In this document: positions 1 to 64,000 of the stretch, piece after piece
Numbering within the stretch: the stretch's first letter is position 1
Layout of the letters: each line of letters opens with the position of its first letter
Assembly (NCBI RefSeq): GCF_009729555.1
Contig: NZ_WODC01000006.1
Location: 62,001-126,000, forward strand
DNA from: Pseudodesulfovibrio alkaliphilus
Lineage (GTDB): Bacteria > Desulfobacterota > Desulfovibrionia > Desulfovibrionales > Desulfovibrionaceae
DNA length: 64,000 bases
Reading direction: 5' to 3'
Position numbers and translations under genes: made by a program
Notes under the pieces: generated by a model
Seen by the model: only the letters and a program-made list of their open reading frames with translations
What the model was told of the DNA's origin: nothing
The model's database searches: none

Positions 1-778
1 TCAGGCCCACGAAGCCGATGCGACTGCTGGCGGAGACCAGGGCCGCCTCCAGGGCGAAGGCCATCACCTCGTCCACCGGGGCGTCGGCCATATGGTCCAG
101 TTGCAGGAGCATCTCCTGACGCCGGGTGTCCAGCCGCAGTTGGTCCCGGGTGCGCCGCAGCATGGTTGCGATGGCGGCCAGCGCCACGGAAACGATCATG
201 ATCGCGAAGCCGCCTGCGGTGAGCCACCGTCTGAGGCCGCGCTCCCTGTCCAGGGCCTCACTCTTCTCGGCGACAAGGACTTCCATGCGCGTCTGATAAC
301 GCTGCAATTCTTCGTCCATCAGCAGTTTGCCCGTGGCATCGTGGATGAGCGAGAGCAGGAGCCTTCTGCCCGTGGCATCGACAAAGGGGGAGCTGTATAC
401 CTCCACCGACCGGATGGTGCCGTCGGCCAGGCGGTGGGGGAAAATGAAATAATTGCGCTGTTCGTCCCTGGCCCGGCGAAACTCCATGGCCACTTCGGCG
501 GACGAGAGCCGGTTGATGTCCTGGATGCGCATGGAGCGCAGTGTCGCCAGGGAGTAACCATAAAAATGCAGGGCGGAATCGTTGGCGTCGAGGATCGAGC
601 CGTCGGCAGGGTCGATGAGCAGGGCGATGTTGTGATGGTCGCGCAGTTCCGGGCCGATGGTCGGTCCCGAATCAGCTCCGGCGGGCAGGATGGCACCAAG
701 AGCCAGGAACGCCAGGGCTGTCTGGAAAACGAGGAACGCCAGCGTTGTCCGGGGGGTGTGTCGTCCGTGGTGCCTCAT
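1..778 (-). CDS. PAS-domain membrane sensor protein (partial, C-terminus outside window)
   Basis: This reading frame is open from an ATG at 776-778 to the window edge (259 codons, no stop), so only the N-terminal part is present. Residues about 10-30 are hydrophobic (LAFLVFQTALAFLALGAI) and look like a signal anchor or signal peptide. A PAS fold follows (about 35-150, containing ILDANDSALHFYGYS). A second membrane helix (about 185-205, FAIMIVSVALAAIATML) leads into a short coiled linker and the start of a cytoplasmic domain (SSRIGFVGL) that resembles the opening of a GAF domain. The output domain is not visible, so histidine kinase or diguanylate cyclase are both possible. It is divergent from the histidine kinase at 973. 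Confidence 0.75.
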   Translation of the reverse strand, partial: MRHHGRHTPRTTLAFLVFQTALAFLALGAILPAGADSGPTIGPELRDHHNIALLIDPADGSILDANDSALHFYGYSLATLRSMRIQDINRLSSAEVAMEFRRARDEQRNYFIFPHRLADGTIRSVEVYSSPFVDATGRRLLLSLIHDATGKLLMDEELQRYQTRMEVLVAEKSEALDRERGLRRWLTAGGFAIMIVSVALAAIATMLRRTRDQLRLDTRRQEMLLQLDHMADAPVDEVMAFALEAALVSASSRIGFVGL

Positions 779-826
779 GTCCTGCCCTGTTGGATGAAGA
801 TTGGGGGTGCGCCTGATTGGCAAGTC

Positions 827-841
827 CTGTGATTATCACAG
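827..841. promoter_or_regulatory. Perfect 15-bp palindrome between divergent sensors
   Basis: CTGTGATTATCACAG is a perfect inverted repeat (7-bp arms, one central base). It sits in the 194-bp gap between the divergent genes starting at 778 and 973. It resembles two CRP/FNR-type half sites (TGTGA/TCACA), but the 3-bp spacing is shorter than the usual 6. It is a candidate operator; the regulator is unknown. Confidence 0.4.
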
Positions 842-972
842 CATGTATCCGCAGAGGACATTCTTTTGCAATGATAATATGTTCGCGGGCAAAGGCCCGG
901 CGGTGATATTGTTGTCGCCTTGTCAGGAGGCAGGTCATCCCGTATCGTCGGACCCAAACGGAGGATGCGGGC

Positions 973-2502
973 ATGGGCGAGTTCGACTACGACTCCCTGG
1001 GGATATGCTACTGGAATGGGAGCATGGAACCCTTCGTGGTGGGAATCATCGGTTCCGGGCCAGGGGTGAAGGCCCTGCTCGACATCGTCTTTGTGGAGGA
1101 TTTCCGGGAATTTCTGCCGGACATACTGCTGGCGGCGGCAAGCCATGTCGCCCGGGAGTCGGATCGGGCTCTTTTCGACGAGATCAACGTGCCGGTCTAT
1201 GACCGCTTCGAGGCCATGCTCGACAGGCACCCCGAAATCAATCTGGTGGTGGAGATGACGGGGAGCCCCGGCCTGCTCGAAACTCTTCGCCAGCGCGTTG
1301 GCGAATCCATATCGATTCTGGATCACCGCGAGGTCGCCTTTTTCTGCGGTCTGCACGACATGACCCTGGTCAAGAAGCACTGCATGGACAGTCTGGCCCA
1401 TCAGCGCAGCCTGCTTCAGTCCATTCTCGACGGCATCCGCGAGGACATCCTGCTCCTTGACCGCGCAGGAAACGTGGTGGACCTCAACCGCATCGTCTGG
1501 GAGCGGGCCGGGGCACAGCGCAAGGACCTTCTTGGCAAGCCTTGCTGGGAGGCCGCCAGACTGCGGGACGGCTCGTCCTTTTGCAGCCTCATGGATCCGA
1601 CCTGTCCCTATCACCGGACCCTGGAGACGGGACGGCCCGAGGAGGCGCTCGTCACCCGCGTCAGTCGCGACGGCCTGCTTCAATATTATCGGCTCTATGC
1701 CTATCCCATTTTCGGCGTCCGGGGAGAGATGAGCCATGTGATGGTCATGCACCGTGACATCACCAAGCGCACCCTGCAGGAGCGGCATCAGACCCAGCGC
1801 GACAAGCTGGCCATCGTGGGCGAGATGTCCACGTATCTCGCCCACGAGATACGCAACCCCCTCTTCGTCATTGGCGGGTTCGCCAACACGCTGCTCAAGT
1901 CGCCGGACCTGACCGAGGCGAACAGGGGCAAGGTGGAGATTATGCTGGAGGAAAGCGGACGGCTTGAGCACATGCTCACCAGCATGCTCAATTTCGTCAG
2001 GGCATCGGAAGCCCGGATCGGCGAGGTGGACATGGAGGCCGTCTGCCGCGATGCCGCAGAGCTCATGACCATCGGATACGGCGGACTGGGCTATGCCATC
2101 GAGGTGCGTCCGTCCGGGGCGTTGCTCCCGGTGCTCGGCGACGAGGACACGCTGAAGCAGTGCGTGGTCAACATTCTCAAGAACGGCATTGAGGCCATGC
2201 CCGGAGGAGGGTCCGTGTCCATGGGGCTGGCGCTTAACGGCGACTGCGTGGAGGTCAGGGTTACGGACACGGGGGTTGGCATGGACGCCGTGGACCTGGA
2301 GCGGGTCTTCAATCCGTTTTATTCCACAAAGCAGGGGAGCAGCGGGCTGGGGCTGGCCATGGTCAGAAAGAAGATCGACGAGTTCGGCGGCAGGGTGGAG
2401 ATAGCCAGCAAGCTTGGCCAGGGGACAACCGTTTCGCTCTTCTTGCCTGCGGCCACCGGGGAGGAAAGCGCCGGGTGTGTCACTCCTTCCCCATCTTCTT
2501 GA
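973..2502 (+). CDS. Sensor histidine kinase with N-terminal Rossmann-like domain and PAS domain
   Basis: This 509-residue protein has no obvious membrane segment. Residues about 17-150 begin with VVGIIGSGPGVKALL, a glycine-rich turn typical of nucleotide-binding Rossmann folds, and read like a degenerate NAD-dependent dehydrogenase N-domain. A PAS domain (about 155-270, DILLLDRAGNVVDLNR) contains several Cys residues. The kinase core follows: H-box YLAHEIRNPL (about 295), N-box VVNILKNGIEAMP, G-boxes DTGVGMD and GSSGLGLAMV. GGAGG lies 9 bases before the ATG. Its 3' end overlaps the convergent NtrC-type regulator by 23 bp. The partner regulator is inferred to be a neighbour. The Rossmann assignment is by motif only. 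Confidence 0.85.
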   Translation: MGEFDYDSLGICYWNGSMEPFVVGIIGSGPGVKALLDIVFVEDFREFLPDILLAAASHVARESDRALFDEINVPVYDRFEAMLDRHPEINLVVEMTGSPGLLETLRQRVGESISILDHREVAFFCGLHDMTLVKKHCMDSLAHQRSLLQSILDGIREDILLLDRAGNVVDLNRIVWERAGAQRKDLLGKPCWEAARLRDGSSFCSLMDPTCPYHRTLETGRPEEALVTRVSRDGLLQYYRLYAYPIFGVRGEMSHVMVMHRDITKRTLQERHQTQRDKLAIVGEMSTYLAHEIRNPLFVIGGFANTLLKSPDLTEANRGKVEIMLEESGRLEHMLTSMLNFVRASEARIGEVDMEAVCRDAAELMTIGYGGLGYAIEVRPSGALLPVLGDEDTLKQCVVNILKNGIEAMPGGGSVSMGLALNGDCVEVRVTDTGVGMDAVDLERVFNPFYSTKQGSSGLGLAMVRKKIDEFGGRVEIASKLGQGTTVSLFLPAATGEESAGCVTPSPSS

Positions 2503-3811
2503 GCTTTTCCCGCAACGTCTTCCGGTTGATGCCCAGGATGTCGGCGGCGTGGGACTTGTTGTTGCCCACCATGGTCAGCACGTTCATGATGTGCTCCTGC
2601 TCCACCTCGGCCAGGGGCCGGTCCACCCGGCCGGTCATGGGGAGGCAAAATCGCATGGTCTCCGGCAGATCCGTCACCTCGATGGGGTCGTGGTCCACGA
2701 TGACCAGCAGCCGCTGGATGAGATTCTCCAGCTCGCGCACGTTTCCCGGCCAGGGATGGCGGCGCAGGGCCTGGACCGTTTCATCGCTGATGGACGGGGC
2801 CGGGCGCTGCATGGCAGCCGCGAATTTGGCCAGAAAGGTGTTGATGAGCACCAGGATGTCGTCGCCGCGCTCGGAGAGGGTGGGCACATGGATGTCCACC
2901 ACGTTGATCCTGTAGAAGAGGTCTTCGCGGAACGAGCCTTCGGCAACCAGCCGCTTGAGGTCCTTGTGGGTGGCGGCGAGAATGCGCGTGTCCACGGTGT
3001 TGACCCGGCTTGAGCCCACCTTGCAGAATTCCTTGGACTGGATGACCCGCAGCAGCTTGGCCTGCATGTTGGGGCTGGCGTCGCCAATCTCGTCAAGAAA
3101 GATGGAGCCCCCGTTGGCGATCTCGAAGAAGCCTGCGCGTCCCTCCTTGGCTCCGGTGAAGGCGCCCTTGACATGGCCGAACAGCTCGCTTTCGAGCAGG
3201 CTGTCCGGGATGGCCGTGCAATTGACCGGCACAAAGGGAGCGGCCCGACGGTCACTATTGTAATGGATGGCCCGGGCCACCAGTTCTTTGCCCGTGCCCG
3301 ATTCTCCGGTGATGAGCACATTGGCGTTGCTGGCCGCCGCCTTGCCGATGCGCCGGAAGACCGAGGCCATCTCGGGCGAATCGCCGACAATGCCGTAATT
3401 TCCGCCCTGGTGCCGGGACGCGTTCACGGCCTTGCGCCGTTGAAGCTTGTCTGCGATGCGACCCACGGCAGACAGCAGCTCCTCGGCGGTAAAGGGCTTG
3501 GGCAGGTATTCGCCCGCGCCGTCGCGGATGGCCTCCACGGCCCCGGAGATGGACGGGTAGCCGGTGATCATCATGATCTCGGTTTCCGGGTGGTTGTCGC
3601 GCACATGGCGGATGAGGTCGAGGCCCGAGGCCTGGGGCATGCGGTAGTCGGTGATGACCAGGTCTATGTCCAGTTCGTCGAGCAGGGCGACCGCCTCGTC
3701 CACGCGCAGACGGGTGAATACTTCATAGCCGTGGGGCTCAAGGTTGCGCTTGATCACCTCCAGCGTGCTCGGGCTGTCGTCAACGGCCAGGATGCGGATG
3801 GGGGGGCTCAT
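2480..3811 (-). CDS. NtrC-family sigma-54-dependent response regulator
   Basis: A 443-residue regulator with the full NtrC layout. The receiver (1-125) has acidic pair DDS and phospho-acceptor Asp in VITDYRMP. The AAA+ domain (about 140-380) has Walker A GESGTGKE, the sigma-54 contact loop GAFTGA and R-finger region REDLFYR. A Fis-type helix-turn-helix is at the C-terminus (SHAADILGINRKTLREKLK). It should activate sigma-54 promoters once phosphorylated. The start is 3 bases after the stop of the PAS histidine kinase upstream, so the two are a cognate pair. The sigma-54 promoter at 10462-10476 that starts this operon is a plausible autoregulatory target. Confidence 0.93.
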   Translation of the reverse strand: MSPPIRILAVDDSPSTLEVIKRNLEPHGYEVFTRLRVDEAVALLDELDIDLVITDYRMPQASGLDLIRHVRDNHPETEIMMITGYPSISGAVEAIRDGAGEYLPKPFTAEELLSAVGRIADKLQRRKAVNASRHQGGNYGIVGDSPEMASVFRRIGKAAASNANVLITGESGTGKELVARAIHYNSDRRAAPFVPVNCTAIPDSLLESELFGHVKGAFTGAKEGRAGFFEIANGGSIFLDEIGDASPNMQAKLLRVIQSKEFCKVGSSRVNTVDTRILAATHKDLKRLVAEGSFREDLFYRINVVDIHVPTLSERGDDILVLINTFLAKFAAAMQRPAPSISDETVQALRRHPWPGNVRELENLIQRLLVIVDHDPIEVTDLPETMRFCLPMTGRVDRPLAEVEQEHIMNVLTMVGNNKSHAADILGINRKTLREKLKKMGKE

Positions 3812-3814
3812 GGT

Positions 3815-5305
3815 CTACTCGGCTCCATTGGTTTGACTGCATGGGAAGGCCACCTCGAAACGCGAGCCCTGGCCGGGGGTGCTGTCCACTTGGATGAAAC
3901 CCCGGTGCGCCTTGACGATGCCATGCACCACCGAAAGGCCGAGGCCGGTCCCCTTGTCCACGTCCTTGGTGGTGTAGAAGGGCGTGAATATCTGCTTGAG
4001 TTCCTCGGGTTGAATGCCCGGGCCGGTGTCCTGAATGACGATGTAGGCGTCGCCGCCGTGGTTGATGGTTCTGACCGTGAGTGTGCCGCCGTTGTCCATG
4101 GCCTGGATGGCGTTGGCCGCGAGGTTGACCACCACCTGGGTGATATGCTGCGGATCGGCCATGATCCGGGGCAGAGTCGGGTCCAGGTCGCAGACCACGG
4201 CGACCCTGTTGCGCCTGGCTCCGGTCTCGGTGATGCGCAGGGCCTGGACGATGGTGGCGTTGAGGTCGGTCATCACCAGCTGGGGCGGCATCTGGCGGCT
4301 GAAAAGCATGACCTTGCGGATGATCTCTCGAGCGTGCAGTGACGAGTCCACGATATTGCGCAGGTCGGTTTCCACCTGTCCGGGCAGCCCCGGTGTCTGG
4401 AGGGCCAGCTGGGCGAAGCCGAGAATGTTGGCCAGGGGTTCGTTGATTTCGTGGGCCAGTCCGGCGGAAAACTGGCCGATCTTGGCCAGCCTGTCGGCCT
4501 GTCTGAGCTGTTGCTCGAGCTGCTGCCTGGCCCGACGCTCCTCCTTCTTGGCCACGATGAGGGCGATCTGCTGCGCCACAGTGGCCAGAAGGTCGTTTTC
4601 ATCCTCGATGAACTCCGCGCTCCTGGCCCGTCTGCCGTGGCCTTCGAGGGAGACCACCAGCATGCCGCGCCGCTCCTTGTTGACCACGATCGGTTCGGTC
4701 AGGCGGTTGTCCGTATCGCGGTAGCCTTGGCTTTGCAGATGGATATCGTCCACGGTCAGGGAGATGTGCGTCTTTCTCGGCCGCTGGAAACCCGAAGGGA
4801 GCAGATTGACGATTTTGGACAGGATGACCGGGAGTTCCTCGGTCATTTCGACCATGAGCAGACTGATGTGGTAAAGGCAGCTCAACTCCTTGTTGCGCTC
4901 CATGAGGGTTGATCGTTCATAGAGCAGTCCCTCCTGGCGGAGCATGTGGTCGGTCACGTCCTGCCCCACGCACAGGACGCTGATGGGCTCTCCGGCCGAA
5001 TCGACCAGGGATTTGATGTGCCAGTCGATGTACACCGTGTCGCCGTTTCTGGTCCTGATGGCGCCCGATGTGGTGGAAATGGTCTGGCTGCGTACCGAGT
5101 CGGCCACCGTGCGGACGGCTTTTTCATGCCGATCCTGGGGGATGAAGGTCTTGAACCAGTCCTTTCCCGCCAGTTCCTTGATGGAATATCCGGTCAGCTT
5201 CTCCAGTTCGGAGTTGCCGTGGATGATTCGGCCGCCGAGGTCAAAGGTCACCACGATGCCGTGGCTGAGTTGCATGACGGTGTCGTAGTAGTTGTGCAGA
5301 TTCAT
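3815..5305 (-). CDS. PAS-GAF sensor histidine kinase, partner of the NtrC-type regulator
   Basis: A 496-residue soluble kinase. A PAS domain (about 10-125) begins GIVVTFDLGGRIIHGN; a GAF-like region (about 145-270) precedes the catalytic core, with H-box GLAHEINEPLANIL, N-box VVVNLAANAIQAM and G-boxes DTGPGIQ and GTGLGLSVVHG. The frame stays open upstream to 5710, but that stretch is the antisense of the neighbouring membrane protein. The ATG at 5305 is the first one that opens the PAS domain sensibly; ATG 5341 (12 residues longer) is an alternative. The stop is 3 bases before the regulator's start, implying translational coupling. Confidence 0.88.
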   Translation of the reverse strand: MNLHNYYDTVMQLSHGIVVTFDLGGRIIHGNSELEKLTGYSIKELAGKDWFKTFIPQDRHEKAVRTVADSVRSQTISTTSGAIRTRNGDTVYIDWHIKSLVDSAGEPISVLCVGQDVTDHMLRQEGLLYERSTLMERNKELSCLYHISLLMVEMTEELPVILSKIVNLLPSGFQRPRKTHISLTVDDIHLQSQGYRDTDNRLTEPIVVNKERRGMLVVSLEGHGRRARSAEFIEDENDLLATVAQQIALIVAKKEERRARQQLEQQLRQADRLAKIGQFSAGLAHEINEPLANILGFAQLALQTPGLPGQVETDLRNIVDSSLHAREIIRKVMLFSRQMPPQLVMTDLNATIVQALRITETGARRNRVAVVCDLDPTLPRIMADPQHITQVVVNLAANAIQAMDNGGTLTVRTINHGGDAYIVIQDTGPGIQPEELKQIFTPFYTTKDVDKGTGLGLSVVHGIVKAHRGFIQVDSTPGQGSRFEVAFPCSQTNGAE

Positions 5306-5400
5306 GGCGGTCTTTCCCGTTCCTGTGGAGATACTGCGCATCGGCGCCGGAGTAAACACCTTCTGCCTTTTTGGCGGGGCGACCCGATCGGCAAAGAGAG

Positions 5401-5430
5401 CGCGGCCCGGCGTCATGATGACCCGGGCCG
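5401..5430 (-). terminator. GC-rich hairpin after the small membrane protein gene
   Basis: GCGGCCCGG pairs with CCGGGCCGC (9 bp), and an inner GTCAT/ATGAC extends the stem. In the minus direction it is followed by a short pyrimidine stretch (CTCTCTTT) rather than a clean U-run. It lies in the 152-bp gap between the membrane-protein gene and the histidine kinase gene, and may be a partial terminator or a processing stem that lowers expression of the downstream kinase/regulator pair. Confidence 0.5.
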
Positions 5431-5457
5431 CGTGAAGGGTGTCGTTATGGTTCGGGA

Positions 5458-6147
5458 CTAGTGGCTCAGACGCAGCCCCCATCCCTCGAAGACCCAGAGG
5501 ATGGCGTAGCCGTACCACAGGGTGTAGAACACGTAGAAGGCCAGGGAGAAGATGACCGTGCCGAGCTTGTCGGAGATGTGCATGGGCTCGATCTTGAAGT
5601 AGTTGTAGGCGGTCTCCACGGCGCGGGTCTGCACCGTGTTGACGACCTTGGCCGCAGCGAAGTCCTCCTGATGGGAGAGGGCCCTGTCGATCTGGCCAAG
5701 CGTCACCCACCAGTTGTAGGAGGCGCGGCGGGGGTTGATGCCGTCGTACTTGGCGGACACCGAGTCGCCGTCGTTGTGGTACATGTAGTCCGCGTCCGCG
5801 ATGCTCGCGCTCAAGATGGCCTTGAGCGATCCGGCGACCTCGACATCGGTGCCCTTGACCTCGGCGGCCACGCCTGCTGCCGCCATCTGGGCGGCCGACT
5901 GGGCGGCGATGTTCTCGTCCACGTAGTGGAGCACGAGGTTGACATCCTTGCCCGAGACCTTTTCGGCTTCATCGTTGGCCATGGGGATGTAGTAGACCGA
6001 GCCCTTGGAGATGGAGTTGTACAGGGCGTCGAGATACGCCATGGAGTTGAGGCCGTTGAACATCGGCTGGAACATGTAGAACAAGACCACGAAGAACAGG
6101 ACCAGGGCGACCAAGCCTCCGGTGAATTCCTTCTTGTTATGGACCAT
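5458..6147 (-). CDS. Small two-helix membrane protein paired with TauE/SafE exporter
   Basis: A 229-residue protein of unrecognised family. It has one strongly hydrophobic N-terminal helix (about 9-30, GGLVALVLFFVVLFYMF) and one near the C-terminus (about 198-220). The roughly 165-residue segment between them would lie outside the membrane. AAGGAGG lies about 10 bases before the ATG. Its start is 1 base after the TauE/SafE stop, so the two are co-translated and probably form one transporter. The loop may bind or deliver the exported substrate, but nothing in the sequence shows which. Confidence 0.8.
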   Translation of the reverse strand: MVHNKKEFTGGLVALVLFFVVLFYMFQPMFNGLNSMAYLDALYNSISKGSVYYIPMANDEAEKVSGKDVNLVLHYVDENIAAQSAAQMAAAGVAAEVKGTDVEVAGSLKAILSASIADADYMYHNDGDSVSAKYDGINPRRASYNWWVTLGQIDRALSHQEDFAAAKVVNTVQTRAVETAYNYFKIEPMHISDKLGTVIFSLAFYVFYTLWYGYAILWVFEGWGLRLSH

Positions 6148-6148
6148 G

Positions 6149-7432
6149 TTAGTGTGCCTCCTTACGCTTGAGATTCGGGATGTTTTTCAGGAAGGTTCCG
6201 ATGACCCAGACCGAGAAGCCGCCGATGACGACGAAGAAGGCCCAGATGCCGATGTCGTTGAGAACGGAACCCAGGGCGGGCGATATGGGAAGGATATCCA
6301 TCTCACCGAGCTTGCCCGGCAGGGCGAAGATGCGGTTGACGAAGCCGGAGAGCACCGCCATGGCGTAAAAGCCGCGGATGGTGATGCCGGGCACCACCTT
6401 GGTCACCAGTGCGCCGATCTGGATGCCCAGCAGCGAGCCGAGCAGCATGCCCATGGCCAGGGTGTAGAAGATGAAGCCGTAGATGGCGTACTGGCTGATG
6501 GACGCGAAACCGGCGGTGAAGACGATCTGGAAGATGTCGGTGCCCACGGTGGTCATGGACGACACGCCCAGCACGTAGACGAAGATGGGGAAGGTCAGGA
6601 AGCCGCCGCCAACGCCCATGATACCCGCGGCCAGGCCGACCAGGGCGCCGGACAGGACCAGGAAGACCCAGGAGATGGACCTGCCGCCGGGGGTCAGATC
6701 CTGGTCAAAGGAAACCATGGGGGGGAATTTGACGGCCTGGAGACTTTTGGCCATGCCGCCCAGCTCCGCGCCCTCGCTCTTGCCGCCGTGGGCGCCGCCT
6801 GTGTCGCCGGCCTTGCGGCTGCGCAGGAAGTCGATCAGGGCGTAGAAGCCGAGGAAGCCGAGCATCAGGGAGTAGACCGAGGTGATGAAGGCGTCGCTTA
6901 AGATCGGGTTGATGTCGTAAAGCACGCGGTTGATCAGGCCGCCCGCCGAGGCGCCGAGGATGGCGCCGATGAGGAAGACCACGGCCAGAGGCACCGAGAC
7001 GTTGCCCAGCTTGCGGTGGATGACGCTGCCCATGATCGCCTTGGCGAAGATGTGGAACAGGTCGGTGCCGACCGCCAGGATGCCCTTGATGCCCGCGCTC
7101 ATGAGGGCCGGGGCGATGATGAAGCCGCCGCCCGCGCCGATGCAGCCGGTGATGAGCCCGGCGCCCATGCCGATGCCGATGGAGACCAGGAAGATGGTCA
7201 GGCTGTAGAAGGCCGGGCTGTATGCCTTTTTGCCGCCCAGAATCTCCGGCAGGACCGGGCCGATGTCATTGGCAAAGGCGATACCGCCGATGATGATCGG
7301 AATGAGCATGAGCCCGAGGAGTATCCTGAGCTTTTTGCTGCCCATGATGTGTCGGGCGTTGTCGATTTCCCACTGGGCGAGAGCGCCTGCTCCCGCCATC
7401 ATGAATTTGCCCCATTGGTTGAAGAATCGCAT
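6149..7432 (-). CDS. TauE/SafE family sulfite/sulfonate exporter-like permease
   Basis: A 427-residue polytopic membrane protein with the two glycine-rich repeats of the TauE/SafE family: GAGLITGCIGAGGGFIIAPAL (about 100-120) and AGIMGVGGGFLTFPIFV (about 270-290). About eight to ten membrane helices are evident. It is longer than typical members (about 260 residues), with a charged cytoplasmic insert at about 205-245 and an N-terminal extension. Family members move sulfite, sulfoacetate or related organosulfonates; the substrate here is unknown. It lies 37 bp downstream of three response regulators in the same operon, which suggests its production is under the adjoining phosphorelay. Confidence 0.88.
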   Translation of the reverse strand: MRFFNQWGKFMMAGAGALAQWEIDNARHIMGSKKLRILLGLMLIPIIIGGIAFANDIGPVLPEILGGKKAYSPAFYSLTIFLVSIGIGMGAGLITGCIGAGGGFIIAPALMSAGIKGILAVGTDLFHIFAKAIMGSVIHRKLGNVSVPLAVVFLIGAILGASAGGLINRVLYDINPILSDAFITSVYSLMLGFLGFYALIDFLRSRKAGDTGGAHGGKSEGAELGGMAKSLQAVKFPPMVSFDQDLTPGGRSISWVFLVLSGALVGLAAGIMGVGGGFLTFPIFVYVLGVSSMTTVGTDIFQIVFTAGFASISQYAIYGFIFYTLAMGMLLGSLLGIQIGALVTKVVPGITIRGFYAMAVLSGFVNRIFALPGKLGEMDILPISPALGSVLNDIGIWAFFVVIGGFSVWVIGTFLKNIPNLKRKEAH

Positions 7433-7469
7433 TGTTTGACCTCACTTCCACTTGCGATAGGTTAGCAGA

Positions 7470-7883
7470 TCAGCCCGTTTTTTCTGCCGGGCCGCTGTCC
7501 TGCGCCAAATTCCGCTGTCTTTGTTGGGCCGCTTCCCTGATCTTTCCCACCAGCTCGTCAGAGCTTCCCGGCTTCATGACGTAGTCAAAGGCCCCCATGG
7601 CGAGGCAGGATATGACCATGTCCGAATTCGAGTGAGCCGTGACCATGAGCACCTGGGTGTTCGGGTGCAGCCGTTTGATCTCCCCGAGGGTCTTGATGCC
7701 GTCCATGCCGGGCATCATGACATCAAGGAGGGTGACATCCACCTCTTCCTCAGCCAGTACGGAGAGCGCTTCGCGCCCGCTTGCCGCGAGGCGCGTGTAG
7801 ATGCCCCGCTTGTTGAGTCGTTTTGCCAGGGCGGAGGCGAAGCCGACCTCGTCATCGACGATGAGCACCGTGATCGCGGTCAT
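7470..7883 (-). CDS. Single-domain response regulator (third of three in tandem)
   Basis: A 137-residue stand-alone receiver. It has acidic residues VDDEVGF, phospho-acceptor Asp in VTLLDVMMPGMDG, the conserved Thr (VMVTAH) and Lys (DYVMKPG). No output domain is present. It overlaps the preceding receiver gene by 4 bp (ATGA) and shares the pattern VDDExGFxxxLxKRLxxRG with the other two and with the receiver at 10960, which marks them as duplicates. It is likely a phosphorelay intermediate rather than a transcription factor. Confidence 0.92.
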   Translation of the reverse strand: MTAITVLIVDDEVGFASALAKRLNKRGIYTRLAASGREALSVLAEEEVDVTLLDVMMPGMDGIKTLGEIKRLHPNTQVLMVTAHSNSDMVISCLAMGAFDYVMKPGSSDELVGKIREAAQQRQRNLAQDSGPAEKTG

Positions 7884-8272
7884 GCGTTGTCGCCTCCCTG
7901 TCTGGCCATCTTCAAGACCTTTGCCACCAGCGCCTCGAAGTCCATCGGCTTGGACAGATAGTCCGCCGCCCCGAGGCGCATGCTTGCCTTGACCGCCGTT
8001 TCGCTCCCGTGGCCGGTGAGCATGAGAATGGGCAGTCCCGGATCAAGCAGTTTGAATACCTTCAGGATTTCGACGCCGTCCATGCCCTCAAGCTTGAGGT
8101 CGATGATGATCGCGTCATAATCCTGTGCCCGCAGCATGCGTACGGCCTCTTCCCCGCTGGCGGCGGTGTCCACGCGAAGACCCCGTCTGGTCATCCGCTT
8201 GGACAGCACCTCCGTGAAGCCCCGCTCGTCGTCCACGATGAGCAGCCTGATGGGTGTCGAGCCGTCCTGCAT
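7880..8272 (-). CDS. Single-domain response regulator (second of three in tandem)
   Basis: A 130-residue receiver with VDDERGF, phospho-acceptor Asp in IIIDLKLEGMDG, Thr in LMLTGHG and Lys in DYLSKPM. It has no output domain. It is separated from the first receiver of the trio by 12 bp and overlaps the next by 4 bp. It is most similar by eye to the receiver encoded at 10960 (SKRMTRRG versus SKRLGRRG; both have a methyl-rich alpha-4/beta-5 region ending KPxDFE). Confidence 0.92.
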   Translation of the reverse strand: MQDGSTPIRLLIVDDERGFTEVLSKRMTRRGLRVDTAASGEEAVRMLRAQDYDAIIIDLKLEGMDGVEILKVFKLLDPGLPILMLTGHGSETAVKASMRLGAADYLSKPMDFEALVAKVLKMARQGGDNA

Positions 8273-8284
8273 GCCGTTGATCCC

Positions 8285-8701
8285 CTACGCCGTGTCGCCG
8301 CCGGTGCCGACGGCCTCTGTTTCCCGCCTGCGCTTGAGCGCCGCGGCTTCGTTGATCTTCTCGGTGAGTACGTCGAAACTGCATGGCTTCATCAGGTAGT
8401 CGTATGCGCCAAGCTGGATGCCCTCCAGGGCCGAGGGCACCGTGGCGTGGCCGGTGAGCATGATTACCTCCACCAGGGGAAACGCCTGTTTGATCTCCTG
8501 GAGTACGGCCAGCCCGTCCTTGCCCGGCATCTTGACATCCAGCACGATGACCTCGATCTCAGGAAACTCCCTGAGGCGTCGCAGGGCCTCGTCGCCGCTT
8601 TGTGCCGTGTGGGCCGTCATGTTCCGCTTGGCCAGACGTTTTCGCATGGTTTCGACAAAGCCGGGTTCGTCGTCCACTATGAGCAGGGACGCATCGCTCA
8701 T
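8285..8701 (-). CDS. Single-domain response regulator (first of three in tandem)
   Basis: A 138-residue receiver with VDDEPGF, phospho-acceptor Asp in VIVLDVKMPGKDG, Thr in IMLTGHA and Lys in DYLMKPC. Its ATG overlaps the stop of the Cache histidine kinase (ATGA), so it is the most direct candidate for that kinase's phospho-acceptor. The C-terminal tail (KRRRETEAVGTGG) is short and carries no DNA-binding motif. Confidence 0.92.
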   Translation of the reverse strand: MSDASLLIVDDEPGFVETMRKRLAKRNMTAHTAQSGDEALRRLREFPEIEVIVLDVKMPGKDGLAVLQEIKQAFPLVEVIMLTGHATVPSALEGIQLGAYDYLMKPCSFDVLTEKINEAAALKRRRETEAVGTGGDTA

Positions 8702-10389
8702 GAATCTCCTCCCTGGAAGGTGTCGGGCCGCTGCAAAGGCAGCCGGATGTTGAAGCTGGTGCCGTGGCCCACGGTGCTCTCCGCCTCGATGGTCCCACCC
8801 ATTTGGTGGATGATGCCGTAGCAGATGGACAAACCCAAGCCGCTGCCTCTGCCCACGGGTTTGGTGGTGAAGAAGGGATCGAAGATTCTGCTCAGGTTGG
8901 CTTCGGGAATGCCCGGGCCGGTGTCGGCCACGGTGATGAACGCCTCGCCCGCCGATGCGTGGCAGGAGATGATCAAGGTGCCTCCGTCCTGCTCCATGGC
9001 CTGGATCGAGTTGTTGATGAGGTTGAGAAAGACCTGCTGGAGTTCGGTGGGCGAGGCCATGATGGGAGGCATGTGGGGGTCTATGTTCAGCGAGAATTCG
9101 ATGCGGGCGTATCGGGCGGGCTGCATGGAGAGGTTGACCACCTCGGTCACCAGCTCCGGGAGCGACACCATGGTCACACGCGTGTCTGTCTGCCGGGCGA
9201 AGCTTAAGAGCTTGTGGGTGATGTCCTTGCAGCGTACGCCCTGGGTTCTGATTTGGGCTAAGGCGCGCTCCACTTCCTCCCGGCAGGACATCTCGCGTCC
9301 CTCGTCCTCAAGCAGATCGCCGACCCAGCCCGCCTCCTCGATCATGATGGCCACCGGGTTGTTGATCTCGTGGGCGATTCCTGCGGCCAGTTCGCCTATG
9401 GAAGCCAGCTTGCCCGCCTCGATCATCTGCCTGTTCATCATCTCCGTGCGCAGGTCGATGAGCCGGAACCGGGTCACAAGCCTGCGGAACATGAAAAGGC
9501 TCATGCCCAGAATGGCCAGCGCTCCCGTCACCAGGATCAACAGGGCCATGCGTTCGGCAGTGACGAGTTCCGAGAGGGCGTCCGAGACCTCCTGCTGGAA
9601 GACAAGTCTCCAGTCCACCCCGGTCAGGGCAGCGGAAACCACGATGTACTCTTCTCCGTCGCTACCCTGGGAGCGTTCGATAAGTACGCCGGGAGAGGTG
9701 TGGGGCCGCTGGACCGTCCTGGACGAAACCATGGTCAGTTCCTGGGCCTCCGCAGAGGGGGCGCGGGTCTGGTGCTGGCCGCTGGCGTTGACGATGTAGG
9801 CGTGACCCGTGTCGCCGACCCGGAGGTTTTCCACCTGGTTTCCGAAGGCGAGGAAGTCGATGGTGGCCTTGAGAGTCCAGGTGCGCAGGTTGTCGGCGTT
9901 GTTGACCGTGACGATGAGATGGGGGGCGCGGTGCAGACCGAGGAATACGTCGCTGATGGCAATCTTGCGGTCCCGGGAGTTGACGTACCACGACTCGCTG
10001 GAATAATCCGCGCCCAACTGGTCAAAGGGGCCGGCATAGGCGATCTGGCGGCCGGATGCGTCTATGACGCCGAGGTCCACGAAGACGCGGCCGTATTGTT
10101 GCTGGATGTCCTTGAGGGTCCGCTCCAGAAAGGCGGGGTTGGTCAATTGTTCGTAAGTGAACGCCTTATCAAGATAGAGCACTTCGTATTGCTTTCCGGA
10201 GAGGAAGGCGTCGATGGACTCCCTGTGCTTGTCCACCACCATGCCGAGGTGGGCGTAGACTTTTTCCGTATATATGGCGGAGAACTGGACGAAGACGAGA
10301 GCCCCCACCATGACGAGGGGAATGAGTGAAGCCGCGATGACGCCCAGCGCCAGATTGCGGGAAAGCTTGTTATAGGGCTGTACGTCCAT
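8698..10389 (-). CDS. Membrane sensor histidine kinase with periplasmic Cache-type domain
   Basis: The protein has 563 residues from the ATG at 10389 (a TTG at 10422 would add 11). Helix 1 (about 15-40) and helix 2 (about 275-298) enclose a periplasmic region of about 240 residues with Cache features ([29 protein letters not shown]). The cytoplasmic core has H-box [15 protein letters not shown]-box [13 protein letters not shown] and G-boxes DTGPGIPE and [11 protein letters not shown]. It is the first gene of the operon behind the sigma-54 promoter at 10462-10476. It presumably senses a small periplasmic ligand, possibly one linked to the exporter encoded downstream; that link is inference from synteny. 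Confidence 0.88.
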
Positions 10390-10461
10390 CCAGTGTCCTG
10401 TTCTTTCTTCAATGAATTTCAATGGGCTGCTGGCAGCCCGGCTGATTCCCTCCAGGCCAAA

Positions 10462-10476
10462 GCAATGGTCGTGCCA
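10462..10476 (-). promoter_or_regulatory. Sigma-54 (-24/-12) promoter of the histidine kinase/receiver/TauE operon
   Basis: On the minus strand the sequence reads TGGCAC-GACCA-TTGC, an exact match to the sigma-54 consensus TGGCAC-N5-TTGC. Transcription would begin near 10450, leaving a leader of about 60 bases to the ATG at 10389. An NtrC-type activator encoded at the far end of the same operon (2480-3811) is the obvious candidate activator. Confidence 0.8.
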
Positions 10477-10631
10477 ACACGCTTTGATGGCGTCCTGACA
10501 GGCGGTTGTTCAACCTGCTGAAATTGCATCATGTATTTCTCGGGGAGAGAGACGAGGCCGGGCCATTGCGAACAGCATCGGGCAGGATGCGGCCTGTTTG
10601 ACCCGGAGGCGGCAGCCTGGCTGGTGCAAAA

Positions 10632-10740
10632 CGCCCCACTGGGGCGAAAAGCCCCATCAGGGAAATGCGGGGCGGCAAGGCCCGTGATCAGGGGCATGCG
10701 TTGTGCAAATAATCACAAGTGGGGCGTTTCGACCCACAAG
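10632..10740. promoter_or_regulatory. Cluster of inverted repeats in the 570-bp divergent intergenic region
   Basis: No gene is visible between 10390 and 10959. Besides the -24/-12 element it holds CGCCCC-ACT-GGGGCG (10632-10646, perfect), TTGTG-N8-CACAA (10701-10718, close to a CRP-type TGTGA-N6-TCACA site) and GTGGG-N9-CCCAC (10719-10737). They lie about 150-260 bp upstream of the sigma-54 promoter, where enhancer sites for an NtrC-type activator normally sit. Their role is inferred. Confidence 0.4.
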
Positions 10741-10959
10741 GCGGTGCCTCCGTTCGATTCTGTCGCTCTTTTTTCTGAATATCTGTTTGCGAGCAGGGCG
10801 TTGACGCGGTCGTGTCCGTGCGCAGCTTTGCCTGTGAGCGGTCAGGGGCGGACGGCTGGGCGTGTGGTGGCGGATGCGCGGTGTCGGCAAGGGGGGTTTT
10901 CTTTCGCTGGCCTCTTTGGCAAGGTGGCTGTAGAGTGTTGTCCAACCTGGAGGCATTTC

Positions 10960-11379
10960 GTGAGCGAAGCGATACGGGTATTGCTTGTGGACGACGAGGG
11001 CGGGTTCATCTCGGCCCTGTCCAAGCGCCTTGGGCGGCGGGGCATGAGCGCCACTGCCGTGTCTGATGGCGAGGAGGCTCTTGCCGCACTTGACCGGGAG
11101 CCTGTGGATGTCATGGTGCTTGATGTGAAAATGCCCGGAATGAGCGGGATGCAGGTTCTCAATCTGGTCAAGGCCCGCCATCCCGAGGTCGAGGTCATTT
11201 TGCTCACCGGGTATGCGGATATGGATTGTGCCTTGCAGGCCATGTCGGCCGGGGCTTTTGACTTCCTGGTCAAGCCGGTGGATTTTGAACTGCTCGGGTG
11301 CCGGATCATGGCGGCTGCCCGGGGCAAGTCCCTGCGCACGGAGTGTTCCGTGCCCGGTGCGGACGCGCCGGGCGAGTAA
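10960..11379 (+). CDS. Single-domain response regulator preceding PEP-synthase-like gene
   Basis: A 139-residue receiver starting at GTG 10960, chosen because CTGGAGG lies 6 bases upstream and the frame before it does not look coding. It has VDDEGGF, phospho-acceptor Asp in VMVLDVKMPGMSG, Thr in ILLTGYA and Lys in DFLVKPV, and no output domain. It is a paralogue of the three tandem receivers of the divergent operon. It lies 63 bp upstream of the PEP-synthase-like gene on the same strand. Confidence 0.88.
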   Translation: MSEAIRVLLVDDEGGFISALSKRLGRRGMSATAVSDGEEALAALDREPVDVMVLDVKMPGMSGMQVLNLVKARHPEVEVILLTGYADMDCALQAMSAGAFDFLVKPVDFELLGCRIMAAARGKSLRTECSVPGADAPGE

Positions 11380-11442
11380 TCAGGGCGGGGCTTGTGCGCG
11401 TCAGCGTTCTGGGCCTGGGCATCGGAATCGGAAGAGGAAGTC

Positions 11443-14061
11443 ATGGGTCCGGTGGAAACAATCAAGCGGATTTCACGCAGGGTGGGGCAATTGCTGGGTG
11501 TCGGCCCGGGGACGGGCCCGGAGGCGCTGCGCGAATCGTTCCAGGCCCGCTATCACACCTTCAAGCTTCTGGTTTCCGCAAACACCCAGGCTCTTGAGGT
11601 CATGGCCGAGATGGAAGAGGCGCTTCGCGGCGAGATTCCCTTCGGTTTTGGCTTTATTCGGTCCAGGACGGCCCGCGTCACGGCCGTCGTGTATTCCATC
11701 ATCCGGTATATGGAGGCCCTTGCCCCTGGGCGGTATCCCGGGCTTCACGACAGCTTCGAGGCTATCCGGCGCAATATTCAGGAGGCGCTGCCCCGGGTTG
11801 AGAAGCATGTGGAGGGTCGGCGCGTGGTCGCATTGGGCGAGATCGACCGCAACGACTCTGCCGAGTGCGGCCCCAAGATGGCTCATCTGGGCGAGTTGCG
11901 CAACCGGATGGGGCTGCGCGTCCCCGATGGCTTCGTGGTCACGGCCGATGCCTGCCGCATGTTCATGGAATCAGGCGATTTGCGCGAGGAAATCGACAGG
12001 CTGATCCAGGCTTCCGGGGCGGACAATCCCTCGTCCATGCTGGCCCTTTGCGAGGCCATTGAGCGGGAGGTGCTGGCGGCCGAGGTTCCCGACGAGGTTG
12101 CCGTAGCCATCGGACGCGAATATGAGAGACTGGCGGCCCGCATCGGATACCGGCCCAATGTGGGGGTCCGCTCTTCGGCTCTGGGCGAGGACGAGGCCGG
12201 CTCCTCCTCTGCGGGCCAGTACCTCACGTTGCTCAATGTGCACCCCGAGGACATGCTGTTTGCCTACAAGCGGGTGGTGGCTTCCTTGTATGGTGCGCAG
12301 GCCATGGGCTATCGCCGCAACCGCGGCCTGGATACGCCCCCCATGTGCGTCGGCTTTCTGGAGATGGTCGAAGCCTGGGCGGGCGGTGTGGTCTACACCC
12401 GTGATCCTCTCTCTGAAAACGCGGAGGCCGTACTGATTAACGCCTGTTGGGGGCGGCCCAAGTCCGTGGTGGACGGCTCGGTATTGGCCGACAGCTTTGT
12501 GGTGGACCGTCGGACTTTGGTCCAGCGCAGCCGGGACATAGCCGTCAAGCGCATCCGCATGCACGGGGGAAGGGCCGGAGGCATGGTCATGGACCGCGTT
12601 CCGGCAGACATGGCGTCGCAGCCTTCGCTGACCGATCAACAGGTCACGGACCTGACGTGTACCAGCCTTCGCATTGAGGAGCAGTTCGGCTATCCCCAGG
12701 ACATCGAATTTGCCGTGAACGAGGCCGGGGAGATTGCCTATCTCCAGGCGCGTGCCGTCATGCTCACTGCCGAGCCTGTGGTCCAGCCGCTGCCCGAGGG
12801 CACCCGTGTCGTCATGTCCGGCGGGGTCCGGGTCAGTGGCGGTGTGGGAGCGGGGCTGGTCCACCATGTACGCACCACGGCCGACATCCTGGATTTCGAA
12901 CCGGGTGGTGTGCTGGTGGCCCGGCAGTCCGGCCCGGATCTCGCCCCGCTTCTGCCCGTGGCCTCGGCCGTGATCACCGAGCTGGGGGGGGTGGCCGGGC
13001 ATTTGGCCTCTGTGGCCCGCGAGTTCCGGGTTCCGGCCCTGTTCGGAATGGGCAACGCCCTGGATTCGATCCCGGAGTCCGCCATGGTCACGGTGGATGC
13101 CGACGGCAGGCGCGTTTTGCGCGGGGTTGTCGAGTCGCTGCTCGAATCCGAGGCCCCCGGGGTCAACCTCATGGCCGGCAGCCCGGTACACACCGCCCTG
13201 GCGGCGGTGGCCGAACACATCACTCCCCTGCACCTGCTCGACCCCGAGGGGCTGACCTTTCGCCCGGAGAATTGCACAACCCTGCACGACATCACCCGCT
13301 ATTGCCACGAAAAGGCTGTGGCCGAGATGTTTTCCTTTGGCCGGGGACACAAGGTCAGCCGCTACGAAGCCAAACAGCTGCATGTGGAGGGCAGCCCCAA
13401 GCAGTTCTGGGTGGTCAATGTGCAGGATGGCTTCATGGTCGAGCCCAGTGACAAATGGGTGGAGCTTGGACAGATCGCCTGCCAGCCCATGCTGGCCCTG
13501 TGGCGCGGCATGAACGCCTTTCCCTGGGAAGGCCCTCCGGCCGTGAACGGCCGGGGCTTCCTGTCGGTCCTGTTCGAGGCGTCCATGAACCCAAAGCTCA
13601 ACGTGGCGGGCGGCAGCTCACTGGCCTTTAAAAATTATTTCATGATTTCCAAGGAATTCTGCTCCCTCCAATCCCGTTTCGGCTTTCACTTCTGCAACGT
13701 GGAGGCCCTGGTTGGCGAATACGCGGTGGAGAATTATGCGGGTTTTCGTTTCTTTGGCGGGGCGGCCGATCCGGGGCGGCGTCGTCTGCGGGTGATGCTC
13801 ATCTCCGAGGTGCTGGAGGAATTCGGCTTTCGGACCTCGGTTCGCCAGGACAGTCTGACTGCCCGTGTCGAAGGGCGCGGCCCCGAGCACATGCTTTCCC
13901 GGCTTGTGGTCCTCGGGCATGTGATCATGCACACCCGCCAGTTGGATATGATCATGCGCGACGCAGCCCAGGTCCAGGCCCACAAGGACAGGCTCTGTAG
14001 CCAGCTTGGCGAGTTGCTCGGCGAGCCGGCGAGCTTGGGGGCTCATTCCATCGACGGATAG
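11443..14061 (+). CDS. PEP/pyruvate-binding protein (PPDK N-terminal plus mobile His domain)
   Basis: The protein has 872 residues from the ATG at 11443 (GAAGAGGAAG just upstream). After about 140 unassigned N-terminal residues comes a pyruvate/ATP-grasp domain of the PEP synthase/PPDK type (about 145-470), with GPKMAHLGELRNRMGLRVPDGF and VRSSALGEDEAGSSSAGQY. The phosphohistidine swivel domain follows (about 495-590, ELGGVAGHLASVAREF). The last about 280 residues do not show the PEP-binding barrel motifs (GTNDLTQ, the catalytic Cys loop), so it is not an ordinary PEP synthase. It may transfer phosphate to a different acceptor. It probably shares a transcript with the receiver upstream. Confidence 0.85.
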   Translation: MGPVETIKRISRRVGQLLGVGPGTGPEALRESFQARYHTFKLLVSANTQALEVMAEMEEALRGEIPFGFGFIRSRTARVTAVVYSIIRYMEALAPGRYPGLHDSFEAIRRNIQEALPRVEKHVEGRRVVALGEIDRNDSAECGPKMAHLGELRNRMGLRVPDGFVVTADACRMFMESGDLREEIDRLIQASGADNPSSMLALCEAIEREVLAAEVPDEVAVAIGREYERLAARIGYRPNVGVRSSALGEDEAGSSSAGQYLTLLNVHPEDMLFAYKRVVASLYGAQAMGYRRNRGLDTPPMCVGFLEMVEAWAGGVVYTRDPLSENAEAVLINACWGRPKSVVDGSVLADSFVVDRRTLVQRSRDIAVKRIRMHGGRAGGMVMDRVPADMASQPSLTDQQVTDLTCTSLRIEEQFGYPQDIEFAVNEAGEIAYLQARAVMLTAEPVVQPLPEGTRVVMSGGVRVSGGVGAGLVHHVRTTADILDFEPGGVLVARQSGPDLAPLLPVASAVITELGGVAGHLASVAREFRVPALFGMGNALDSIPESAMVTVDADGRRVLRGVVESLLESEAPGVNLMAGSPVHTALAAVAEHITPLHLLDPEGLTFRPENCTTLHDITRYCHEKAVAEMFSFGRGHKVSRYEAKQLHVEGSPKQFWVVNVQDGFMVEPSDKWVELGQIACQPMLALWRGMNAFPWEGPPAVNGRGFLSVLFEASMNPKLNVAGGSSLAFKNYFMISKEFCSLQSRFGFHFCNVEALVGEYAVENYAGFRFFGGAADPGRRRLRVMLISEVLEEFGFRTSVRQDSLTARVEGRGPEHMLSRLVVLGHVIMHTRQLDMIMRDAAQVQAHKDRLCSQLGELLGEPASLGAHSIDG

Positions 14062-14149
14062 CCCTGACCACACGATGGCTCTTCATTTTCGAGAGTAATT
14101 CCTGTATATGTCCGGGCTGCGACGCCTGACGGCCAGCACTGGAGAATCC

Positions 14150-15100
14150 GTGACCGAATCCCTTGTCGTCATGACCACGGCCGCAACGGCCATTGTACTT
14201 GAAGCAGCCCCCTTTTTGCTGCTGGGTTCTCTCATCGGGGCGCTTATAGAGGTGCTGGTGCCCGAGCGCACCCTGCTGCGTCTGATTCCGCGAAGCGGAA
14301 CCGGGCAGGTGGCTGTGGGGGTGTTCGCGGGGATGCTTCTGCCAACCTGCGAATGCGGCATTGTGCCCGTTGTCCGGCGCCTGTTGCTCAAGAACGTGCC
14401 TCCCAGGGTGGCCATACCCTACATGCTGGCCGCTCCGGTGGTGAATCCGGTGGTCATCGCCTCCACGCTCTTCGCCTTTCAGGGTGATATGTCCGTGGTC
14501 GGTCTGCGGCTTTTGCTGGTGATCATTCCTGCTGCGGCCCTGGGTTTCGCCCTGGGCGACGCCAGCCCGCGCACGGTTCTGCGTCAGCAGCCCATCGACC
14601 TGAAGCGGTTCGACGAGGCCGAGGCCGCCCACCTCCCGGAACACGATCACGCCCACGGCTGCGGCTGCGGTTGCGGCCATGCTGTTTCCGGCCCCTTTGC
14701 CCGGACGAGGGCGGTGCTTTTTCATACCGCGGCCGAGTTTGTTTCCATGGGCCGGTTCCTGGTTTTTGGCGCAGTGGTGGCTGCGGGATTCAAGGCGTTT
14801 TTACCGCCCGCAGTGCTTGAATTTTTCATTGGCAGTCCCATGATGGCCGTGGGCGGATTGATGCTGCTGGCCATCGCCCTGTCCATCTGCTCCGAGGCCG
14901 ACGCCTTTGTGGCCGCATCCTTCGCATCGTTTCCCATGGCGGCCAAGGTGGCGTTCATGGCCATCGGTCCCATGGTCGATCTCAAGCTGATCCCGCTGTT
15001 TTTGACCGTGTTCACCCGGCGCGTGGCCGTGGCCTTGATGGTGGTGCCCACGGTCACGGTCTTTGTCATGGGCGTCCTGCTCGCCTGGGGAGGATGGTAG
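14150..15100 (+). CDS. YraQ/DUF318-type permease
   Basis: A polytopic membrane protein (about 8 helices) of the YraQ/ArsP-like permease family, recognised by the buried motif LLPTCECGIVPVVRRLLLK and AAPVVNPVV. GTG 14150 is preferred because GGAG lies 5 bases upstream; ATG 14108 would add 14 residues. A cytoplasmic loop at about residues 160-180 carries HDHAHGCGCGCGH, a likely metal-binding cluster that also divides the two halves. It overlaps the next gene by 7 bp. This permease/DUF1980 pair commonly lies in zinc or metal regulons, which fits the Fur and ZnuA genes nearby. Confidence 0.88.
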   Translation: MTESLVVMTTAATAIVLEAAPFLLLGSLIGALIEVLVPERTLLRLIPRSGTGQVAVGVFAGMLLPTCECGIVPVVRRLLLKNVPPRVAIPYMLAAPVVNPVVIASTLFAFQGDMSVVGLRLLLVIIPAAALGFALGDASPRTVLRQQPIDLKRFDEAEAAHLPEHDHAHGCGCGCGHAVSGPFARTRAVLFHTAAEFVSMGRFLVFGAVVAAGFKAFLPPAVLEFFIGSPMMAVGGLMLLAIALSICSEADAFVAASFASFPMAAKVAFMAIGPMVDLKLIPLFLTVFTRRVAVALMVVPTVTVFVMGVLLAWGGW

Positions 15101-15957
15101 GCATGGCCGCTATGATCCGCTTCATCGAGGCGTGCCTGCTGGCGGCCATGGGCTCGTTCATGGTCGCTTTGTCCCTGTCGTCCGGGTACTGGCAATACCT
15201 CAACCCCAAGTATTCCTGGCTGACCCTTGTGGCGGGCGGCTGCGTGATGGCCCTGGGGTTTGCCGCCCTGCTGGATGGACACAGACGGCGCAAGGGAACC
15301 GAGCTGGCCGGGCTGGCGATCTTCCTCGGCCTTGCTGTTGCCAGCCAGATGCTTCCCGGAATGTTGGTTGATTCCGGGCCGACCATGCCCCGCCGGGGCG
15401 GCCTTTCCTTTTCCGGGGGGTTCGGCGGTGATCATTCGGACGGGTTTGACGCGGATTTCGGCGGCGGCTACGGCCCTGGCTTTGGCGGCGGCTACGAGGA
15501 TGATTTCGATTCCGAGCCCGTGGAGGCGTATGCCGGGCAGGAGTATGTCAGAATCAACGTGGCCGAATTGATCGCGGGCGAGTCCGGCGGCTGGGTGCGC
15601 GAGGGCGACCTCTTCGCGGTGCAGGGCGGCTTGGCCCGAACCCCTGAGCTGGACCGGGCCGGACTGGTGGCCGTGACCCGGCTCTTCATCTCCTGCTGTT
15701 TTGCCGATGCGGCGGGCGTGGTCGCCCTGGTCCGGGTGGACGACCCGGAGTCGTTCACTCCCGGCACCTGGGTCAGGGTGCTTGGCCGGGTGGTGCCTAT
15801 CCCGGCCGTGGAGGATACGCGCATATCCATCTTCGGCGCACTCACTGCCATCCGCAGCGAGCGTTTCGCCCTGCTGGCCAACAGCGTCGATACCCAGGAT
15901 TTTACCGGGATTCCTTATTTGTTCGAGATCCGTTCCCGTTCGCCATTCGCCTATTGA
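15094..15957 (+). CDS. TIGR03943/DUF1980 family putative permease subunit
   Basis: A 287-residue protein with two N-terminal membrane helices, the partner that almost always accompanies YraQ-type permeases. Residues about 100-140 form an unusual Gly/Phe/Asp-rich stretch (GGFGGDHSDGFDADFGGGY) between helix 2 and the C-terminal soluble domain, which begins YVRINVAELI. The C-terminal half reads like the OB-type domain of the family (TRLFISCCFADAAGVVALVRV, GTWVRVLGRV). It overlaps the permease start to stop and converges on the Fur gene with a 7-bp overlap. Confidence 0.85.
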   Translation: MVGMAAMIRFIEACLLAAMGSFMVALSLSSGYWQYLNPKYSWLTLVAGGCVMALGFAALLDGHRRRKGTELAGLAIFLGLAVASQMLPGMLVDSGPTMPRRGGLSFSGGFGGDHSDGFDADFGGGYGPGFGGGYEDDFDSEPVEAYAGQEYVRINVAELIAGESGGWVREGDLFAVQGGLARTPELDRAGLVAVTRLFISCCFADAAGVVALVRVDDPESFTPGTWVRVLGRVVPIPAVEDTRISIFGALTAIRSERFALLANSVDTQDFTGIPYLFEIRSRSPFAY

Positions 15958-16427
15958 CCGGGCTGTTTTTCCGCCTGATCCGACCTGGCCGCCTCGGCGC
16001 ACGAGGCGCAGATGCCGTCCAGGCGCAGGTCCACGTTGTCCACCCGCATGGATAGGGCGTTGCCCAGCTCCGTTTCGTCCAGGTGGAGGGTGGCGTTGTC
16101 CACGCAACGCACCTCTCCGCAGCGCGTACAGTGGAAGTGGCTGTGTCCGGCAGGCCAGCGGCCGCCCCGCGAACAGAAGCGCGAAGCCCCGTCCACCGAG
16201 GCGATGCGGTTGACCGCGCCGCTGTCGGCCAGCAGGTCCAGAATCCGGTAGACCGTGACCCGGTTGATGTGGTGGTCGGCCAGGACCTTGTCGAGAATCT
16301 CCCGGGCGGTGAGTGGCTGGTCGCTGTCGGCCATGGCCGAGTAGACAAGGATGCGGTTGAGGGTCGGCTCAATGCCTGTCCTGGTCAGAAAAATCCGGGC
16401 AGCGTTCGCGGTATCGGCATGGGGCAT
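15951..16427 (-). CDS. Fur-family transcriptional regulator, probable zinc regulator (Zur)
   Basis: A 158-residue Fur protein. The winged helix (about 20-90) contains LNRILVYSAM and REILDKVLADHHINRVTVYRILDLL. The dimerisation domain has HSHFHCTRCG and CASC, the two CxxC pairs of a structural zinc site. GGAG lies 6 bases before the ATG. Its neighbour on the same strand is a zinc-binding ABC substrate protein, so regulation of zinc uptake is the likely role. Fur or PerR cannot be excluded by sequence alone. Confidence 0.85.
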   Translation of the reverse strand: MPHADTANAARIFLTRTGIEPTLNRILVYSAMADSDQPLTAREILDKVLADHHINRVTVYRILDLLADSGAVNRIASVDGASRFCSRGGRWPAGHSHFHCTRCGEVRCVDNATLHLDETELGNALSMRVDNVDLRLDGICASCAEAARSDQAEKQPGQ

Positions 16428-16441
16428 GTGGTTCTCCGTGG

Positions 16442-16470
16442 CCGCGCCAGGGGGGTTGGTCCTGGCGCGG
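16442..16470. repeat. Inverted repeat between znuA-like and fur genes
   Basis: CCGCGCCAGG and CCTGGCGCGG form a perfect 10-bp stem with a 9-base loop in the 59-bp gap between the ZnuA stop and the Fur start. The T-run (16480-16486) lies on the wrong side for minus-strand termination, so this is more likely a transcript-processing stem that separates the two cistrons. Confidence 0.45.
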
Positions 16471-16486
16471 CTGGCGGTGTTTTTTC

Positions 16487-17437
16487 TTAGCGGGCCGCTG
16501 CGGCGATGGCACGGGCGGTGTCGCGCATGGAAGCGGGCCAGTCCTCGGCCAGGGGGTCGAGCACGGCAGTGTGTGCGCCGATCTCGGCCGCGATGACCGC
16601 GGCGCTTTTTCCCGAGAACTGGGGCTGGACGAAGATCACCCGGATACCCAGGGCGCGGCCCTGTTCAATGACTTCGGCCAGTCCCTTGGGGCTCGGTTCC
16701 CGACCGGCCACCTCGATGGATATCTGGTTCAGCCCATATTGGTGGGCGAAATAGCCCCATGAAGGATGGAAGACCATGAACGAGCGTCTGCTCTCGGGCA
16801 GGCCGTCGAGCAGGGCGCGGATGTCGGCGTCCACGCTGTCGATCTCCCGGAGCAGGGCGTCTGCATTGGCCCGGTAGGCAGCCTCGTTGGCCGGGTCCAT
16901 CCTGATCAGGCCGTCGCGGGTATTCGCGGCCAGCACCTTGGCGCCGTTGGGAGAGAGCCAGACATGAGGATCGAGAATGCCATGGTCGTGATCGTGCCCA
17001 TGGTCGTGCTCATGTCCATGATGGTGGTGCGCTGCGCCGTGGTCATGGCCATGCCCCTCGTCGTCGTGATGGTGATGCGCGTCCATGGGGAGTTTCTCGA
17101 TTCCCCGGGCCGTGGGCACGATGCGCAGGGACGGGTTGGCGCTGTTGATGCGCGGCAGCCAGATATTCTCAAAGGTCACGCCGATGGAGAAATACGCCTT
17201 GGCCTTGGCCAGGGCGGCCATTTGCCTGGGGGTCGGCTCGTAGGTGTGGGGGCTGGCGCCTGGCATGACCAGCACGGAGACCTGGGCCAGATCGCCAGCG
17301 ATCCGTTCGACAAAATACTTCTGGGGCAGGATGCTGACAAAGACCGGAGTCTGGGCGCGGGCCGGGCCGACACCCAGGGCGGCGGCCAGGAAAAAGGCAA
17401 AAGCGGTCAGCAGGATACGTTTTTTCATCATACGCAT
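16487..17437 (-). CDS. znuA: Zinc ABC transporter substrate-binding protein, His-rich
   Basis: A 316-residue periplasmic metal-binding protein. A signal peptide (about 1-28: MMKKR, hydrophobic core, cleavage near ARAQ) is followed by the cluster A-1/ZnuA fold (SILPQKYFVERIAGD, GASPHTYEPTPRQM). A loop of about 40 residues rich in His and Asp (repeats of HGHDHG, about 140-175) is typical of zinc rather than manganese binders. Metal-ligand regions LDPHVWLSP, FHPSWGYFAHQYG and LDPLAEDWP are present. AGAGGA precedes the ATG. The ABC and permease subunits are not in this window. Confidence 0.9.
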   Translation of the reverse strand: MRMMKKRILLTAFAFFLAAALGVGPARAQTPVFVSILPQKYFVERIAGDLAQVSVLVMPGASPHTYEPTPRQMAALAKAKAYFSIGVTFENIWLPRINSANPSLRIVPTARGIEKLPMDAHHHHDDEGHGHDHGAAHHHHGHEHDHGHDHDHGILDPHVWLSPNGAKVLAANTRDGLIRMDPANEAAYRANADALLREIDSVDADIRALLDGLPESRRSFMVFHPSWGYFAHQYGLNQISIEVAGREPSPKGLAEVIEQGRALGIRVIFVQPQFSGKSAAVIAAEIGAHTAVLDPLAEDWPASMRDTARAIAAAAR

Positions 17438-17499
17438 GGTTCCTCTGATGTGCGCCGTGCAGGGCGCGGTTGACGGTGTGAGTCGGAGAGGCAACAAGT

Positions 17500-17522
17500 T
17501 TGCATGATGCAACACGGTTGCA
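17500..17522. promoter_or_regulatory. Overlapping palindromes upstream of znuA, candidate Zur operator
   Basis: TTGCAT-G-ATGCAA (17500-17512) overlaps TGCAAC-ACG-GTTGCA (17508-17522); both are perfect. They lie 63-85 bp upstream of the znuA start, in a position suited to repression by the Fur-family protein encoded next door. The rest of the gap (17523-17777) holds only a 7-bp inverted repeat (17714-17735) and no evident gene. Confidence 0.5.
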
Positions 17523-17777
17523 AAGGTGTCAACAGCGTCTGGATTGCGACTGCTGACGAGCCGGGGCCATGCCTGTTTTCATTCCAGGCAGGGCGGTCGA
17601 CGAGACAGGAAGAGGCCGTGGTAAAAGCTTGGTATGCTTGAGTCTGCCGTGTGCGGATGGTTTGCCGCCCTTGTTTCTCGCCCCTCTGGCCTTTGGCCGG
17701 AAAACGGGCAGACCGATCCGCCGGGCATCGGATCGTGGTTGGCGCCAAGGTTCCTGGCGGGCGTCAGATCGCAGTTG

Positions 17778-17906
17778 TTATTGACCGGGCAGGGAGAAGC
17801 GGGTGTGGGCCTGGTCCAGGCCGGACAGGGCGGCCCCCAGCGCCCCGGCACACGACCCGATGTGGATGGCCTCGGCGGACAGGTCGAGGTTCAGGGTCTC
17901 CCACAT
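17778..17906 (-). CDS. Small hypothetical ORF downstream of the nif-linked repeat protein
   Basis: This 42-residue frame (starts MWETLNLDLSAEAIHIGS, ends SLPGQ) was too short to be flagged automatically. Nearly all its codons end in G or C, as in neighbouring real genes. It is on the same strand as, and 31 bp downstream of, the repeat protein gene. AAGG lies just before the ATG but spacing is tight. The GAG/GLDQ composition shows no family. It could be a real small protein or the remnant C-terminus of something longer. Confidence 0.35.
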   Translation of the reverse strand: MWETLNLDLSAEAIHIGSCAGALGAALSGLDQAHTRFSLPGQ

Positions 17907-17937
17907 CGCCTTGTGGGGCGCATGGCCCGGTTGTTCT

Positions 17938-18891
17938 TCAGCAGATGGTGCAGCGCAGGTCAGGCAGCCCCCCTGCCAGCCCGGAGAGCCATGGGGCTGT
18001 GAAGAAAACGTGCCCCTCCAGGGGAATATGGACAGGCGGGGCGTTTTCGGCCTGGGTGATGATCACCGCATCCGGGGTAAATTGAATGCTCATGGGTATC
18101 ATCTCGCGCTCGCCGTCGCCGCACAGGCTCTCGCGCTGGGTGGGGGCAAAGGTTGCAAGTCGGCCGTCAGGGCTGATGGCGGTCAGTCGCGTGCGTATGG
18201 TGATCACGCGGGAAACGGTGCCATCTGGGTGAAAGGCCAGGGAGTTGCTGTCTCCGTTGATGCCCAGGGCATCAGGATCGTGCGCCAGAATCTCTCCGGC
18301 CGGAGTTTCCACTGCCGCGGGCCGGGCCGGTTCAACGGAGCGAATCTGGCCATCGGGGTGGAAGGACACGCCAATACGAGTATCCACCATGCCCGCCGGA
18401 GTGTTGATGGACACGGTCTGGCCAGGCCAGAAGGTAAGACTGCGTATCGTGCCCGAGGGGTGGAATGCCGCGCCGATGAGAGTGGTCGTGAGTATGCCCG
18501 CCGGGGTGAGCAGGGTGACAGGCCGGGCAAGCTCTGCTTCGTCCTCCTGGGTCCAGTAGCCGGAGAGCCTTCCGTTGAGGGGAAAGACCCGGCTGAGGGA
18601 GCCGTCTGCATGAAAGGTGAGCAACTCCGCAGGGATGCTGCCCGCAGCAGAAGGGATGACCCTCTGCGATTCCAGGGGCAGTGCCTGTAGTGTCCCGTCC
18701 GGGTGAAATGTTATGGGCCGGACTTCCTTTTTGCGGAGTTCCCGGGCGGTGAACTGGGGCACAAGCTGGCCGACTGGGGTGTTGAGGACGCACGGTCCGG
18801 CTGGCAGACAGGCGCGAAGCGATCCGTCGGGATAGGTTGCCGGCGCTTGGGCGACAGGGATCATGCCGTGGCGGGTGGTGATGGTCTGCAT
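17938..18891 (-). CDS. Nif-linked repeat protein with F-H-P-D-G motifs
   Basis: A 317-residue protein of unassigned family with about eight degenerate repeats spaced roughly 30-45 residues apart, centred on FHPDGTLQAL, FHADGSLSRV, FHPSGTIRSL, FHPDGQIRSV and FHPDGTVSRV. The repeats alternate with segments such as VNTPAG/IETPAG, suggesting a beta-rich (propeller- or MORN-like) fold. No signal peptide or membrane helix is visible. It lies 38 bp downstream of nifV on the same strand and is probably co-transcribed, so a role in nitrogen fixation is plausible but unproven. Confidence 0.8.
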   Translation of the reverse strand: MQTITTRHGMIPVAQAPATYPDGSLRACLPAGPCVLNTPVGQLVPQFTARELRKKEVRPITFHPDGTLQALPLESQRVIPSAAGSIPAELLTFHADGSLSRVFPLNGRLSGYWTQEDEAELARPVTLLTPAGILTTTLIGAAFHPSGTIRSLTFWPGQTVSINTPAGMVDTRIGVSFHPDGQIRSVEPARPAAVETPAGEILAHDPDALGINGDSNSLAFHPDGTVSRVITIRTRLTAISPDGRLATFAPTQRESLCGDGEREMIPMSIQFTPDAVIITQAENAPPVHIPLEGHVFFTAPWLSGLAGGLPDLRCTIC

Positions 18892-18929
18892 GGGGCGCTC
18901 CTTGTTGAGGTTGTCGGGCGTTGGTGGTG

Positions 18930-20039
18930 CTAACCGGATTCCGCGAAGCGGGCGGCCAGTCCTGCGAATTCGTCGCTGGACAGGGGGCGGCCCTGCTCCC
19001 GGGCCAGGCTTCGCACAGCCTCGACCAGAACGGGCAATGCCTGTTCCGTGCAGTGGAAATCGAGATGGCCCAAGGCGTCTGTCACGGCTTTGCGTCCGCT
19101 TTTGCCGCCCACGGCGATGCGGCGGTCCATGCCGAGGGACGCCGGGTCATACGGTTCAAAGAGGTTCGGCGACTTGTTCAGGGCGTGGGCGTGCAGGCCG
19201 GACTCGCAGGCAAAAATGTCTTCTCCGGCAACGGCCTTGGTCCTCGGGATGGGCACTCCTGCAGCCCTGGAAACGAAGCGGCAAAGCTCGCGCAGCCCGC
19301 CGGGGCGGTAGCGGCGGGTGCCGGTGTTGAGGGTGAGGTGGGCGGCTAGCTCCTCGGTTGCCGCGATGCCGGAGCGTTCGCCGATGCCGAGTACGCTGGC
19401 GTCGGCATAATCCGCGCCCGCCTCAAGGGCCGTGATCGCATTGGCCGTGGCCATCCCGAAGTCGTCGTGGCAGTGGACGGCCAGATCAATGCTGAGTGCT
19501 GCCCGGAAGCGGGCGACCAGATCGTATGTCCGCCTTGGGGTGAGCTGGCCCAGGGAGTCGGAAAGGCGCACCCGCGAGGCGCCGGACCCGGCTGCCGTGA
19601 GGGCTGCGGTCCGGGCGAATTCCAGGTCGGCGCGTGAGATGTCTTCAAGACCCACGGAAACATAGCCCACGCCGAGCATCCGGGCAGCGAGCACGGTTTG
19701 TGCGATGCGTTGGAGCACGCCCGGCCGGTCGATGCCGAGCCGTTTGCGGATATGGGCATCGGACACCGGCACGCCGATGTTGATCCCATCCACGGGCAGG
19801 GCCGCCGCTCTTGGCACGTCTGATTCGCGACAGGGGCACCAGACGCTCAGACGAGTCCGCCCGGCCCTGGCGCGGACCCGCCGGGCCAGGATGTCCATGT
19901 CCTCCTGCCCCACCCAGCCGAGTTCTATCTCCTCGACTCCGAGATCAATCAGCGCGTTGGCGATGGCCTCCCGCGTATCAAGGGAGAAATACGCCCCGAA
20001 GAGCTGCGCCCCTTCCCGCAGCGTCGTGTCTATCAGCAT
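18930..20039 (-). CDS. nifV: Homocitrate synthase
   Basis: A 369-residue protein of the DRE-TIM metallolyase family. It shows the N-terminal substrate/metal motif DTTLREGAQ, the HCHDDFGMA metal-binding motif, GIGERSG and SGLHAHALNK. NifV condenses acetyl-CoA with 2-oxoglutarate to give homocitrate, the organic ligand of FeMo-cofactor. The length and the nif context separate it from leucine-pathway isopropylmalate synthase. GGGAG precedes the ATG. It is divergent from nifH, sharing a 321-bp control region. Confidence 0.92.
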   Translation of the reverse strand: MLIDTTLREGAQLFGAYFSLDTREAIANALIDLGVEEIELGWVGQEDMDILARRVRARAGRTRLSVWCPCRESDVPRAAALPVDGINIGVPVSDAHIRKRLGIDRPGVLQRIAQTVLAARMLGVGYVSVGLEDISRADLEFARTAALTAAGSGASRVRLSDSLGQLTPRRTYDLVARFRAALSIDLAVHCHDDFGMATANAITALEAGADYADASVLGIGERSGIAATEELAAHLTLNTGTRRYRPGGLRELCRFVSRAAGVPIPRTKAVAGEDIFACESGLHAHALNKSPNLFEPYDPASLGMDRRIAVGGKSGRKAVTDALGHLDFHCTEQALPVLVEAVRSLAREQGRPLSSDEFAGLAARFAESG

Positions 20040-20194
20040 GTTCCGGCTCCCAGGTTACGGTGTGGTCTTCACGTCCTCCCCGAGCATGAAGGATGCCAAT
20101 GGGCATGGTGTGAGCAATACTATGGATTTCAATACGTTTTCACGGACATGGATCAACGGGAGATGTGCCTTCAGGAATGTAGGCAGCCACACTT

Positions 20195-20235
20195 TTCGTA
20201 GGTTCACTCTGTCGCCGCCGACATATTCGTAGGTT
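20195..20235. promoter_or_regulatory. Direct repeats flanking a palindrome, candidate NifA upstream activator sequence
   Basis: TTCGTAGGTT occurs at 20195-20204 and again at 20226-20235, exactly 31 bp apart (about three helical turns). They bracket the perfect inverted repeat TGTCG-CCGC-CGACA (20210-20223). The centre lies about 85-90 bp upstream of the -24/-12 element. The inverted repeat resembles a NifA site (TGT-N10-ACA) but has N8 between TGT and ACA. The functional role is inferred. Confidence 0.5.
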
Positions 20236-20254
20236 GGCGGCACAGCGCATTGAT

Positions 20255-21188
<934 letters not shown>

Positions 21189-21232
21189 CCAATCAAATTG
21201 TCTAAAAATCAACAGTATAGGAGGGAGCGGAA

Positions 21233-21580
21233 ATGATGATCATGGTGAGGGCGATAGTGCGCCCGGAAAAGGCGGACGACGTGCTTGCGGCCCTGATGGA
21301 CAACGGTTTTCCGGCAGTGACCAAATATTCCGTGGCCGGACGAGGCAAACAGCGCGGCATCAAGATCGGCGAGGTCACCTACGACGAAATTCCAAAGACC
21401 ATGCTCATGAGCGTGGTCAAGGAGGCGGACAAGGACTTTGTCATCTCCACCATCATGGATGCAGCCCGCTCCGGCGTGAAGGGCGCGTTCGGAGACGGCA
21501 AGATCTTCGTCTCCCAGGTGGAGGGTGTCTACACCATCAGCTCGGGTGTCAACGAAACCGCCGTGGCCGGGGAGGCATAG
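21233..21580 (+). CDS. nifI1: Nitrogenase-linked PII regulator NifI1
   Basis: A 115-residue PII protein located between nifH and nifD, the diagnostic position of NifI1 in anaerobes and archaea. It has an N-terminal ferredoxin-like beta-alpha fold, a T-loop region AGRGKQRGIKIGEVTYDEIPK and the C-terminal GDGKIFVSQVEGVYTI. NifI1 and NifI2 together bind and switch off dinitrogenase in response to ammonium through 2-oxoglutarate and ATP/ADP. GGAGG precedes the ATG. The stop is 1 base before the nifI2 start. Confidence 0.95.
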   Translation: MMIMVRAIVRPEKADDVLAALMDNGFPAVTKYSVAGRGKQRGIKIGEVTYDEIPKTMLMSVVKEADKDFVISTIMDAARSGVKGAFGDGKIFVSQVEGVYTISSGVNETAVAGEA

Positions 21581-21581
21581 C

Positions 21582-21956
21582 ATGAAGGAAGTCATCGCAG
21601 TAGTGCGTATGGACATGATGAACCGCACCAAGGCCGCCCTGACCAGTGCCGGGGTGGACGCCTTCTTCGCCCACGAGGCGCAGGGCCGGGGCAAGGGGTT
21701 CGTCAACTCCAGCGTACTCGAAGGCGCGGAGAGCGGCTACGAGGAGGCGGCCGCCGTTCTGGGCGAGAAGGGCAAGCTCTACCCCAAGCGCATGGTCACC
21801 GTGGTGGTCGGGGATGACATGGTCGCGGACGTGGTGGAGGCCATCACCGCCGTCAACCGTTCCGGCAAGCCCGGCGACGGCAAGATATTCGTCCTGCCCA
21901 TCAATGACGCGGTCCGGGTGCGTACCGGCGAGAAGGGCGCCAAGTCCATAGCCTAA
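21582..21956 (+). CDS. nifI2: Nitrogenase-linked PII regulator NifI2
   Basis: A 124-residue PII protein, partner of NifI1. It opens MKEVIAVVRMDMMNRTK, carries the longer T-loop typical of NifI2 (GRGKGFVNSSVLEGAESGYE) and ends with GDGKIFVLPINDAVRVRTGE. The ATG at 21582 follows GGGGAGG with correct spacing; the longer open frame upstream is antisense-free overlap with nifI1 and not needed. It sits 21 bp upstream of nifD. Confidence 0.95.
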   Translation: MKEVIAVVRMDMMNRTKAALTSAGVDAFFAHEAQGRGKGFVNSSVLEGAESGYEEAAAVLGEKGKLYPKRMVTVVVGDDMVADVVEAITAVNRSGKPGDGKIFVLPINDAVRVRTGEKGAKSIA

Positions 21957-21977
21957 GTTCTGCAAGGAGAGAGTGAA

Positions 21978-23615
21978 ATGGCAAAGACCAGCAAGGCGGT
22001 GCGCTTCGACCCCGCGGACATCAAGGAAGAGCTTCTCAAGAAGTATCCTCCCAAGGTGGCGAGAAAGCGCGCCAAGCAGATAATGATCAACGAGGCCCAG
22101 GAGAGCGAGACGCCGCCCGAGATCGTGGCCAACGTCCGTACCATCCCCGGCATCATCACCATGCGCGGCTGCACCTATGCGGGCTGCAAGGGCGTCATCA
22201 TGGGGCCCACCCGCGACATCCTCAACATCACCCACGGCCCCATCGGCTGCGGCTTTTACTCCTGGCTCACCCGGCGCAACCAGACCGATGCGGGCGAAAC
22301 CGGCGAGAACTACATGACCTACTGTTTCTCCACGGACATGCAGGATCAGGACATCATCTTCGGCGGCGAGAAGAAGCTGACGGCGGCCATTCAGGAAGCC
22401 TACGACCTCTTCCACCCCAAGGGTATCTGCATCTTCGCCACCTGTCCGGTGGGCCTCATCGGTGATGACATCCACGCCGTGGCCCGCAAGATGAAGGAGA
22501 AACTTGGGGACTGCAACGTCTTCGCCTTTTCCTGCGAAGGGTACAAGGGCGTGTCCCAGTCCGCCGGCCATCACATCGCCAACAATCAGGTCTTCACCCA
22601 TCTGGTGGGCGAGAACCAGACCCCGCCCGAGGGCGAATACAAGATCAACCTGCTCGGCGAATACAACATCGGCGGCGACGGGTTCGAGATCGACCGCGTA
22701 CTCAGGAAGTGCGGCATCACCAACATCGCCACCTTCTCTGGCAACTCCACCTACGCCCAGTTCGCCTCGGCCCAGCACGCGGACTTGAGCGCGGTCATGT
22801 GCCACCGCTCCATCAACTACGTGGCCGACATGCTGGAGACCAAGTACGGCATCCCCTGGATCAAGGTGAACTTCATCGGAGCCGAGGCAACGGCCAAGTC
22901 CCTGCGCAAGATCGGCCAGTATTTCGGCGACAAGGCGCTCCTGGACCGCATTGAGGCCGTCATCGCCGAAGAGATGCCAGAGGTTCTGGCCGTGGCCGCA
23001 GACGTGAAAACCCGCACTCAGGGCAAGACCGCCATGCTCTTCGTGGGCGGCTCCCGCGCTCACCACTACAACGAGCTCTTCCAGGAAATGGGCATGAAGA
23101 CCCTGTCCGCGGGATACGAGTTCGGCCACCGCGACGACTACGAGGGACGCGAGGTCATCCCGCACCTGACCGTGGACGCCGACTCGCGCAACATCGAGGA
23201 GATCGAGGTGGAGCCCGACGAGAAGCTCTTCCGGGCCCGCAAGACTCCCGAGGAGATCAAGGCCCTGGAGGACGCCGGGTACACGTTCAAACACTACGAC
23301 GGTCTGAACGCGGACATGGACAAGGGGTCCATCATCATCGACGACCTCAACCAGTACGAGGCCGAAAAGCTGGTGGAACTGCTCAAACCGGACATCTTCT
23401 GCGCCGGTATCAAGGAGAAGTTCTCCATCCAGAAGCTGGGCGTGCCCATGAAGCAACTGCACAGCTACGACTCGGGCGGACCCTATGCGGGGTTCAAGGG
23501 TGCCATCAATTTCTACAAGGAAATCGACAGGCTCGTGAACAGCCGGGTCTGGAGCTATCTCAAGGCTCCCTGGCAGGAGAACCCTGAACTGACGGCCACC
23601 TTCGTTTGGGAATAA
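21978..23615 (+). CDS. nifD: Nitrogenase MoFe protein alpha chain
   Basis: A 545-residue alpha chain. P-cluster cysteines are seen in RGCTYAGCKG, HGPIGCGFYSW and FATCPVGLIGDD. FeMo-cofactor ligands are the Cys in AVMCHRSINYV and the His in MKQLHSYDSGGPYAGF; the catalytic His region is SAGHHIANN. It is about 50 residues longer than proteobacterial NifD because of the insert around residues 385-440 (GREVIPHLTVDADSRN onward) found in Clostridium-type and other cluster-III enzymes. It is followed 18 bp later by nifK. Confidence 0.98.
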   Translation: MAKTSKAVRFDPADIKEELLKKYPPKVARKRAKQIMINEAQESETPPEIVANVRTIPGIITMRGCTYAGCKGVIMGPTRDILNITHGPIGCGFYSWLTRRNQTDAGETGENYMTYCFSTDMQDQDIIFGGEKKLTAAIQEAYDLFHPKGICIFATCPVGLIGDDIHAVARKMKEKLGDCNVFAFSCEGYKGVSQSAGHHIANNQVFTHLVGENQTPPEGEYKINLLGEYNIGGDGFEIDRVLRKCGITNIATFSGNSTYAQFASAQHADLSAVMCHRSINYVADMLETKYGIPWIKVNFIGAEATAKSLRKIGQYFGDKALLDRIEAVIAEEMPEVLAVAADVKTRTQGKTAMLFVGGSRAHHYNELFQEMGMKTLSAGYEFGHRDDYEGREVIPHLTVDADSRNIEEIEVEPDEKLFRARKTPEEIKALEDAGYTFKHYDGLNADMDKGSIIIDDLNQYEAEKLVELLKPDIFCAGIKEKFSIQKLGVPMKQLHSYDSGGPYAGFKGAINFYKEIDRLVNSRVWSYLKAPWQENPELTATFVWE

Positions 23616-23633
23616 GAGAGGGAGATCAAAGAT

Positions 23634-25007
23634 ATGCTACTCAGACACACACCCGCGGAAGTGGCCGATCGCAAGGCCCTGGCCATCAATCCGGCCAAGA
23701 CCTGCCAGCCCGTCGGCGCCATGTACGCGGCCCTCGGGATACACGGCTGCCTGCCGCACAGCCACGGTTCGCAGGGCTGCTGCGCCTATCACCGCTCGGC
23801 CCTCACCCGCCACTACAAGGAGCCGGTCTCGGCCGCCACCAGTTCGTTCACCGAGGGCGCTTCCGTGTTCGGCGGTCAGGCCAATCTGCTTCAGGCCATC
23901 AACAACATCTTCACGGTCTACGAGCCGGAAGTGATCGCCGTACACACCACCTGCCTCTCCGAAACCATCGGCGACGATCTCAACCAGATATTCGAGAAGG
24001 CCCGGCGCGAGGGCAAGGTGCCCGAGGGCTGCACCCTGGTGGGCGCTCCCACCCCGAGCTACGTGGGCTCCCACGTCACCGGCTTCTCGAACATGGTCAA
24101 GGCCATGGCCCAGCTGGCCGAGCCTTCGGGCAAGAAGAACGGCAAGGTCAACATCATTCCCGGCTGGGTCGAGCCCGCGGACATGGCCGAGATCAAGCGG
24201 CTGGCCGCCCTGGTGGGCGTTCCCGTGACAGTGTTCCCGGATACTTCGGGCGTGCTCGATACCCCGCTTACCGGCGAGTACAAGATGTTCCCGGACGGCG
24301 GTGTGACCGTCATGGAACTCAAGGCCAGCGGCGACGCCATCGGCACCCTGGCCCTTGGCGAATGGTGCTCGGCCGATGCCGCCCGCTGGCTCGACGCCAA
24401 ATGCAAGGTGCCCTGTACTGTCCTGGACATGCCCTTTGGCCTTGCCGCCACCGATCGCTTCATCGATGTGCTGCGCACCGTGGCCGGGGTGACGGTGCCC
24501 GAGGCCGTGGCTGTCGAGCGGGGGCAACTGGTGGACCTCATCTCGGACATGCACCAGTACCTTTACGGCAAGCGCGTGGCCCTGTGGGGCGACCCGGACC
24601 AGCTCATCGCCATGTGCGAGTTCCTGGTCAGCCTTGACATGCAGCCCGTGTATGTCGTCACCGGCACTCCGGGCAAGAAGTTCGAAGAGCGCATTCAGAA
24701 TATCTGTGCGGACAGACCCTTTGAGGTCAAGGTCAGAGCCAAGGCCGACATGTTCCTGATGCACCAGTGGATCAAGAACGAGCCCGTGGACCTGCTCATC
24801 GGTAATTCCTACGGCAAGTATATCGCCCGCGACGAGGATATTCCCCTCCTGCGCTGGGGCTTCCCCATCCTGGACCGCCAGGGGCACCAGTACTTCCCCA
24901 CGGTCGGCTACAGGGGCGGGTTGCGGTTGCTTGAAAAAATGCTCGACCTCTTCCTCGAACGCAAGGACCGCGACGACCCGGAAACCACTTTCGAGCTCGT
25001 CCTCTAA
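23634..25007 (+). CDS. nifK: Nitrogenase MoFe protein beta chain
   Basis: A 457-residue beta chain without the N-terminal extension of Azotobacter-type NifK, consistent with the cluster-III alpha chain. P-cluster cysteines are visible in KTCQPVGAMYA, GSQGCCAYHR and HTTCLSETIGDD, and the Ser-containing loop is TPSYVGSHVTGF. The C-terminus ends DDPETTFELVL. It forms the alpha2-beta2 component with NifD. A strong GC-rich hairpin (25019-25052) lies just after its stop. Confidence 0.98.
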   Translation: MLLRHTPAEVADRKALAINPAKTCQPVGAMYAALGIHGCLPHSHGSQGCCAYHRSALTRHYKEPVSAATSSFTEGASVFGGQANLLQAINNIFTVYEPEVIAVHTTCLSETIGDDLNQIFEKARREGKVPEGCTLVGAPTPSYVGSHVTGFSNMVKAMAQLAEPSGKKNGKVNIIPGWVEPADMAEIKRLAALVGVPVTVFPDTSGVLDTPLTGEYKMFPDGGVTVMELKASGDAIGTLALGEWCSADAARWLDAKCKVPCTVLDMPFGLAATDRFIDVLRTVAGVTVPEAVAVERGQLVDLISDMHQYLYGKRVALWGDPDQLIAMCEFLVSLDMQPVYVVTGTPGKKFEERIQNICADRPFEVKVRAKADMFLMHQWIKNEPVDLLIGNSYGKYIARDEDIPLLRWGFPILDRQGHQYFPTVGYRGGLRLLEKMLDLFLERKDRDDPETTFELVL

Positions 25008-25018
25008 CCACACCGGGC

Positions 25019-25052
25019 GCCCGCGGCGGGGACGCCTCCCCCCGTCGCGGGC
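25019..25052 (+). repeat. GC-rich intercistronic hairpin after nifK
   Basis: GCCCGCGGCGGGG pairs with CCCCGTCGCGGGC (13 bp including one G-U) around an 8-base loop. No U-run follows. It probably protects the 3' end of the structural nifHDK message or attenuates read-through, lowering expression of the cofactor genes that follow. Confidence 0.6.
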
Positions 25053-25079
25053 CGAACTCAAGGACAGGCAAGGAAACCC

Positions 25080-26279
25080 ATGGCGATTTCAGCAAAGGCA
25101 CGCGCGAGCCACCCCTGTTTCGGCCCTTCGGCGCGTCGCAGCCAGGGACGGGTGCATCTGCCGGTGGCACCACGGGCCGTGGCACGCACCCGTTTTGTCC
25201 CGGAGTCGGTTACGGCGCCGTCCGGGCCGGTCATGACCCCGGAAGAGGCCCTGGCCATGCTCGATCTGACCGTGGCCGATGGCGCATCCGTGGGCATGGC
25301 GGGCATTACCGGCCCCGGCGACCCCATGGCCACGCCCGAGGCGACCTTGCAAACCTTGCGGCTGGTCCGGGCCAAGTACCCGGATCTGCCCCTGTGCCTG
25401 ACCACTCTGGGACTGGGGCTGGCACCCCTGGCAGGGGATTTGGCCGCCATCGGCCTCTCCCACGTCACCCTGCTGGTGGACGCTGTCTCCGCCGAGGTGG
25501 CCGAAGGGGTTTATGCCTGGATTCGGCCCTCCACCCGGACCGTGCCGCTGCCTCTGGCCGCGCAGATGCTGGTGGAAGAACAGCGCAAGGCCGTGAAGGC
25601 CCTGGTCGAGGCCGGAGTGACGGTCAAGGTTAACGTCACGGTCCATCCCGAGGTCAACGACGATCACATCGAGACCATTTCTCGGACCATGGCCGGACTC
25701 GGTGCCTCCATCATGACCGTGGTCCCCCGGTGGACCGACGGGGAGAGCGGCGTTGTCCGGCCGGATATGGATCTGCTGGCTGCCGTGCGCGAGAAGGCGG
25801 CCCGGTACATGGTCCTCACGCCCTCATGGGGCGAGTGCGGCGATGTGCTGGCGGCAGCGGAGAATCCGCAGCGGGCATCGCTGCCCCGACCTGCGCCGGG
25901 ACGGCCCAATGTGGCTGTGGCCAGCGCGGGCGGCATGGACGTGGACCTGCACCTGGGCCATGCGGCGCGGCTGCTCGTCTATGGCCCGCGTGAGGATGGC
26001 CTGGCCTGCCTGCTCGAAACCCGCGACGCGCCCGAACCGGGCGGCGGAGACGGCCGGTGGGAGGCGCTCGCGGAGACCCTGTCCGACTGTTTCGTCCTGC
26101 TGGCGGCCAGTGCCGGAGAGCGGCCAAGGGAGATTCTTAGCCGTCGTGGCGTGGCTGTTCTGATCACTGAAGACGGGATCGAGGGAACCGTGGACGCCCT
26201 CTACGGTGGCGGCCGGAAAGGCAAGGGCTGCAACACGGCAAAAGCCGCAACTGGCGGCGCATTACACAAAGGAGAATGA
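25080..26279 (+). CDS. NifB-like protein lacking radical-SAM cysteines, with NifX-like domain
   Basis: A 399-residue, full-length paralogue of the NifB encoded at 29629. Shared blocks in order: HPCF (NifB HPCF), GRVHLPVAPR, AGITGPGDPMATP (NifB AGIAGPGDPFANP), GLSHVTLLVDAV, GVYAWI and HPEVNDDHIETI. The C-terminal NifX/NafY-like domain (from about 285, VAVASAGGMDVDLHLGHAAR) is intact. The radical-SAM CxxxCxxC is gone: the aligned residues are Ala33, Thr37 and Val40. The cysteines of NifB SCGR, YDC and CKRC are also missing. It therefore cannot bind the SAM cluster. It may act as a carrier or scaffold for NifB-co or FeMo-co, or regulate NifB. AAGGAAA precedes the ATG. Confidence 0.85.
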   Translation: MAISAKARASHPCFGPSARRSQGRVHLPVAPRAVARTRFVPESVTAPSGPVMTPEEALAMLDLTVADGASVGMAGITGPGDPMATPEATLQTLRLVRAKYPDLPLCLTTLGLGLAPLAGDLAAIGLSHVTLLVDAVSAEVAEGVYAWIRPSTRTVPLPLAAQMLVEEQRKAVKALVEAGVTVKVNVTVHPEVNDDHIETISRTMAGLGASIMTVVPRWTDGESGVVRPDMDLLAAVREKAARYMVLTPSWGECGDVLAAAENPQRASLPRPAPGRPNVAVASAGGMDVDLHLGHAARLLVYGPREDGLACLLETRDAPEPGGGDGRWEALAETLSDCFVLLAASAGERPREILSRRGVAVLITEDGIEGTVDALYGGGRKGKGCNTAKAATGGALHKGE

Positions 26280-26284
26280 GACAC

Positions 26285-26584
26285 ATGGCTACCCCCGCGA
26301 GAATGATCATCTGTTGTCAGAGCTTCCGGGCTCAGGGCGACCCCAAGGGCATCTGTCACAAGCAGACCGACGGGTTCCTGCAATATATCGAGGAGGAACT
26401 CATCGACCGGGGCATCGACGCCCTGGTGGTGGCATCCACCTGCCTCAAACAGTGCGAGGCCGGGCCGGTCATGGTCATTCAGCCCGAGAATTGGTGGTTC
26501 AAGGGCGTTGCCAGCGAAGAGGCCATCGACGCCATCCTCGACGCTCTGGAAGACGGCGAACAGTGCGCCGAATACGCCCTGTAG
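26285..26584 (+). CDS. Thioredoxin-like [2Fe-2S] ferredoxin of the nif operon
   Basis: A 99-residue Shethna-type [2Fe-2S] ferredoxin. The family signature is complete: IICCQSFRAQGDPKGICHK supplies the first cysteines and STCLKQCEAGPV the last pair. Such proteins often sit beside nif genes and are thought to serve nitrogenase electron transfer or protection. The ATG at 26285 is 10 bases after GGAG; an ATG at 26276 overlapping the upstream stop would add three residues but is only 1 base from the ribosome site. Confidence 0.88.
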   Translation: MATPARMIICCQSFRAQGDPKGICHKQTDGFLQYIEEELIDRGIDALVVASTCLKQCEAGPVMVIQPENWWFKGVASEEAIDAILDALEDGEQCAEYAL

Positions 26585-26718
26585 AAAATCGAGAGAGCCG
26601 ATGCCTGTCGCCTGTCGCCAGACTCCCGGAACGCAACGCCCAGGTCGGCGGCGCGTTCTGCCCGCCATGAACGCCGTGGCAGGGGAGCCCTCCGCTTCGG
26701 GGTGCGACGGGCCGGGGC

Positions 26719-26748
26719 GGTCCCGCCGCCGCTGACGGCGGCGGGACC
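26719..26748 (+). repeat. Perfect GC-rich hairpin between ferredoxin and nifE
   Basis: GGTCCCGCCGCC and GGCGGCGGGACC form a perfect 12-bp stem with a 6-base loop. A T-run (TTTTTT) appears only 20-some bases later, so termination is unlikely. A second small palindrome, GCCTTGC-TT-GCAAGGC (26776-26791), follows. No gene is seen in the 224-bp gap. Confidence 0.55.
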
Positions 26749-26808
26749 AAGGCCCTGGCAGGAAATGATTTTTTGGCCTTGCTTGCAAGGCGAGCAGTGG
26801 AGGAACAC

Positions 26809-28194
26809 ATGAACACAGGCATACTCGAAGAAAGAAAGGACCAGATCCACCGGGCCGGCGAAGGGGCCATCGACATCGCCTGCAATCGCGACTCCCTGGC
26901 CGGCGCCGTCAGCCAGCGGGCCTGCGTCTTTTGCGGATCGCGGGTGGTGCTCTACCCCATCGCCGACGCCCTGCATCTGGTCCACGGACCCATCGGCTGC
27001 GCGGTCTACACCTGGGATATCCGGGGCGCACTTTCCAGCGGCCCCGAGCTGCACCGCCTTTCCTTCTCCACTGATCTTCAGGAGAAGGATGTCATCTTCG
27101 GCGGCGAGAAAAAGCTCGAAGCGGCCCTGGACGAACTCATTGACCGCCACGCGCCCAAGGCCGCCTTTGTCTATTCCACCTGTATCGTGGGCATCATCGG
27201 CGACGATATCGAAGCCGTGTGCCGCCGGGTGAGCGAGAGCAAGGGCATCCCGGTGCTGCCGGTCCAGTCCGAGGGATTCAAGGGCAACAAGCGGGCCGGG
27301 TATCTGGCCGCCTGCAAGGCCATGTCCAGGCTGGTGGGCACGGGCGACACCTCGGGCATCTCTCCTGTTTCGGTCAACATTCTCGGCGACTTCAATCTGG
27401 CCGGGGAAATCTGGATCGTGCGCGACTATTTCCGGCGCATGGGGGTCGAGGTGGTGGCCAACATCACCGGGGACGGCCGGGTGGCCGATCTTGCGCGATG
27501 TCACGGCGCGGCCCTGAATCTGGTCCAGTGTTCGGGCGCCACCCTTGATCTGGCCAGGATGATGGAGGAGCAATACGGCATTCCGTTTGTGCGCGTCTCC
27601 TATCTCGGCATCGAGGACATGGCCGACTCCCTCTATCAGGTGGCCGACTTCTTCAGGGACAAGGACCCCGGCATCGTCGGGCGGACCCAGGAACTGGTGC
27701 GCGACGAGCTGTCCATGCTCATGCCCGAGCTGGCCCGCTACCGGCTCGACCTCGCAGGCAAGCGGGTGGCCATGTATGTGGGCGGCTCCTTCAAGGCCTT
27801 CTCCCTGATCAAGGCGTTTCGCCATCTGGGCATGAAGGTGGTGGTTGCCGGCTCCCAGACCGGCACCGCTGAGGACTACGCCGAGCTGGAGCAGATCGCC
27901 GATCCCGGCACCATCATCGTGGACGACGCCAACCCGCTGGAACTCTCGGCCTTCATCAAGGAGAAGGATGTGGATCTCTTTGTGGGCGGGGTCAAGGAGC
28001 GGCCCATCGCCCACAAGCTGGGCGTCGGTTTCTGCGACCACAACCACGAGCGCAAGGAGGCACTGGCAGGCTTCGCGGGTATGCTCAACTTTGCCCGCGA
28101 GGTCCATGCCTCGGCCATGAGCCCTGTATGGAACTTTGTCCCGCGCCGAGCGGCCCGCGTCGCCGAAAGCGGGGAGGAGGCCGTCAATGACTAA
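26809..28194 (+). CDS. nifE: Nitrogenase iron-molybdenum cofactor scaffold protein NifE
   Basis: A 461-residue NifD-related scaffold on which NifB-co matures to FeMo-co. Conserved cysteines appear in RACVFCGSRVVLYP, HGPIGCAVYTW and YSTCIVGIIGDD, and the cofactor region is GVGFCDHNHERKEALAGF. The ATG at 26809 follows GGAGG at 5-6 bases; the frame is open upstream but without a good start. It overlaps nifN by 8 bp. Confidence 0.96.
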   Translation: MNTGILEERKDQIHRAGEGAIDIACNRDSLAGAVSQRACVFCGSRVVLYPIADALHLVHGPIGCAVYTWDIRGALSSGPELHRLSFSTDLQEKDVIFGGEKKLEAALDELIDRHAPKAAFVYSTCIVGIIGDDIEAVCRRVSESKGIPVLPVQSEGFKGNKRAGYLAACKAMSRLVGTGDTSGISPVSVNILGDFNLAGEIWIVRDYFRRMGVEVVANITGDGRVADLARCHGAALNLVQCSGATLDLARMMEEQYGIPFVRVSYLGIEDMADSLYQVADFFRDKDPGIVGRTQELVRDELSMLMPELARYRLDLAGKRVAMYVGGSFKAFSLIKAFRHLGMKVVVAGSQTGTAEDYAELEQIADPGTIIVDDANPLELSAFIKEKDVDLFVGGVKERPIAHKLGVGFCDHNHERKEALAGFAGMLNFAREVHASAMSPVWNFVPRRAARVAESGEEAVND

Positions 28195-29575
28195 GCCCGC
28201 AAGCAAGACCGTGCCCAGGCCCGCAGCCAGACCCAACTATGTTTCCACCACCAACGCCTGCAAGCTGTGCACGCCTCTGGGGGCGAGTCTTGCCTTCCGG
28301 GGCGTGGAGGGGGCCATTCCTTTCCTGCACGGCTCCCAGGGATGCGCCACCTACATGCGCCGCTACATCATCTCCCATTTCCGGGAGCCGGTGGACATCG
28401 CCTCCTCGGCCCTTGGCGAGAAGAACGCCATCTACGGGGGAGGCCCCAATCTCAAGAAAGGCGTGCTCAACGTCATGAAGAAGTACGAGCCGACCCTGGT
28501 GGGCGTGGCCACCACCTGCCTCACCGAGACCATCGGCGACGACGTGCCCATGATCCTGCACGAGTTCCGCAAGGAATTCGGCGATCTCGACCTGCCGGAC
28601 ATCGTCCATGTCTCCACCCCCAGTTACAGCGGCACCCACACCGACGGCTGGCACGGCGCGGTGCGCTCCCTGGTGGAGCAGCTGTGCGTGGACAAGGCGG
28701 CCCCCAACGGCCGGGTCAACATCCTGCCCAACATGGTCTCCTGTGAGGACATTCGGCACCTGAAGGACATCTGCCGGGACTTCGGCGTCCACGCCACCAT
28801 CCTGCCCGACATCTCCGAGACCCTGGATGGTCCGGCTCTGGAGGATTACGTCAAGATTCCCTCGGGCGGTACGCCCTTGGCGGAAATCCGGGAAATGTCC
28901 GGGGCGCGGGCCAGCATTGAGCTGGGCCGCTGCCTGCCCGCCAAGACAGGCGGGGTCAGCCTTGAAGCGGCCTTCGGTGTCAGAAACCACCGCATCGGCC
29001 TGCCCATGGGGCTGCGCGAGTCCGACCGCTTCCTTGAGACCCTTGAAGAGGCAACCGGCACGCCCATGCCGCGCCGCTACGAGCTGGAGCGCGGTCGGCT
29101 GGTGGACGCCATGGTGGACGGTCACAAGTATGTGTTTGGCAAGCGGGCCGTGGTCTATGGCGAGGAGGATCTTGTGGCGGGCCTGTGCGCCTTTCTGGCT
29201 GAGATCGGCGTGGATGTTGTCCTGGCCGGGACAGGTTCGCAGGGCAGGGGGCTTGATCGGGCCGTGGCCGAAGTCACCGGGGGCGTTGCCCGGATTTCCC
29301 CGGAGGTGCGCCAGGGCGTGGACTTTCACGACATGGCCGCAGAGGCGGAAACCCTCAAGCCCGACCTGCTTATCGGCCACTCCAAGGGCTACACCTACGC
29401 ACGGGGCTGGAACGTGCCGCTGGTGCGGGTGGGCTTCCCCATCCACGATCGGTTCGGCGGCCAGCGCCGACTCCACCTCGGCTACAAGGGAGCCCTGGAA
29501 CTCTTCGACCGTATCGTCAACACCGTGCTGGAGAAGAAGCAGGCCGACAGCGACATTGGATACGGCTACATGTAG
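28187..29575 (+). CDS. nifN: Nitrogenase cofactor scaffold protein NifN
   Basis: A 462-residue NifK-related subunit of the NifEN scaffold. It shows the family blocks ACKLCTPLGASLAFRGVEG, HGSQGCATYMRRY, VATTCLTETIGDD and STPSYSGTHTDGW. The ATG at 28187 lies within the last codons of nifE, which implies coupled translation and 1:1 synthesis. The C-terminus (DSDIGYGYM) is normal for the family. Confidence 0.96.
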   Translation: MTKPASKTVPRPAARPNYVSTTNACKLCTPLGASLAFRGVEGAIPFLHGSQGCATYMRRYIISHFREPVDIASSALGEKNAIYGGGPNLKKGVLNVMKKYEPTLVGVATTCLTETIGDDVPMILHEFRKEFGDLDLPDIVHVSTPSYSGTHTDGWHGAVRSLVEQLCVDKAAPNGRVNILPNMVSCEDIRHLKDICRDFGVHATILPDISETLDGPALEDYVKIPSGGTPLAEIREMSGARASIELGRCLPAKTGGVSLEAAFGVRNHRIGLPMGLRESDRFLETLEEATGTPMPRRYELERGRLVDAMVDGHKYVFGKRAVVYGEEDLVAGLCAFLAEIGVDVVLAGTGSQGRGLDRAVAEVTGGVARISPEVRQGVDFHDMAAEAETLKPDLLIGHSKGYTYARGWNVPLVRVGFPIHDRFGGQRRLHLGYKGALELFDRIVNTVLEKKQADSDIGYGYM

Positions 29576-29628
29576 CCGTCAGGTTTTTCGAGACTTCACT
29601 ACGACATCGCCAACGCGGGAGCACCATC

Positions 29629-30900
29629 ATGGCAGTCAAGGACATCACCAGGCACCCCTGCTTCAACAAGGAAACCGCCGGAAGCTGCGGCCGGGTCCAC
29701 CTGCCCGTGGCTCCCAGGTGCAACATCCAGTGCAACTACTGCAACCGCAAGTACGACTGCGTCAACGAGTCGCGCCCCGGCGTGACCAGCGGCGTTCTCA
29801 AACCGTTTCAGGCCGCTGAGTACATGGACAAGGTGCTTGCCAGGGAGCCGCGGATCACCGTGGCGGGTATCGCCGGGCCGGGCGATCCCTTTGCCAATCC
29901 GGCCGAGGTCATGGAGACCATGCGCCTGCTCAACGAGCGCCATCCACATTTGCTTTTCTGTCTGTCCACCAACGGCATGGGCATCCTGCCCTACCTGGAC
30001 GACATCGCAGCCCTGGGCGTTTCCCATGTGACCATTACCATCTCGGCCGTGGACCCTGTCGTGGGAGCCAGGATCTATGCCTGGGTCAAGGACGGCAACG
30101 TGGTCTACCGGGGGGAGCGTGGCGCGGCGCTGCTCCTTGAGCGCCAGCTGGCCGCCATCAGGGGGCTCAAGGAGCGCGGCATCGTGGTCAAGATCAATTC
30201 CATCATTATCCCTGGTGTCAATGAGGACCATCTGCCCGAGGTGGCCCGAATGGTGGCCGGACTGGGGGCCGACATCCAGAACATGATCCCCCTCAAGCCT
30301 GCGCAGGACACCCCGTTTGCCGGTCTTGGCGAGCCCGGACCCGAGGTGGTCCTGCCCCTTCGCAGGGCCGCGGGCGGGTTCATCAATCAGATGACCCACT
30401 GCAAGCGGTGCCGGGCCGATGCCGTGGGGCTGCTCGGGGACGATCAGTCCGGGGCTTTGTGCGGCACACTCCAGGCGTGCGCCAAGCTCAAGTCGCTCAA
30501 GGAGGTTCTGGCCCGGCCGTATGTGGCCGTGGCCTCTCGGGAGGGCATGTTGGTCAACCAGCACCTGGGCGAGGCCGGAGCCTTTCAGATATGGGGGCAA
30601 GGCGAGGGCGGCTATCGTCTGGTCGAGGAGCGCCAGGCCCCGCCAGCCGGGTGCGGCCCTCAGCGCTGGGCGGATCTGGCCGCGTTGCTTGGCGACTGTC
30701 GCGCCGTGCTTGCCGCGGCCATGGGCGAGACGCCGAGGATGCTTCTGGAGGAGCACGGGGTGTCCCCGCACGTTGTCACCGGGCTCATTGAGGACGCGCT
30801 GCGGGCCATCTATGAGACCGGCGATCTGAAGGTGCTCAAGGGGCGGCGGGGCGGCATCGCGGGCGGCTGCTGCACCGGCACCGGAGCGAGCTGCGGCTGA
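29629..30900 (+). CDS. nifB: Nitrogenase cofactor biosynthesis radical SAM protein NifB
   Basis: A 423-residue enzyme that makes NifB-co, the 8Fe-9S-carbide precursor. The radical-SAM motif is C31-x3-C35-x2-C38 (APRCNIQCNYCNRKYDC). The extra cysteines for the K clusters are in RHPCFN, GSCGR and HCKRCRAD. The SAM-binding loop is AGIAGPGDPFANP. A C-terminal NifX-like domain starts near residue 300 (YVAVASREGMLVNQHLGEAG) and the tail GGCCTGTGASCG is typical. GGGAG precedes the ATG. It is the last gene of the operon. Confidence 0.96.
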   Translation: MAVKDITRHPCFNKETAGSCGRVHLPVAPRCNIQCNYCNRKYDCVNESRPGVTSGVLKPFQAAEYMDKVLAREPRITVAGIAGPGDPFANPAEVMETMRLLNERHPHLLFCLSTNGMGILPYLDDIAALGVSHVTITISAVDPVVGARIYAWVKDGNVVYRGERGAALLLERQLAAIRGLKERGIVVKINSIIIPGVNEDHLPEVARMVAGLGADIQNMIPLKPAQDTPFAGLGEPGPEVVLPLRRAAGGFINQMTHCKRCRADAVGLLGDDQSGALCGTLQACAKLKSLKEVLARPYVAVASREGMLVNQHLGEAGAFQIWGQGEGGYRLVEERQAPPAGCGPQRWADLAALLGDCRAVLAAAMGETPRMLLEEHGVSPHVVTGLIEDALRAIYETGDLKVLKGRRGGIAGGCCTGTGASCG

Positions 30901-30914
30901 CGCTTTCTCCGGGA

Positions 30915-30984
30915 ACCCGGCCCAGGCCGGGTGTGGATTTTCATGCGGACCCGCCCCGCCGGTCATTGGCCGACGGGGCGGGTC
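30915..30984 (+). terminator. Tandem hairpins ending the nif operon
   Basis: The first hairpin is ACCCGGCC-CA-GGCCGGGT (30915-30932), followed by GATTTTC. The second pairs GACCCGCCCCG (30948-30958) with CGGGGCGGGTC (30974-30984). They lie in the 158-bp gap between convergent nifB and nifA and probably act in both directions. Confidence 0.65.
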
Positions 30985-31058
30985 TCATTGGGATGGGGAG
31001 GTGTGTTGGGGAGATTCGTTCCCTTCCCGGTTCCGGGGCTGCTCTGCTTGACGCAGGG

Positions 31059-32630
31059 TCAGCGGAAGCGTCGCAGTCTGGCGCGGCCCTCGGCGATCAT
31101 GCTTTCCAGGCCGTATTTCTTGACCCGGTACCCCATCTGACGGGCAGAGAGGCCCAGGGCGTCGGCCGCCTTGTACTGGACCCATCCGCTGCGCTCCAGT
31201 GCGGCCATGACCTCGTTGCGCTCCACCTCCTTGAGGGAGGTGCAGTGGCCGGGCTCGCCGTTGGGGTGGAGCGCTTCCTGAATCACCGCCGTCTGGCCCG
31301 GAGCGAGGTAGGACTTGAGAAACTCGAGGCTGACGCGCTCGCTGTCGGACATGATCACCAGCCGCTCTATGAGGTTTTGCATCTCGCGCACGTTGCCCGG
31401 CCAGTCATAGCGGATCAGGGCGTCCAGGGCCGTGGGCGTGAAGTGGATGTGGCGGCCGTAGTTTTCGGCCACCTCGCTCAGAAAATGGTTGAGCAGGCCG
31501 GTGATGTCGTCCTTTCGCTCGCGCAGCGAGGGTACCCGGATGGGAAACACGTTGAGCCGGTAAAAGAGATCGAGCCGGAAATGGCCGTGCTCCACCAGCT
31601 CGCCCAGATCGCGGTTGGTGGCAGTCAGGATGCGTACGTCGATGTGGCGTGTCCTGTTGGAGCCGAGGCGCTCCAGCTCCTTGTCCTGGATGACCCGCAA
31701 CAGCTTGGCCTGGAGCGCCATGGGCAGCTCGCCGATCTCGTCGAGGAAGAGGGTGCCCTTGTCCGCCTCCTCGAATCGGCCGGGCCGGGTGTTGGTGGCT
31801 CCGGTAAAGGCCCCCTTCTCGTGGCCGAAAAGCTCTGATTCCAGAAGATTGGCCGGTATGGAGGCGCAGTTGACCTTGATGAAGGGATGACCCTGGCGGT
31901 CGGAAAGCTCGTGGATGATGCGGGCGATGAGCGTCTTGCCCACGCCGGATTCGCCCAGGAGCAGCACCGTGGCCCTGGTGGGCGAGACCTTTTCGATCTG
32001 CCGCTGCACTTCGATCATGGGCGTGCTTTGGCCCACGATATACGGGCCCTTGGTGCTCTTGGATATCTGGTACTTGAGCGAAGTGTTCTCGCGCTTGAGC
32101 ACCGCCTCGCGCTCCATGATCTTTTCGTTGAGGCTGATGAACTGGGCGATGAGGGTGGCCACCACCTTGAGAAAATCCACGTCCTCCTCAAAGGCGATTT
32201 CATCCTCGAAGAGACGGTCCACGTTGAGGACGCCGATGGGCTCGCCGTGCAGGACGATGGGAACTCCGATAAAGGAGATCATGCCCCGGCGAAGCTTGCG
32301 CGACCCGGTCTTGTCGAGAAACAGGGGCTCCTTGTCGATGTCGGGCACGAAGAAGGGCTCGCCGGTCTGGAAGATGCGTCCGGTGACGCCCTCGTCGAGG
32401 CGGTAGACCCCGCGCTGTTTCTCTTCTCTCGTCAGGCCGTAGGAGGCGTTGATGGACAGGTGTCCGGTCTCGGGATCAAAGAGAGTGACCGTGGCCCGCT
32501 GCATGCTGAGTTGTTCGGAGAGGATGCCAAGCACACCGTCCAGGGCGGATTCGAGATGAAGCGCCTTGTCGATGACCTGGCAGATGGCCAGCAGGGCTGA
32601 GAGTTTGAGTCCGTGGACAGTGGGAGCCAT
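31059..32630 (-). CDS. nifA: NifA-type sigma-54-dependent transcriptional activator
   Basis: About 523 residues: an N-terminal GAF domain (about 15-165, [19 protein letters not shown] to [18 protein letters not shown]), an AAA+ domain (about 205-440: [18 protein letters not shown]-type [11 protein letters not shown]) and a C-terminal Fis-type helix-turn-helix ([21 protein letters not shown]). It lacks the multi-cysteine linker of oxygen-sensitive rhizobial NifA; only one Cys is found there. No nifL is nearby. The start is uncertain: ATG 32630 is used, and GTG 32657 is an in-frame alternative. Neither has a strong ribosome site. Confidence 0.9.
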
Positions 32631-32841
32631 GCCCGCCCCAAGCAAGGTCGATGCCACAATCGATCAAGAAAAAGTTCTTTTAAAATCAAAAACTTACTCA
32701 TTCCTGGTCAAGGGGCGTGGCGACAAAAATGTCATATTTCAACCATCAGTGTACATATCTGCAAACTTGAGCTGAAGAAACCGGGGCATCCGGCAGGGCG
32801 AATGTACACTCGCCTGCCCAAGCAACGCCCTCCCGGCGGCT

Positions 32842-32887
32842 GTAACATGTCACCAAAGCGTAACAACCATCCCATGGTGTTGTAACA
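32842..32887 (+). promoter_or_regulatory. Three GTAACA repeats upstream of pstS, candidate Pho boxes
   Basis: GTAACA occurs at 32842, 32860 and 32882; the last two are 22 bp apart (twice the 11-bp Pho-box period). They lie 80-125 bp before pstS in the 334-bp nifA-pstS gap, which holds no gene. A PhoB-like regulator is the likely reader, though the motif differs from the enterobacterial CTGTCAT. Confidence 0.4.
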
Positions 32888-32964
32888 GAGCGGGGCTAGT
32901 GTCTCCCAAGCCAAACACGGAATTCCTGTTTTTTTTACAAACATTCTTTTGAGGAGACCTCTCG

Positions 32965-34005
32965 ATGCGTAAATTCGTCAAGCTGCTTGTCGCTGTCGCC
33001 ATTCTCACCTTTGGTGCCAGCATGGCCCATGCCCGCGATCAGATCAAGATCGTCGGCTCCAGCACCGTTTTTCCGTTCTCCAGCTATGTGGCCGAGGAGT
33101 TCGGCGCCACCACCCAGTTCAAGTCCCCTGTGGTCGAGTCCACCGGCTCGGGCGGCGGGTTCAAGCTCTTCATCCAGGGCGCTGGAATGGACACCCCGGA
33201 CATCACCAACGCCTCGCGCCGCATGAAGACCTCCGAGTGGGAGGCCGCCCAGGCCGCCGGCATCACCGAGATCACCGAGGTGCTCATCGGCTACGACGGT
33301 ATCGCCGTGGCCCAGAACATCTCGAACCCCGATTTCTCCATCACCCTGGCCGAATTGGCCCTGGCCACAATGGAGATGGTGCCTGTTGACGGCAAGCTGG
33401 TGACAAACCCCTACAAGACCTGGGACCAGATCAATCCGGCCCTGCCCAAACGCAAGATCGTCTTCTACGGCCCGCCGACCTCTTCCGGCACCCGCGACGC
33501 CTTTGCCGAGATGGTCATCGGTCGCTTTGCCAAGGCCAACGGTGCCCTCTACGATGCCATTTCCCCCAAGGGGAAGGGCGAAAACTACAGTGCAGTGCGC
33601 CAGGACGGCGCGTATGTGCCTGCCGGTGAAAACGACAACCTTATTGTCCAGAAGCTGACCAAGGACATGGACGCCTTCGGCATCTTCGGCTACTCCTTCC
33701 TGGGCGAGAACACCGACCGCATCAAGGGTGCCAAGATCAACGGCGTGGAGGCCACTCCCAAGGCCATCGCCAGCGGCGAATACCCCATCTCCCGCTCCCT
33801 GTTCTTCTATATCAAGAAGGCTCACCTCGATAAGGTTCCGGGCATGAAGGAATACCTCGAGCTGTTCATGAGCGAGAAGATGATCGGCACCAACGGCCTG
33901 CTCAAGCGCATCGGTCTCGTGCCCCTGGCCGACGACCTGCGCGCCAAGGTCCAGAAGGATGTGTTGTCCTACAAGAACCTGACCCTGGAAGACCTGAAGA
34001 AGTAA
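32965..34005 (+). CDS. pstS: Phosphate ABC transporter substrate-binding protein
   Basis: A 346-residue periplasmic binding protein. The signal peptide spans about 1-24 (hydrophobic core LLVAVAILTFGASMAHA). The phosphate-binding motifs are IVGSSTVFPFSS and the later PPTSSGTRDAF, and VESTGSGGGFKLF forms the second loop. GAGGAG precedes the ATG. A strong terminator-like hairpin follows the stop, as expected for a binding protein made in excess over the membrane subunits. Confidence 0.96.
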   Translation: MRKFVKLLVAVAILTFGASMAHARDQIKIVGSSTVFPFSSYVAEEFGATTQFKSPVVESTGSGGGFKLFIQGAGMDTPDITNASRRMKTSEWEAAQAAGITEITEVLIGYDGIAVAQNISNPDFSITLAELALATMEMVPVDGKLVTNPYKTWDQINPALPKRKIVFYGPPTSSGTRDAFAEMVIGRFAKANGALYDAISPKGKGENYSAVRQDGAYVPAGENDNLIVQKLTKDMDAFGIFGYSFLGENTDRIKGAKINGVEATPKAIASGEYPISRSLFFYIKKAHLDKVPGMKEYLELFMSEKMIGTNGLLKRIGLVPLADDLRAKVQKDVLSYKNLTLEDLKK

Positions 34006-34019
34006 CGCAACCGTATCTG

Positions 34020-34054
34020 AAAGAGACCGGCCCGGCATCCGGGCCGGTCTCTTT
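34020..34054 (+). terminator. Strong hairpin between pstS and pstC
   Basis: AAAGAGACCGGCCCGG and CCGGGCCGGTCTCTTT form a perfect 16-bp stem with a 3-base loop. The U-rich end lies inside the stem (CTCTTT) rather than after it. It probably terminates part of the transcripts or stabilises pstS mRNA. Confidence 0.8.
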
Positions 34055-34138
34055 GAGCGTTGATCAGTCCATCGCAATCAAAACAGACCGGCCCGCACGG
34101 GGGCGCTCTCTGCCCCGACGGTCCAAGCAGAGGCGATA

Positions 34139-35365
34139 GTGGATACAGGTACCATTTTTCTCTACCTCGGGTGCGGCCTGCTGCCCCTTGCGGTGGTGGC
34201 CTATTTCCTAGCCACCAAGAAAACCTTCTCGACCCGTTTCGAGGGGGAGAAATTTCAATCCACCCCTGGCAGTTACGGCTGGTTCGCGGTGATATGCACC
34301 CTGTCGCCCGCCCTGCTGGCCTCGGTGCTGGCCGCCGTGCTTCAGTTGACCGGAATGGCCGAGGTGCCGGGCACGGCGCTTGTGGCAACCGTGATGATAC
34401 TGGCCGCATGCGGGCTCTATCTCGGTCTCATGGCCGTCAAGCCGAGCCTGCGTGCGCGGGCAAAGGTGGAAGATGTGGTGGTCAAGCTGCTGTTCGCGGC
34501 TTCGCTCGTCTCCATCCTGACCACCATCGGCATTGTCCTCTCGGTGGTTTTCGAGGCCATGCGCTTTTTCCAGATCGTCAGCCTGTGGGATTTCATCACC
34601 GGCACCAACTGGAGCCCGGACGGCGTTTCGGCCGGCGACCACGGCGTCGAGGGCATGTTCGGCTCCATCCCGCTCTTTGCGGGTACCTTCATGATCACGG
34701 GAATCGCCATGCTGGTGGCCATTCCCATCGGGCTGTTCGCGGCCATTTGCACGGCCGAGTACGCCTCTCCGGCCTTTCGCAAGGTGGCCAAGCCCGCCCT
34801 GGAGATTCTGGCAGGCATCCCCACCGTGGTCTATGGCTTCTTCGCGGCCATCACGGTCAGCCCCCTGGTGGTGGAGGCGGCGGATTATTTCGGCCTGCAG
34901 GCGGACTACACCAACGCGCTGGCGCCGGGTCTGGTCATGGGGGTGATGATCATCCCCTTTGTCTCGTCCCTGTCCGACGATGTGATCACCTCTGTGCCCA
35001 ACTCCCTGCGCGAGGGCTCGCTGGCCATGGGCGCGTACCAGTCCGAGACCATCAAGACCGTGGTCCTGCCTGCTGCGCTGCCGGGTATCATCTCCGCCTT
35101 TTTGCTGGCCGTGTCGCGGGCGGTGGGCGAAACCATGATCGTGGTCATGGCCGCCGGACTGCGGGCCAACCTGACCTGGAATCCCCTTGAGGGCATGACC
35201 ACTGTTACCGTGCGCATCGTGGACGCCCTGACCGGGGACCAGGCCTTTGACAGCCCGGAGACCCTCGCAGCCTACGGCCTGGGGCTCGTGCTCCTGGTGG
35301 TCACCTTGGTTCTCAACGTCATTTCGCTGGTGGTCATCCGGCGCTTCAGACAGCAATACGAATAG
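34139..35365 (+). CDS. pstC: Phosphate ABC transporter permease PstC
   Basis: A 408-residue permease starting at GTG 34139 (AGAGG 6 bases upstream). It has two extra N-terminal helices (about 5-25 and 45-70) before the usual six-helix core. Family marks are LFAGTFMITGIAMLVAIPIG, the EYA stretch and the ABC-contact EAA loop SLREGSLAMGAYQSETIKTV. It pairs with PstA in the membrane and with an ATPase not found in this window. Confidence 0.94.
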   Translation: MDTGTIFLYLGCGLLPLAVVAYFLATKKTFSTRFEGEKFQSTPGSYGWFAVICTLSPALLASVLAAVLQLTGMAEVPGTALVATVMILAACGLYLGLMAVKPSLRARAKVEDVVVKLLFAASLVSILTTIGIVLSVVFEAMRFFQIVSLWDFITGTNWSPDGVSAGDHGVEGMFGSIPLFAGTFMITGIAMLVAIPIGLFAAICTAEYASPAFRKVAKPALEILAGIPTVVYGFFAAITVSPLVVEAADYFGLQADYTNALAPGLVMGVMIIPFVSSLSDDVITSVPNSLREGSLAMGAYQSETIKTVVLPAALPGIISAFLLAVSRAVGETMIVVMAAGLRANLTWNPLEGMTTVTVRIVDALTGDQAFDSPETLAAYGLGLVLLVVTLVLNVISLVVIRRFRQQYE

Positions 35366-35374
35366 GCGGACACC

Positions 35375-36535
35375 ATGCAATATTCCATTGATCCGAAGGT
35401 TCTCAAACGGCGGGCAGGGCGCGACAAACGCTATCGCGTCTATGCCTACGGCGCTATCTTCATGGCCGCCGCGTTTCTTGTGTTCTTCTTTACCAACATC
35501 GTTTCCACTGCCTTGAGCGCCTTCAAGCAGGGCGAGCTGCTGGTGGAGGTCAACTATCGCGAAGAGGCCAGGAAAATGGGCGATTACGCCCTGGAGGATG
35601 ACCTCAGCTATCTGGTCAGCCGCGGATTCACCCGGCTCATCCCGGCCCAGATGCGCGAGGACCGCTCGCTGCTCGGCACGGTCGAGGAGAAATGGGTTCT
35701 GGCCGACGCCGAGGTGGACCAGTACCTCAAGGGCAAGCCCAATCGCCTCAAGAAGGACGAGCGAAAGTTGGTGGACACCATGCGGGCCGAGGGCCGCGCC
35801 CGCCTCGCCTTCAATGTCGGTTTCTTCAAAAACGGCGATTCCAAGCTGCCGGAGATGGCGGGTATCTGGGCCGCGGCCGTGGGCTCCATGTACGTGCTGG
35901 CCATCACCTTTGTCTTCAGCTTCCCAATAGGTGTCATGACCGCGATATATCTTGAGGAATTTGCGCCGAACAACCGGATCATGCAGATCATCGAAGTCAA
36001 TATCAACAACCTTGCCGCCATCCCGTCCATCCTCTTCGGCCTACTCGGGCTCTCCATCTTCATCAACTTCTTCGGAGTGCCGCGCTCGTCGGCCCTGGCG
36101 GGTGGCCTGACTCTCTCACTGATGACCCTGCCGGTGATCATCATTTCGACCCGGGCGGCCATCCGGGCCGTGCCCAGCTCCATCCGCGAAGGTGCGCTGG
36201 CCCTCGGGGCCACCCGCTGGCAGGTGGTGCTGACCACCATTTTGCCCCTGGCCCTGCCCGGCATTCTGACCGGAACCATCATCGGGCTGGCCCAGGCCAT
36301 CGGCGAAACCGCGCCGCTGCTCATCGTGGGCATGATGGCCTATATCCCCGACGCCACCAACAACGTCACCAGTGCGACCACTGTTCTTCCCGCCCAGATA
36401 TACACCTGGTCGTCCGACTCCCTGCGGGCCTTCACCGAGCGTACTTCGGCAGGCATCATCGTCCTGCTGGCGGTCATGCTCTCCATGAACGCGGCGGCCA
36501 TCTACCTGCGCAACAAGTACGAGATCAAGTGGTAG
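35375..36535 (+). CDS. pstA: Phosphate ABC transporter permease PstA
   Basis: A 386-residue permease, longer than the usual about 300 because of an N-terminal extension: one helix (about 27-50) and then a charged, probably periplasmic segment of about 110 residues. The core contains FPIGVMTAIYLEEFAP, the EAA loop IREGALALGATRWQVVL and GETAPLLIVGM. The start is 9 bp after the pstC stop. pstB and phoU, which normally follow, are absent; a terminator and a chemoreceptor gene come next. Confidence 0.94.
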   Translation: MQYSIDPKVLKRRAGRDKRYRVYAYGAIFMAAAFLVFFFTNIVSTALSAFKQGELLVEVNYREEARKMGDYALEDDLSYLVSRGFTRLIPAQMREDRSLLGTVEEKWVLADAEVDQYLKGKPNRLKKDERKLVDTMRAEGRARLAFNVGFFKNGDSKLPEMAGIWAAAVGSMYVLAITFVFSFPIGVMTAIYLEEFAPNNRIMQIIEVNINNLAAIPSILFGLLGLSIFINFFGVPRSSALAGGLTLSLMTLPVIIISTRAAIRAVPSSIREGALALGATRWQVVLTTILPLALPGILTGTIIGLAQAIGETAPLLIVGMMAYIPDATNNVTSATTVLPAQIYTWSSDSLRAFTERTSAGIIVLLAVMLSMNAAAIYLRNKYEIKW

Positions 36536-36567
36536 CCTGAAAGCCGCTGCCGCAGCACCAATAAAGG

Positions 36568-36594
36568 GGGGCATGCCGCGTTTCGGCATGCCCC
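36568..36594. terminator. Bidirectional terminator between pstA and chemoreceptor gene
   Basis: GGGGCATGCCG-CGTTT-CGGCATGCCCC is a perfect 11-bp stem. AATAAA lies on one side and TCTCGATTT on the other, so it can serve the convergent genes on both sides. Confidence 0.75.
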
Positions 36595-36622
36595 TCTCGA
36601 TTTGCTGGTGGCGTGGGTCGTT

Positions 36623-39031
36623 CTAGCTCTGCATTTTCTCGATGGCCCGGCGCAGATCCTCGGAGAGGGCGCTCAGGGTATCCAGCGCCTTTGCGGATTC
36701 GCGCATGGCCTCGGCGGTTTCTCCGGCGATGGCGTTGACGGTTTCGGTGGCCCGGTTGATCTGTTCGCTGGTGGCGGCCTGCTCCTCGGCGGCTGTGGCG
36801 ATGTTGCGCACTTGGGCCACGGATTCCTCGACCTTCTCGACAATGGCCGTCAACGAGGTGCCCGAGCGCTCCACCAGTTCGCGGCAGGCTTCAAGGGCTT
36901 GGTTGGCCTTGTCGGTTTTTTTGATGCTGATGTCGGCGCTTTCCTGGATGGAGGCGATGTACTGGCCCACCTCGTGTGTGGCGTTCATGGTCTTTTCGGC
37001 CAGTTTGCGCACTTCGTCGGCCACCACGGCGAAGCCACGCCCGGCCTCGCCTGCCCTGGCCGCCTCGATGGCTGCGTTGAGCGCCAGCAGGTTGGTCTGG
37101 TCGGCGATGTCGGTGATCACGCCCATGATGGCCCCGATGCCCCTGGCGTGTCCGCCAAGTTCGTCCATCTGACCGCGCAGCCCGACAGACTGCTCGTGCA
37201 CATCGCGGATCATGGCCACGGACCTGCCCACCACTTCTTCGCCCGAGCGGGCCAGTTCGCGGGTCTCCTCGGCCACGCGGGCGGTGGCCGAGGCATTGGC
37301 CGCCACCTCGATGACGGTTTTGTTCATCTGATCCATGGCTGTCGAGGCTTCGCCCGCGCGGTCGCGCTGCATTCCTGCTCCCTTGCTGGCGGCGTCAATG
37401 CGTTCAGAGAGGGTGCGCGTGGCGGCCGAGACGTTGCGGGCGATGTCGTCGGCCTCTCGGGCGGCCTGTTCGATGAGCGCGTTCTTGGCCTCCACAGCCT
37501 TCTTCTGGGTGCGCTCCTCGGTCAGATCCACCCAGATGGTGATGGCTCCGATGAGTTCGTCGTCAAGGTCGTAGATGGGGGTTGCCACCACATGCAGGGT
37601 AACGGTGGTGCCGTCGTTGTCGCGGGTCAGGTCGATTTCCCATTCCGACTGATGCCGCTTTTCCATGGCCACCTGGGTCAATGTCTTGCGAGTCGGGTCG
37701 TGATAGATCACCTCGTTGAGCGACATGCCCAGGTAGGCGTCCGGCGTCTTGCGCTTGCCCAGGATGACCACGGCAGCTTGGTTGAAATGAGTCAGGCGGT
37801 TGTCGAGGTCCACCACGGCGCAGGGGATGGTCACGCCCGCGAGCACGCCCCGGCTGAAGCCGAGCTTGTTTTTCATTTCCTGGACCATGTGCCGGAACGC
37901 GGTCACAGTGCGGCCGATGGCGTCGCTGGCGCGGTAGTCGAAATCGCAGTTGAAGTCGCCCTGGCGGACCGCGTCGGCCACGGCCGCGAGCCGGGTCATG
38001 GGAAGCATGAGCTGGCGGCTGGTGAACCATACGATGCCCACCGCAAGCAGCAGGGGGACCGCGCCGCTGGCCAAGGCGCCCCGGATGATGCGCTGGTTCA
38101 CTCCCTCGAGTATCTCGGCGGTGGTTATGCTGGTGACGAGGTAGGCATCCCACGGTTCGATGCGGACCACGCGGGAGTGGACAGCGCCATCGCCCGTTTC
38201 CACGAGCCCGGTGCTCGGGTCGCGTTCGTCTCTTTCCAGGGTGGCGGAGACCACGGCCCTGGCCAGAGCATGGTCCGTCGGCTTCACCGCAAAGGAGCCG
38301 TCGGGCATAAAGACGTAGGAAAAGCCCTTGCCTCCCACGCCGACCTGGCTGATGTAGCGGGCCAGTTCGTCGGGAATGACGGGCTGTGCCACCTCCAGCG
38401 CCCCGATGGTCTGGCCGTCGAAGTCGCGAATGGGTTCATAGGCCGTGACGTAGGCCACATGGTCGATGGTGCTGATGCCGGTGTATCGACCGCCAGCCAT
38501 CACGGCCCGTGTGGCCGCGTCATCCGCGGGTATGGTCAGTCCCCTGGCGGGGCGTCCGTCGGCCCCGATGAGGGTCGTGCTGACGCGCACCAGCTCCCCT
38601 TGGTGGAGTTGGAGAACGGACGAAATCACACCGACGGTTTCGGCCATGGAGTCCACGAGGCGCGTTGATTCGTGCAGATAGTGCGATCCGAGCTTGAAGG
38701 CCGGAAGGACCGCGTCGCGCCTGTGGCCGGTGCGTTGGTCGCGCACGGGCATCTCCACGTCATAGAGGATTTCGAACATGGGCAGACCGCTGACGCCCAT
38801 CATGGATCGCAGGATGTTCAGATCCGAGTCGATCTTTTTCCTGGACAGGTCGTCCTGGAGCAGCACTGTCTCGCGCAGGGTGTCCGAGACGCTCGCGAGG
38901 GTCGAGAGGCCGTTCTCGAGATAGGCGCGTCTGGACTGCACGAAGTTGACCACCGACAGGCAGACGATGGTGATGATCACGATACAAATGGAGGCAGCGA
39001 AAAGTTTGCTGCGAAAACCGAGGCGCGTCAT
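36623..39031 (-). CDS. Methyl-accepting chemotaxis protein with double Cache and PAS domains
   Basis: An 802-residue transducer from the ATG at 39031 (CAGGGAAG upstream). Helix 1 (about 8-30) and helix 2 (about 310-330) border a periplasmic Cache region (about 35-305; the C-terminal part has [15 protein letters not shown]). A HAMP-like stretch, then a PAS domain (about 390-510, [18 protein letters not shown]) precede the signalling domain, whose hairpin tip is [35 protein letters not shown] with residues in the standard order. No C-terminal receptor-modification pentapeptide is seen. The ligand is unknown. Confidence 0.92.
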
Positions 39032-39179
39032 GGAACTTCCCTGAATCATTATGAGGTTAAAGGGCGCGGAGCTGATTGTCGCCCTGAGGCTCATAAGCCT
39101 GGAAGTGTGACCGTTGTTGCGGAGAAATGTTACGATCAGGTGAAAAGAGGTTGGTAGAACTCTATGGAAGCAGTAGTTA

Positions 39180-40979
39180 TTATTTCTTTTTTGGCCGATG
39201 CTTTCTGTGCTGTTGCTTGTGCGCGGGAGTGATGCTTGGAGATTTGGCGGCGGGCAGGAGCAGGCCGTGCTGGCGCAGACGCTGGGCATCGGTTCGCGCC
39301 ACCGGAACGGGCTTGCCCGCGAGGTCGGTCCCGGCGTGGAACATGGCCGCTGCGGCCGTGCCGGGAAGGGGGATGAAGCACTGCACCTGCTCGGGTTTCC
39401 ACCCGCGATCGCGAAGCCAGCGGCCCAGGGCGAGCATGTCGTTGTCCGTGCAGCCGGGGAAGGCGCTCATGAGATAGGGGATCACGAATTGGCGTTTGCC
39501 CGCCTTGGCCGATTCCCGGCCAAAGACTTCGAGGAATCGCTCGAAGGTGGCGAAGGAGGGTTTGCGCATGAGCCTGAGGACGTGCTCCGCCATGTTTTCG
39601 GGGGCGACCTTGGCCTGTCCGCCCACATAGGTGCGGATGAGGCGAGCCAGGGGCTGCATGTCGGTCAGGGCCAGGTCCATGCGCCAGCCGCTGGCAACGC
39701 GAACGTGTTTGACCTTGGGCAGCTCCGCCACTCCGTCGAGCAGATCGAGGAAGGCGGACTGGCTGACGATGAAGTGTCGGCACGGCTTGGGAGTCAGGCA
39801 ACTGGAGCGGACGCAGGCGGATTGGTCCGCGGCGCAACGTCCTCCCCACATGTTGGCGCTTGGGCCTCCCACATCGCTGATGCTGCCGCTGAAGCCGGGC
39901 ACTCGAGTCACGGCCTCGGCCTCGCGCAGGATGGATGCCCGGCTGCGCGAGCGGATCTGCCGCCCCTGGTGCAGGGCCAGGGTGCAAAACGAACAGCCGC
40001 CCGCGCACCCGCGGTGGGTGGTGATGGAGGTCATGATCATTTCCGCGGCCGGGATGCGTTCGGTATAGGCGGGATGGGGCAGCCGGGTGAAGGGCAGACC
40101 GGCCAGCTCGTCGAGGCCGCGTGTGTCCAGGGGCGGGCCGGGCGGGGTGACGATGACCAGCCTGTCGCCGTGGGGTTGTACCGCTATTTCGCGGTTCTGG
40201 TGGACTTGGCGTTCCAGCATGACGGTGGCCCGGATCAGGGCCTGGGGATCGATCTGGATCTCCTCAATGGAGGGCAGTTCCACGACCGGGGCGAAGTCCG
40301 GGATCATGTCCCGGTTTCCGGCCGTTGCCACGCCGGGAATGGCGGCCAGCAGACCGCGCAGGGCGGACGGGTCCGTGTCGCCGATGCTGTCTATGGCCTC
40401 GGCAATGGACACGATGGTGTTTTCGGCCATGCCGTAGGCTATGGCCGTGGCCTTGCTGTCGAGGAGGATGGAGCGGCGTACTGCGTCCGCCCAGAAATCG
40501 TAGTGGGCGACGCGGCGCAGGGATGCCTCGATGCCTCCAAGGATTACGGGCAGGCCGCGAAAGGCCCGTTGCACCACGTTGGCGTAGGCGATGCAGGCCC
40601 GGTTGGGGCGGCTGCCGGCCTTGCCGCCCGGGGTGTAAGCGTCGTCGCTTCGTTTCTTGCGAAAGGCCGTGTAGTGGGCGAGCATGGAGTCGAGGGAACC
40701 GGCCGTGACCCCGGCGAAGAGGCGGGGCCTGCCCATGCGGACCACGTCGTCGGGCGTGTCCCACCGGGGCTGGGCCGCAATGCCCACCCGGAATCCGTGA
40801 TGCACCAGCCAGCGTCCCAGCAGGGGGGCACCGAAGGAAGGATGGTCCACATAGGCGTCGCCCGTGACCAACAGGATGTCCAGCTGGTCCCAGCCCAGGC
40901 GGTCCATTTCCCGGCGGCTCATGGGCAGCGCCGGGGGCTGGGCCAGGGGCTGGCGACGAAGCGGAGCGGCGGGCCTCAT
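39180..40979 (-). CDS. YgiQ family radical SAM protein
   Basis: A 599-residue protein. The N-terminal signature is [18 protein letters not shown], and the radical-SAM cluster motif [22 protein letters not shown] gives Cx3Cx2C. The C-terminal part is basic ([13 protein letters not shown]). It is related to B12-independent methylthiotransferase-like enzymes, but its reaction is not known. The frame remains open far into the helicase gene; that part is antisense-type shadow, so ATG 40979 was chosen, with ATG 40922 ([10 protein letters not shown]) as an alternative. Neither has a clear ribosome site. Confidence 0.9.
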
Positions 40980-41013
40980 GGCAAACGGGTGGGCGGCAGA
41001 AGGGCCGTGCCGG

Positions 41014-42924
41014 CTAGGCCCCGGACGAGGGCTTCTTGCGTCTGCGCCGTCTGGGCCTGGGGCGGGATACGGGTTTCGTGTCCTCCTGGGCAGCGGGCTG
41101 GCTGCTCTCGATGTCTTCCGCCCCATTCCACTCGCGTTCTTCCTGCCGGGAGGTTTTGTCGGTCTGTCCGACCATTGCCTTCGGCTCATCCCCCGGCGTG
41201 TCCGCCTTGCGCTTGCCGCGTCTGGATCGGCGGGACTTGTGCGGCTTGTCGTTGTTGTCGGGGTCGTTGTGTCCTTCGGTCCGGGAAACCGGCTTGCGCT
41301 CCCTGGTCTGACCGCGGTCGGGCGCGTCTTGGTTCCTGTCGGCGTCGGCCACGCGAGGTGTGGAGCGGGCCATGTCCTGCCCTTGTCCTTTTTCGCGGTC
41401 CTGTTCCGTCTTGAGGGGGCGTTCGCCCTCGGGAGATCCGTTTTTTTTGCCGCGTCCACGGCGTCTGCCTTCGCGGGAGGATTCGTTGTCGCCACGCTCC
41501 GTCCGGCTCTCCCGGGCCGGGGCGGGTTGTGTGCCCCCTGCGGGCTCTGCCGCCCGCTTGCCGTGCAGGGCGTTTTGGTAGAGCTCGTCCAGGAGCATGG
41601 CCAGCAGCCCGAGGGACTCCTCGTTGTCCGCGTACTTGCAGGCCAGGGAGAGGAAGCGGGCGGCGCGTTCGCGTTCCAGGTTGGTCAGCTTGCGGAATTT
41701 CTTTTCGAGCAGGGCCGTGAGCCGCTCCTCTATGATCTTGGCCACATCCTCATCGGTGGGGTCCTTGATCTCTTCGAAGTGGATGGAGAAGCGGGCGGCG
41801 ATGCGCTCAAGCTCCATGCGCTGGATGACATCCACCAGGGTGATGGCCGTGCCTGTGGCCCCGGCACGTCCGGTGCGGCCCGCCCGATGGACGTAGGACT
41901 CGGGATCTTCGGGCGGTTCCAGCATGAAGACATGGGACAGTTCCGGGATGTCGATGCCGCGTGCGGCCACGTCCGTGGCCACCAGAAAGCGCAACTTGCC
42001 CGCCTTGATCCGGGCCATGAGCGATTCGCGCTTGGCTTGGGTCAGGTCCGAGGTCAGCCCTTCGGCGTCGAAGCCGAACTGGGCGAGCAGGGCGGCGGTG
42101 AATTCCACGTTGCGTTTGGTGTTGGAGAAGATGATGGCCGAGGTGGGGTTCTCAAGTTCGATGAGCTTGATGAGCTTGCGCTCCTTGCCCATGGCCGGAA
42201 CCTCCACGAACTGGTGGGCGATGGCCGAGATGTTGGTCTCTTCGCTGGAGAGGCTGAGGAACTCCGGCTTGTGCATGAATTCTTCGGCGAGACGCAGGAC
42301 GCTCTGCGGGAAGGTGGCCGAGAACATGAACGCCCCGCGCAGGGAGCGCGGCAGATACCGCTTGACCTCGACCATGTCCGGGTAGAAGCCCACGGAGAGC
42401 ATGCGGTCCGCCTCGTCGAAGATAAGGGCCTTGAGGTGGTCCAGCGTCAGGTTGCGGCGCACGAGGTGGTCGAGGATGCGGCCGGGCGTGCCCACCACGA
42501 GGTGAGCGCCTTCGCGAAAGGCGTCGAGCTGTTCCTTGTAGCCCACGCCGCCATAGACGGCGACCACGCCGATGCCCCTTTCGCCGGAGAGCATCCGGGC
42601 CTCGTCGGCCACCTGCCGGGCCAGCTCGCGGGTGGGGACCATGACAAGGGCCTGACACTGGGCCAGATCGGGGTCGAGTTTGTCGAGGAGCGGCAGGACA
42701 AAGGCGCCGGTCTTGCCCGAGCCTGTTCTGGCCTGGACCATGACATCGCGGTCGTCGAGCAGGAGGGGAATCGCCTTTTCCTGCACCGGCATGAGCTTGG
42801 TCCATCCGGCGCGGTCGCAGGCCTGCCGCAGGATGCCGGGCAGGGCGTCGAAGGTGATGGTTTGCGGCTCCGCGCCGGTTCCTGATGTTTGGTCGCTGGT
42901 GTCTCTGGTGCTGTGGTTTTCCAT
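41014..42924 (-). CDS. DEAD-box ATP-dependent RNA helicase with charged C-terminal tail
   Basis: A 636-residue protein from the ATG at 42924 (CAGGA 5-6 bases upstream). The helicase motifs run in order: Q-motif region FDALPGILR, motif I ARTGSGKT, Ia PTRELARQ, Ib GTPGRILDHL, II DEAD in IFDEADRML, III SAT, and VI HRAGRTGRAG. Residues from about 460 form a long low-complexity tail rich in Arg, Lys, Glu and Gly with the RGRGKK type of repeat, likely for RNA binding. It belongs to the RhlE/CshA group and probably acts in ribosome assembly or mRNA turnover. Confidence 0.93.
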   Translation of the reverse strand: MENHSTRDTSDQTSGTGAEPQTITFDALPGILRQACDRAGWTKLMPVQEKAIPLLLDDRDVMVQARTGSGKTGAFVLPLLDKLDPDLAQCQALVMVPTRELARQVADEARMLSGERGIGVVAVYGGVGYKEQLDAFREGAHLVVGTPGRILDHLVRRNLTLDHLKALIFDEADRMLSVGFYPDMVEVKRYLPRSLRGAFMFSATFPQSVLRLAEEFMHKPEFLSLSSEETNISAIAHQFVEVPAMGKERKLIKLIELENPTSAIIFSNTKRNVEFTAALLAQFGFDAEGLTSDLTQAKRESLMARIKAGKLRFLVATDVAARGIDIPELSHVFMLEPPEDPESYVHRAGRTGRAGATGTAITLVDVIQRMELERIAARFSIHFEEIKDPTDEDVAKIIEERLTALLEKKFRKLTNLERERAARFLSLACKYADNEESLGLLAMLLDELYQNALHGKRAAEPAGGTQPAPARESRTERGDNESSREGRRRGRGKKNGSPEGERPLKTEQDREKGQGQDMARSTPRVADADRNQDAPDRGQTRERKPVSRTEGHNDPDNNDKPHKSRRSRRGKRKADTPGDEPKAMVGQTDKTSRQEEREWNGAEDIESSQPAAQEDTKPVSRPRPRRRRRKKPSSGA

Positions 42925-43004
42925 GGTGTCCTGAAGTGTATGGTGTGTGCCTCGGCATGGGCGCCTGGTGCGGACCGGGGCGTGAATGGCTCTTGGGCGC
43001 AACG

Positions 43005-43034
43005 ACTATACAACTTTTTGCACCGTTTGTACAA
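43005..43034 (-). promoter_or_regulatory. Sigma-70-type promoter of the DEAD-box helicase gene
   Basis: Minus strand TTGTAC (43029-43034), an 18-base spacer and TATAGT (43005-43010). Start of transcription would be near 42998, giving a leader of about 75 bases. Confidence 0.45.
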
Positions 43035-43064
43035 TACCCGCCCTCAAGGCTGCCCGGACGGACC

Positions 43065-43832
43065 TCAGTGGAGGAACTGCTCGTTGAAGATGCGCTCTTC
43101 CAGCGAGCGGTCAGGGTCGAAGAGGATGCGGGCGGGCAGTGACGGGTCCTCGCGTACGGTCACATGCGTCACCATCCTGACCTGGGTGGAGTCGGCCGAG
43201 GCATCCACGGGTCTCCGCGCAGGGCTGAGAATTTCGAACTCCACTTCGGCCGTATGGGGCAGGAGCGCGCCGTTCCAGCGGCGGGGGCGGAAGGGGCTGA
43301 CCGGAGTGAGGGCCAGGACGTTGGACCCCAGCGGAATGATGGGCCCGTGGGCCGAGAGATTGTAGGCTGTGCTGCCTGCCGGGGTGGCCACCATGACCCC
43401 GTCGCACACGAGGTTTGCCAGGCGCTGGCGGCCGTTGACCTGCACCCGCACATGGGCTGACTGCTGGGAGCTGCGGAGCAGGGCCACCTCGTTGAAGGCC
43501 AGGGCCTCGTGGCGCTCGCCGTCAATGGAGGTGGCGGTCATTCGCAATGGGTGGAGGAAATGCAGTTGGGCGCTGTGAAGCCTTTCGCGCAGATTGTCGC
43601 AGGTGAACTCATTGAGCAGAAAGCCGACGGAACCGCGGTTCATGCCGTAGATGGGCAGGCCTGTGTGCAGGTATTCGTGCATGGTTCGCAGCAGGAAGCC
43701 ATCTCCGCCCAGGGCAATGATCACATCCGCTTCGGCCACAGGCACCAGGGGCAGGGCCGCGGCCAGTCGGCGCATCCCCTCGCGGGCCTTGGGCGATTCG
43801 GACGAAACGCAGGCGATCCTCTCAAAGCTCAT
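43065..43832 (-). CDS. nadK: NAD kinase
   Basis: A 255-residue NAD(H) kinase that makes NADP. It has the catalytic GGDG motif (IIALGGDGFLLRTM), the NE motif (AFNEVALLRSS) and the glycine/threonine-rich DGVMVATPAGSTAYNLSAHGP. It is slightly short at the N-terminus compared with the E. coli enzyme (292). GGAG lies 10 bases before the ATG. It is downstream of citrate synthase on the same strand, separated by an intrinsic terminator. Confidence 0.93.
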   Translation of the reverse strand: MSFERIACVSSESPKAREGMRRLAAALPLVPVAEADVIIALGGDGFLLRTMHEYLHTGLPIYGMNRGSVGFLLNEFTCDNLRERLHSAQLHFLHPLRMTATSIDGERHEALAFNEVALLRSSQQSAHVRVQVNGRQRLANLVCDGVMVATPAGSTAYNLSAHGPIIPLGSNVLALTPVSPFRPRRWNGALLPHTAEVEFEILSPARRPVDASADSTQVRMVTHVTVREDPSLPARILFDPDRSLEERIFNEQFLH

Positions 43833-43904
43833 GGATTGCCGCTCTCCTCAACCGGGGATATCCGTCCGGTTTTTCGGGAATATTATACCGCGTTTCCTGG
43901 CCGG

Positions 43905-43933
43905 GCAAGAAAAACCCCGGCCAGGGCCGGGGT
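43905..43933 (-). terminator. Intrinsic terminator after citrate synthase gene
   Basis: On the minus strand ACCCCGGCC-CT-GGCCGGGGT is followed directly by TTTTTCTT. This is a textbook rho-independent terminator 22 bases past the gltA stop. Confidence 0.88.
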
Positions 43934-43954
43934 GTCATCTGGCAAAGCCGCGCC

Positions 43955-45259
<1,305 letters not shown>

Positions 45260-45363
45260 ATGCTTACCTCTGAAAGTCATGAGTGTAGCCCCCCTCCAGG
45301 CGTCGGGTGCAAAAGAAAGTTCGGCTGTTCGGACCTTGTTTCGAAGGGTTTCTTCGTCGTCCG

Positions 45364-45383
45364 CCCCCGGATGGTTCCGGGGG
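45364..45383 (-). repeat. Hairpin in the long gltA leader
   Basis: CCCCCGG-ATGGTT-CCGGGGG is a perfect 7-bp stem inside the roughly 210-base leader of gltA. No U-run follows. The 456-bp region 45260-45715 holds this, two promoters and an operator-like palindrome, and no convincing gene. Confidence 0.35.
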
Positions 45384-45473
45384 TGCGCCAAGGGGGGAGT
45401 CCGCCAAAGGCTGCGCCCGGATACTCGGTGTAGTCGATTCGGGCGCCGGGGACTCGGTGTCGTGGTATCGCTG

Positions 45474-45502
45474 TGTATAGTCGAGAGATTCCTTCATGTC
45501 AA
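45474..45502 (-). promoter_or_regulatory. Sigma-70 promoter of gltA
   Basis: Minus strand TTGACA (45497-45502), a 17-base spacer and TATACA (45474-45479), near consensus. The expected start is about 45467. Confidence 0.75.
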
Positions 45503-45630
45503 ACTCCGATGAGCGAAGATTGCACAAAAAAGTCAACTTGCGGGGAGCGATGCGGGAGTGCATCCCTCCTGGCAAGCGTGGTTTCACACTACGCCGAACC
45601 CTGGCGGTACACAATCCCCAGGATTCGGGG

Positions 45631-45662
45631 TTGACATTTGGCAAGATACCCCTATAGGGTAT
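45631..45662 (+). promoter_or_regulatory. Promoter overlapped by ATACCC/GGGTAT palindrome (CsoR-like operator)
   Basis: TTGACA (45631-45636), a 16-base spacer and TATAGG (45653-45658) form a promoter 55-85 bp upstream of the FeS protein gene. The perfect palindrome ATACCC-CTATA-GGGTAT (45646-45662) covers the -10 element. Its form is like sites bound by CsoR/CstR-type repressors, which respond to copper or to sulfane sulfur. The regulator is not in the window. Confidence 0.5.
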
Positions 45663-45715
45663 TTGGAAAGGGAAGCAGGCGGCATGCGCAATTCACAGAA
45701 AGGAGTGCCGAGATC

Positions 45716-46750
45716 ATGAAGGAACCCGAGGTAACCTCATCCGGTCTGAGCAGACGGGGATTTCTCAAGGCCCTGGCCGTTGGCGGGGTCGGGATGGCTG
45801 TTCCGTCCTTGGCCAAGGCCGAATCTGGGGGAGTTCCGGCGGCATCGGCAGACGAGGAACTGGTCACGGTGCTTGACCTGTCGCGCTGTATTGGCTGCGG
45901 AGCCTGTGTGGAGGCGTGCCGCGAGGCCAACGAGGAAAAGTTTCCTGAGCCGGTCAAGCCCTTTCCTGTCATGTCGCCCGCCCGGCGGGCCAGGCCCGAG
46001 GACTGGTCCGACAGAAGAGACGTTGACGACAGGCTCACCCCCTACAACTGGCTTTTCATCCAGAGCGTCCGGGTGCGCCACGGGGGGCGGGAGCATACCC
46101 TCCACATACCGCGCCGCTGCATGCACTGCGTCAATCCGCCCTGTGCCAACCTCTGTCCCTTTGGCGCGGCCAACAAGCAGACCAACGGCCTGACCCGCAT
46201 CAGCGACTCGTTGTGCCTGGGCGGGGCCAAATGCCGTACCGTCTGTCCCTGGCATATCCCGCAGCGTCAGTCCGGGGTGGGGCTTTACCTCCACCTTATG
46301 CCGCGTTTTGCAGGCAACGGGGTCATGTACAAGTGTGACCGCTGCCATCAACGTCTCGACCGGGGGGAGATGCCCGCCTGTATAGAGCAGTGTCCCGAGG
46401 AGGTGCAGACCATCGGTCCGCGCCGGGAGATGGTCGCCCTGGCGCGCAGGCTGGCCGACTCGATGAACGGTTTTCTTTACGGCCTTGATGAGAACGGCGG
46501 AACCAATACCATATATGTATCCCCCGTGCCCTTTGAGCTCCTGGATGCCGCCCTGGACCAGGGCGCAGGCCGTCCGCACCTGAAGCCCGTGGCCGATGTC
46601 ATGGCCGATGAGACCGCCATGGCCACGGCTGCTCTGGTCGCCCCGTTGGCGGGCGTTGCCGCGGGTTTTCTGGGGGTGGGGGCCAAGCTCCTGGGGCCGG
46701 GCGAGAACGACGGCACAATCTCATCCAGGGAGGACGGCGATGCGAGCTAG
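45716..46750 (+). CDS. Tat-exported 4x[4Fe-4S] ferredoxin subunit, HybA/HmcB-like
   Basis: A 344-residue protein. The N-terminal twin-arginine signal is SRRGFLKALAVGG (about residues 12-24). Four cysteine groups follow: CIGCGACVEACREAN, CMHCVNPPCANLCPFG, CLGGAKCRTVCPW and CDRCHQ with CIEQCPEE. This is the pattern of HybA, HmcB and the beta subunits of formate dehydrogenases. A C-terminal hydrophobic segment (about 300-322) may anchor it to the outer face of the membrane. It is co-transcribed with the membrane cytochrome-like subunit, with an 11-bp overlap. No catalytic subunit is adjacent. Confidence 0.9.
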   Translation: MKEPEVTSSGLSRRGFLKALAVGGVGMAVPSLAKAESGGVPAASADEELVTVLDLSRCIGCGACVEACREANEEKFPEPVKPFPVMSPARRARPEDWSDRRDVDDRLTPYNWLFIQSVRVRHGGREHTLHIPRRCMHCVNPPCANLCPFGAANKQTNGLTRISDSLCLGGAKCRTVCPWHIPQRQSGVGLYLHLMPRFAGNGVMYKCDRCHQRLDRGEMPACIEQCPEEVQTIGPRREMVALARRLADSMNGFLYGLDENGGTNTIYVSPVPFELLDAALDQGAGRPHLKPVADVMADETAMATAALVAPLAGVAAGFLGVGAKLLGPGENDGTISSREDGDAS

Positions 46751-47201
46751 ACCGTATACCCCCTGGATCGTCCGTCTCTATCTCGTCTCGGTTACAGGGC
46801 TTGCCGTGACCGGGCTGCTCCACATGCCTCTGGCCGAACGCTACGCCCTGACCGAGGTGCCGGGTCTGGGCTGGACCGGGGATTTCTACCTTGTTCACCG
46901 ACTGCATTACCTGTTCGCGGCCCTGCTGCTTTTCACGGCCGGGCTGTCCTCCATCAACTGGCTGCTCGGATGGAAGGACAGACTCGCGCTCACCCGCCTC
47001 GGCGCGGTGCGGGTCGCCATCCTCGGCGGACTCATGGTCAGCGGCGGTCTGCGCATGTACCGCAACCTGCCTTCTGTGACCCTTGATCCGGTCCTGGTGG
47101 TGCTCATCGAGTGGGTCCATCTGGGGCTGGCCGGGGCGTTGGGTGTGGCCGTCCTGGCTGCCGCGCTGCGCGGCGGCTCGGCCTATGTCCGATGGCGCTG
47201 A
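46740..47201 (+). CDS. Small cytochrome b561-like membrane subunit
   Basis: A 153-residue protein with four hydrophobic helices (about 8-28, 50-72, 90-108 and 120-145). Histidines that could ligate haem lie in [18 protein letters not shown] and EWVHLGL. It is much shorter than usual FdnI/HybB subunits. GGGAGG lies 7 bases before the ATG, which overlaps the upstream stop. With the preceding FeS protein it would form a minimal periplasm-to-quinone electron module. Confidence 0.8.
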
Positions 47202-47230
47202 TTTTCCGTCACACCCCTTCCTCTGTACGC

Positions 47231-47255
47231 GGGGAGCCCTTCGGGGCTCCCCTTT
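47231..47255 (+). terminator. Terminator with UUCG tetraloop
   Basis: GGGGAGCCC-TTCG-GGGCTCCCC is a perfect 9-bp stem capped by the very stable UUCG tetraloop, followed by TTTCCGTT. It ends the FeS/cytochrome-b unit. Confidence 0.85.
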
Positions 47256-47349
47256 CCGTTGGGCGTACCGGATGGTATGGGGGGGCTTGGCGCTGCCGGA
47301 AGCAGCGTCCCGGAAAACGCGACAAAGGGCGGATAGCCAGGAGTTTGTC

Positions 47350-47685
47350 ATGAAGACCATATGTTGGGCCGAGTTCGAGCAGGTGGAGTTGCGGGTGGGG
47401 ACCGTGACCAGGGTTGAACCCTTTCCCGAGGCGCGTAATCCTGCCTACAAGGTGTGGGTGGATTTCGGCCCGGAGATCGGCGAGCGCAAGTCGAGCGCCC
47501 GGATAACCGAACTCTATGCGCCGGAAGATCTGGTGGGACGCCAGATAGTGGCCGTGGTCAACTTTGCGCCCAAGCAGATTGGCCCCATGCGCTCGGAATG
47601 CCTGATCACCGGCTTTTACCGCGACGACGGCGTGGTCCTGGCCGTGCCGGACAAGCCCGTGTCAAACGGCCTGAAGCTGGGGTAG
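47350..47685 (+). CDS. CsaA-like tRNA-binding OB-fold protein
   Basis: A 111-residue protein consisting of a single tRNA-binding OB fold, as in CsaA and the C-terminus of methionyl-tRNA synthetase: [36 protein letters not shown] and [12 protein letters not shown]. CsaA is described as an export-linked chaperone that binds tRNA. AGGAG lies 7 bases before the ATG. Its 3' end overlaps the convergent isochorismatase gene by 24 bp. Confidence 0.88.
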
Positions 47686-48222
47686 TCCTGAGAATTTGAT
47701 CCCGTCTGACGGCATGACCGTGCAGAATCGTCGATGGAGTACGTCATTGTGCAGGTCGATGATGGTTTGGGCCGTGGCGCAGGGCTTGTCGTAGGTGGAG
47801 TGGCCGTCGGCCGCCAGGACGCCTGCATAGCCGTGGGCCAGGGCGCTGCGCACCGTGGTGTCCATGCAAACCTCTGTCTGGAGACCGCAGAAGACGAGCC
47901 GGGTAGCGCCGAGTTCCTTGAGGGTCGCGTGGAGGTCCGTGTCGTAAAAGGCGTCGTAGGAGTATTTCAGGCACACGCTGTCGCCGGGTTGGGGGGCGAT
48001 GGCCGGATGGATGCGCCAGTTGTGCGAGCCCTTCTCGAACTCGCTGCCAGCGCCGCGGGTGGTGTGCTGAATGAAGACCACCGGCACGCCGACTTCGCGG
48101 GCCGATCCGATCAGTCTGCTGATTACGCCGAGGACCTCTTTCGCCCTGTACAGTTCGTACCCCGGTGTTTCGAACAGGATGTTCTGCACATCAACGACCA
48201 CGAGTGCCGTCTTCTTTGGCAT
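47662..48222 (-). CDS. Isochorismatase-family cysteine hydrolase
   Basis: A 186-residue hydrolase with the complete triad: Asp in VVVDVQN, Lys in [13 protein letters not shown] and nucleophilic Cys in [15 protein letters not shown]. Members hydrolyse nicotinamide, ureidocarbonates or similar amides; the substrate cannot be read from the sequence. It is 18 bp downstream of the MoeA-PBP gene on the same strand. Confidence 0.9.
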
Positions 48223-48240
48223 GGTGTTTTCCCCTTTCTC

Positions 48241-50196
48241 TCAGCCCAGCCCCATGCCGGGACGCATGACCTGTCCGGTCAGGGAGGTTTCGTAGCCGCC
48301 CAGGCCGTTGATGGCCGCCTTGATGGCGTTCTGGCCGATGGTGGCGAGCAGGGCGGTGATGCGCGGGTCGTTCATGTGGGCGGTGGGGATGACCAGGTCG
48401 TAGCGCTCGCGGGCCAGGGGCACGAAGTCGAGACCAAGGGCCTTGGCCGCAGCGAAGATGCCCAGGCCGCAGGAGGCCGCGCCCGTGAGCACGTTCACGG
48501 CCACGGCCATGTGCGTGAACTCCTCGTTGTCGTAGCCGCGGACATCGGCCGGGGCGATGCCCGCTGTCTTCAGGTGATGGTCGAGGAGGATGCGGGTGCC
48601 TGCCCCGCGCTGGCGGTTGATGAGGCGCACGTCCTCGCGGGTCAGGTCCTCGACGCCCTGGATGGACAGGGGGTTGCCTTTGGGCACTATGAGTCCCTGA
48701 TGGCGGATGGCGAGGTTGACCACGGTGACATCCAGTTCCTTGAGATAGCGGGCAATGAAGGGGAAGTTGAAGTCGTCCGTTTCGGGGTCGAAGAGATGCG
48801 CTCCGGCGAACAGGGCGGAGCCGGCCTTGAGAGCGGTCAGGCCGCCCATGCTCCCGGCGTGGCTCGAGACCAGCCGCAGCGGCTGGGTCAGCCCCATCAG
48901 CTCGTTGGCCAGCATGTCCAGCGTGTTGTCGTGGCTGCCCACGTGGACCAGGACCCGGTCGAGTTCGGTTTTGGGCACCAGCAGTTCGGCGGTCACGGTT
49001 TCGCCCTCGTCAATGCCCTCGGACGCCTCGGGAATGTAGGCCACGGCCTGGGCCCGGGTCAGGGTGGTGATCATGCCCGCGCCCCGGGCCAGGGGGGCTG
49101 CCACGATGCGGCCTCCGATGCGTCCGGCCGCAAGGCGCAGGGCCTCGCGCATACCGGGTTTCGAGGGGGTCTTGCGGGCCAGCGTCACCTGGGCGGTGGC
49201 CCGCTCCGGCTCGGCCGCGCCCGTGAGCCAGGCCAGGATCGGGGCCAGCACCTTCTCAAGGCAGACCACGGCGCTGACCGGGTAGCCGGGCGCACCCACC
49301 AGCAGGCGACCGGGGTGGCCGCTACGTTCGTCGGTGACGGCCACCAGGGTGGGCTTGCCGGGCATGACCGAGATGCCGTGGACCAACACCCGCCCCACGG
49401 ACTCGAAGACGCGGCGGGTGTAGTCCTTGCTGCCAGCGCTGGAGCCAGCGCCCACGATGACCGCATGGTTGCCCGAGGCCAGCCCGTCGAGCACGGCCCG
49501 GTGCAGGGTCTCCTCGTCGTCAGGCACGGGCGGGGTGAAGCTCGCCCTGACCCCCCAGGAGGCCGCATAGGCCATGAATACCTGGGAGTTGGACTCGATG
49601 ACCTGGCCGGCGCGTGGCTCGGGCCTGTCGTGGAAGTCGAGCACCTCGTCCCCCGTGGGCACGAACACGGCCCGGACCTGTTCGCGTACCTGGACCTCGT
49701 AGATGCCTGCCGAGAGCAGGGCGCCGATGTCGCAGGGGGCGAGCTGGCGGAATTGAGGGATGAGCAGTTCGGTGGCCACGATGTCCTCGCCGATGCGGCG
49801 GACATGCTGCCAGGGAAAGGCCGGTGCGTCGATGAGGGCCGTGGCTTCATCCTTCTGGACCACGTTCTCGATCATGATTACGGCATTCATCCCCTCGGGC
49901 AGGGGATTGCCGGTGTTGACGAAGACGAATTGCGTTCCGTGGGCCAGAGAGACCGGCCGATCCTCGCGGGCGGCAAAGGTGGTGTCGGCGCGGACCGCAA
50001 TGCCGTCCATGGCCGCGGAGTGAAAGGTGGGCGACGAGCAGCGGGCGAAGATCGGCCCGGCCGTGACCCGTCCGGCCGCCTCGTGGGTGGGCACGGTCTC
50101 GGAAGCGATCAGGGCCTTGCGGTCGAGGACGGCCTTGGCGCGCGCCACGGCCTCTTCCACGGGGATGGTATCGAGATAGATGTTGCGTTTTGCCAT
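48241..50196 (-). CDS. Molybdopterin molybdotransferase MoeA fused to a PBP-like domain
   Basis: A 651-residue fusion. Residues 1 to about 405 are MoeA (SSPTFHSAAMDGIAVRA, NTGNPLPEGMNAVIMIE, ISVMPGKPTLVA, GAPGYPVSAVVCLEKV), which inserts molybdate or tungstate into molybdopterin. Residues about 425-651 are a periplasmic-binding-protein-like domain without a signal peptide (VHVGSHDNTLDMLANEL, INRQRGAGTRILLDHHL, GAASCGLGIFAAAKALGL), the type that binds molybdate-like ligands in regulators. The fusion is common in strict anaerobes. AAGGAG precedes the ATG at 50196. It may serve the FeMo nitrogenase indirectly, and formate dehydrogenases. Confidence 0.9.
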   Translation of the reverse strand: MAKRNIYLDTIPVEEAVARAKAVLDRKALIASETVPTHEAAGRVTAGPIFARCSSPTFHSAAMDGIAVRADTTFAAREDRPVSLAHGTQFVFVNTGNPLPEGMNAVIMIENVVQKDEATALIDAPAFPWQHVRRIGEDIVATELLIPQFRQLAPCDIGALLSAGIYEVQVREQVRAVFVPTGDEVLDFHDRPEPRAGQVIESNSQVFMAYAASWGVRASFTPPVPDDEETLHRAVLDGLASGNHAVIVGAGSSAGSKDYTRRVFESVGRVLVHGISVMPGKPTLVAVTDERSGHPGRLLVGAPGYPVSAVVCLEKVLAPILAWLTGAAEPERATAQVTLARKTPSKPGMREALRLAAGRIGGRIVAAPLARGAGMITTLTRAQAVAYIPEASEGIDEGETVTAELLVPKTELDRVLVHVGSHDNTLDMLANELMGLTQPLRLVSSHAGSMGGLTALKAGSALFAGAHLFDPETDDFNFPFIARYLKELDVTVVNLAIRHQGLIVPKGNPLSIQGVEDLTREDVRLINRQRGAGTRILLDHHLKTAGIAPADVRGYDNEEFTHMAVAVNVLTGAASCGLGIFAAAKALGLDFVPLARERYDLVIPTAHMNDPRITALLATIGQNAIKAAINGLGGYETSLTGQVMRPGMGLG

Positions 50197-50231
50197 GGCT
50201 TTCTCCTTGCTGTCGCCGCCCGTGCGGTTCC

Positions 50232-51431
50232 TCAATACTGGAATTCTCCGTCCTTGTAGATGATCAGTTCGCTGCCGTCGGCCAGGGTGGCGGTGACGGT
50301 CTTGCGTTCGGTGCTGACCAGATCCCAGTGCAGGGCCGAGTCGTTGAAGCCCAGGTGGTTCTTTCTGTCCTTGTCCAGGGTGGACTGGTCGCCCGCATAG
50401 GTGTCGGCGTAAGAGGCGCCAACGGCCACATGGCAGTTACCCTGGTCGCCGCCGAAGTTTTCGTCGAACAGGGTGTTGGCCATGAAGGCGGTGATCCGGG
50501 AGAAACGGCGGTCGGTCAGGGAGAACTCGCCCAGCCGGTTGGCTCCTTCGTCCAGGGTCAACTGCTTGGCCACGAACTCGCCGCCCACCTTGGCCTCGGT
50601 CTTGACTGCCACGCCCTTCTCAAAGGTCAGACGCACTCCCTCCACGTAGTTGCCGGAACGGTAGGAGGGCTGGTCCGCGTAGTAGACTCCCTCGGTGCCG
50701 CGCCAGTCGGGCGAGAGGAATATCTCGAAGCTCGGTATGTTGTGGCCCGAGACGCCGAGCCAGCGACGGTCCTGCCCCGGAGTCACGGTCAGATCGGTGT
50801 TTTCGGAGGTGATGCGCAGCCGTTCGATGAGCAAACCGTTGAGCCAGGCCTTGACCTTTTCGGCCTCGGTGAAGATCTCTGCCCACTTGGCCGAGGGATC
50901 GTCGTGGTCCAGGAAGCAGGCGTCCACCACCTGGGCCTTGAATTCGGCCATGGTCAGCCCGGCCGCCTCGGCCATTGCCTCGGTGGGATACAGGCACAGG
51001 GTCCAGCCGAAGTCGCCGGATTGCTCGCGCTGCTCCATGATGTCGCGCATGAACTTGCGGGCCACGGCGGCCTGACCTATCCGCTTGGGGTCCACGTCCT
51101 TGAGGTGGGTCAGGGAGGCGGGGGCGATGAGGGAGATGAGTCCGTTTGCGCTCTCGACCAGTTCCCGGTCTCCGGCCGGAACAGCCGTGAGTTGGGCATC
51201 GGTTCCCCTGCCGTAGAAGGAAAGGTCCATGGCCGGGGTCATGTTTTGACGGGCCACAGGGTTGAGTCCTTTTTCCATGAGCATGTCGAAGACGGCCTCG
51301 GCCAGGGGCAGGGCCGGGGCGTCGAAGCGGAGCAGGATGGTGTCGCCGGGGGCATAGGGATTGGTGCGGGCGGTGGTCAGCCCCCACCACAGGGTACGGG
51401 CGTATCTTTCCAATTCGTTTCGGTTGAACAT
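50232..51431 (-). CDS. M29-family metallo-aminopeptidase
   Basis: A 399-residue aminopeptidase of the thermophilic AmpS/AmpT family. Metal-ligand regions are recognisable: Glu in NIPSFEIFLSP, Glu in RLGEFSLTDRR, His in GNCHVAVGASY and the NDSALHWDLV block that carries the final His and Asp. AAGGA lies 7 bases before the ATG at 51431; the longer frame upstream runs through the ferredoxin gene and is a shadow. It is 35 bp upstream of the MoeA gene on the same strand. Confidence 0.9.
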   Translation of the reverse strand: MFNRNELERYARTLWWGLTTARTNPYAPGDTILLRFDAPALPLAEAVFDMLMEKGLNPVARQNMTPAMDLSFYGRGTDAQLTAVPAGDRELVESANGLISLIAPASLTHLKDVDPKRIGQAAVARKFMRDIMEQREQSGDFGWTLCLYPTEAMAEAAGLTMAEFKAQVVDACFLDHDDPSAKWAEIFTEAEKVKAWLNGLLIERLRITSENTDLTVTPGQDRRWLGVSGHNIPSFEIFLSPDWRGTEGVYYADQPSYRSGNYVEGVRLTFEKGVAVKTEAKVGGEFVAKQLTLDEGANRLGEFSLTDRRFSRITAFMANTLFDENFGGDQGNCHVAVGASYADTYAGDQSTLDKDRKNHLGFNDSALHWDLVSTERKTVTATLADGSELIIYKDGEFQY

Positions 51432-51550
51432 GGGTATCCTTGTCGGTGTTGAGGGTTGAGGTCCGAGGGCAGGATAAACGACTAGGCCGTCAGTCACAAC
51501 ACCCGAAAGTGCGTCGGGGACGACTGGGGAGTGAAATGGGTTTTCATGTC

Positions 51551-51640
51551 TTGACACAGGGCTGGCTTGAATATATCTGCAACTCGTGCCCGGCCTTTCG
51601 GGTCGGTAGCGTGCAATCATCCGTTGCGCCAAGGCGCAAC
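51551..51640 (+). promoter_or_regulatory. Promoter and leader hairpin of the ferredoxin gene
   Basis: TTGACA (51551-51556) and TATCTG (51574-51579) are 17 bases apart, overlapping a TATATC. A leader palindrome GTTGCGCC-AA-GGCGCAAC (51623-51640) follows, about 50 bp before the ATG. The 258-bp gap holds nothing else evident. Confidence 0.45.
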
Positions 51641-51689
51641 AAACCAGTCCCGTGAGACGCGGGCATCCCAAATTATTCTGGAGGGAACA

Positions 51690-51878
51690 ATGGGCTACAC
51701 TATCACTGTTGATCATGACAAATGTACCGGCGACGGCGAGTGCGTTGATGTCTGTCCCGTCGAGGTCTACGAGCTTCAGGACGGCAAGGCCGTTGCCGTG
51801 AACGAGGAAGAGTGCCTCGGTTGCGAGTCCTGCGTTGAGGTCTGCGAGGCCGACGCCATCACCATTGAAGAGAACTAG
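51690..51878 (+). CDS. Small two-cluster ferredoxin with CxxDxxC first site
   Basis: A 62-residue bacterial-type ferredoxin. The second cluster motif CLGCESCVEVCE is a normal CxxCxxCxxxC. The first, CTGDGECVDVCP, has Asp where the second Cys would be (CxxDxxCxxxCP). In Desulfovibrio africanus ferredoxin III and in Pyrococcus furiosus ferredoxin this change gives an interconvertible [3Fe-4S]/[4Fe-4S] site. GGAGGG precedes the ATG. It is monocistronic, with its own promoter and terminator, and is likely a main low-potential electron carrier. Confidence 0.95.
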   Translation: MGYTITVDHDKCTGDGECVDVCPVEVYELQDGKAVAVNEEECLGCESCVEVCEADAITIEEN

Positions 51879-51901
51879 TCCCAAAGGTTTTGCCACGGCT
51901 C

Positions 51902-51939
51902 CGGGAGCGGCGGGTCACCGTTGCTCCCGTTTCCTTTTT
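51902..51939 (+). terminator. Intrinsic terminator after ferredoxin gene
   Basis: CGGGAGC and GCTCCCG form a 7-bp stem with a 14-base loop, followed by TTTCCTTTTT. Confidence 0.8.
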
Positions 51940-52030
51940 CGCCATGGCCGGGAACGGGGTATCTTCTCGCCAGGCGCCCAAAACCGGCGCCAAGGTTCGT
52001 CAGCCGGGACCGTTTGACCCGTCTGCACGG

Positions 52031-52058
52031 TTGACGATCCCGATTCACGACTTATCCT
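52031..52058 (+). promoter_or_regulatory. Promoter of the YkgJ-TPR gene string
   Basis: TTGACG (52031-52036), a 16-base spacer and TATCCT (52053-52058), about 55 bases before the ATG at 52119. Confidence 0.45.
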
Positions 52059-52118
52059 TACGGGCACGATGTCGCATTGCGACTGGGGCCAGACCTGTCG
52101 GCCAGACGAGGAGCATGT

Positions 52119-52958
52119 ATGGCGCTGGATTTTTCCGAATATTTCAAGAGGTATGAGGCCATCGTCGCCGAGGTTGAGACGGTCTTTGACAAATTCGAGA
52201 CCGAGATGGGCGATCTGGTAAAGTGTGGCAAGGGATGCAGCGACTGCTGCCATGCCCTTTTCGACATCACTCTGGCTGAGGCCATCTACATCAACCACAA
52301 GTTCAACGAACTTTTCTCGGGGCTTGAGCGCAGCAATGTTCTCAATCGCGCCGACACGGCCGACCGCCAGATACACAAGCTCAAGCGCAAGGTTTTCAAG
52401 GCGAGCCAGGAAGGCCGCCCGGCCTCGGAAATCCTCCTGGAAGTCTCGCGGGCCCGGGTGCGCTGCCCCATGCTCTCTGACGACAACCTCTGCGTTATGT
52501 ATGAGCACCGTCCCATCACCTGCCGTCTTTACGGTGTGCCCACCTCCATCGCGGGCGAAGCCCATACCTGCAAACTCTCGGGCTTCAAGGGCGGCGAAAA
52601 ATATCCCACGGTCAACATGGATATCATTCTTGACCGGCTCATCGGCATTGGCCGCGACCTGCAAAAGGGCATCGGCAGCCGGTACAAGGAGCTGGGCGAC
52701 ATGCTCGTCCCCCTGTCCATGGCTCTGGTCACGGATTACGACGAGGAATACCTCGGCGTGAATGTCCCGGACAAGGTCGTGGGCAGCGACAGGCAGACGG
52801 CCGCGTCTGCGACCAAGGCCCCGGCACCCCGGCCGATCACGATCAAGGCACCGGGCGGAGCGGGGGACGCCTGCTCGTCATGCACTGAAAGCAAATCCGC
52901 CTGCGAATCCTGCACCAGCAACACCATTGTTCTCGGCGGGGGCGAGGGGCAGGCATGA
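52119..52958 (+). CDS. YkgJ-family cysteine cluster protein
   Basis: A 279-residue protein with the YkgJ zinc/iron-chelating cluster: CGKGCSDCCHALFDI near residue 35, then CPMLSDDNLCVMYEHRPITCRLYG near 125-150. A proline/alanine-rich linker leads to a short second Cys group at the C-terminus (CSSCTESKSACESC), not usual for the family and perhaps a second metal site. AGGAG lies 7 bases before the ATG. The stop overlaps the next start (ATGA). The function is unknown. Confidence 0.85.
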   Translation: MALDFSEYFKRYEAIVAEVETVFDKFETEMGDLVKCGKGCSDCCHALFDITLAEAIYINHKFNELFSGLERSNVLNRADTADRQIHKLKRKVFKASQEGRPASEILLEVSRARVRCPMLSDDNLCVMYEHRPITCRLYGVPTSIAGEAHTCKLSGFKGGEKYPTVNMDIILDRLIGIGRDLQKGIGSRYKELGDMLVPLSMALVTDYDEEYLGVNVPDKVVGSDRQTAASATKAPAPRPITIKAPGGAGDACSSCTESKSACESCTSNTIVLGGGEGQA

Positions 52959-53320
52959 GCGAATCCAACATCTATGAGGAGTTCACGCCCGAGCAGATGG
53001 CCGAACGCAAGCAGTGGATGTACGACAAGATGTCGCCACGGCGGCGCAGGTTCGTGGACCGCGTGGGCTTTGAAAACTGGGACCCCTTCGCGGCCCCCTT
53101 CGAGCCCATCGACATTCGTCGCGATCGGACCGGCTTCACCTCCGACCATCTGACCCAGCTCTTCATGCGCCACTGCGGCAAGCGCGGCAACCAGGAGTAT
53201 GTGGACGCGGTCAACGAGTTCAATGTCATGCTGGTGATGAATTTCGAGAAGGTCAGACCTGTCTTCGAGTATTGCCTCTGGTATGCGGAACATCTGAAAA
53301 AACACGGCGTCAAACCGTAA
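52955..53320 (+). CDS. Conserved hypothetical protein
   Basis: A 121-residue, soluble, mainly helical protein rich in Arg and aromatic residues (MSPRRRRFVDRVGFENWDPF, DHLTQLFMRHCGKRGNQEYVDAV). No known domain is recognised. It overlaps the YkgJ gene by 4 bp and is 14 bp upstream of the TPR gene, so all three are translated from one message. Confidence 0.8.
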   Translation: MSESNIYEEFTPEQMAERKQWMYDKMSPRRRRFVDRVGFENWDPFAAPFEPIDIRRDRTGFTSDHLTQLFMRHCGKRGNQEYVDAVNEFNVMLVMNFEKVRPVFEYCLWYAEHLKKHGVKP

Positions 53321-53334
53321 TGAAAGGATAGGCC

Positions 53335-53955
53335 ATGGAAAAATTCGACAATCTCGACGAGTATATCGCCGACCTCAAGGCCAAGCTGAAGAAAAACCCC
53401 CAGTGCGGCAACAGCCATTACAACCTCGGCGTTGCCTATCTGTCGCGCCGGGACTTCATGGAGGCCGAGCGCGAATTTCTGGATGCCGTTGCCCATTCGC
53501 CGCGTCTGGCCGAAGGATATGTCCAGCTTGGCGGTATCGCCATGCAGCGGGGCGATCTGCAAAGCTGTCTGAATTACAATGTTCAGGCCACCCAGCAGCG
53601 TCCCTTCTTTGCCGTGCCCTGGGGCAACATTGGCTTTGTCCAGCTCCAGCTCGGCGATACGGACAACGCCCACAAGGCCCTCAAGAAGGCGCTCAAGCTG
53701 GACCCCGAGTTCGTCCAGGCCCAGGCCACCATGTCCAGCCTCTTCATCACCATCGGCGATTACGAGGAAGCGGACAAACTGCTCAAGAAGATCCTGGAAA
53801 AGTACCCTAACTTCGGCCCGGCCTGGAACAACAAGGCCCTCATCCACGCGGCCAAGGAGGAATGGGCCGATGCCGCCACGTGCATGGTCCGGGCCGAGGA
53901 AAACGGTTTTGAAGTGCCCGAGGATTTCAAGAAGGAAGTCGAGGCCAACAACTGA
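53335..53955 (+). CDS. Tetratricopeptide repeat protein
   Basis: A 206-residue protein with about five TPR units, including NSHYNLGVAYLSRRDFMEAE, AEGYVQLGGIAMQRGDLQSC, AVPWGNIGFVQLQLGDTDNA and FVQAQATMSSLFITIGDYEE. It has no signal peptide, so it is likely a cytoplasmic adaptor. AAAGGA precedes the ATG. A terminator follows at 54002-54032. Confidence 0.9.
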   Translation: MEKFDNLDEYIADLKAKLKKNPQCGNSHYNLGVAYLSRRDFMEAEREFLDAVAHSPRLAEGYVQLGGIAMQRGDLQSCLNYNVQATQQRPFFAVPWGNIGFVQLQLGDTDNAHKALKKALKLDPEFVQAQATMSSLFITIGDYEEADKLLKKILEKYPNFGPAWNNKALIHAAKEEWADAATCMVRAEENGFEVPEDFKKEVEANN

Positions 53956-54001
53956 CCCGTGCCCGGCCGCCCTTGCGGACCGAAGAGAAATGCTTATCAT
54001 T

Positions 54002-54032
54002 AGGAGGATCGCGGTGTGCGGTCCTCCTTTTT
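54002..54032 (+). terminator. Intrinsic terminator after the TPR gene
   Basis: AGGAGGATCGC-GGTGT-GCGGTCCTCCT, an 11-bp stem with one G-U pair, followed by TTTT. Confidence 0.8.
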
Positions 54033-54078
54033 CATGGGTGCGGCCCGGCCGCGCCCTGACCCCGTCATCGGAGGCGCG

Positions 54079-54768
54079 ATGTCCAGATTCCGCCAAGTGA
54101 AGCGCGAGGTGCGGTCCATTCTGGCCCTTGAGAACTGGCAGGAACGGCTGGAGGGGCTGGAACAATGGCCTGCGGGAATCCTTGTGCCCCCTTTGCTGTC
54201 GCTGCGTCTGGATCGCGACGAGGCGGTTCGCTGGCATTCGGCCACGGCCTTCGGGCTGACAGCGGCACGCATGGTCGAGGCTTCCATGGAAAAGGCCAGG
54301 GTGTTGATGCGTACCTGCATGTGGTACATGAACGAGGAGTCGGGCAACCTTGGGTGGGGCATTCCTCATTTCATGGGCGAGGCCATGGCTGTGAGCGAGC
54401 GTATCGCCAGTGAATACCACAAGATACTCGTCTCTTACATCTTCTGCGACGAGGCGTGCGACGGCAATTACCTTGAGCATGCCGAGCTGCGGCGCGACGT
54501 GTTCTGGGGTCTGGCGCGGCTGGCCGAGGTCCGGCCCGGGCTGGTGGTCCACGGGGAGCGTTTTTTCACGGCCGCATTGAACGAGGACGACGCCTTCAGC
54601 CGGGCTCACGCGGCCCGCACCCTCGGCCTCATCGGAGCCGACGCGGCCCGCGGAGCGTTGGACGGGTTGTGCGCAGATTCCGCGTCCGTACGCACCTATC
54701 TCGATCGGGAACTGGTCGACACCACCGTCGGCAGCATGGCGGCCGAGGCGCTGGAATCCCTGGGTTGA
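54079..54768 (+). CDS. HEAT-repeat-like conserved protein of sulfate reducers
   Basis: A 229-residue soluble protein of helical repeats. HEAT-like units are RLDRDEAVRWHSATAFGLTA, HAELRRDVFWGLARLAEV and FSRAHAARTLGLIGADAARG. From memory it resembles the conserved Desulfovibrio family named after DVU0298; this was not checked. A cysteine pair lies in IFCDEACDG. GGAGG lies 5 bases before the ATG at 54079. It has its own message after the TPR terminator and is convergent with the DsrE-like gene. Confidence 0.82.
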   Translation: MSRFRQVKREVRSILALENWQERLEGLEQWPAGILVPPLLSLRLDRDEAVRWHSATAFGLTAARMVEASMEKARVLMRTCMWYMNEESGNLGWGIPHFMGEAMAVSERIASEYHKILVSYIFCDEACDGNYLEHAELRRDVFWGLARLAEVRPGLVVHGERFFTAALNEDDAFSRAHAARTLGLIGADAARGALDGLCADSASVRTYLDRELVDTTVGSMAAEALESLG

Positions 54769-54805
54769 GGAAAAGGCCACCCAGACCGGACGGCCTTGCC
54801 TGTCT

Positions 54806-55126
54806 CTAGAAGTTCATGATCCTGTCGGCCTTGCGCATTTCGTCGTAGAGAAACTGCATGTTGGAGAGTCTGACCAGGTCTGATTCATCCACGCCGTGGA
54901 TGGCCATGCACTTGCCTCAGGCAACGAGGACGCCCTCGCTCAAGCTGAAGACCTTGGCCTGCTCTGCGATGGGAAAACGGTTGCTGTCTCCGGCTGCGAG
55001 ATCCACGGCCGGGCCGTTGAGAAAGAGGGTCACATCCTCCCCTGCGTTGAGCAGGAAATTGCCGTACCGTACGGCGTTCCACTTTACTTCCGGGTCCGTG
55101 CTGGTCAGGGTAATGAGTATTTGCAT
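54806..55126 (-). CDS. DsrE-family selenoprotein (in-frame UGA read as selenocysteine)
   Basis: Read through one in-frame TGA (54917-54919), the gene encodes 106 residues. Residues 1-69 are the beta-alpha start of the DsrE fold (MQILITLTSTDPEVKWNAVR, DVTLFLNGPAVDL). Residue 70 is the UGA codon, then GKCMAIHGVDESDL and the usual DsrE ending DEMRKADRIMNF. The UGA falls on the first Cys of the family CGxC motif, giving U-G-K-C. A hairpin starts 14 bases after it. The downstream 36 codons keep coding composition. AGGAG lies 9 bases before the ATG. DsrE proteins handle sulfur as persulfides; a Sec would make a reactive redox site. Ordinary annotation would cut or miss this gene. Confidence 0.88.
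54886..54902 (-). promoter_or_regulatory. SECIS-like stem-loop after the UGA codon
   Basis: In the mRNA CATCCAC-GGC-GTGGATG forms a perfect 7-bp stem. Its loop begins 21 bases after the UGA and starts with G, within the known range for bacterial SECIS elements (roughly 16-37 bases, small apical loop with G near its start). Folding was judged by eye. Confidence 0.65.
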
Positions 55127-55277
55127 CAGCCGTAACTCCTTTTGTTTTTCATTGAAAATATCAATAACAGCGAGGCGCGGCAAAGGCAACTCCGGCCTCT
55201 TGGGGCCGGGCGTGACAGGCCGTGGGTGGGCAAAGGCGGCGTCCGCGTAAAAAAGGCAAAAAATGTCTGCCCCGTGC

Positions 55278-55306
55278 TTGACAACCGGACAGGTCGCGGA
55301 TAGATA
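55278..55306 (+). promoter_or_regulatory. Promoter of tRNA-Val
   Basis: TTGACA, a 17-base spacer and TAGATA, ending 20 bp before the tRNA. It is a near-consensus sigma-70 promoter. Confidence 0.8.
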
Positions 55307-55326
55307 TTCACTCCGCTTCAACAAGA

Positions 55327-55401
55327 AGGCGCGTAGCTCAGGGGGAGAGCATTTGCTTGACGTGCAAAGGGTCGTGGGTTCAAATCCCTCCGCGCCTACC
55401 A
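55327..55401 (+). tRNA. tRNA-Val (GAC anticodon), CCA encoded
   Basis: The cloverleaf is complete. Acceptor AGGCGCG pairs with CGCGCCT; D-arm is GCTC/GAGC; anticodon stem TTTGC/GCAAA encloses loop TTGACGT with anticodon GAC; the T-loop is TTCAAAT; the 3' end is ACCA. One T-T mismatch lies in the T-stem. Confidence 0.95.
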
Positions 55402-55413
55402 GAGATCCCCGGG

Positions 55414-55445
55414 AAGGGAGGCCATGAGCCTCCCTTTCATTATTT
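55414..55445 (+). terminator. Terminator of tRNA-Val
   Basis: AAGGGAGGC-CATGA-GCCTCCCTT, a perfect 9-bp stem followed by TCATTATTT. Confidence 0.75.
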
Positions 55446-55483
55446 AGACGGCCCGCGCCACGGCGCGGGGAAGGAGCCTGACA

Positions 55484-57421
55484 GTGCAGATCGAAGTCTC
55501 CGGGAACCGGATCGACGTGGCCGACGGCGCGTCGTGCGCCGATGCCCTGCAACAGGGCGTCTCCAAGAAGCAGTTCAAGAACGTGGTGGCCGCCCGGTGC
55601 GGTACGACCGTCCTTGACCTGACCGCGCCCGTTCCCGGCACCTGCACTGCCCTGGAGCCCGTCTTCGCCGACAGCGGGGAAGGGCTCGACATCATCCGCC
55701 ACTCCACCGCCCACCTCATGGCCGAGGCGGTCAAGAAGCTCTTTCCCACGGCCAAAGTGACCATTGGCCCGGCCATCAAGGACGGCTTTTATTACGATTT
55801 CGATTTCGAACGCCCCTTCACTCCCGAGGACCTTGCGGCCATTGAGCAGGAGATGCAGCGTTCGGTGGGTGCCAACAAGGATTTTTCCTGCCGGACCATG
55901 AGCGCCGATGAGGCGCGGGATTTCTTTTCGGCCATGGGGGAGACCTACAAGGGCGAACTCATCGACGATCTGGGCGGCGACACCTTCACCGTCTATTCCC
56001 ATGGCGAGTTTGCGGATTTGTGCCGGGGGCCCCATGTGCCGCGCACTGGTATGCTCAAGGCTTTCAAGCTGCTCTCGGTGGCCGGAGCCTACTGGCGCGG
56101 CAGCGAAAAGAACAAGCAGCTCCAGCGTATCTACGGCACGGCCTGGTCCGAGCCCAAGGCCCTCAAGAAATACCTCGACAGGATCGAGGAGGCCAAAAAG
56201 CGCGATCACCGCAAGCTGGGCGCCCAGCTCGACCTCTTCTCCACCCACGAGGACGTGGGCGGCGGCATGATCCTGTGGCACCCCAAGGGCGGGCTGATCC
56301 GGTCCATTCTTGAGGACTTCGAGCGCAAGGAGCACCTCAAGCGCGGCTACCAGATCGTCCAGGGGCCGCTCATCCTCAAGCGCGAGTTGTGGGAGAAGTC
56401 CGGCCACTACGACAACTACCGCGAAAACATGTATTTCACCGAGATCGACGAGCAGGGCTACGGCATCAAGCCTATGAACTGTCTCTCGCACATGCTCATC
56501 TTCAAGCGCAAGATACAAAGCTACCGCGACCTGCCCCAGCGCTATTTCGAGCTTGGCGTGGTGCATCGGCACGAGAAGTCAGGCGTGCTCCACGGCCTGA
56601 TGCGCGTGCGCTCCTTCACCCAGGACGATGCCCATCTCATCTGCCGCCCGGACCAGCTCCAGGAAGAGATCATCGGCGTCTTCAACTTCGTGCGCGACAT
56701 CATGGACCTCTTCGGCTTCACCTTTGAGGCCGAGATTTCCACCCGGCCGGAAAAGTCCGTGGGTACCGATGCCGACTGGGAGCTGGCCACCGCCGCACTG
56801 AAGGACGCCCTCGACGCGCTGGGCAAGCCCTATGCCATCAACGAGGGCGACGGCGCCTTCTATGGACCCAAGATCGACATCATCCTGCGCGATTCGTTGG
56901 AACGGCGCTGGCAATGCGCTACAATCCAATGCGATTTTACCTTGCCAGAGCGGTTTGACTTGGTATATGTCGGCGAGGACGGTGAGCGCCACCGGCCGGT
57001 CATGCTGCATCGGGTCATTCTCGGCTCCATCGAACGGTTCATAGGTGTGCTCATTGAGCATTTCGCCGGGGCGCTGCCTGTGTGGCTTGCTCCGGTACAG
57101 GTGCGTCTGTTGAACGTGACAGACGCCCAGGCCGAATTTACGGAGAAAGCACGGGCCTATCTGGCGGGCAGGGGGATTCGCGTCGAGGCGGACACCCGCA
57201 ACGAGAAGCTCGGATTCAAGGTGCGGGAGGCACAGGTCGAAAAGATCCCGTACATGTTGGTGGTCGGCGACAAAGAGGTGGAGGCCGGGTGCGTCAATAT
57301 TCGCTCTCGCGATGGCGAGGACCCCGGTTTGGTGACACTGGAAGAGGCCGCGCAGCTCATTCTCGACGCTGCCCAGGCCCCTTTCAAACGAGGAGGCATG
57401 CGCTATAGCTTTTCGGGGTAA
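55484..57421 (+). CDS. thrS: Threonyl-tRNA synthetase
   Basis: A 645-residue enzyme starting at GTG 55484 with AAGGAG 7 bases upstream. The domains are in standard order: TGS (1-60), editing domain ([15 protein letters not shown], with [10 protein letters not shown]), catalytic core with the zinc-binding Cys in [11 protein letters not shown], motif 2 region [23 protein letters not shown] and C-terminal anticodon-binding domain. It is the first gene of the thrS-infC-rpmI-rplT-pheST cluster. No T-box was seen in the short leader. Confidence 0.97.
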
Positions 57422-57953
57422 CGACCGCCGCGGCCAGAAAAAGCAAGATCTGGTCCGGCGCAATGAGCGGATTCGCATCCCCAAGGTGCGGGTTGTGGAT
57501 GAAGACGGCGAGCAGCTGGGTGTTCTCGACACCCGTGACGCGCTTGATCGCGCCAGGGAAAAGGGCCTTGACCTGGTCGAGGTCGCGCCCAATGCGGACC
57601 CGCCGGTCTGCAAGATCATGGATTACGGCAAATTCAAGTACCAGCAGCAGAAAAAGCTGCAGGAAGCCAAGAAGAAGCAAACCGTAATCAAGATCAAGGA
57701 AGTCAAGTTCCGGCCCAAGACCGATGAGCACGACTACCAGACCAAGCTCGGTAAAATTTTGAAATTCCTGGACGACGGCGACCGCTGCAAAGTCACCGTC
57801 TTCTTCCGGGGACGCGAGATCGTCCACAAGGACCGCGGGCTCAAGATGCTTGAGCGGGTCGTGACCGATACTGCGGAAATCGCCAAAGTCGAGAGCAGGC
57901 CCATGTCAGAGGGACGGACTATGACAATGATGCTTGCTCCTGTGAAAAAATAG
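57405..57953 (+). CDS. infC: Translation initiation factor IF-3, probable AUA start
   Basis: IF-3 keeps the 30S subunit selective for initiator tRNA. The N-domain ([23 protein letters not shown]) and C-domain ([37 protein letters not shown]) are complete only if the frame is extended upstream. The GTG at 57486 would give 155 residues and cut off the N-domain helix. Going back, the only plausible start is ATA 57405, with AGGAGG (57391-57396) 8 bases before it, giving 182 residues, close to E. coli IF-3 (180). E. coli infC starts at AUU, and rare starts allow autoregulation. It overlaps thrS by 17 bp. Confidence 0.88.
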
Positions 57954-57996
57954 TCGAGACTTGCAAGGGACACGCTCCCTTTCCAAGGAGGATACG

Positions 57997-58194
57997 ATGC
58001 CCAAGATCAAGACCAGACGCGCTGCCGCCAAGCGGTTCTCCAAGACCGCGACCGGCAAGTTCAAGCGTCGCAGGAAGAACCTGCGGCACATTCTGACCAA
58101 GAAGAACGCCAAGCGGAAGCGTCGCCTGGGCCAGTCCACCACGGTGGACAGCACCAACATGAAGGCGGTTCGCCGCCAGCTGCCCAACGGTTAG
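57997..58194 (+). CDS. rpmI: 50S ribosomal protein L35
   Basis: A 65-residue basic protein with the normal L35 sequence ([40 protein letters not shown]). AAGGAGG lies 6 bases before the ATG. It lies between infC and rplT as in most bacteria. Confidence 0.97.
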
Positions 58195-58228
58195 TTCGTT
58201 TCAGGCCGCGAGCCGGGTGCGTTCTTCA

Positions 58229-58252
58229 TGAATTCCGGGTGGCCGGGATTCA
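58229..58252 (+). repeat. Hairpin in the rpmI-rplT gap
   Basis: TGAATTCCGG-GTGG-CCGGGATTCA forms a 10-bp stem with one G-U pair in the 175-bp gap before rplT. No U-run follows. It may be part of an L20-binding leader, as L20 represses its own operon in other bacteria. Confidence 0.35.
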
Positions 58253-58369
58253 ACGCATCAGGCCGGAGACGGTCGGAAGCGAAGTGTGAATTCGTAAACA
58301 ATTCAAAGCAATCCGCCTCGTCGGGGGAGTCCGTCCGGCCCGGGAGGTATTAAGAGATGGAGGTTTGAC

Positions 58370-58723
58370 ATGAGAGTTAAACGCGGCGTCGCCGCCAAGA
58401 AGCGTCACAAGAAATATCTCAAGATGGCCAAGGGCTACCGCGGAGCCGGCAGCCGCCTGTACCGCACTGCCAGGGAGCGGGTAGAGAAGGCCCTGTGCCA
58501 CGCCTACCGCGACCGCAAGGCCAAGAAACGCGAGTTCCGCAAACTGTGGATCATGCGTATTAATGCCGCCGCCCGCATCAACGGCATGTCCTACAGCCGC
58601 CTGATGGACGGTCTGAAAAAGGCCGGGATCGAGCTGAACCGCAAGGTGCTGGCCGATATGGCCGTGCGCGATCCCCAGGTGTTCGCGAAAGTCGCAGAGG
58701 CCGCCAAAGTCAAGGTGAGCTAG
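58370..58723 (+). CDS. rplT: 50S ribosomal protein L20
   Basis: A 117-residue protein of normal length and sequence ([60 protein letters not shown]). It organises 23S rRNA early in 50S assembly. GGAGG precedes the ATG. The stop is 2 bases before the pheS start. Confidence 0.97.
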
Positions 58724-58725
58724 AC

Positions 58726-59778
58726 GTGAGTGATGTATTGAAGTCCTTCCTGGAAGGACTCGACAGCCTGGCCCGGGATTGCGAATCGCGCAAGGGCCAG
58801 GCTTGTTCGTTGAAGGAGCTGGAGGAGCTGCGCATCGAGTTCCTCGGTCGCAAGGGCAGGCTGGCCCAGTCCATGGGCCAACTCGGCCGTCTGGACGGCG
58901 AGGCCAAGCCCGCTGGCGGCAGAAAGGCCAACGAAGTCAAGCAGCGCATCACCGCGCTGCTCGACTCGTGGCAGGACGAGCTTGACCGCGCCGAGACCGA
59001 CCGCACCCTGTCCAGGTTTGATCCCACCATGCCCGGACGCAGACCCTGGGCCGGCTCGCTTCATCCCGTTACCCTGGTCATGGGCGAAATATGCGATGTG
59101 CTCACCGGGCTCGGTTTCGAGCATGCGGCAGGGCCTGAGGTGGAAAACGACTGGAACAATTTCGAGGCCCTGAACATTCCGCCTGAGCATCCGGCGCGAG
59201 ACATGCAGGACACCCTTTACGTCTCCGAGCGCATCGTGTTGCGCACCCACACCTCGCCCATGCAGATACGGAGCATGCTCAAGCGCCAGCCGCCGTTGGC
59301 GGTCATCGCGCCCGGCAAGGTCTACCGCCGCGACTCGGACCTGACCCACACCCCCATGTTTCACCAGATCGAGGGGCTGCTGGTGGACCGCGACGTGTCC
59401 ATGGGCGACCTGCGCGGCACCCTGACCGCCTTTGTCCGCCAGCTCTTCGGGGCAAATACCGAGGTGCGCTTCCGGCCGAGCTTCTTTCCCTTTACCGAGC
59501 CCAGCGCCGAGGTGGACATCTCCTGCGTCATGTGCGGCGGACAGGGGGCCAGGGACGGCGCAGCCTGTCGCGTGTGCAAGGGCACGGGCTGGGTTGAAAT
59601 CCTCGGGTGCGGCATGGTTGATCCCAATGTCTTCAAGTCCGTGGGCTACGATCCCGAGGTCTACACCGGGTTCGCCTTCGGCCTGGGCGTCGAGCGGGTG
59701 GCCATGCTCAAATACGGCATCGGCGATCTGCGCATGTTCTTCGAGAACGATGTCCGCTTCCTCGAACAGTTCGCCTAG
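58726..59778 (+). CDS. pheS: Phenylalanyl-tRNA synthetase alpha subunit
   Basis: A 350-residue subunit starting at GTG 58726. It has the N-terminal coiled coil, then class II motifs: [40 protein letters not shown], motif 2 [22 protein letters not shown] and motif 3 [19 protein letters not shown]. An unusual [20 protein letters not shown] segment gives two CxxC pairs, a zinc site seen in many bacterial PheS proteins. Confidence 0.97.
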
Positions 59779-59837
59779 CCCGGCCTTGCGGGTCGGTGCT
59801 GACCGTGTATTAACTTCTCATCGACAACGGTAGTGCA

Positions 59838-62246
59838 ATGCTTGTCAGTCTAGATTGGTTGCGTGAATTCGTGCCCTTTGAGGGCGAACCCCAGGCCCTG
59901 GGCGACCGGCTCACCATGCTCGGCCTCGAGCTCGACGGCATCCACGATCCCTTTGAGGCCGTGAGCGATCTGGTGGTGGGCCATGTGGTCGAGTGCGGAC
60001 CGCATCCCGAGGCGGACAAGCTCTCGGTCTGCCGCGTGGACGTGGGCGACGAGGTGCTCGATATCGTCTGCGGAGCGCCCAACGTGGCAGCCGGACAGAA
60101 GGTTCCGGTGGCCAGAGTGGGCACCACCATGCCCGGCGGGCTGAAGATCAAGAAGGCCAAGCTGCGCGGCGTCCCGTCCAACGGCATGATCTGCTCCGAG
60201 CGCGAGCTGGGCTTTTCCGACGATCATGAAGGCATCTGGGTGCTCGACAGCGCCCTGAAGCCCGGCATCCGGCTGACCGATGCCCTGGGTCTGGAGCGCG
60301 TGGTCTTTGATTTCGACATCACGCCCAACCGGGCCGACTGTCTTTCCATTCTCGGCTTTGCCCGCGAGACGGCCCTGGCCTTTGACCTGCCTCTGACCCT
60401 GCCAGCCCTCGACCTTGTCGAAGCGGGTGGCAACGCGGCCGACGAGGTGCGTATCGTCATCGACGATCCCGAGCTGTGCCCGCTCTACAACGGGCGTATC
60501 CTGCGTGGCGTGACCACGCGCAAGGGGCCGGACTGGATGCGATTCCGCCTCCTGGCCCTTGGTCAGCGGCCCATCAGCAACATTGTTGACTGCACCAACT
60601 ACATCATGTTCGAGCTGGGCCAGCCCCTGCACGCTTTTGACCTCGACCTGATCGAGGGCGGCACCATCCGTGTCGCGCCGGCCACGGACGGCATGCGCTT
60701 CACCACCCTGGACGGCCACGAGCGCACCCTGACCGCGGCCGACCTGCTCATTTGGGACGGGGTCAAGCCCGTGGCCCTGGCGGGCGTCATGGGCGGACTC
60801 AACTCCGAAATGCACGACGGCTCCACCAATGTCCTGCTCGAAGCAGCGATATTCAGGCCAGGCACCATCCGCAAGACCGCTCGCAGGCTCGCGCTGCCCT
60901 CGGACGCCTCCTACCGCTTCGAGCGCGGGGTGGACCAGGTCATGAACCGTTTCTGCCTTGACCGCGCAGCGCAGCTCATGGCCGAAACCTCGGGCGGCTC
61001 GGTGGTCTCGGGCGTGACCAGCGCCGAACCCAAGCCCTGGCGCGACCGCACCCACATCTATCGCCATGATCGCTGCATGCGGCTGCTCGGCCTTGATCTG
61101 GAGCCGGAGTTCGCCAGGAAGGTCTTCACCCTCGAAGGGTGCGGCGTGGACGACAGCGATCCTGCCTGCTGGACCGTTTCCTCGCCCTCGCACCGGCTCG
61201 ACCTGGAGCGCGAGGTGGACCTGTACGAGGAAGTGGGCCGTGTCTACGGGCTGGACCGGATTCCGGCCGTGCTGCCTCGGGTGGCCAAGTCGCTGGAGGG
61301 CATTGTCTCTGGCGAGACCGAGTACGGCTTCATCGGCCGGGTCAAGTCCTGGGGTGCGGGAGTGGGCCTCAACGAGGCCATCAACTACAGCTTCGTGGGC
61401 GCCGACGATCTCGACCGCCTGGGGTTGCCCGCACAGGGGCGCGTGTTCATCGCCAACCCTTTGAGCGAGGAGCAGAACGTCATGCGTACTGCCCTGGCCC
61501 CGGGTCTGCTCAATACTCTCAAACATAATCTTTCCAAGGGAAACAACCATATCCGCGTCTTTGAGGTGGCCAAGCGGTTCGTGGCCGACCCAGAGTCGGA
61601 CACCGAAACGCGAGAGCACTCGGGTCTGGGCATTCTGCTCTATGGCCCGCGCCATGCGGCCGAGTGGCCCTGGCAGGGCGGAGACGCGGACTATCTCGAC
61701 CTCAAGGGGCATGTGGAACATCTGGTGCAGAGCCATCTCAAGCTTTCCGCTCCCCAGTGCGCTCTGGCCGGTGAGCATCCTTTCCTCAGTCCGTGCGTGG
61801 AGGTGCGGGTGGAGGGTCGCCTTGTGGGCGTTATGGGCCGGGTTCGCGAGGAGATGGCCGACTTCTATCATGCCCGCAAAGAGGTCTGGCTGGCGGAACT
61901 GGATCTCGACGCACTGCGCGAGCTGTCCGCGGCCCACAGGATCGGGTTCTCTCCGCTGCCCGTGTTCCCGCCCAGCCGCCGCGACGTGACTGTCATCGGT
62001 CCCACCACCCTCAAGGCCCAGGCCATCCGCGAGGTCATCGAGGGAGTGGGGGTGGACATTCTGGAATCCGTGGAGCTGGTGGCCGAGTTCGTGCCCCAGG
62101 ATCAGCAGGAGGGTCGCGAGGAGCGCAACCTTTCCTTCAGGCTGACCTATCGCCACCCGGCCCGGACCCTCAAGGACACCCAGGTGGACAAGGAACACGC
62201 CAGGATTCTCGACGCCCTGACATCCGCCCTTCCGGTTCGGTTCTAA
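59838..62246 (+). CDS. pheT: Phenylalanyl-tRNA synthetase beta subunit
   Basis: An 802-residue subunit with all expected parts: tRNA-binding OB domain (40-150, VGHVVECGPHPEADKLSVC), B3/B4 editing domain, B5 domain (about 400-470), catalytic-like core (SWGAGVGLNEAINYSFV, NPLSEEQNVMRTALAPGLL) and C-terminal anticodon-binding FDX domain (FPPSRRDVTVIG). The ribosome site is weak (GGTAG), but no better start exists. A terminator follows. Confidence 0.97.
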   Translation: MLVSLDWLREFVPFEGEPQALGDRLTMLGLELDGIHDPFEAVSDLVVGHVVECGPHPEADKLSVCRVDVGDEVLDIVCGAPNVAAGQKVPVARVGTTMPGGLKIKKAKLRGVPSNGMICSERELGFSDDHEGIWVLDSALKPGIRLTDALGLERVVFDFDITPNRADCLSILGFARETALAFDLPLTLPALDLVEAGGNAADEVRIVIDDPELCPLYNGRILRGVTTRKGPDWMRFRLLALGQRPISNIVDCTNYIMFELGQPLHAFDLDLIEGGTIRVAPATDGMRFTTLDGHERTLTAADLLIWDGVKPVALAGVMGGLNSEMHDGSTNVLLEAAIFRPGTIRKTARRLALPSDASYRFERGVDQVMNRFCLDRAAQLMAETSGGSVVSGVTSAEPKPWRDRTHIYRHDRCMRLLGLDLEPEFARKVFTLEGCGVDDSDPACWTVSSPSHRLDLEREVDLYEEVGRVYGLDRIPAVLPRVAKSLEGIVSGETEYGFIGRVKSWGAGVGLNEAINYSFVGADDLDRLGLPAQGRVFIANPLSEEQNVMRTALAPGLLNTLKHNLSKGNNHIRVFEVAKRFVADPESDTETREHSGLGILLYGPRHAAEWPWQGGDADYLDLKGHVEHLVQSHLKLSAPQCALAGEHPFLSPCVEVRVEGRLVGVMGRVREEMADFYHARKEVWLAELDLDALRELSAAHRIGFSPLPVFPPSRRDVTVIGPTTLKAQAIREVIEGVGVDILESVELVAEFVPQDQQEGREERNLSFRLTYRHPARTLKDTQVDKEHARILDALTSALPVRF

Positions 62247-62273
62247 CCTGTACGGCCCTGTTGTTGCCTTCTT

Positions 62274-62310
62274 CGGCCCTGTTCCTTTCGCGAGGGGCAG
62301 GGCCGTTTTT
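62274..62310 (+). terminator. Terminator of the thrS-pheT operon
   Basis: CGGCCCTG pairs with CAGGGCCG around a 16-base loop, followed by TTTTTCTT. Confidence 0.85.
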
Positions 62311-62338
62311 CTTCGCGGTGCAACGGGATGCAAAGCTG

Positions 62339-62367
62339 TTGAAGGGAGCGGGGTGATTTGCTAGTTT
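62339..62367 (+). promoter_or_regulatory. Promoter of merR-type gene, possibly leaderless
   Basis: TTGAAG (62339-62344), a 17-base spacer and TAGTTT (62362-62367). The ATG at 62374 is only 6 bases past the -10 element, so transcription would begin at or next to the start codon. Confidence 0.4.
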
Positions 62368-62373
62368 GCACAA

Positions 62374-62682
62374 ATGGAAGAGTTGCAGGAGTTCAAACGG
62401 TACAAGATAGGTCAGGCCGCACGCGAGATCGGGGTCAAGACCTATGTGCTGCGTTTTTGGGAGGGCGAGTTTGAGGAGATCGAGCCCATCCGCACCGAAA
62501 GCGGACAGCGCCTTTACACCGAAGAACATCTTGAAATAATTCGTGAAATTAAGCGCCTGCTGTACGACGAAAAGTTGACCATCGACGGAGCAAAGCGCAA
62601 GCTGCGCAGCCGCGAGCAAGGGGGGCTGCTGCGCGAGATTCATGACGAACTCCTGACTATCCGAAATCTTCTGCGGCGGTGA
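62374..62682 (+). CDS. MerR-family transcriptional regulator
   Basis: A 102-residue protein. The N-terminal MerR helix-turn-helix and wing are clear (KIGQAAREIGVKTYVLRFWEGEF, RTESGQRLYTEEHLEIIREIKRLL), followed by a short helix instead of a ligand-binding domain. The same small MerR follows pheST in many delta-proteobacteria, in place of ihfA. It lacks a good ribosome site. The target is unknown. Confidence 0.92.
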   Translation: MEELQEFKRYKIGQAAREIGVKTYVLRFWEGEFEEIEPIRTESGQRLYTEEHLEIIREIKRLLYDEKLTIDGAKRKLRSREQGGLLREIHDELLTIRNLLRR

Positions 62683-62710
62683 TCCGTCTTGGCCGCAAGA
62701 GGGTCTGACC

Positions 62711-64000
62711 ATGAACAAGCTGGCGAAAGTGGGCATCGTCGGAGCGGTTGTCGCCGCGTCGCTGGCGGCGCTGGTCCTTGGCGTCTTCTTCATCACCTTT
62801 GACATCAACAACTATCAGGGCGTCATTGCCCGCATGGTGGCTGAGAAGACCGGCAGAGAGCTGTCCTTTGGCGGGGACATTTCCCTGACCTTGTTCCCCA
62901 GGCTCGGGGTGTGCATGGAGAATGTCTCCCTGAGCGATGCGCCGGGTTTTGGCGACGGTCCCATGGCCACCGTGGGAACGGCCCGGCTTGATGTCTGCCC
63001 GCTGTCCCTTGTTTCGGGCAAGGTGCGTTTTGGCCATCTCGATATTCAGCGGGCTAGCGTGGCCCTGCGACGCGATCCCTCTGGCCGGACCAACTGGGAC
63101 GACCTGACCAGCCGGGCGGCAATGCCTGGATCGGCGGCGGAGCGCCGCGCCGGGGGCGGTGAGGCCGCGGACGGGCTTCTGGTGCTGGAGATCGAGGGAG
63201 TGAGCGTTACCGATTCCTCCCTGGCCTGGATTGATCGCGCCGGGGGGGCGAGCGTTTCCCTGAGCGATGTCTCCCTGACCACCGGGACCATCGTCCGGGG
63301 AGCGCCTTTTGGCGTGAGCTTCCAGGGCGCTGTCTGCGTCGAGGACACGGAATTGGCCGGTACACTGGAAGTGTCAGCGGCAGCGGCCTTCCCGGCAGAC
63401 TTGCCCCGAGTTGATTTTACTGACGCGACCCTCAGGGCCGTGCTGACCGGGGCAGCCGTGCCCGGCTCTCGGGCCGGGATTCTGGTCAGGGCGGAGAGCG
63501 CGTCCGTGGAGTTGCGCGGATCGGGGCAGGCCGGACATACCCTGCGCGTGGACGGGCTGACGGTCTCCGGCTACGGGGTGACGGCCCGTGCTTCAGGCTC
63601 CGTGACCGGAGTGGGCTCTGCGGCCCGGCTCACAGCCTCCGTGGGGGTGGACCCTTTTGCTGTGCGCCAGACACTGGCGGCCCTGGGCATGGATGCGCCC
63701 CGGATGGCCGACCCGGCCGCCCTGAGCCGGGCAGGAGCCACGGCGGCTCTGGTGGTGGATGCGGGCGGCTTTGATGTGCGCGAGCTGGAGGCCGTCATCG
63801 ACGACACGGCCGTTTCCGGCTCCTTCTCCCGGCGCGAGCGCGAGGGCTCGGCCCGGTACGTGCTGCGGCTTGCCATCACCAGCCTTGACCTGGACCGCTA
63901 TCTGCCCTTGTCCAAGGCGGAGCGGCCCGGTCCGCCCCCTGCGGAAGAAGGGCTCCGCGATGCAGTCCCGCTCATGGACGTTGCCTGGCTGCGCGGGTTG
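62711..64000 (+). CDS. AsmA-family protein (partial, C-terminus outside window)
   Basis: The frame is open for 430 codons to the window edge. It begins MNKLAKVGIVGAVVAASLAA, a signal-anchor helix (about 7-32), followed by the AsmA N-terminal pattern: NNYQGVIARMVAEKTGRELS, then GDISLTLFPRLGVCMENVSLSD and NVGTARLD-like VGTARLDVCPLSLVSGKVRFGHLDI. Such proteins are long beta-groove periplasmic or inner-membrane proteins linked to outer-membrane lipid homeostasis. The start is 28 bp after merR. Confidence 0.85.
   Translation, partial: MNKLAKVGIVGAVVAASLAALVLGVFFITFDINNYQGVIARMVAEKTGRELSFGGDISLTLFPRLGVCMENVSLSDAPGFGDGPMATVGTARLDVCPLSLVSGKVRFGHLDIQRASVALRRDPSGRTNWDDLTSRAAMPGSAAERRAGGGEAADGLLVLEIEGVSVTDSSLAWIDRAGGASVSLSDVSLTTGTIVRGAPFGVSFQGAVCVEDTELAGTLEVSAAAAFPADLPRVDFTDATLRAVLTGAAVPGSRAGILVRAESASVELRGSGQAGHTLRVDGLTVSGYGVTARASGSVTGVGSAARLTASVGVDPFAVRQTLAALGMDAPRMADPAALSRAGATAALVVDAGGFDVRELEAVIDDTAVSGSFSRREREGSARYVLRLAITSLDLDRYLPLSKAERPGPPPAEEGLRDAVPLMDVAWLRGL

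Follow-up and report, generated by a model that had tools for sequence, protein, structure and literature searches.

The dsrE-like gene and its product

The window analysed here is the whole 64,000-nucleotide stretch of the Pseudodesulfovibrio alkaliphilus genome presented above, and the gene under study lies on its minus strand together with the following features:

54806..55126, minus strand: predicted dsrE-like selenoprotein gene of 106 codons plus stop (ATG 55126-55124, TAG 54808-54806)
54917..54919, minus strand: in-frame UGA predicted to be read as selenocysteine (residue 70), at the first position of a U-G-K-C motif
54886..54902, minus strand: putative bacterial SECIS hairpin, CATCCAC-GGC-GTGGATG, with seven Watson-Crick pairs and a GGC apical loop at 54895-54893
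55136..55140, minus strand: AGGAG ribosome-binding site, 9 nt before the ATG of the dsrE-like gene, read by eye
54773..54797, minus strand: possible terminator, AAGGCC ... GGCCTT then TT, directly after the stop codon of the dsrE-like gene, by eye only

A consensus scan found no sigma-70-type promoter near the gene, and the possible terminator was absent from the output of the scan, which was limited to loops of 3-8. When the gene was translated with TGA as selenocysteine (U), the frame from 55126 to 54806 was open throughout, with a single TGA at codon 70 and no further stop inside, as a preliminary description of this DNA had proposed, and the motif around codon 70 of the window protein read U-G-K-C. 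The same description had stated that the standard code would yield a product of 69 residues, and the frame indeed stops after residue 69 under that code, which makes this gene a clear example of one cut short by it.

The Pfam DsrE profile (PF02635) matched residues 11-106 of the 106 with 35.4 bits (cut-off 22.7, E 1.4e-8), and alignments of 22 and 50 homologue rows both spanned all 106 residues, so that the homologues do not all end at residue 69. NCBIfam profiles matched the window protein only at E 0.1, a search of the PDB by sequence gave nothing useful, and Rfam models run on 50000-60000 returned a tRNA and three low-scoring matches only. An AlphaFold2 model, computed from 50 sequences (49 of the 74 loci from named genomes described below plus the window protein), had a mean pLDDT of 91.4 and placed the end of a strand (66-70) at residue 70, with a helix coming next. 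Searched with Foldseek, this model matched E. coli YchN best (1jx7; E 1.2e-5, TM 0.82 by query length) and also matched DsrE/DsrF-like structures. Overall, the profile, the model, the structural matches and the full-length homologues bear out the proposal that the residues on both sides of the UGA make one complete DsrE-fold protein, and the predicted product of 54806..55126 is a free-standing protein of that fold.

Hairpin, relatives and selenocysteine machinery

The preliminary description had placed a 7-bp hairpin with a G-first loop 21 bases downstream of the UGA. The hairpin itself and its loop, of 3 nt with G as the first base, were recovered, and the distance holds for the apical loop, which begins 21 nt after the UGA, but not for the edge of the hairpin, since the stem begins 14 nt after it. 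The hairpin lies within the constraints for bacterial SECIS elements given in a section of one publication (loop of 3-9 nt, stem of 4-16 bp, G in the first two loop positions, spacing of 16-37 nt, minimum free energy of -7.5 or lower; PMC13188914), with folding energies of -9.3 kcal/mol for a 28-nt piece and -13.7 for 52 nt. Compared with shuffled sequences these energies gave z values of -1.56 (28 nt) and -0.17 (52 nt), which is not clearly more stable. In all six frames of the window, 605 of 1788 TGA stops were followed by at least 36 open codons. A comparable hairpin, defined as at least 7 Watson-Crick pairs with a loop of 3-14 nt, G in its first two bases and a start 13-34 nt on, was present downstream of 23 of the 1792 TGA trinucleotides in the window, and just one of these 23 sites had the exact spacing and loop length of this hairpin, namely the codon-70 UGA, which itself meets the definition. 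As evidence for a selenoprotein, the window sequence alone is therefore weak and not convincingly beyond chance; it is the comparative evidence from relatives that settles the case for the predicted selenoprotein.

The search covered 148 genomes, the window's own among them; 42 had a match to the gene and 39 of these had one with an in-frame TGA, although two of the 39 (G048 and G054) did so through a more distant group with a UGVC motif and one (G111) only through a truncated copy; the other three (G057, G066 and G129) had stop-free, more distant CGTC forms. In 395 genomes drawn from the phylum a match was found in 80, and TGA was present in 68 of the 94 match rows by our own count, for which the rows with a locus were translated. 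A scan of named genomes gave 74 loci from 93 pattern matches, including Pseudodesulfovibrio, Solidesulfovibrio, Nitratidesulfovibrio, Humidesulfovibrio, Desulfohalobiaceae, Desulfobulbaceae, Desulfobacula and Desulfosarcina. The fetched loci comprised 153 matches, 124 of them distinct, and 113 of the 124 rows were retained in a tree with many weak forks. No relative turned up in two scans of viral contigs. Since the TGA is common to dozens of genomes, a sequencing error at this codon was ruled out.

TGC (Cys) stood at the selenocysteine codon in a close orthologue, L087 from Desulfovibrio sp. OttesenSCG-928-A18, and in a deeper relative, L156, in agreement with the earlier suggestion that the UGA takes the place of the first Cys of the motif. 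L087 has a broken hairpin in which the stem Val codon is GTA, and L156 has part of the stem left behind its TGC codon. The tree required at least 3 changes between selenocysteine and Cys. Behind the UGA, dS exceeded dN in all seven computable of ten comparisons with relatives (for example dN 0.059 and dS 0.17 for L005), values which are rough because the stretches are short.

We also noted several peculiarities among the relatives. Two truncated copies, L048 and L050, are without the N-terminal part and keep the UGA and the hairpin. The UGVC motif marks a second DsrE selenoprotein group with a shorter frame (L101 at 7110, L056 and L058), and its L101 copy shares a contig with a UGKL copy (L052, at 6790). 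Near-identical blocks bearing the gene occur twice in two genomes (L017/L063 in G002, 99.9% over 3.3 kb; L028/L062 in G049, 99.7% over 2.7 kb); the G002 block recurs in G017 (L015) and G033 (L016), and integrase- or transposase-like ORFs were seen by eye near the duplicated blocks.

The hairpin was followed through 109 distinct sequences, the window included, from 114 TGA rows with enough sequence; three UGVC-group rows, L154 (which has a TAG inside and other changes) and the divergent L163 were left out. L163, L056 and L058 each form a hairpin of their own, and that of L101 at 7110 has 5 bp. In nearly every sequence the distance from the UGA to the apical loop is likewise 21 nt. A complete 6-bp core was present in 104 of the 109 sequences, with 649 of 654 pair cells standard, whereas shuffling the arms among the 109 gave on average 42.7 complete stems and at most 60 in 10,000 shuffles. 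When equal arm pairs were counted once, 17 of 21 were complete, whereas shuffling gave 6.6 on average and 14 at most. Compensatory arm pairs included ATCCAC/GTGGAT, CTCCAC/GTGGAG, CTTCAC/GTGAAG, GTCCAC/GTGGAC, GCCCAC/GTGGGC and CTCCGC/GCGGAG. The stem Val codon was GTG in 107 of 107 cases, compared with 234 of 610 for the other Val codons of the same genes.

The exchanges are visible in the protein. The residue pairs that flank the HGV core were Ile-Asp (38), Leu-Glu (35), Leu-Lys (19), Val-Asp (6) and Leu-Gly (4), with Ala-Gly, Phe-Glu, Ile-Asn and Ile-Gly once each, and the outer pair was broken by Ile-Glu (2) and Val-Glu (1). The five incomplete cores were two sequences with Ile-Glu, one with Val-Glu, one with Leu-Glu in which Glu is GAA, and one with Glu for Val. 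These pair and residue counts include shared ancestry; on the tree, the outer core pair required at the least 12 and 15 changes for its two sides. A lineage-aware test on independent pairs found only 3 and 2 well-supported pairs, too few to give the test the power to reach significance. Taken across the aligned sequences, the compensatory changes in the hairpin alter the encoded residues, so that the predicted SECIS element visibly shapes the protein.

A separate alignment of 38 hand-picked sequences (37 distinct) gave the same picture: 99.2% of 259 pair cells were standard compared with 90.0% after shuffling, the covariation score was 0.285 compared with 0.118 in shuffles and was reached by none of 500, and this score fell below 0.10 once the partner was slid by 1 to 3 bases. 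Two of the five covariation measures did not go beyond shuffles, with 3 pairs changed on both sides (reached in 48 of 500) and 8 further pair types (reached in 67 of 500). Overall, the relatives of the dsrE-like gene give a clean signal of SECIS covariation.

All components for selenocysteine insertion were found in the window's genome above their cut-offs, namely selA (607 bits), selB (368), selD (330) and tRNA-Sec (82), and ARAGORN called the last as tRNA-SeC(tca); the selA, selB, selC and selD set for which the preliminary description had suggested a check is thus present in full. The selD gene of this genome (G000:C4:110800-111729, L041) is itself interrupted by one in-frame TGA and is therefore probably a selenoprotein gene as well; SelD is known as a selenoprotein.

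SelB exceeded its cut-off in 130 of the 148 genomes, and 36 of the 39 that have a TGA match were among them, so its co-occurrence with the dsrE-like gene is uninformative. The three exceptions were G048, in which selA and tRNA-Sec are present, G064, which is 64% complete, and G042, a 3-contig assembly of 95% completeness in which selA, SelB and tRNA-Sec were not found and whose copy of the gene (L032) retains its UGA as well as a perfect hairpin. The Cys forms are not explained by a lost machinery, since SelB is still present in both genomes with the Cys form, G539 (L087; 314 bits, with tRNA-Sec at 79 bits) and G293 (L156). In the tree, L032 and L087 are sister rows with opposite states at the selenocysteine codon. 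Given the covariation, the conserved part behind the UGA and the complete machinery, we infer with near certainty that the dsrE-like gene encodes a selenoprotein.

The fourth motif residue and possible partners

Among 111 distinct TGA-bearing members of the family, five of which are truncated or broken copies (L048, L050, L057, L147 and L154), 67 had Cys as the fourth residue of the motif, 34 had Leu, 9 Ser and 1 Arg. The relatives thus include UGKL, UQKS, UGKS and UGKR variants, and in 44 of the 111 the selenocysteine is kept and the Cys that ends the published UxxC motif is missing, which suggests that selenocysteine can act alone as a sulfur carrier in this family. The fourth residue changed at least 5 times on the tree, with its many weak forks. 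In the supported clade of 52 rows that holds the window, the Cys was kept in 51, so it may matter there. The passages of the literature considered here do not discuss loss of the second Cys in DsrE-like selenoproteins, and we make no claim that it is unpublished; it offers a testable point on what selenium does in a sulfurtransferase fold of anaerobic sulfur metabolisers.

Gene order gave no common partner. When 744 ORFs around 72 loci were compared all against all, no shared neighbour was seen in the 25 largest clusters, the largest of which consisted of copies of the gene, of frames antisense to it and of what by eye were histidine kinases and ABC ATPases, and no shared partner emerged among the 147 nearest same-strand ORFs, many of which are chance frames. 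Among the ORFs of 50000-60000 we saw by eye no dsrE-, dsrF- or dsrH-type neighbour of the kind expected for DsrEFH or TusBCD, and no sel gene was seen by eye beside the dsrE-like gene in the window. The same genome contains a stand-alone frame of TusA size (76 codons) and a YedF-like TusA-DsrE fusion, both of which are possible partners of the dsrE-like protein; neighbours vary by locus, and any partner named here is a putative one.

Individual loci had neighbours of interest. On the minus strand of L166 (G393), at 767-2713, three genes follow one another, namely a DsrE gene with CGTC, another with UGVC, and a flavin oxidoreductase that by eye is like sulfide:quinone oxidoreductases, an arrangement that is a lead for a sulfur-carrier role. 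In L062 (G049), an ORF lying 61-832 bases upstream, by eye similar to siroheme sulfite/nitrite reductases, stops some 60 nt short of the selenoprotein gene, and in L140, L145, L146 and L154 the gene has an ilvH-like ORF on one side and an ilvC-like ORF on the other, both judged by eye.

Proposed function and known systems

No tested function of the DsrE-like selenoprotein family is reported in the literature passages covered. We lean, by a modest degree, towards a free-standing DsrE-fold sulfurtransferase or sulfur carrier with selenocysteine in its active site. Sec70 would replace the single catalytic Cys of DsrE proteins and accept sulfane sulfur as Sec-Se-SH, or a thiosulfonate, and the sulfur would then be passed on to a partner thiol, for instance on TusA or DsrC. 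Cys73 would assist in releasing the sulfur but, since many relatives are without it, would not be central to the chemistry. Loading with thiosulfonate has been described for the Cys protein DsrE3A (PMC4175335, in the part considered), and for the DsrEFH type II of cable bacteria the conserved Cys67 of DsrE is given as the sulfur-transfer residue, with TusA as the donor (PMC13293266, likewise in part). Since one residue performs sulfur transfer in DsrE, we favour a carrier of sulfane sulfur over a redox pair of selenocysteine and Cys. A bolder version of the carrier, which we entertain but doubt, is that the selenol, needing no resolving Cys, shuttles sulfane sulfur as Sec-Se-SH from one sulfur-metabolism protein of Desulfobacterota to another, the SECIS element having forced paired residue changes around the HGV core; if true, this would be a use of selenocysteine unlike the usual Sec-Cys redox pair.

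The alternative that survives best, though we consider it unlikely, also takes the product as a selenoprotein, in which Sec70 and Cys73 would form a thioredoxin-like UxxC redox pair reducing disulfides or peroxides. Published tables give UxxC as the family motif and one lists the family among thiol-dependent redox proteins (PMC1088965, PMC13188914, both in the parts considered), and the U-G-K-C of the window protein, like the frequency of Cys in the family and above all in its own clade, is in keeping with such a pair. The replacement of this Cys by Leu, Ser or Arg, repeatedly on the tree and with the selenocysteine retained, argues against it and for the sulfur carrier.

Quite improbable is an idea of our own, that the protein is a selenium carrier with SelD or a thiol as the recipient. 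As to such a role, the one connection with selenium in the literature considered concerns the related YedF, which is associated with selenium genes and for which a part in selenium-related redox processes has been proposed (PMC5322559), and the presence of a YedF-like gene in the same genome fits this idea. The absence by eye of an adjacent sel gene in the window and of a shared neighbour elsewhere speaks against it, as does the patchy distribution of the gene, which is present in 10 of 35 same-genus relatives compared with 33 of the 35 for SelB and is thus not needed for selenocysteine synthesis. That the UGA is a true stop, leaving a truncated protein of 69 residues or a decaying gene, is extremely improbable, for the frequency of long open stretches behind TGA stops in the window and the existence of truncated relatives such as L048 and L050 are outweighed by the conservation of the part behind the UGA over the family, the covarying hairpin and the complete machinery, on which the pseudogene was rejected.

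The carrier that we favour can be set beside several known systems. E. coli YchN has the same fold with 19% identity to the window protein and is not known to be a selenoprotein. YedF is a fusion of TusA and DsrE with a CGxC motif in its DsrE domain and ties to selenium genes (PMC5322559, in part), whereas in the window protein only DsrE was matched, with no N-terminal TusA/SirA domain, and the YedF-like gene of this genome is a separate one. DsrEFH type II, from cable bacteria and sulfate reducers, has one catalytic residue, Cys67, and typically occurs with reductive DsrAB (PMC13293266, in part); it is a three-gene complex that uses Cys, whereas the window gene stands alone and is predicted to use selenocysteine.

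The closest counterpart is the published DsrE-like selenoprotein, which is alike in its Pfam02635 domain, the selenocysteine at the first position of UxxC and the bacterial SECIS element (PMC1088965, PMC1794560, in the parts considered). According to the sections available, such proteins were described with UxxC from two Sargasso Sea sequences in 2005 (PMC1088965), listed for Desulfovibrio vulgaris in 2006 (PMC1794560) and included in the tables of a 2022 and a 2026 review (PMC9312934, PMC13188914), and the relevant passage of the D. multivorans genome paper gives five selenocysteine genes with no DsrE among them (PMC5109826). The preliminary description was thus right that the family is not new, and the gene adds a member to it. 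The comparison with the published protein, whose reference is WP_014524487.1, draws on its description; close relatives from Nitratidesulfovibrio records (L072 and L078) have the gene. The Global Ocean Sampling survey distinguished two families, DsrE 1 and DsrE 2, both given as UxxC in the passage considered (PMC2398784), which, set by description beside our UGKC/L/S and UGVC groups, may or may not correspond to them. The published motif is UxxC, whereas many of the relatives found here are UGKL, UQKS, UGKS or UGKR.
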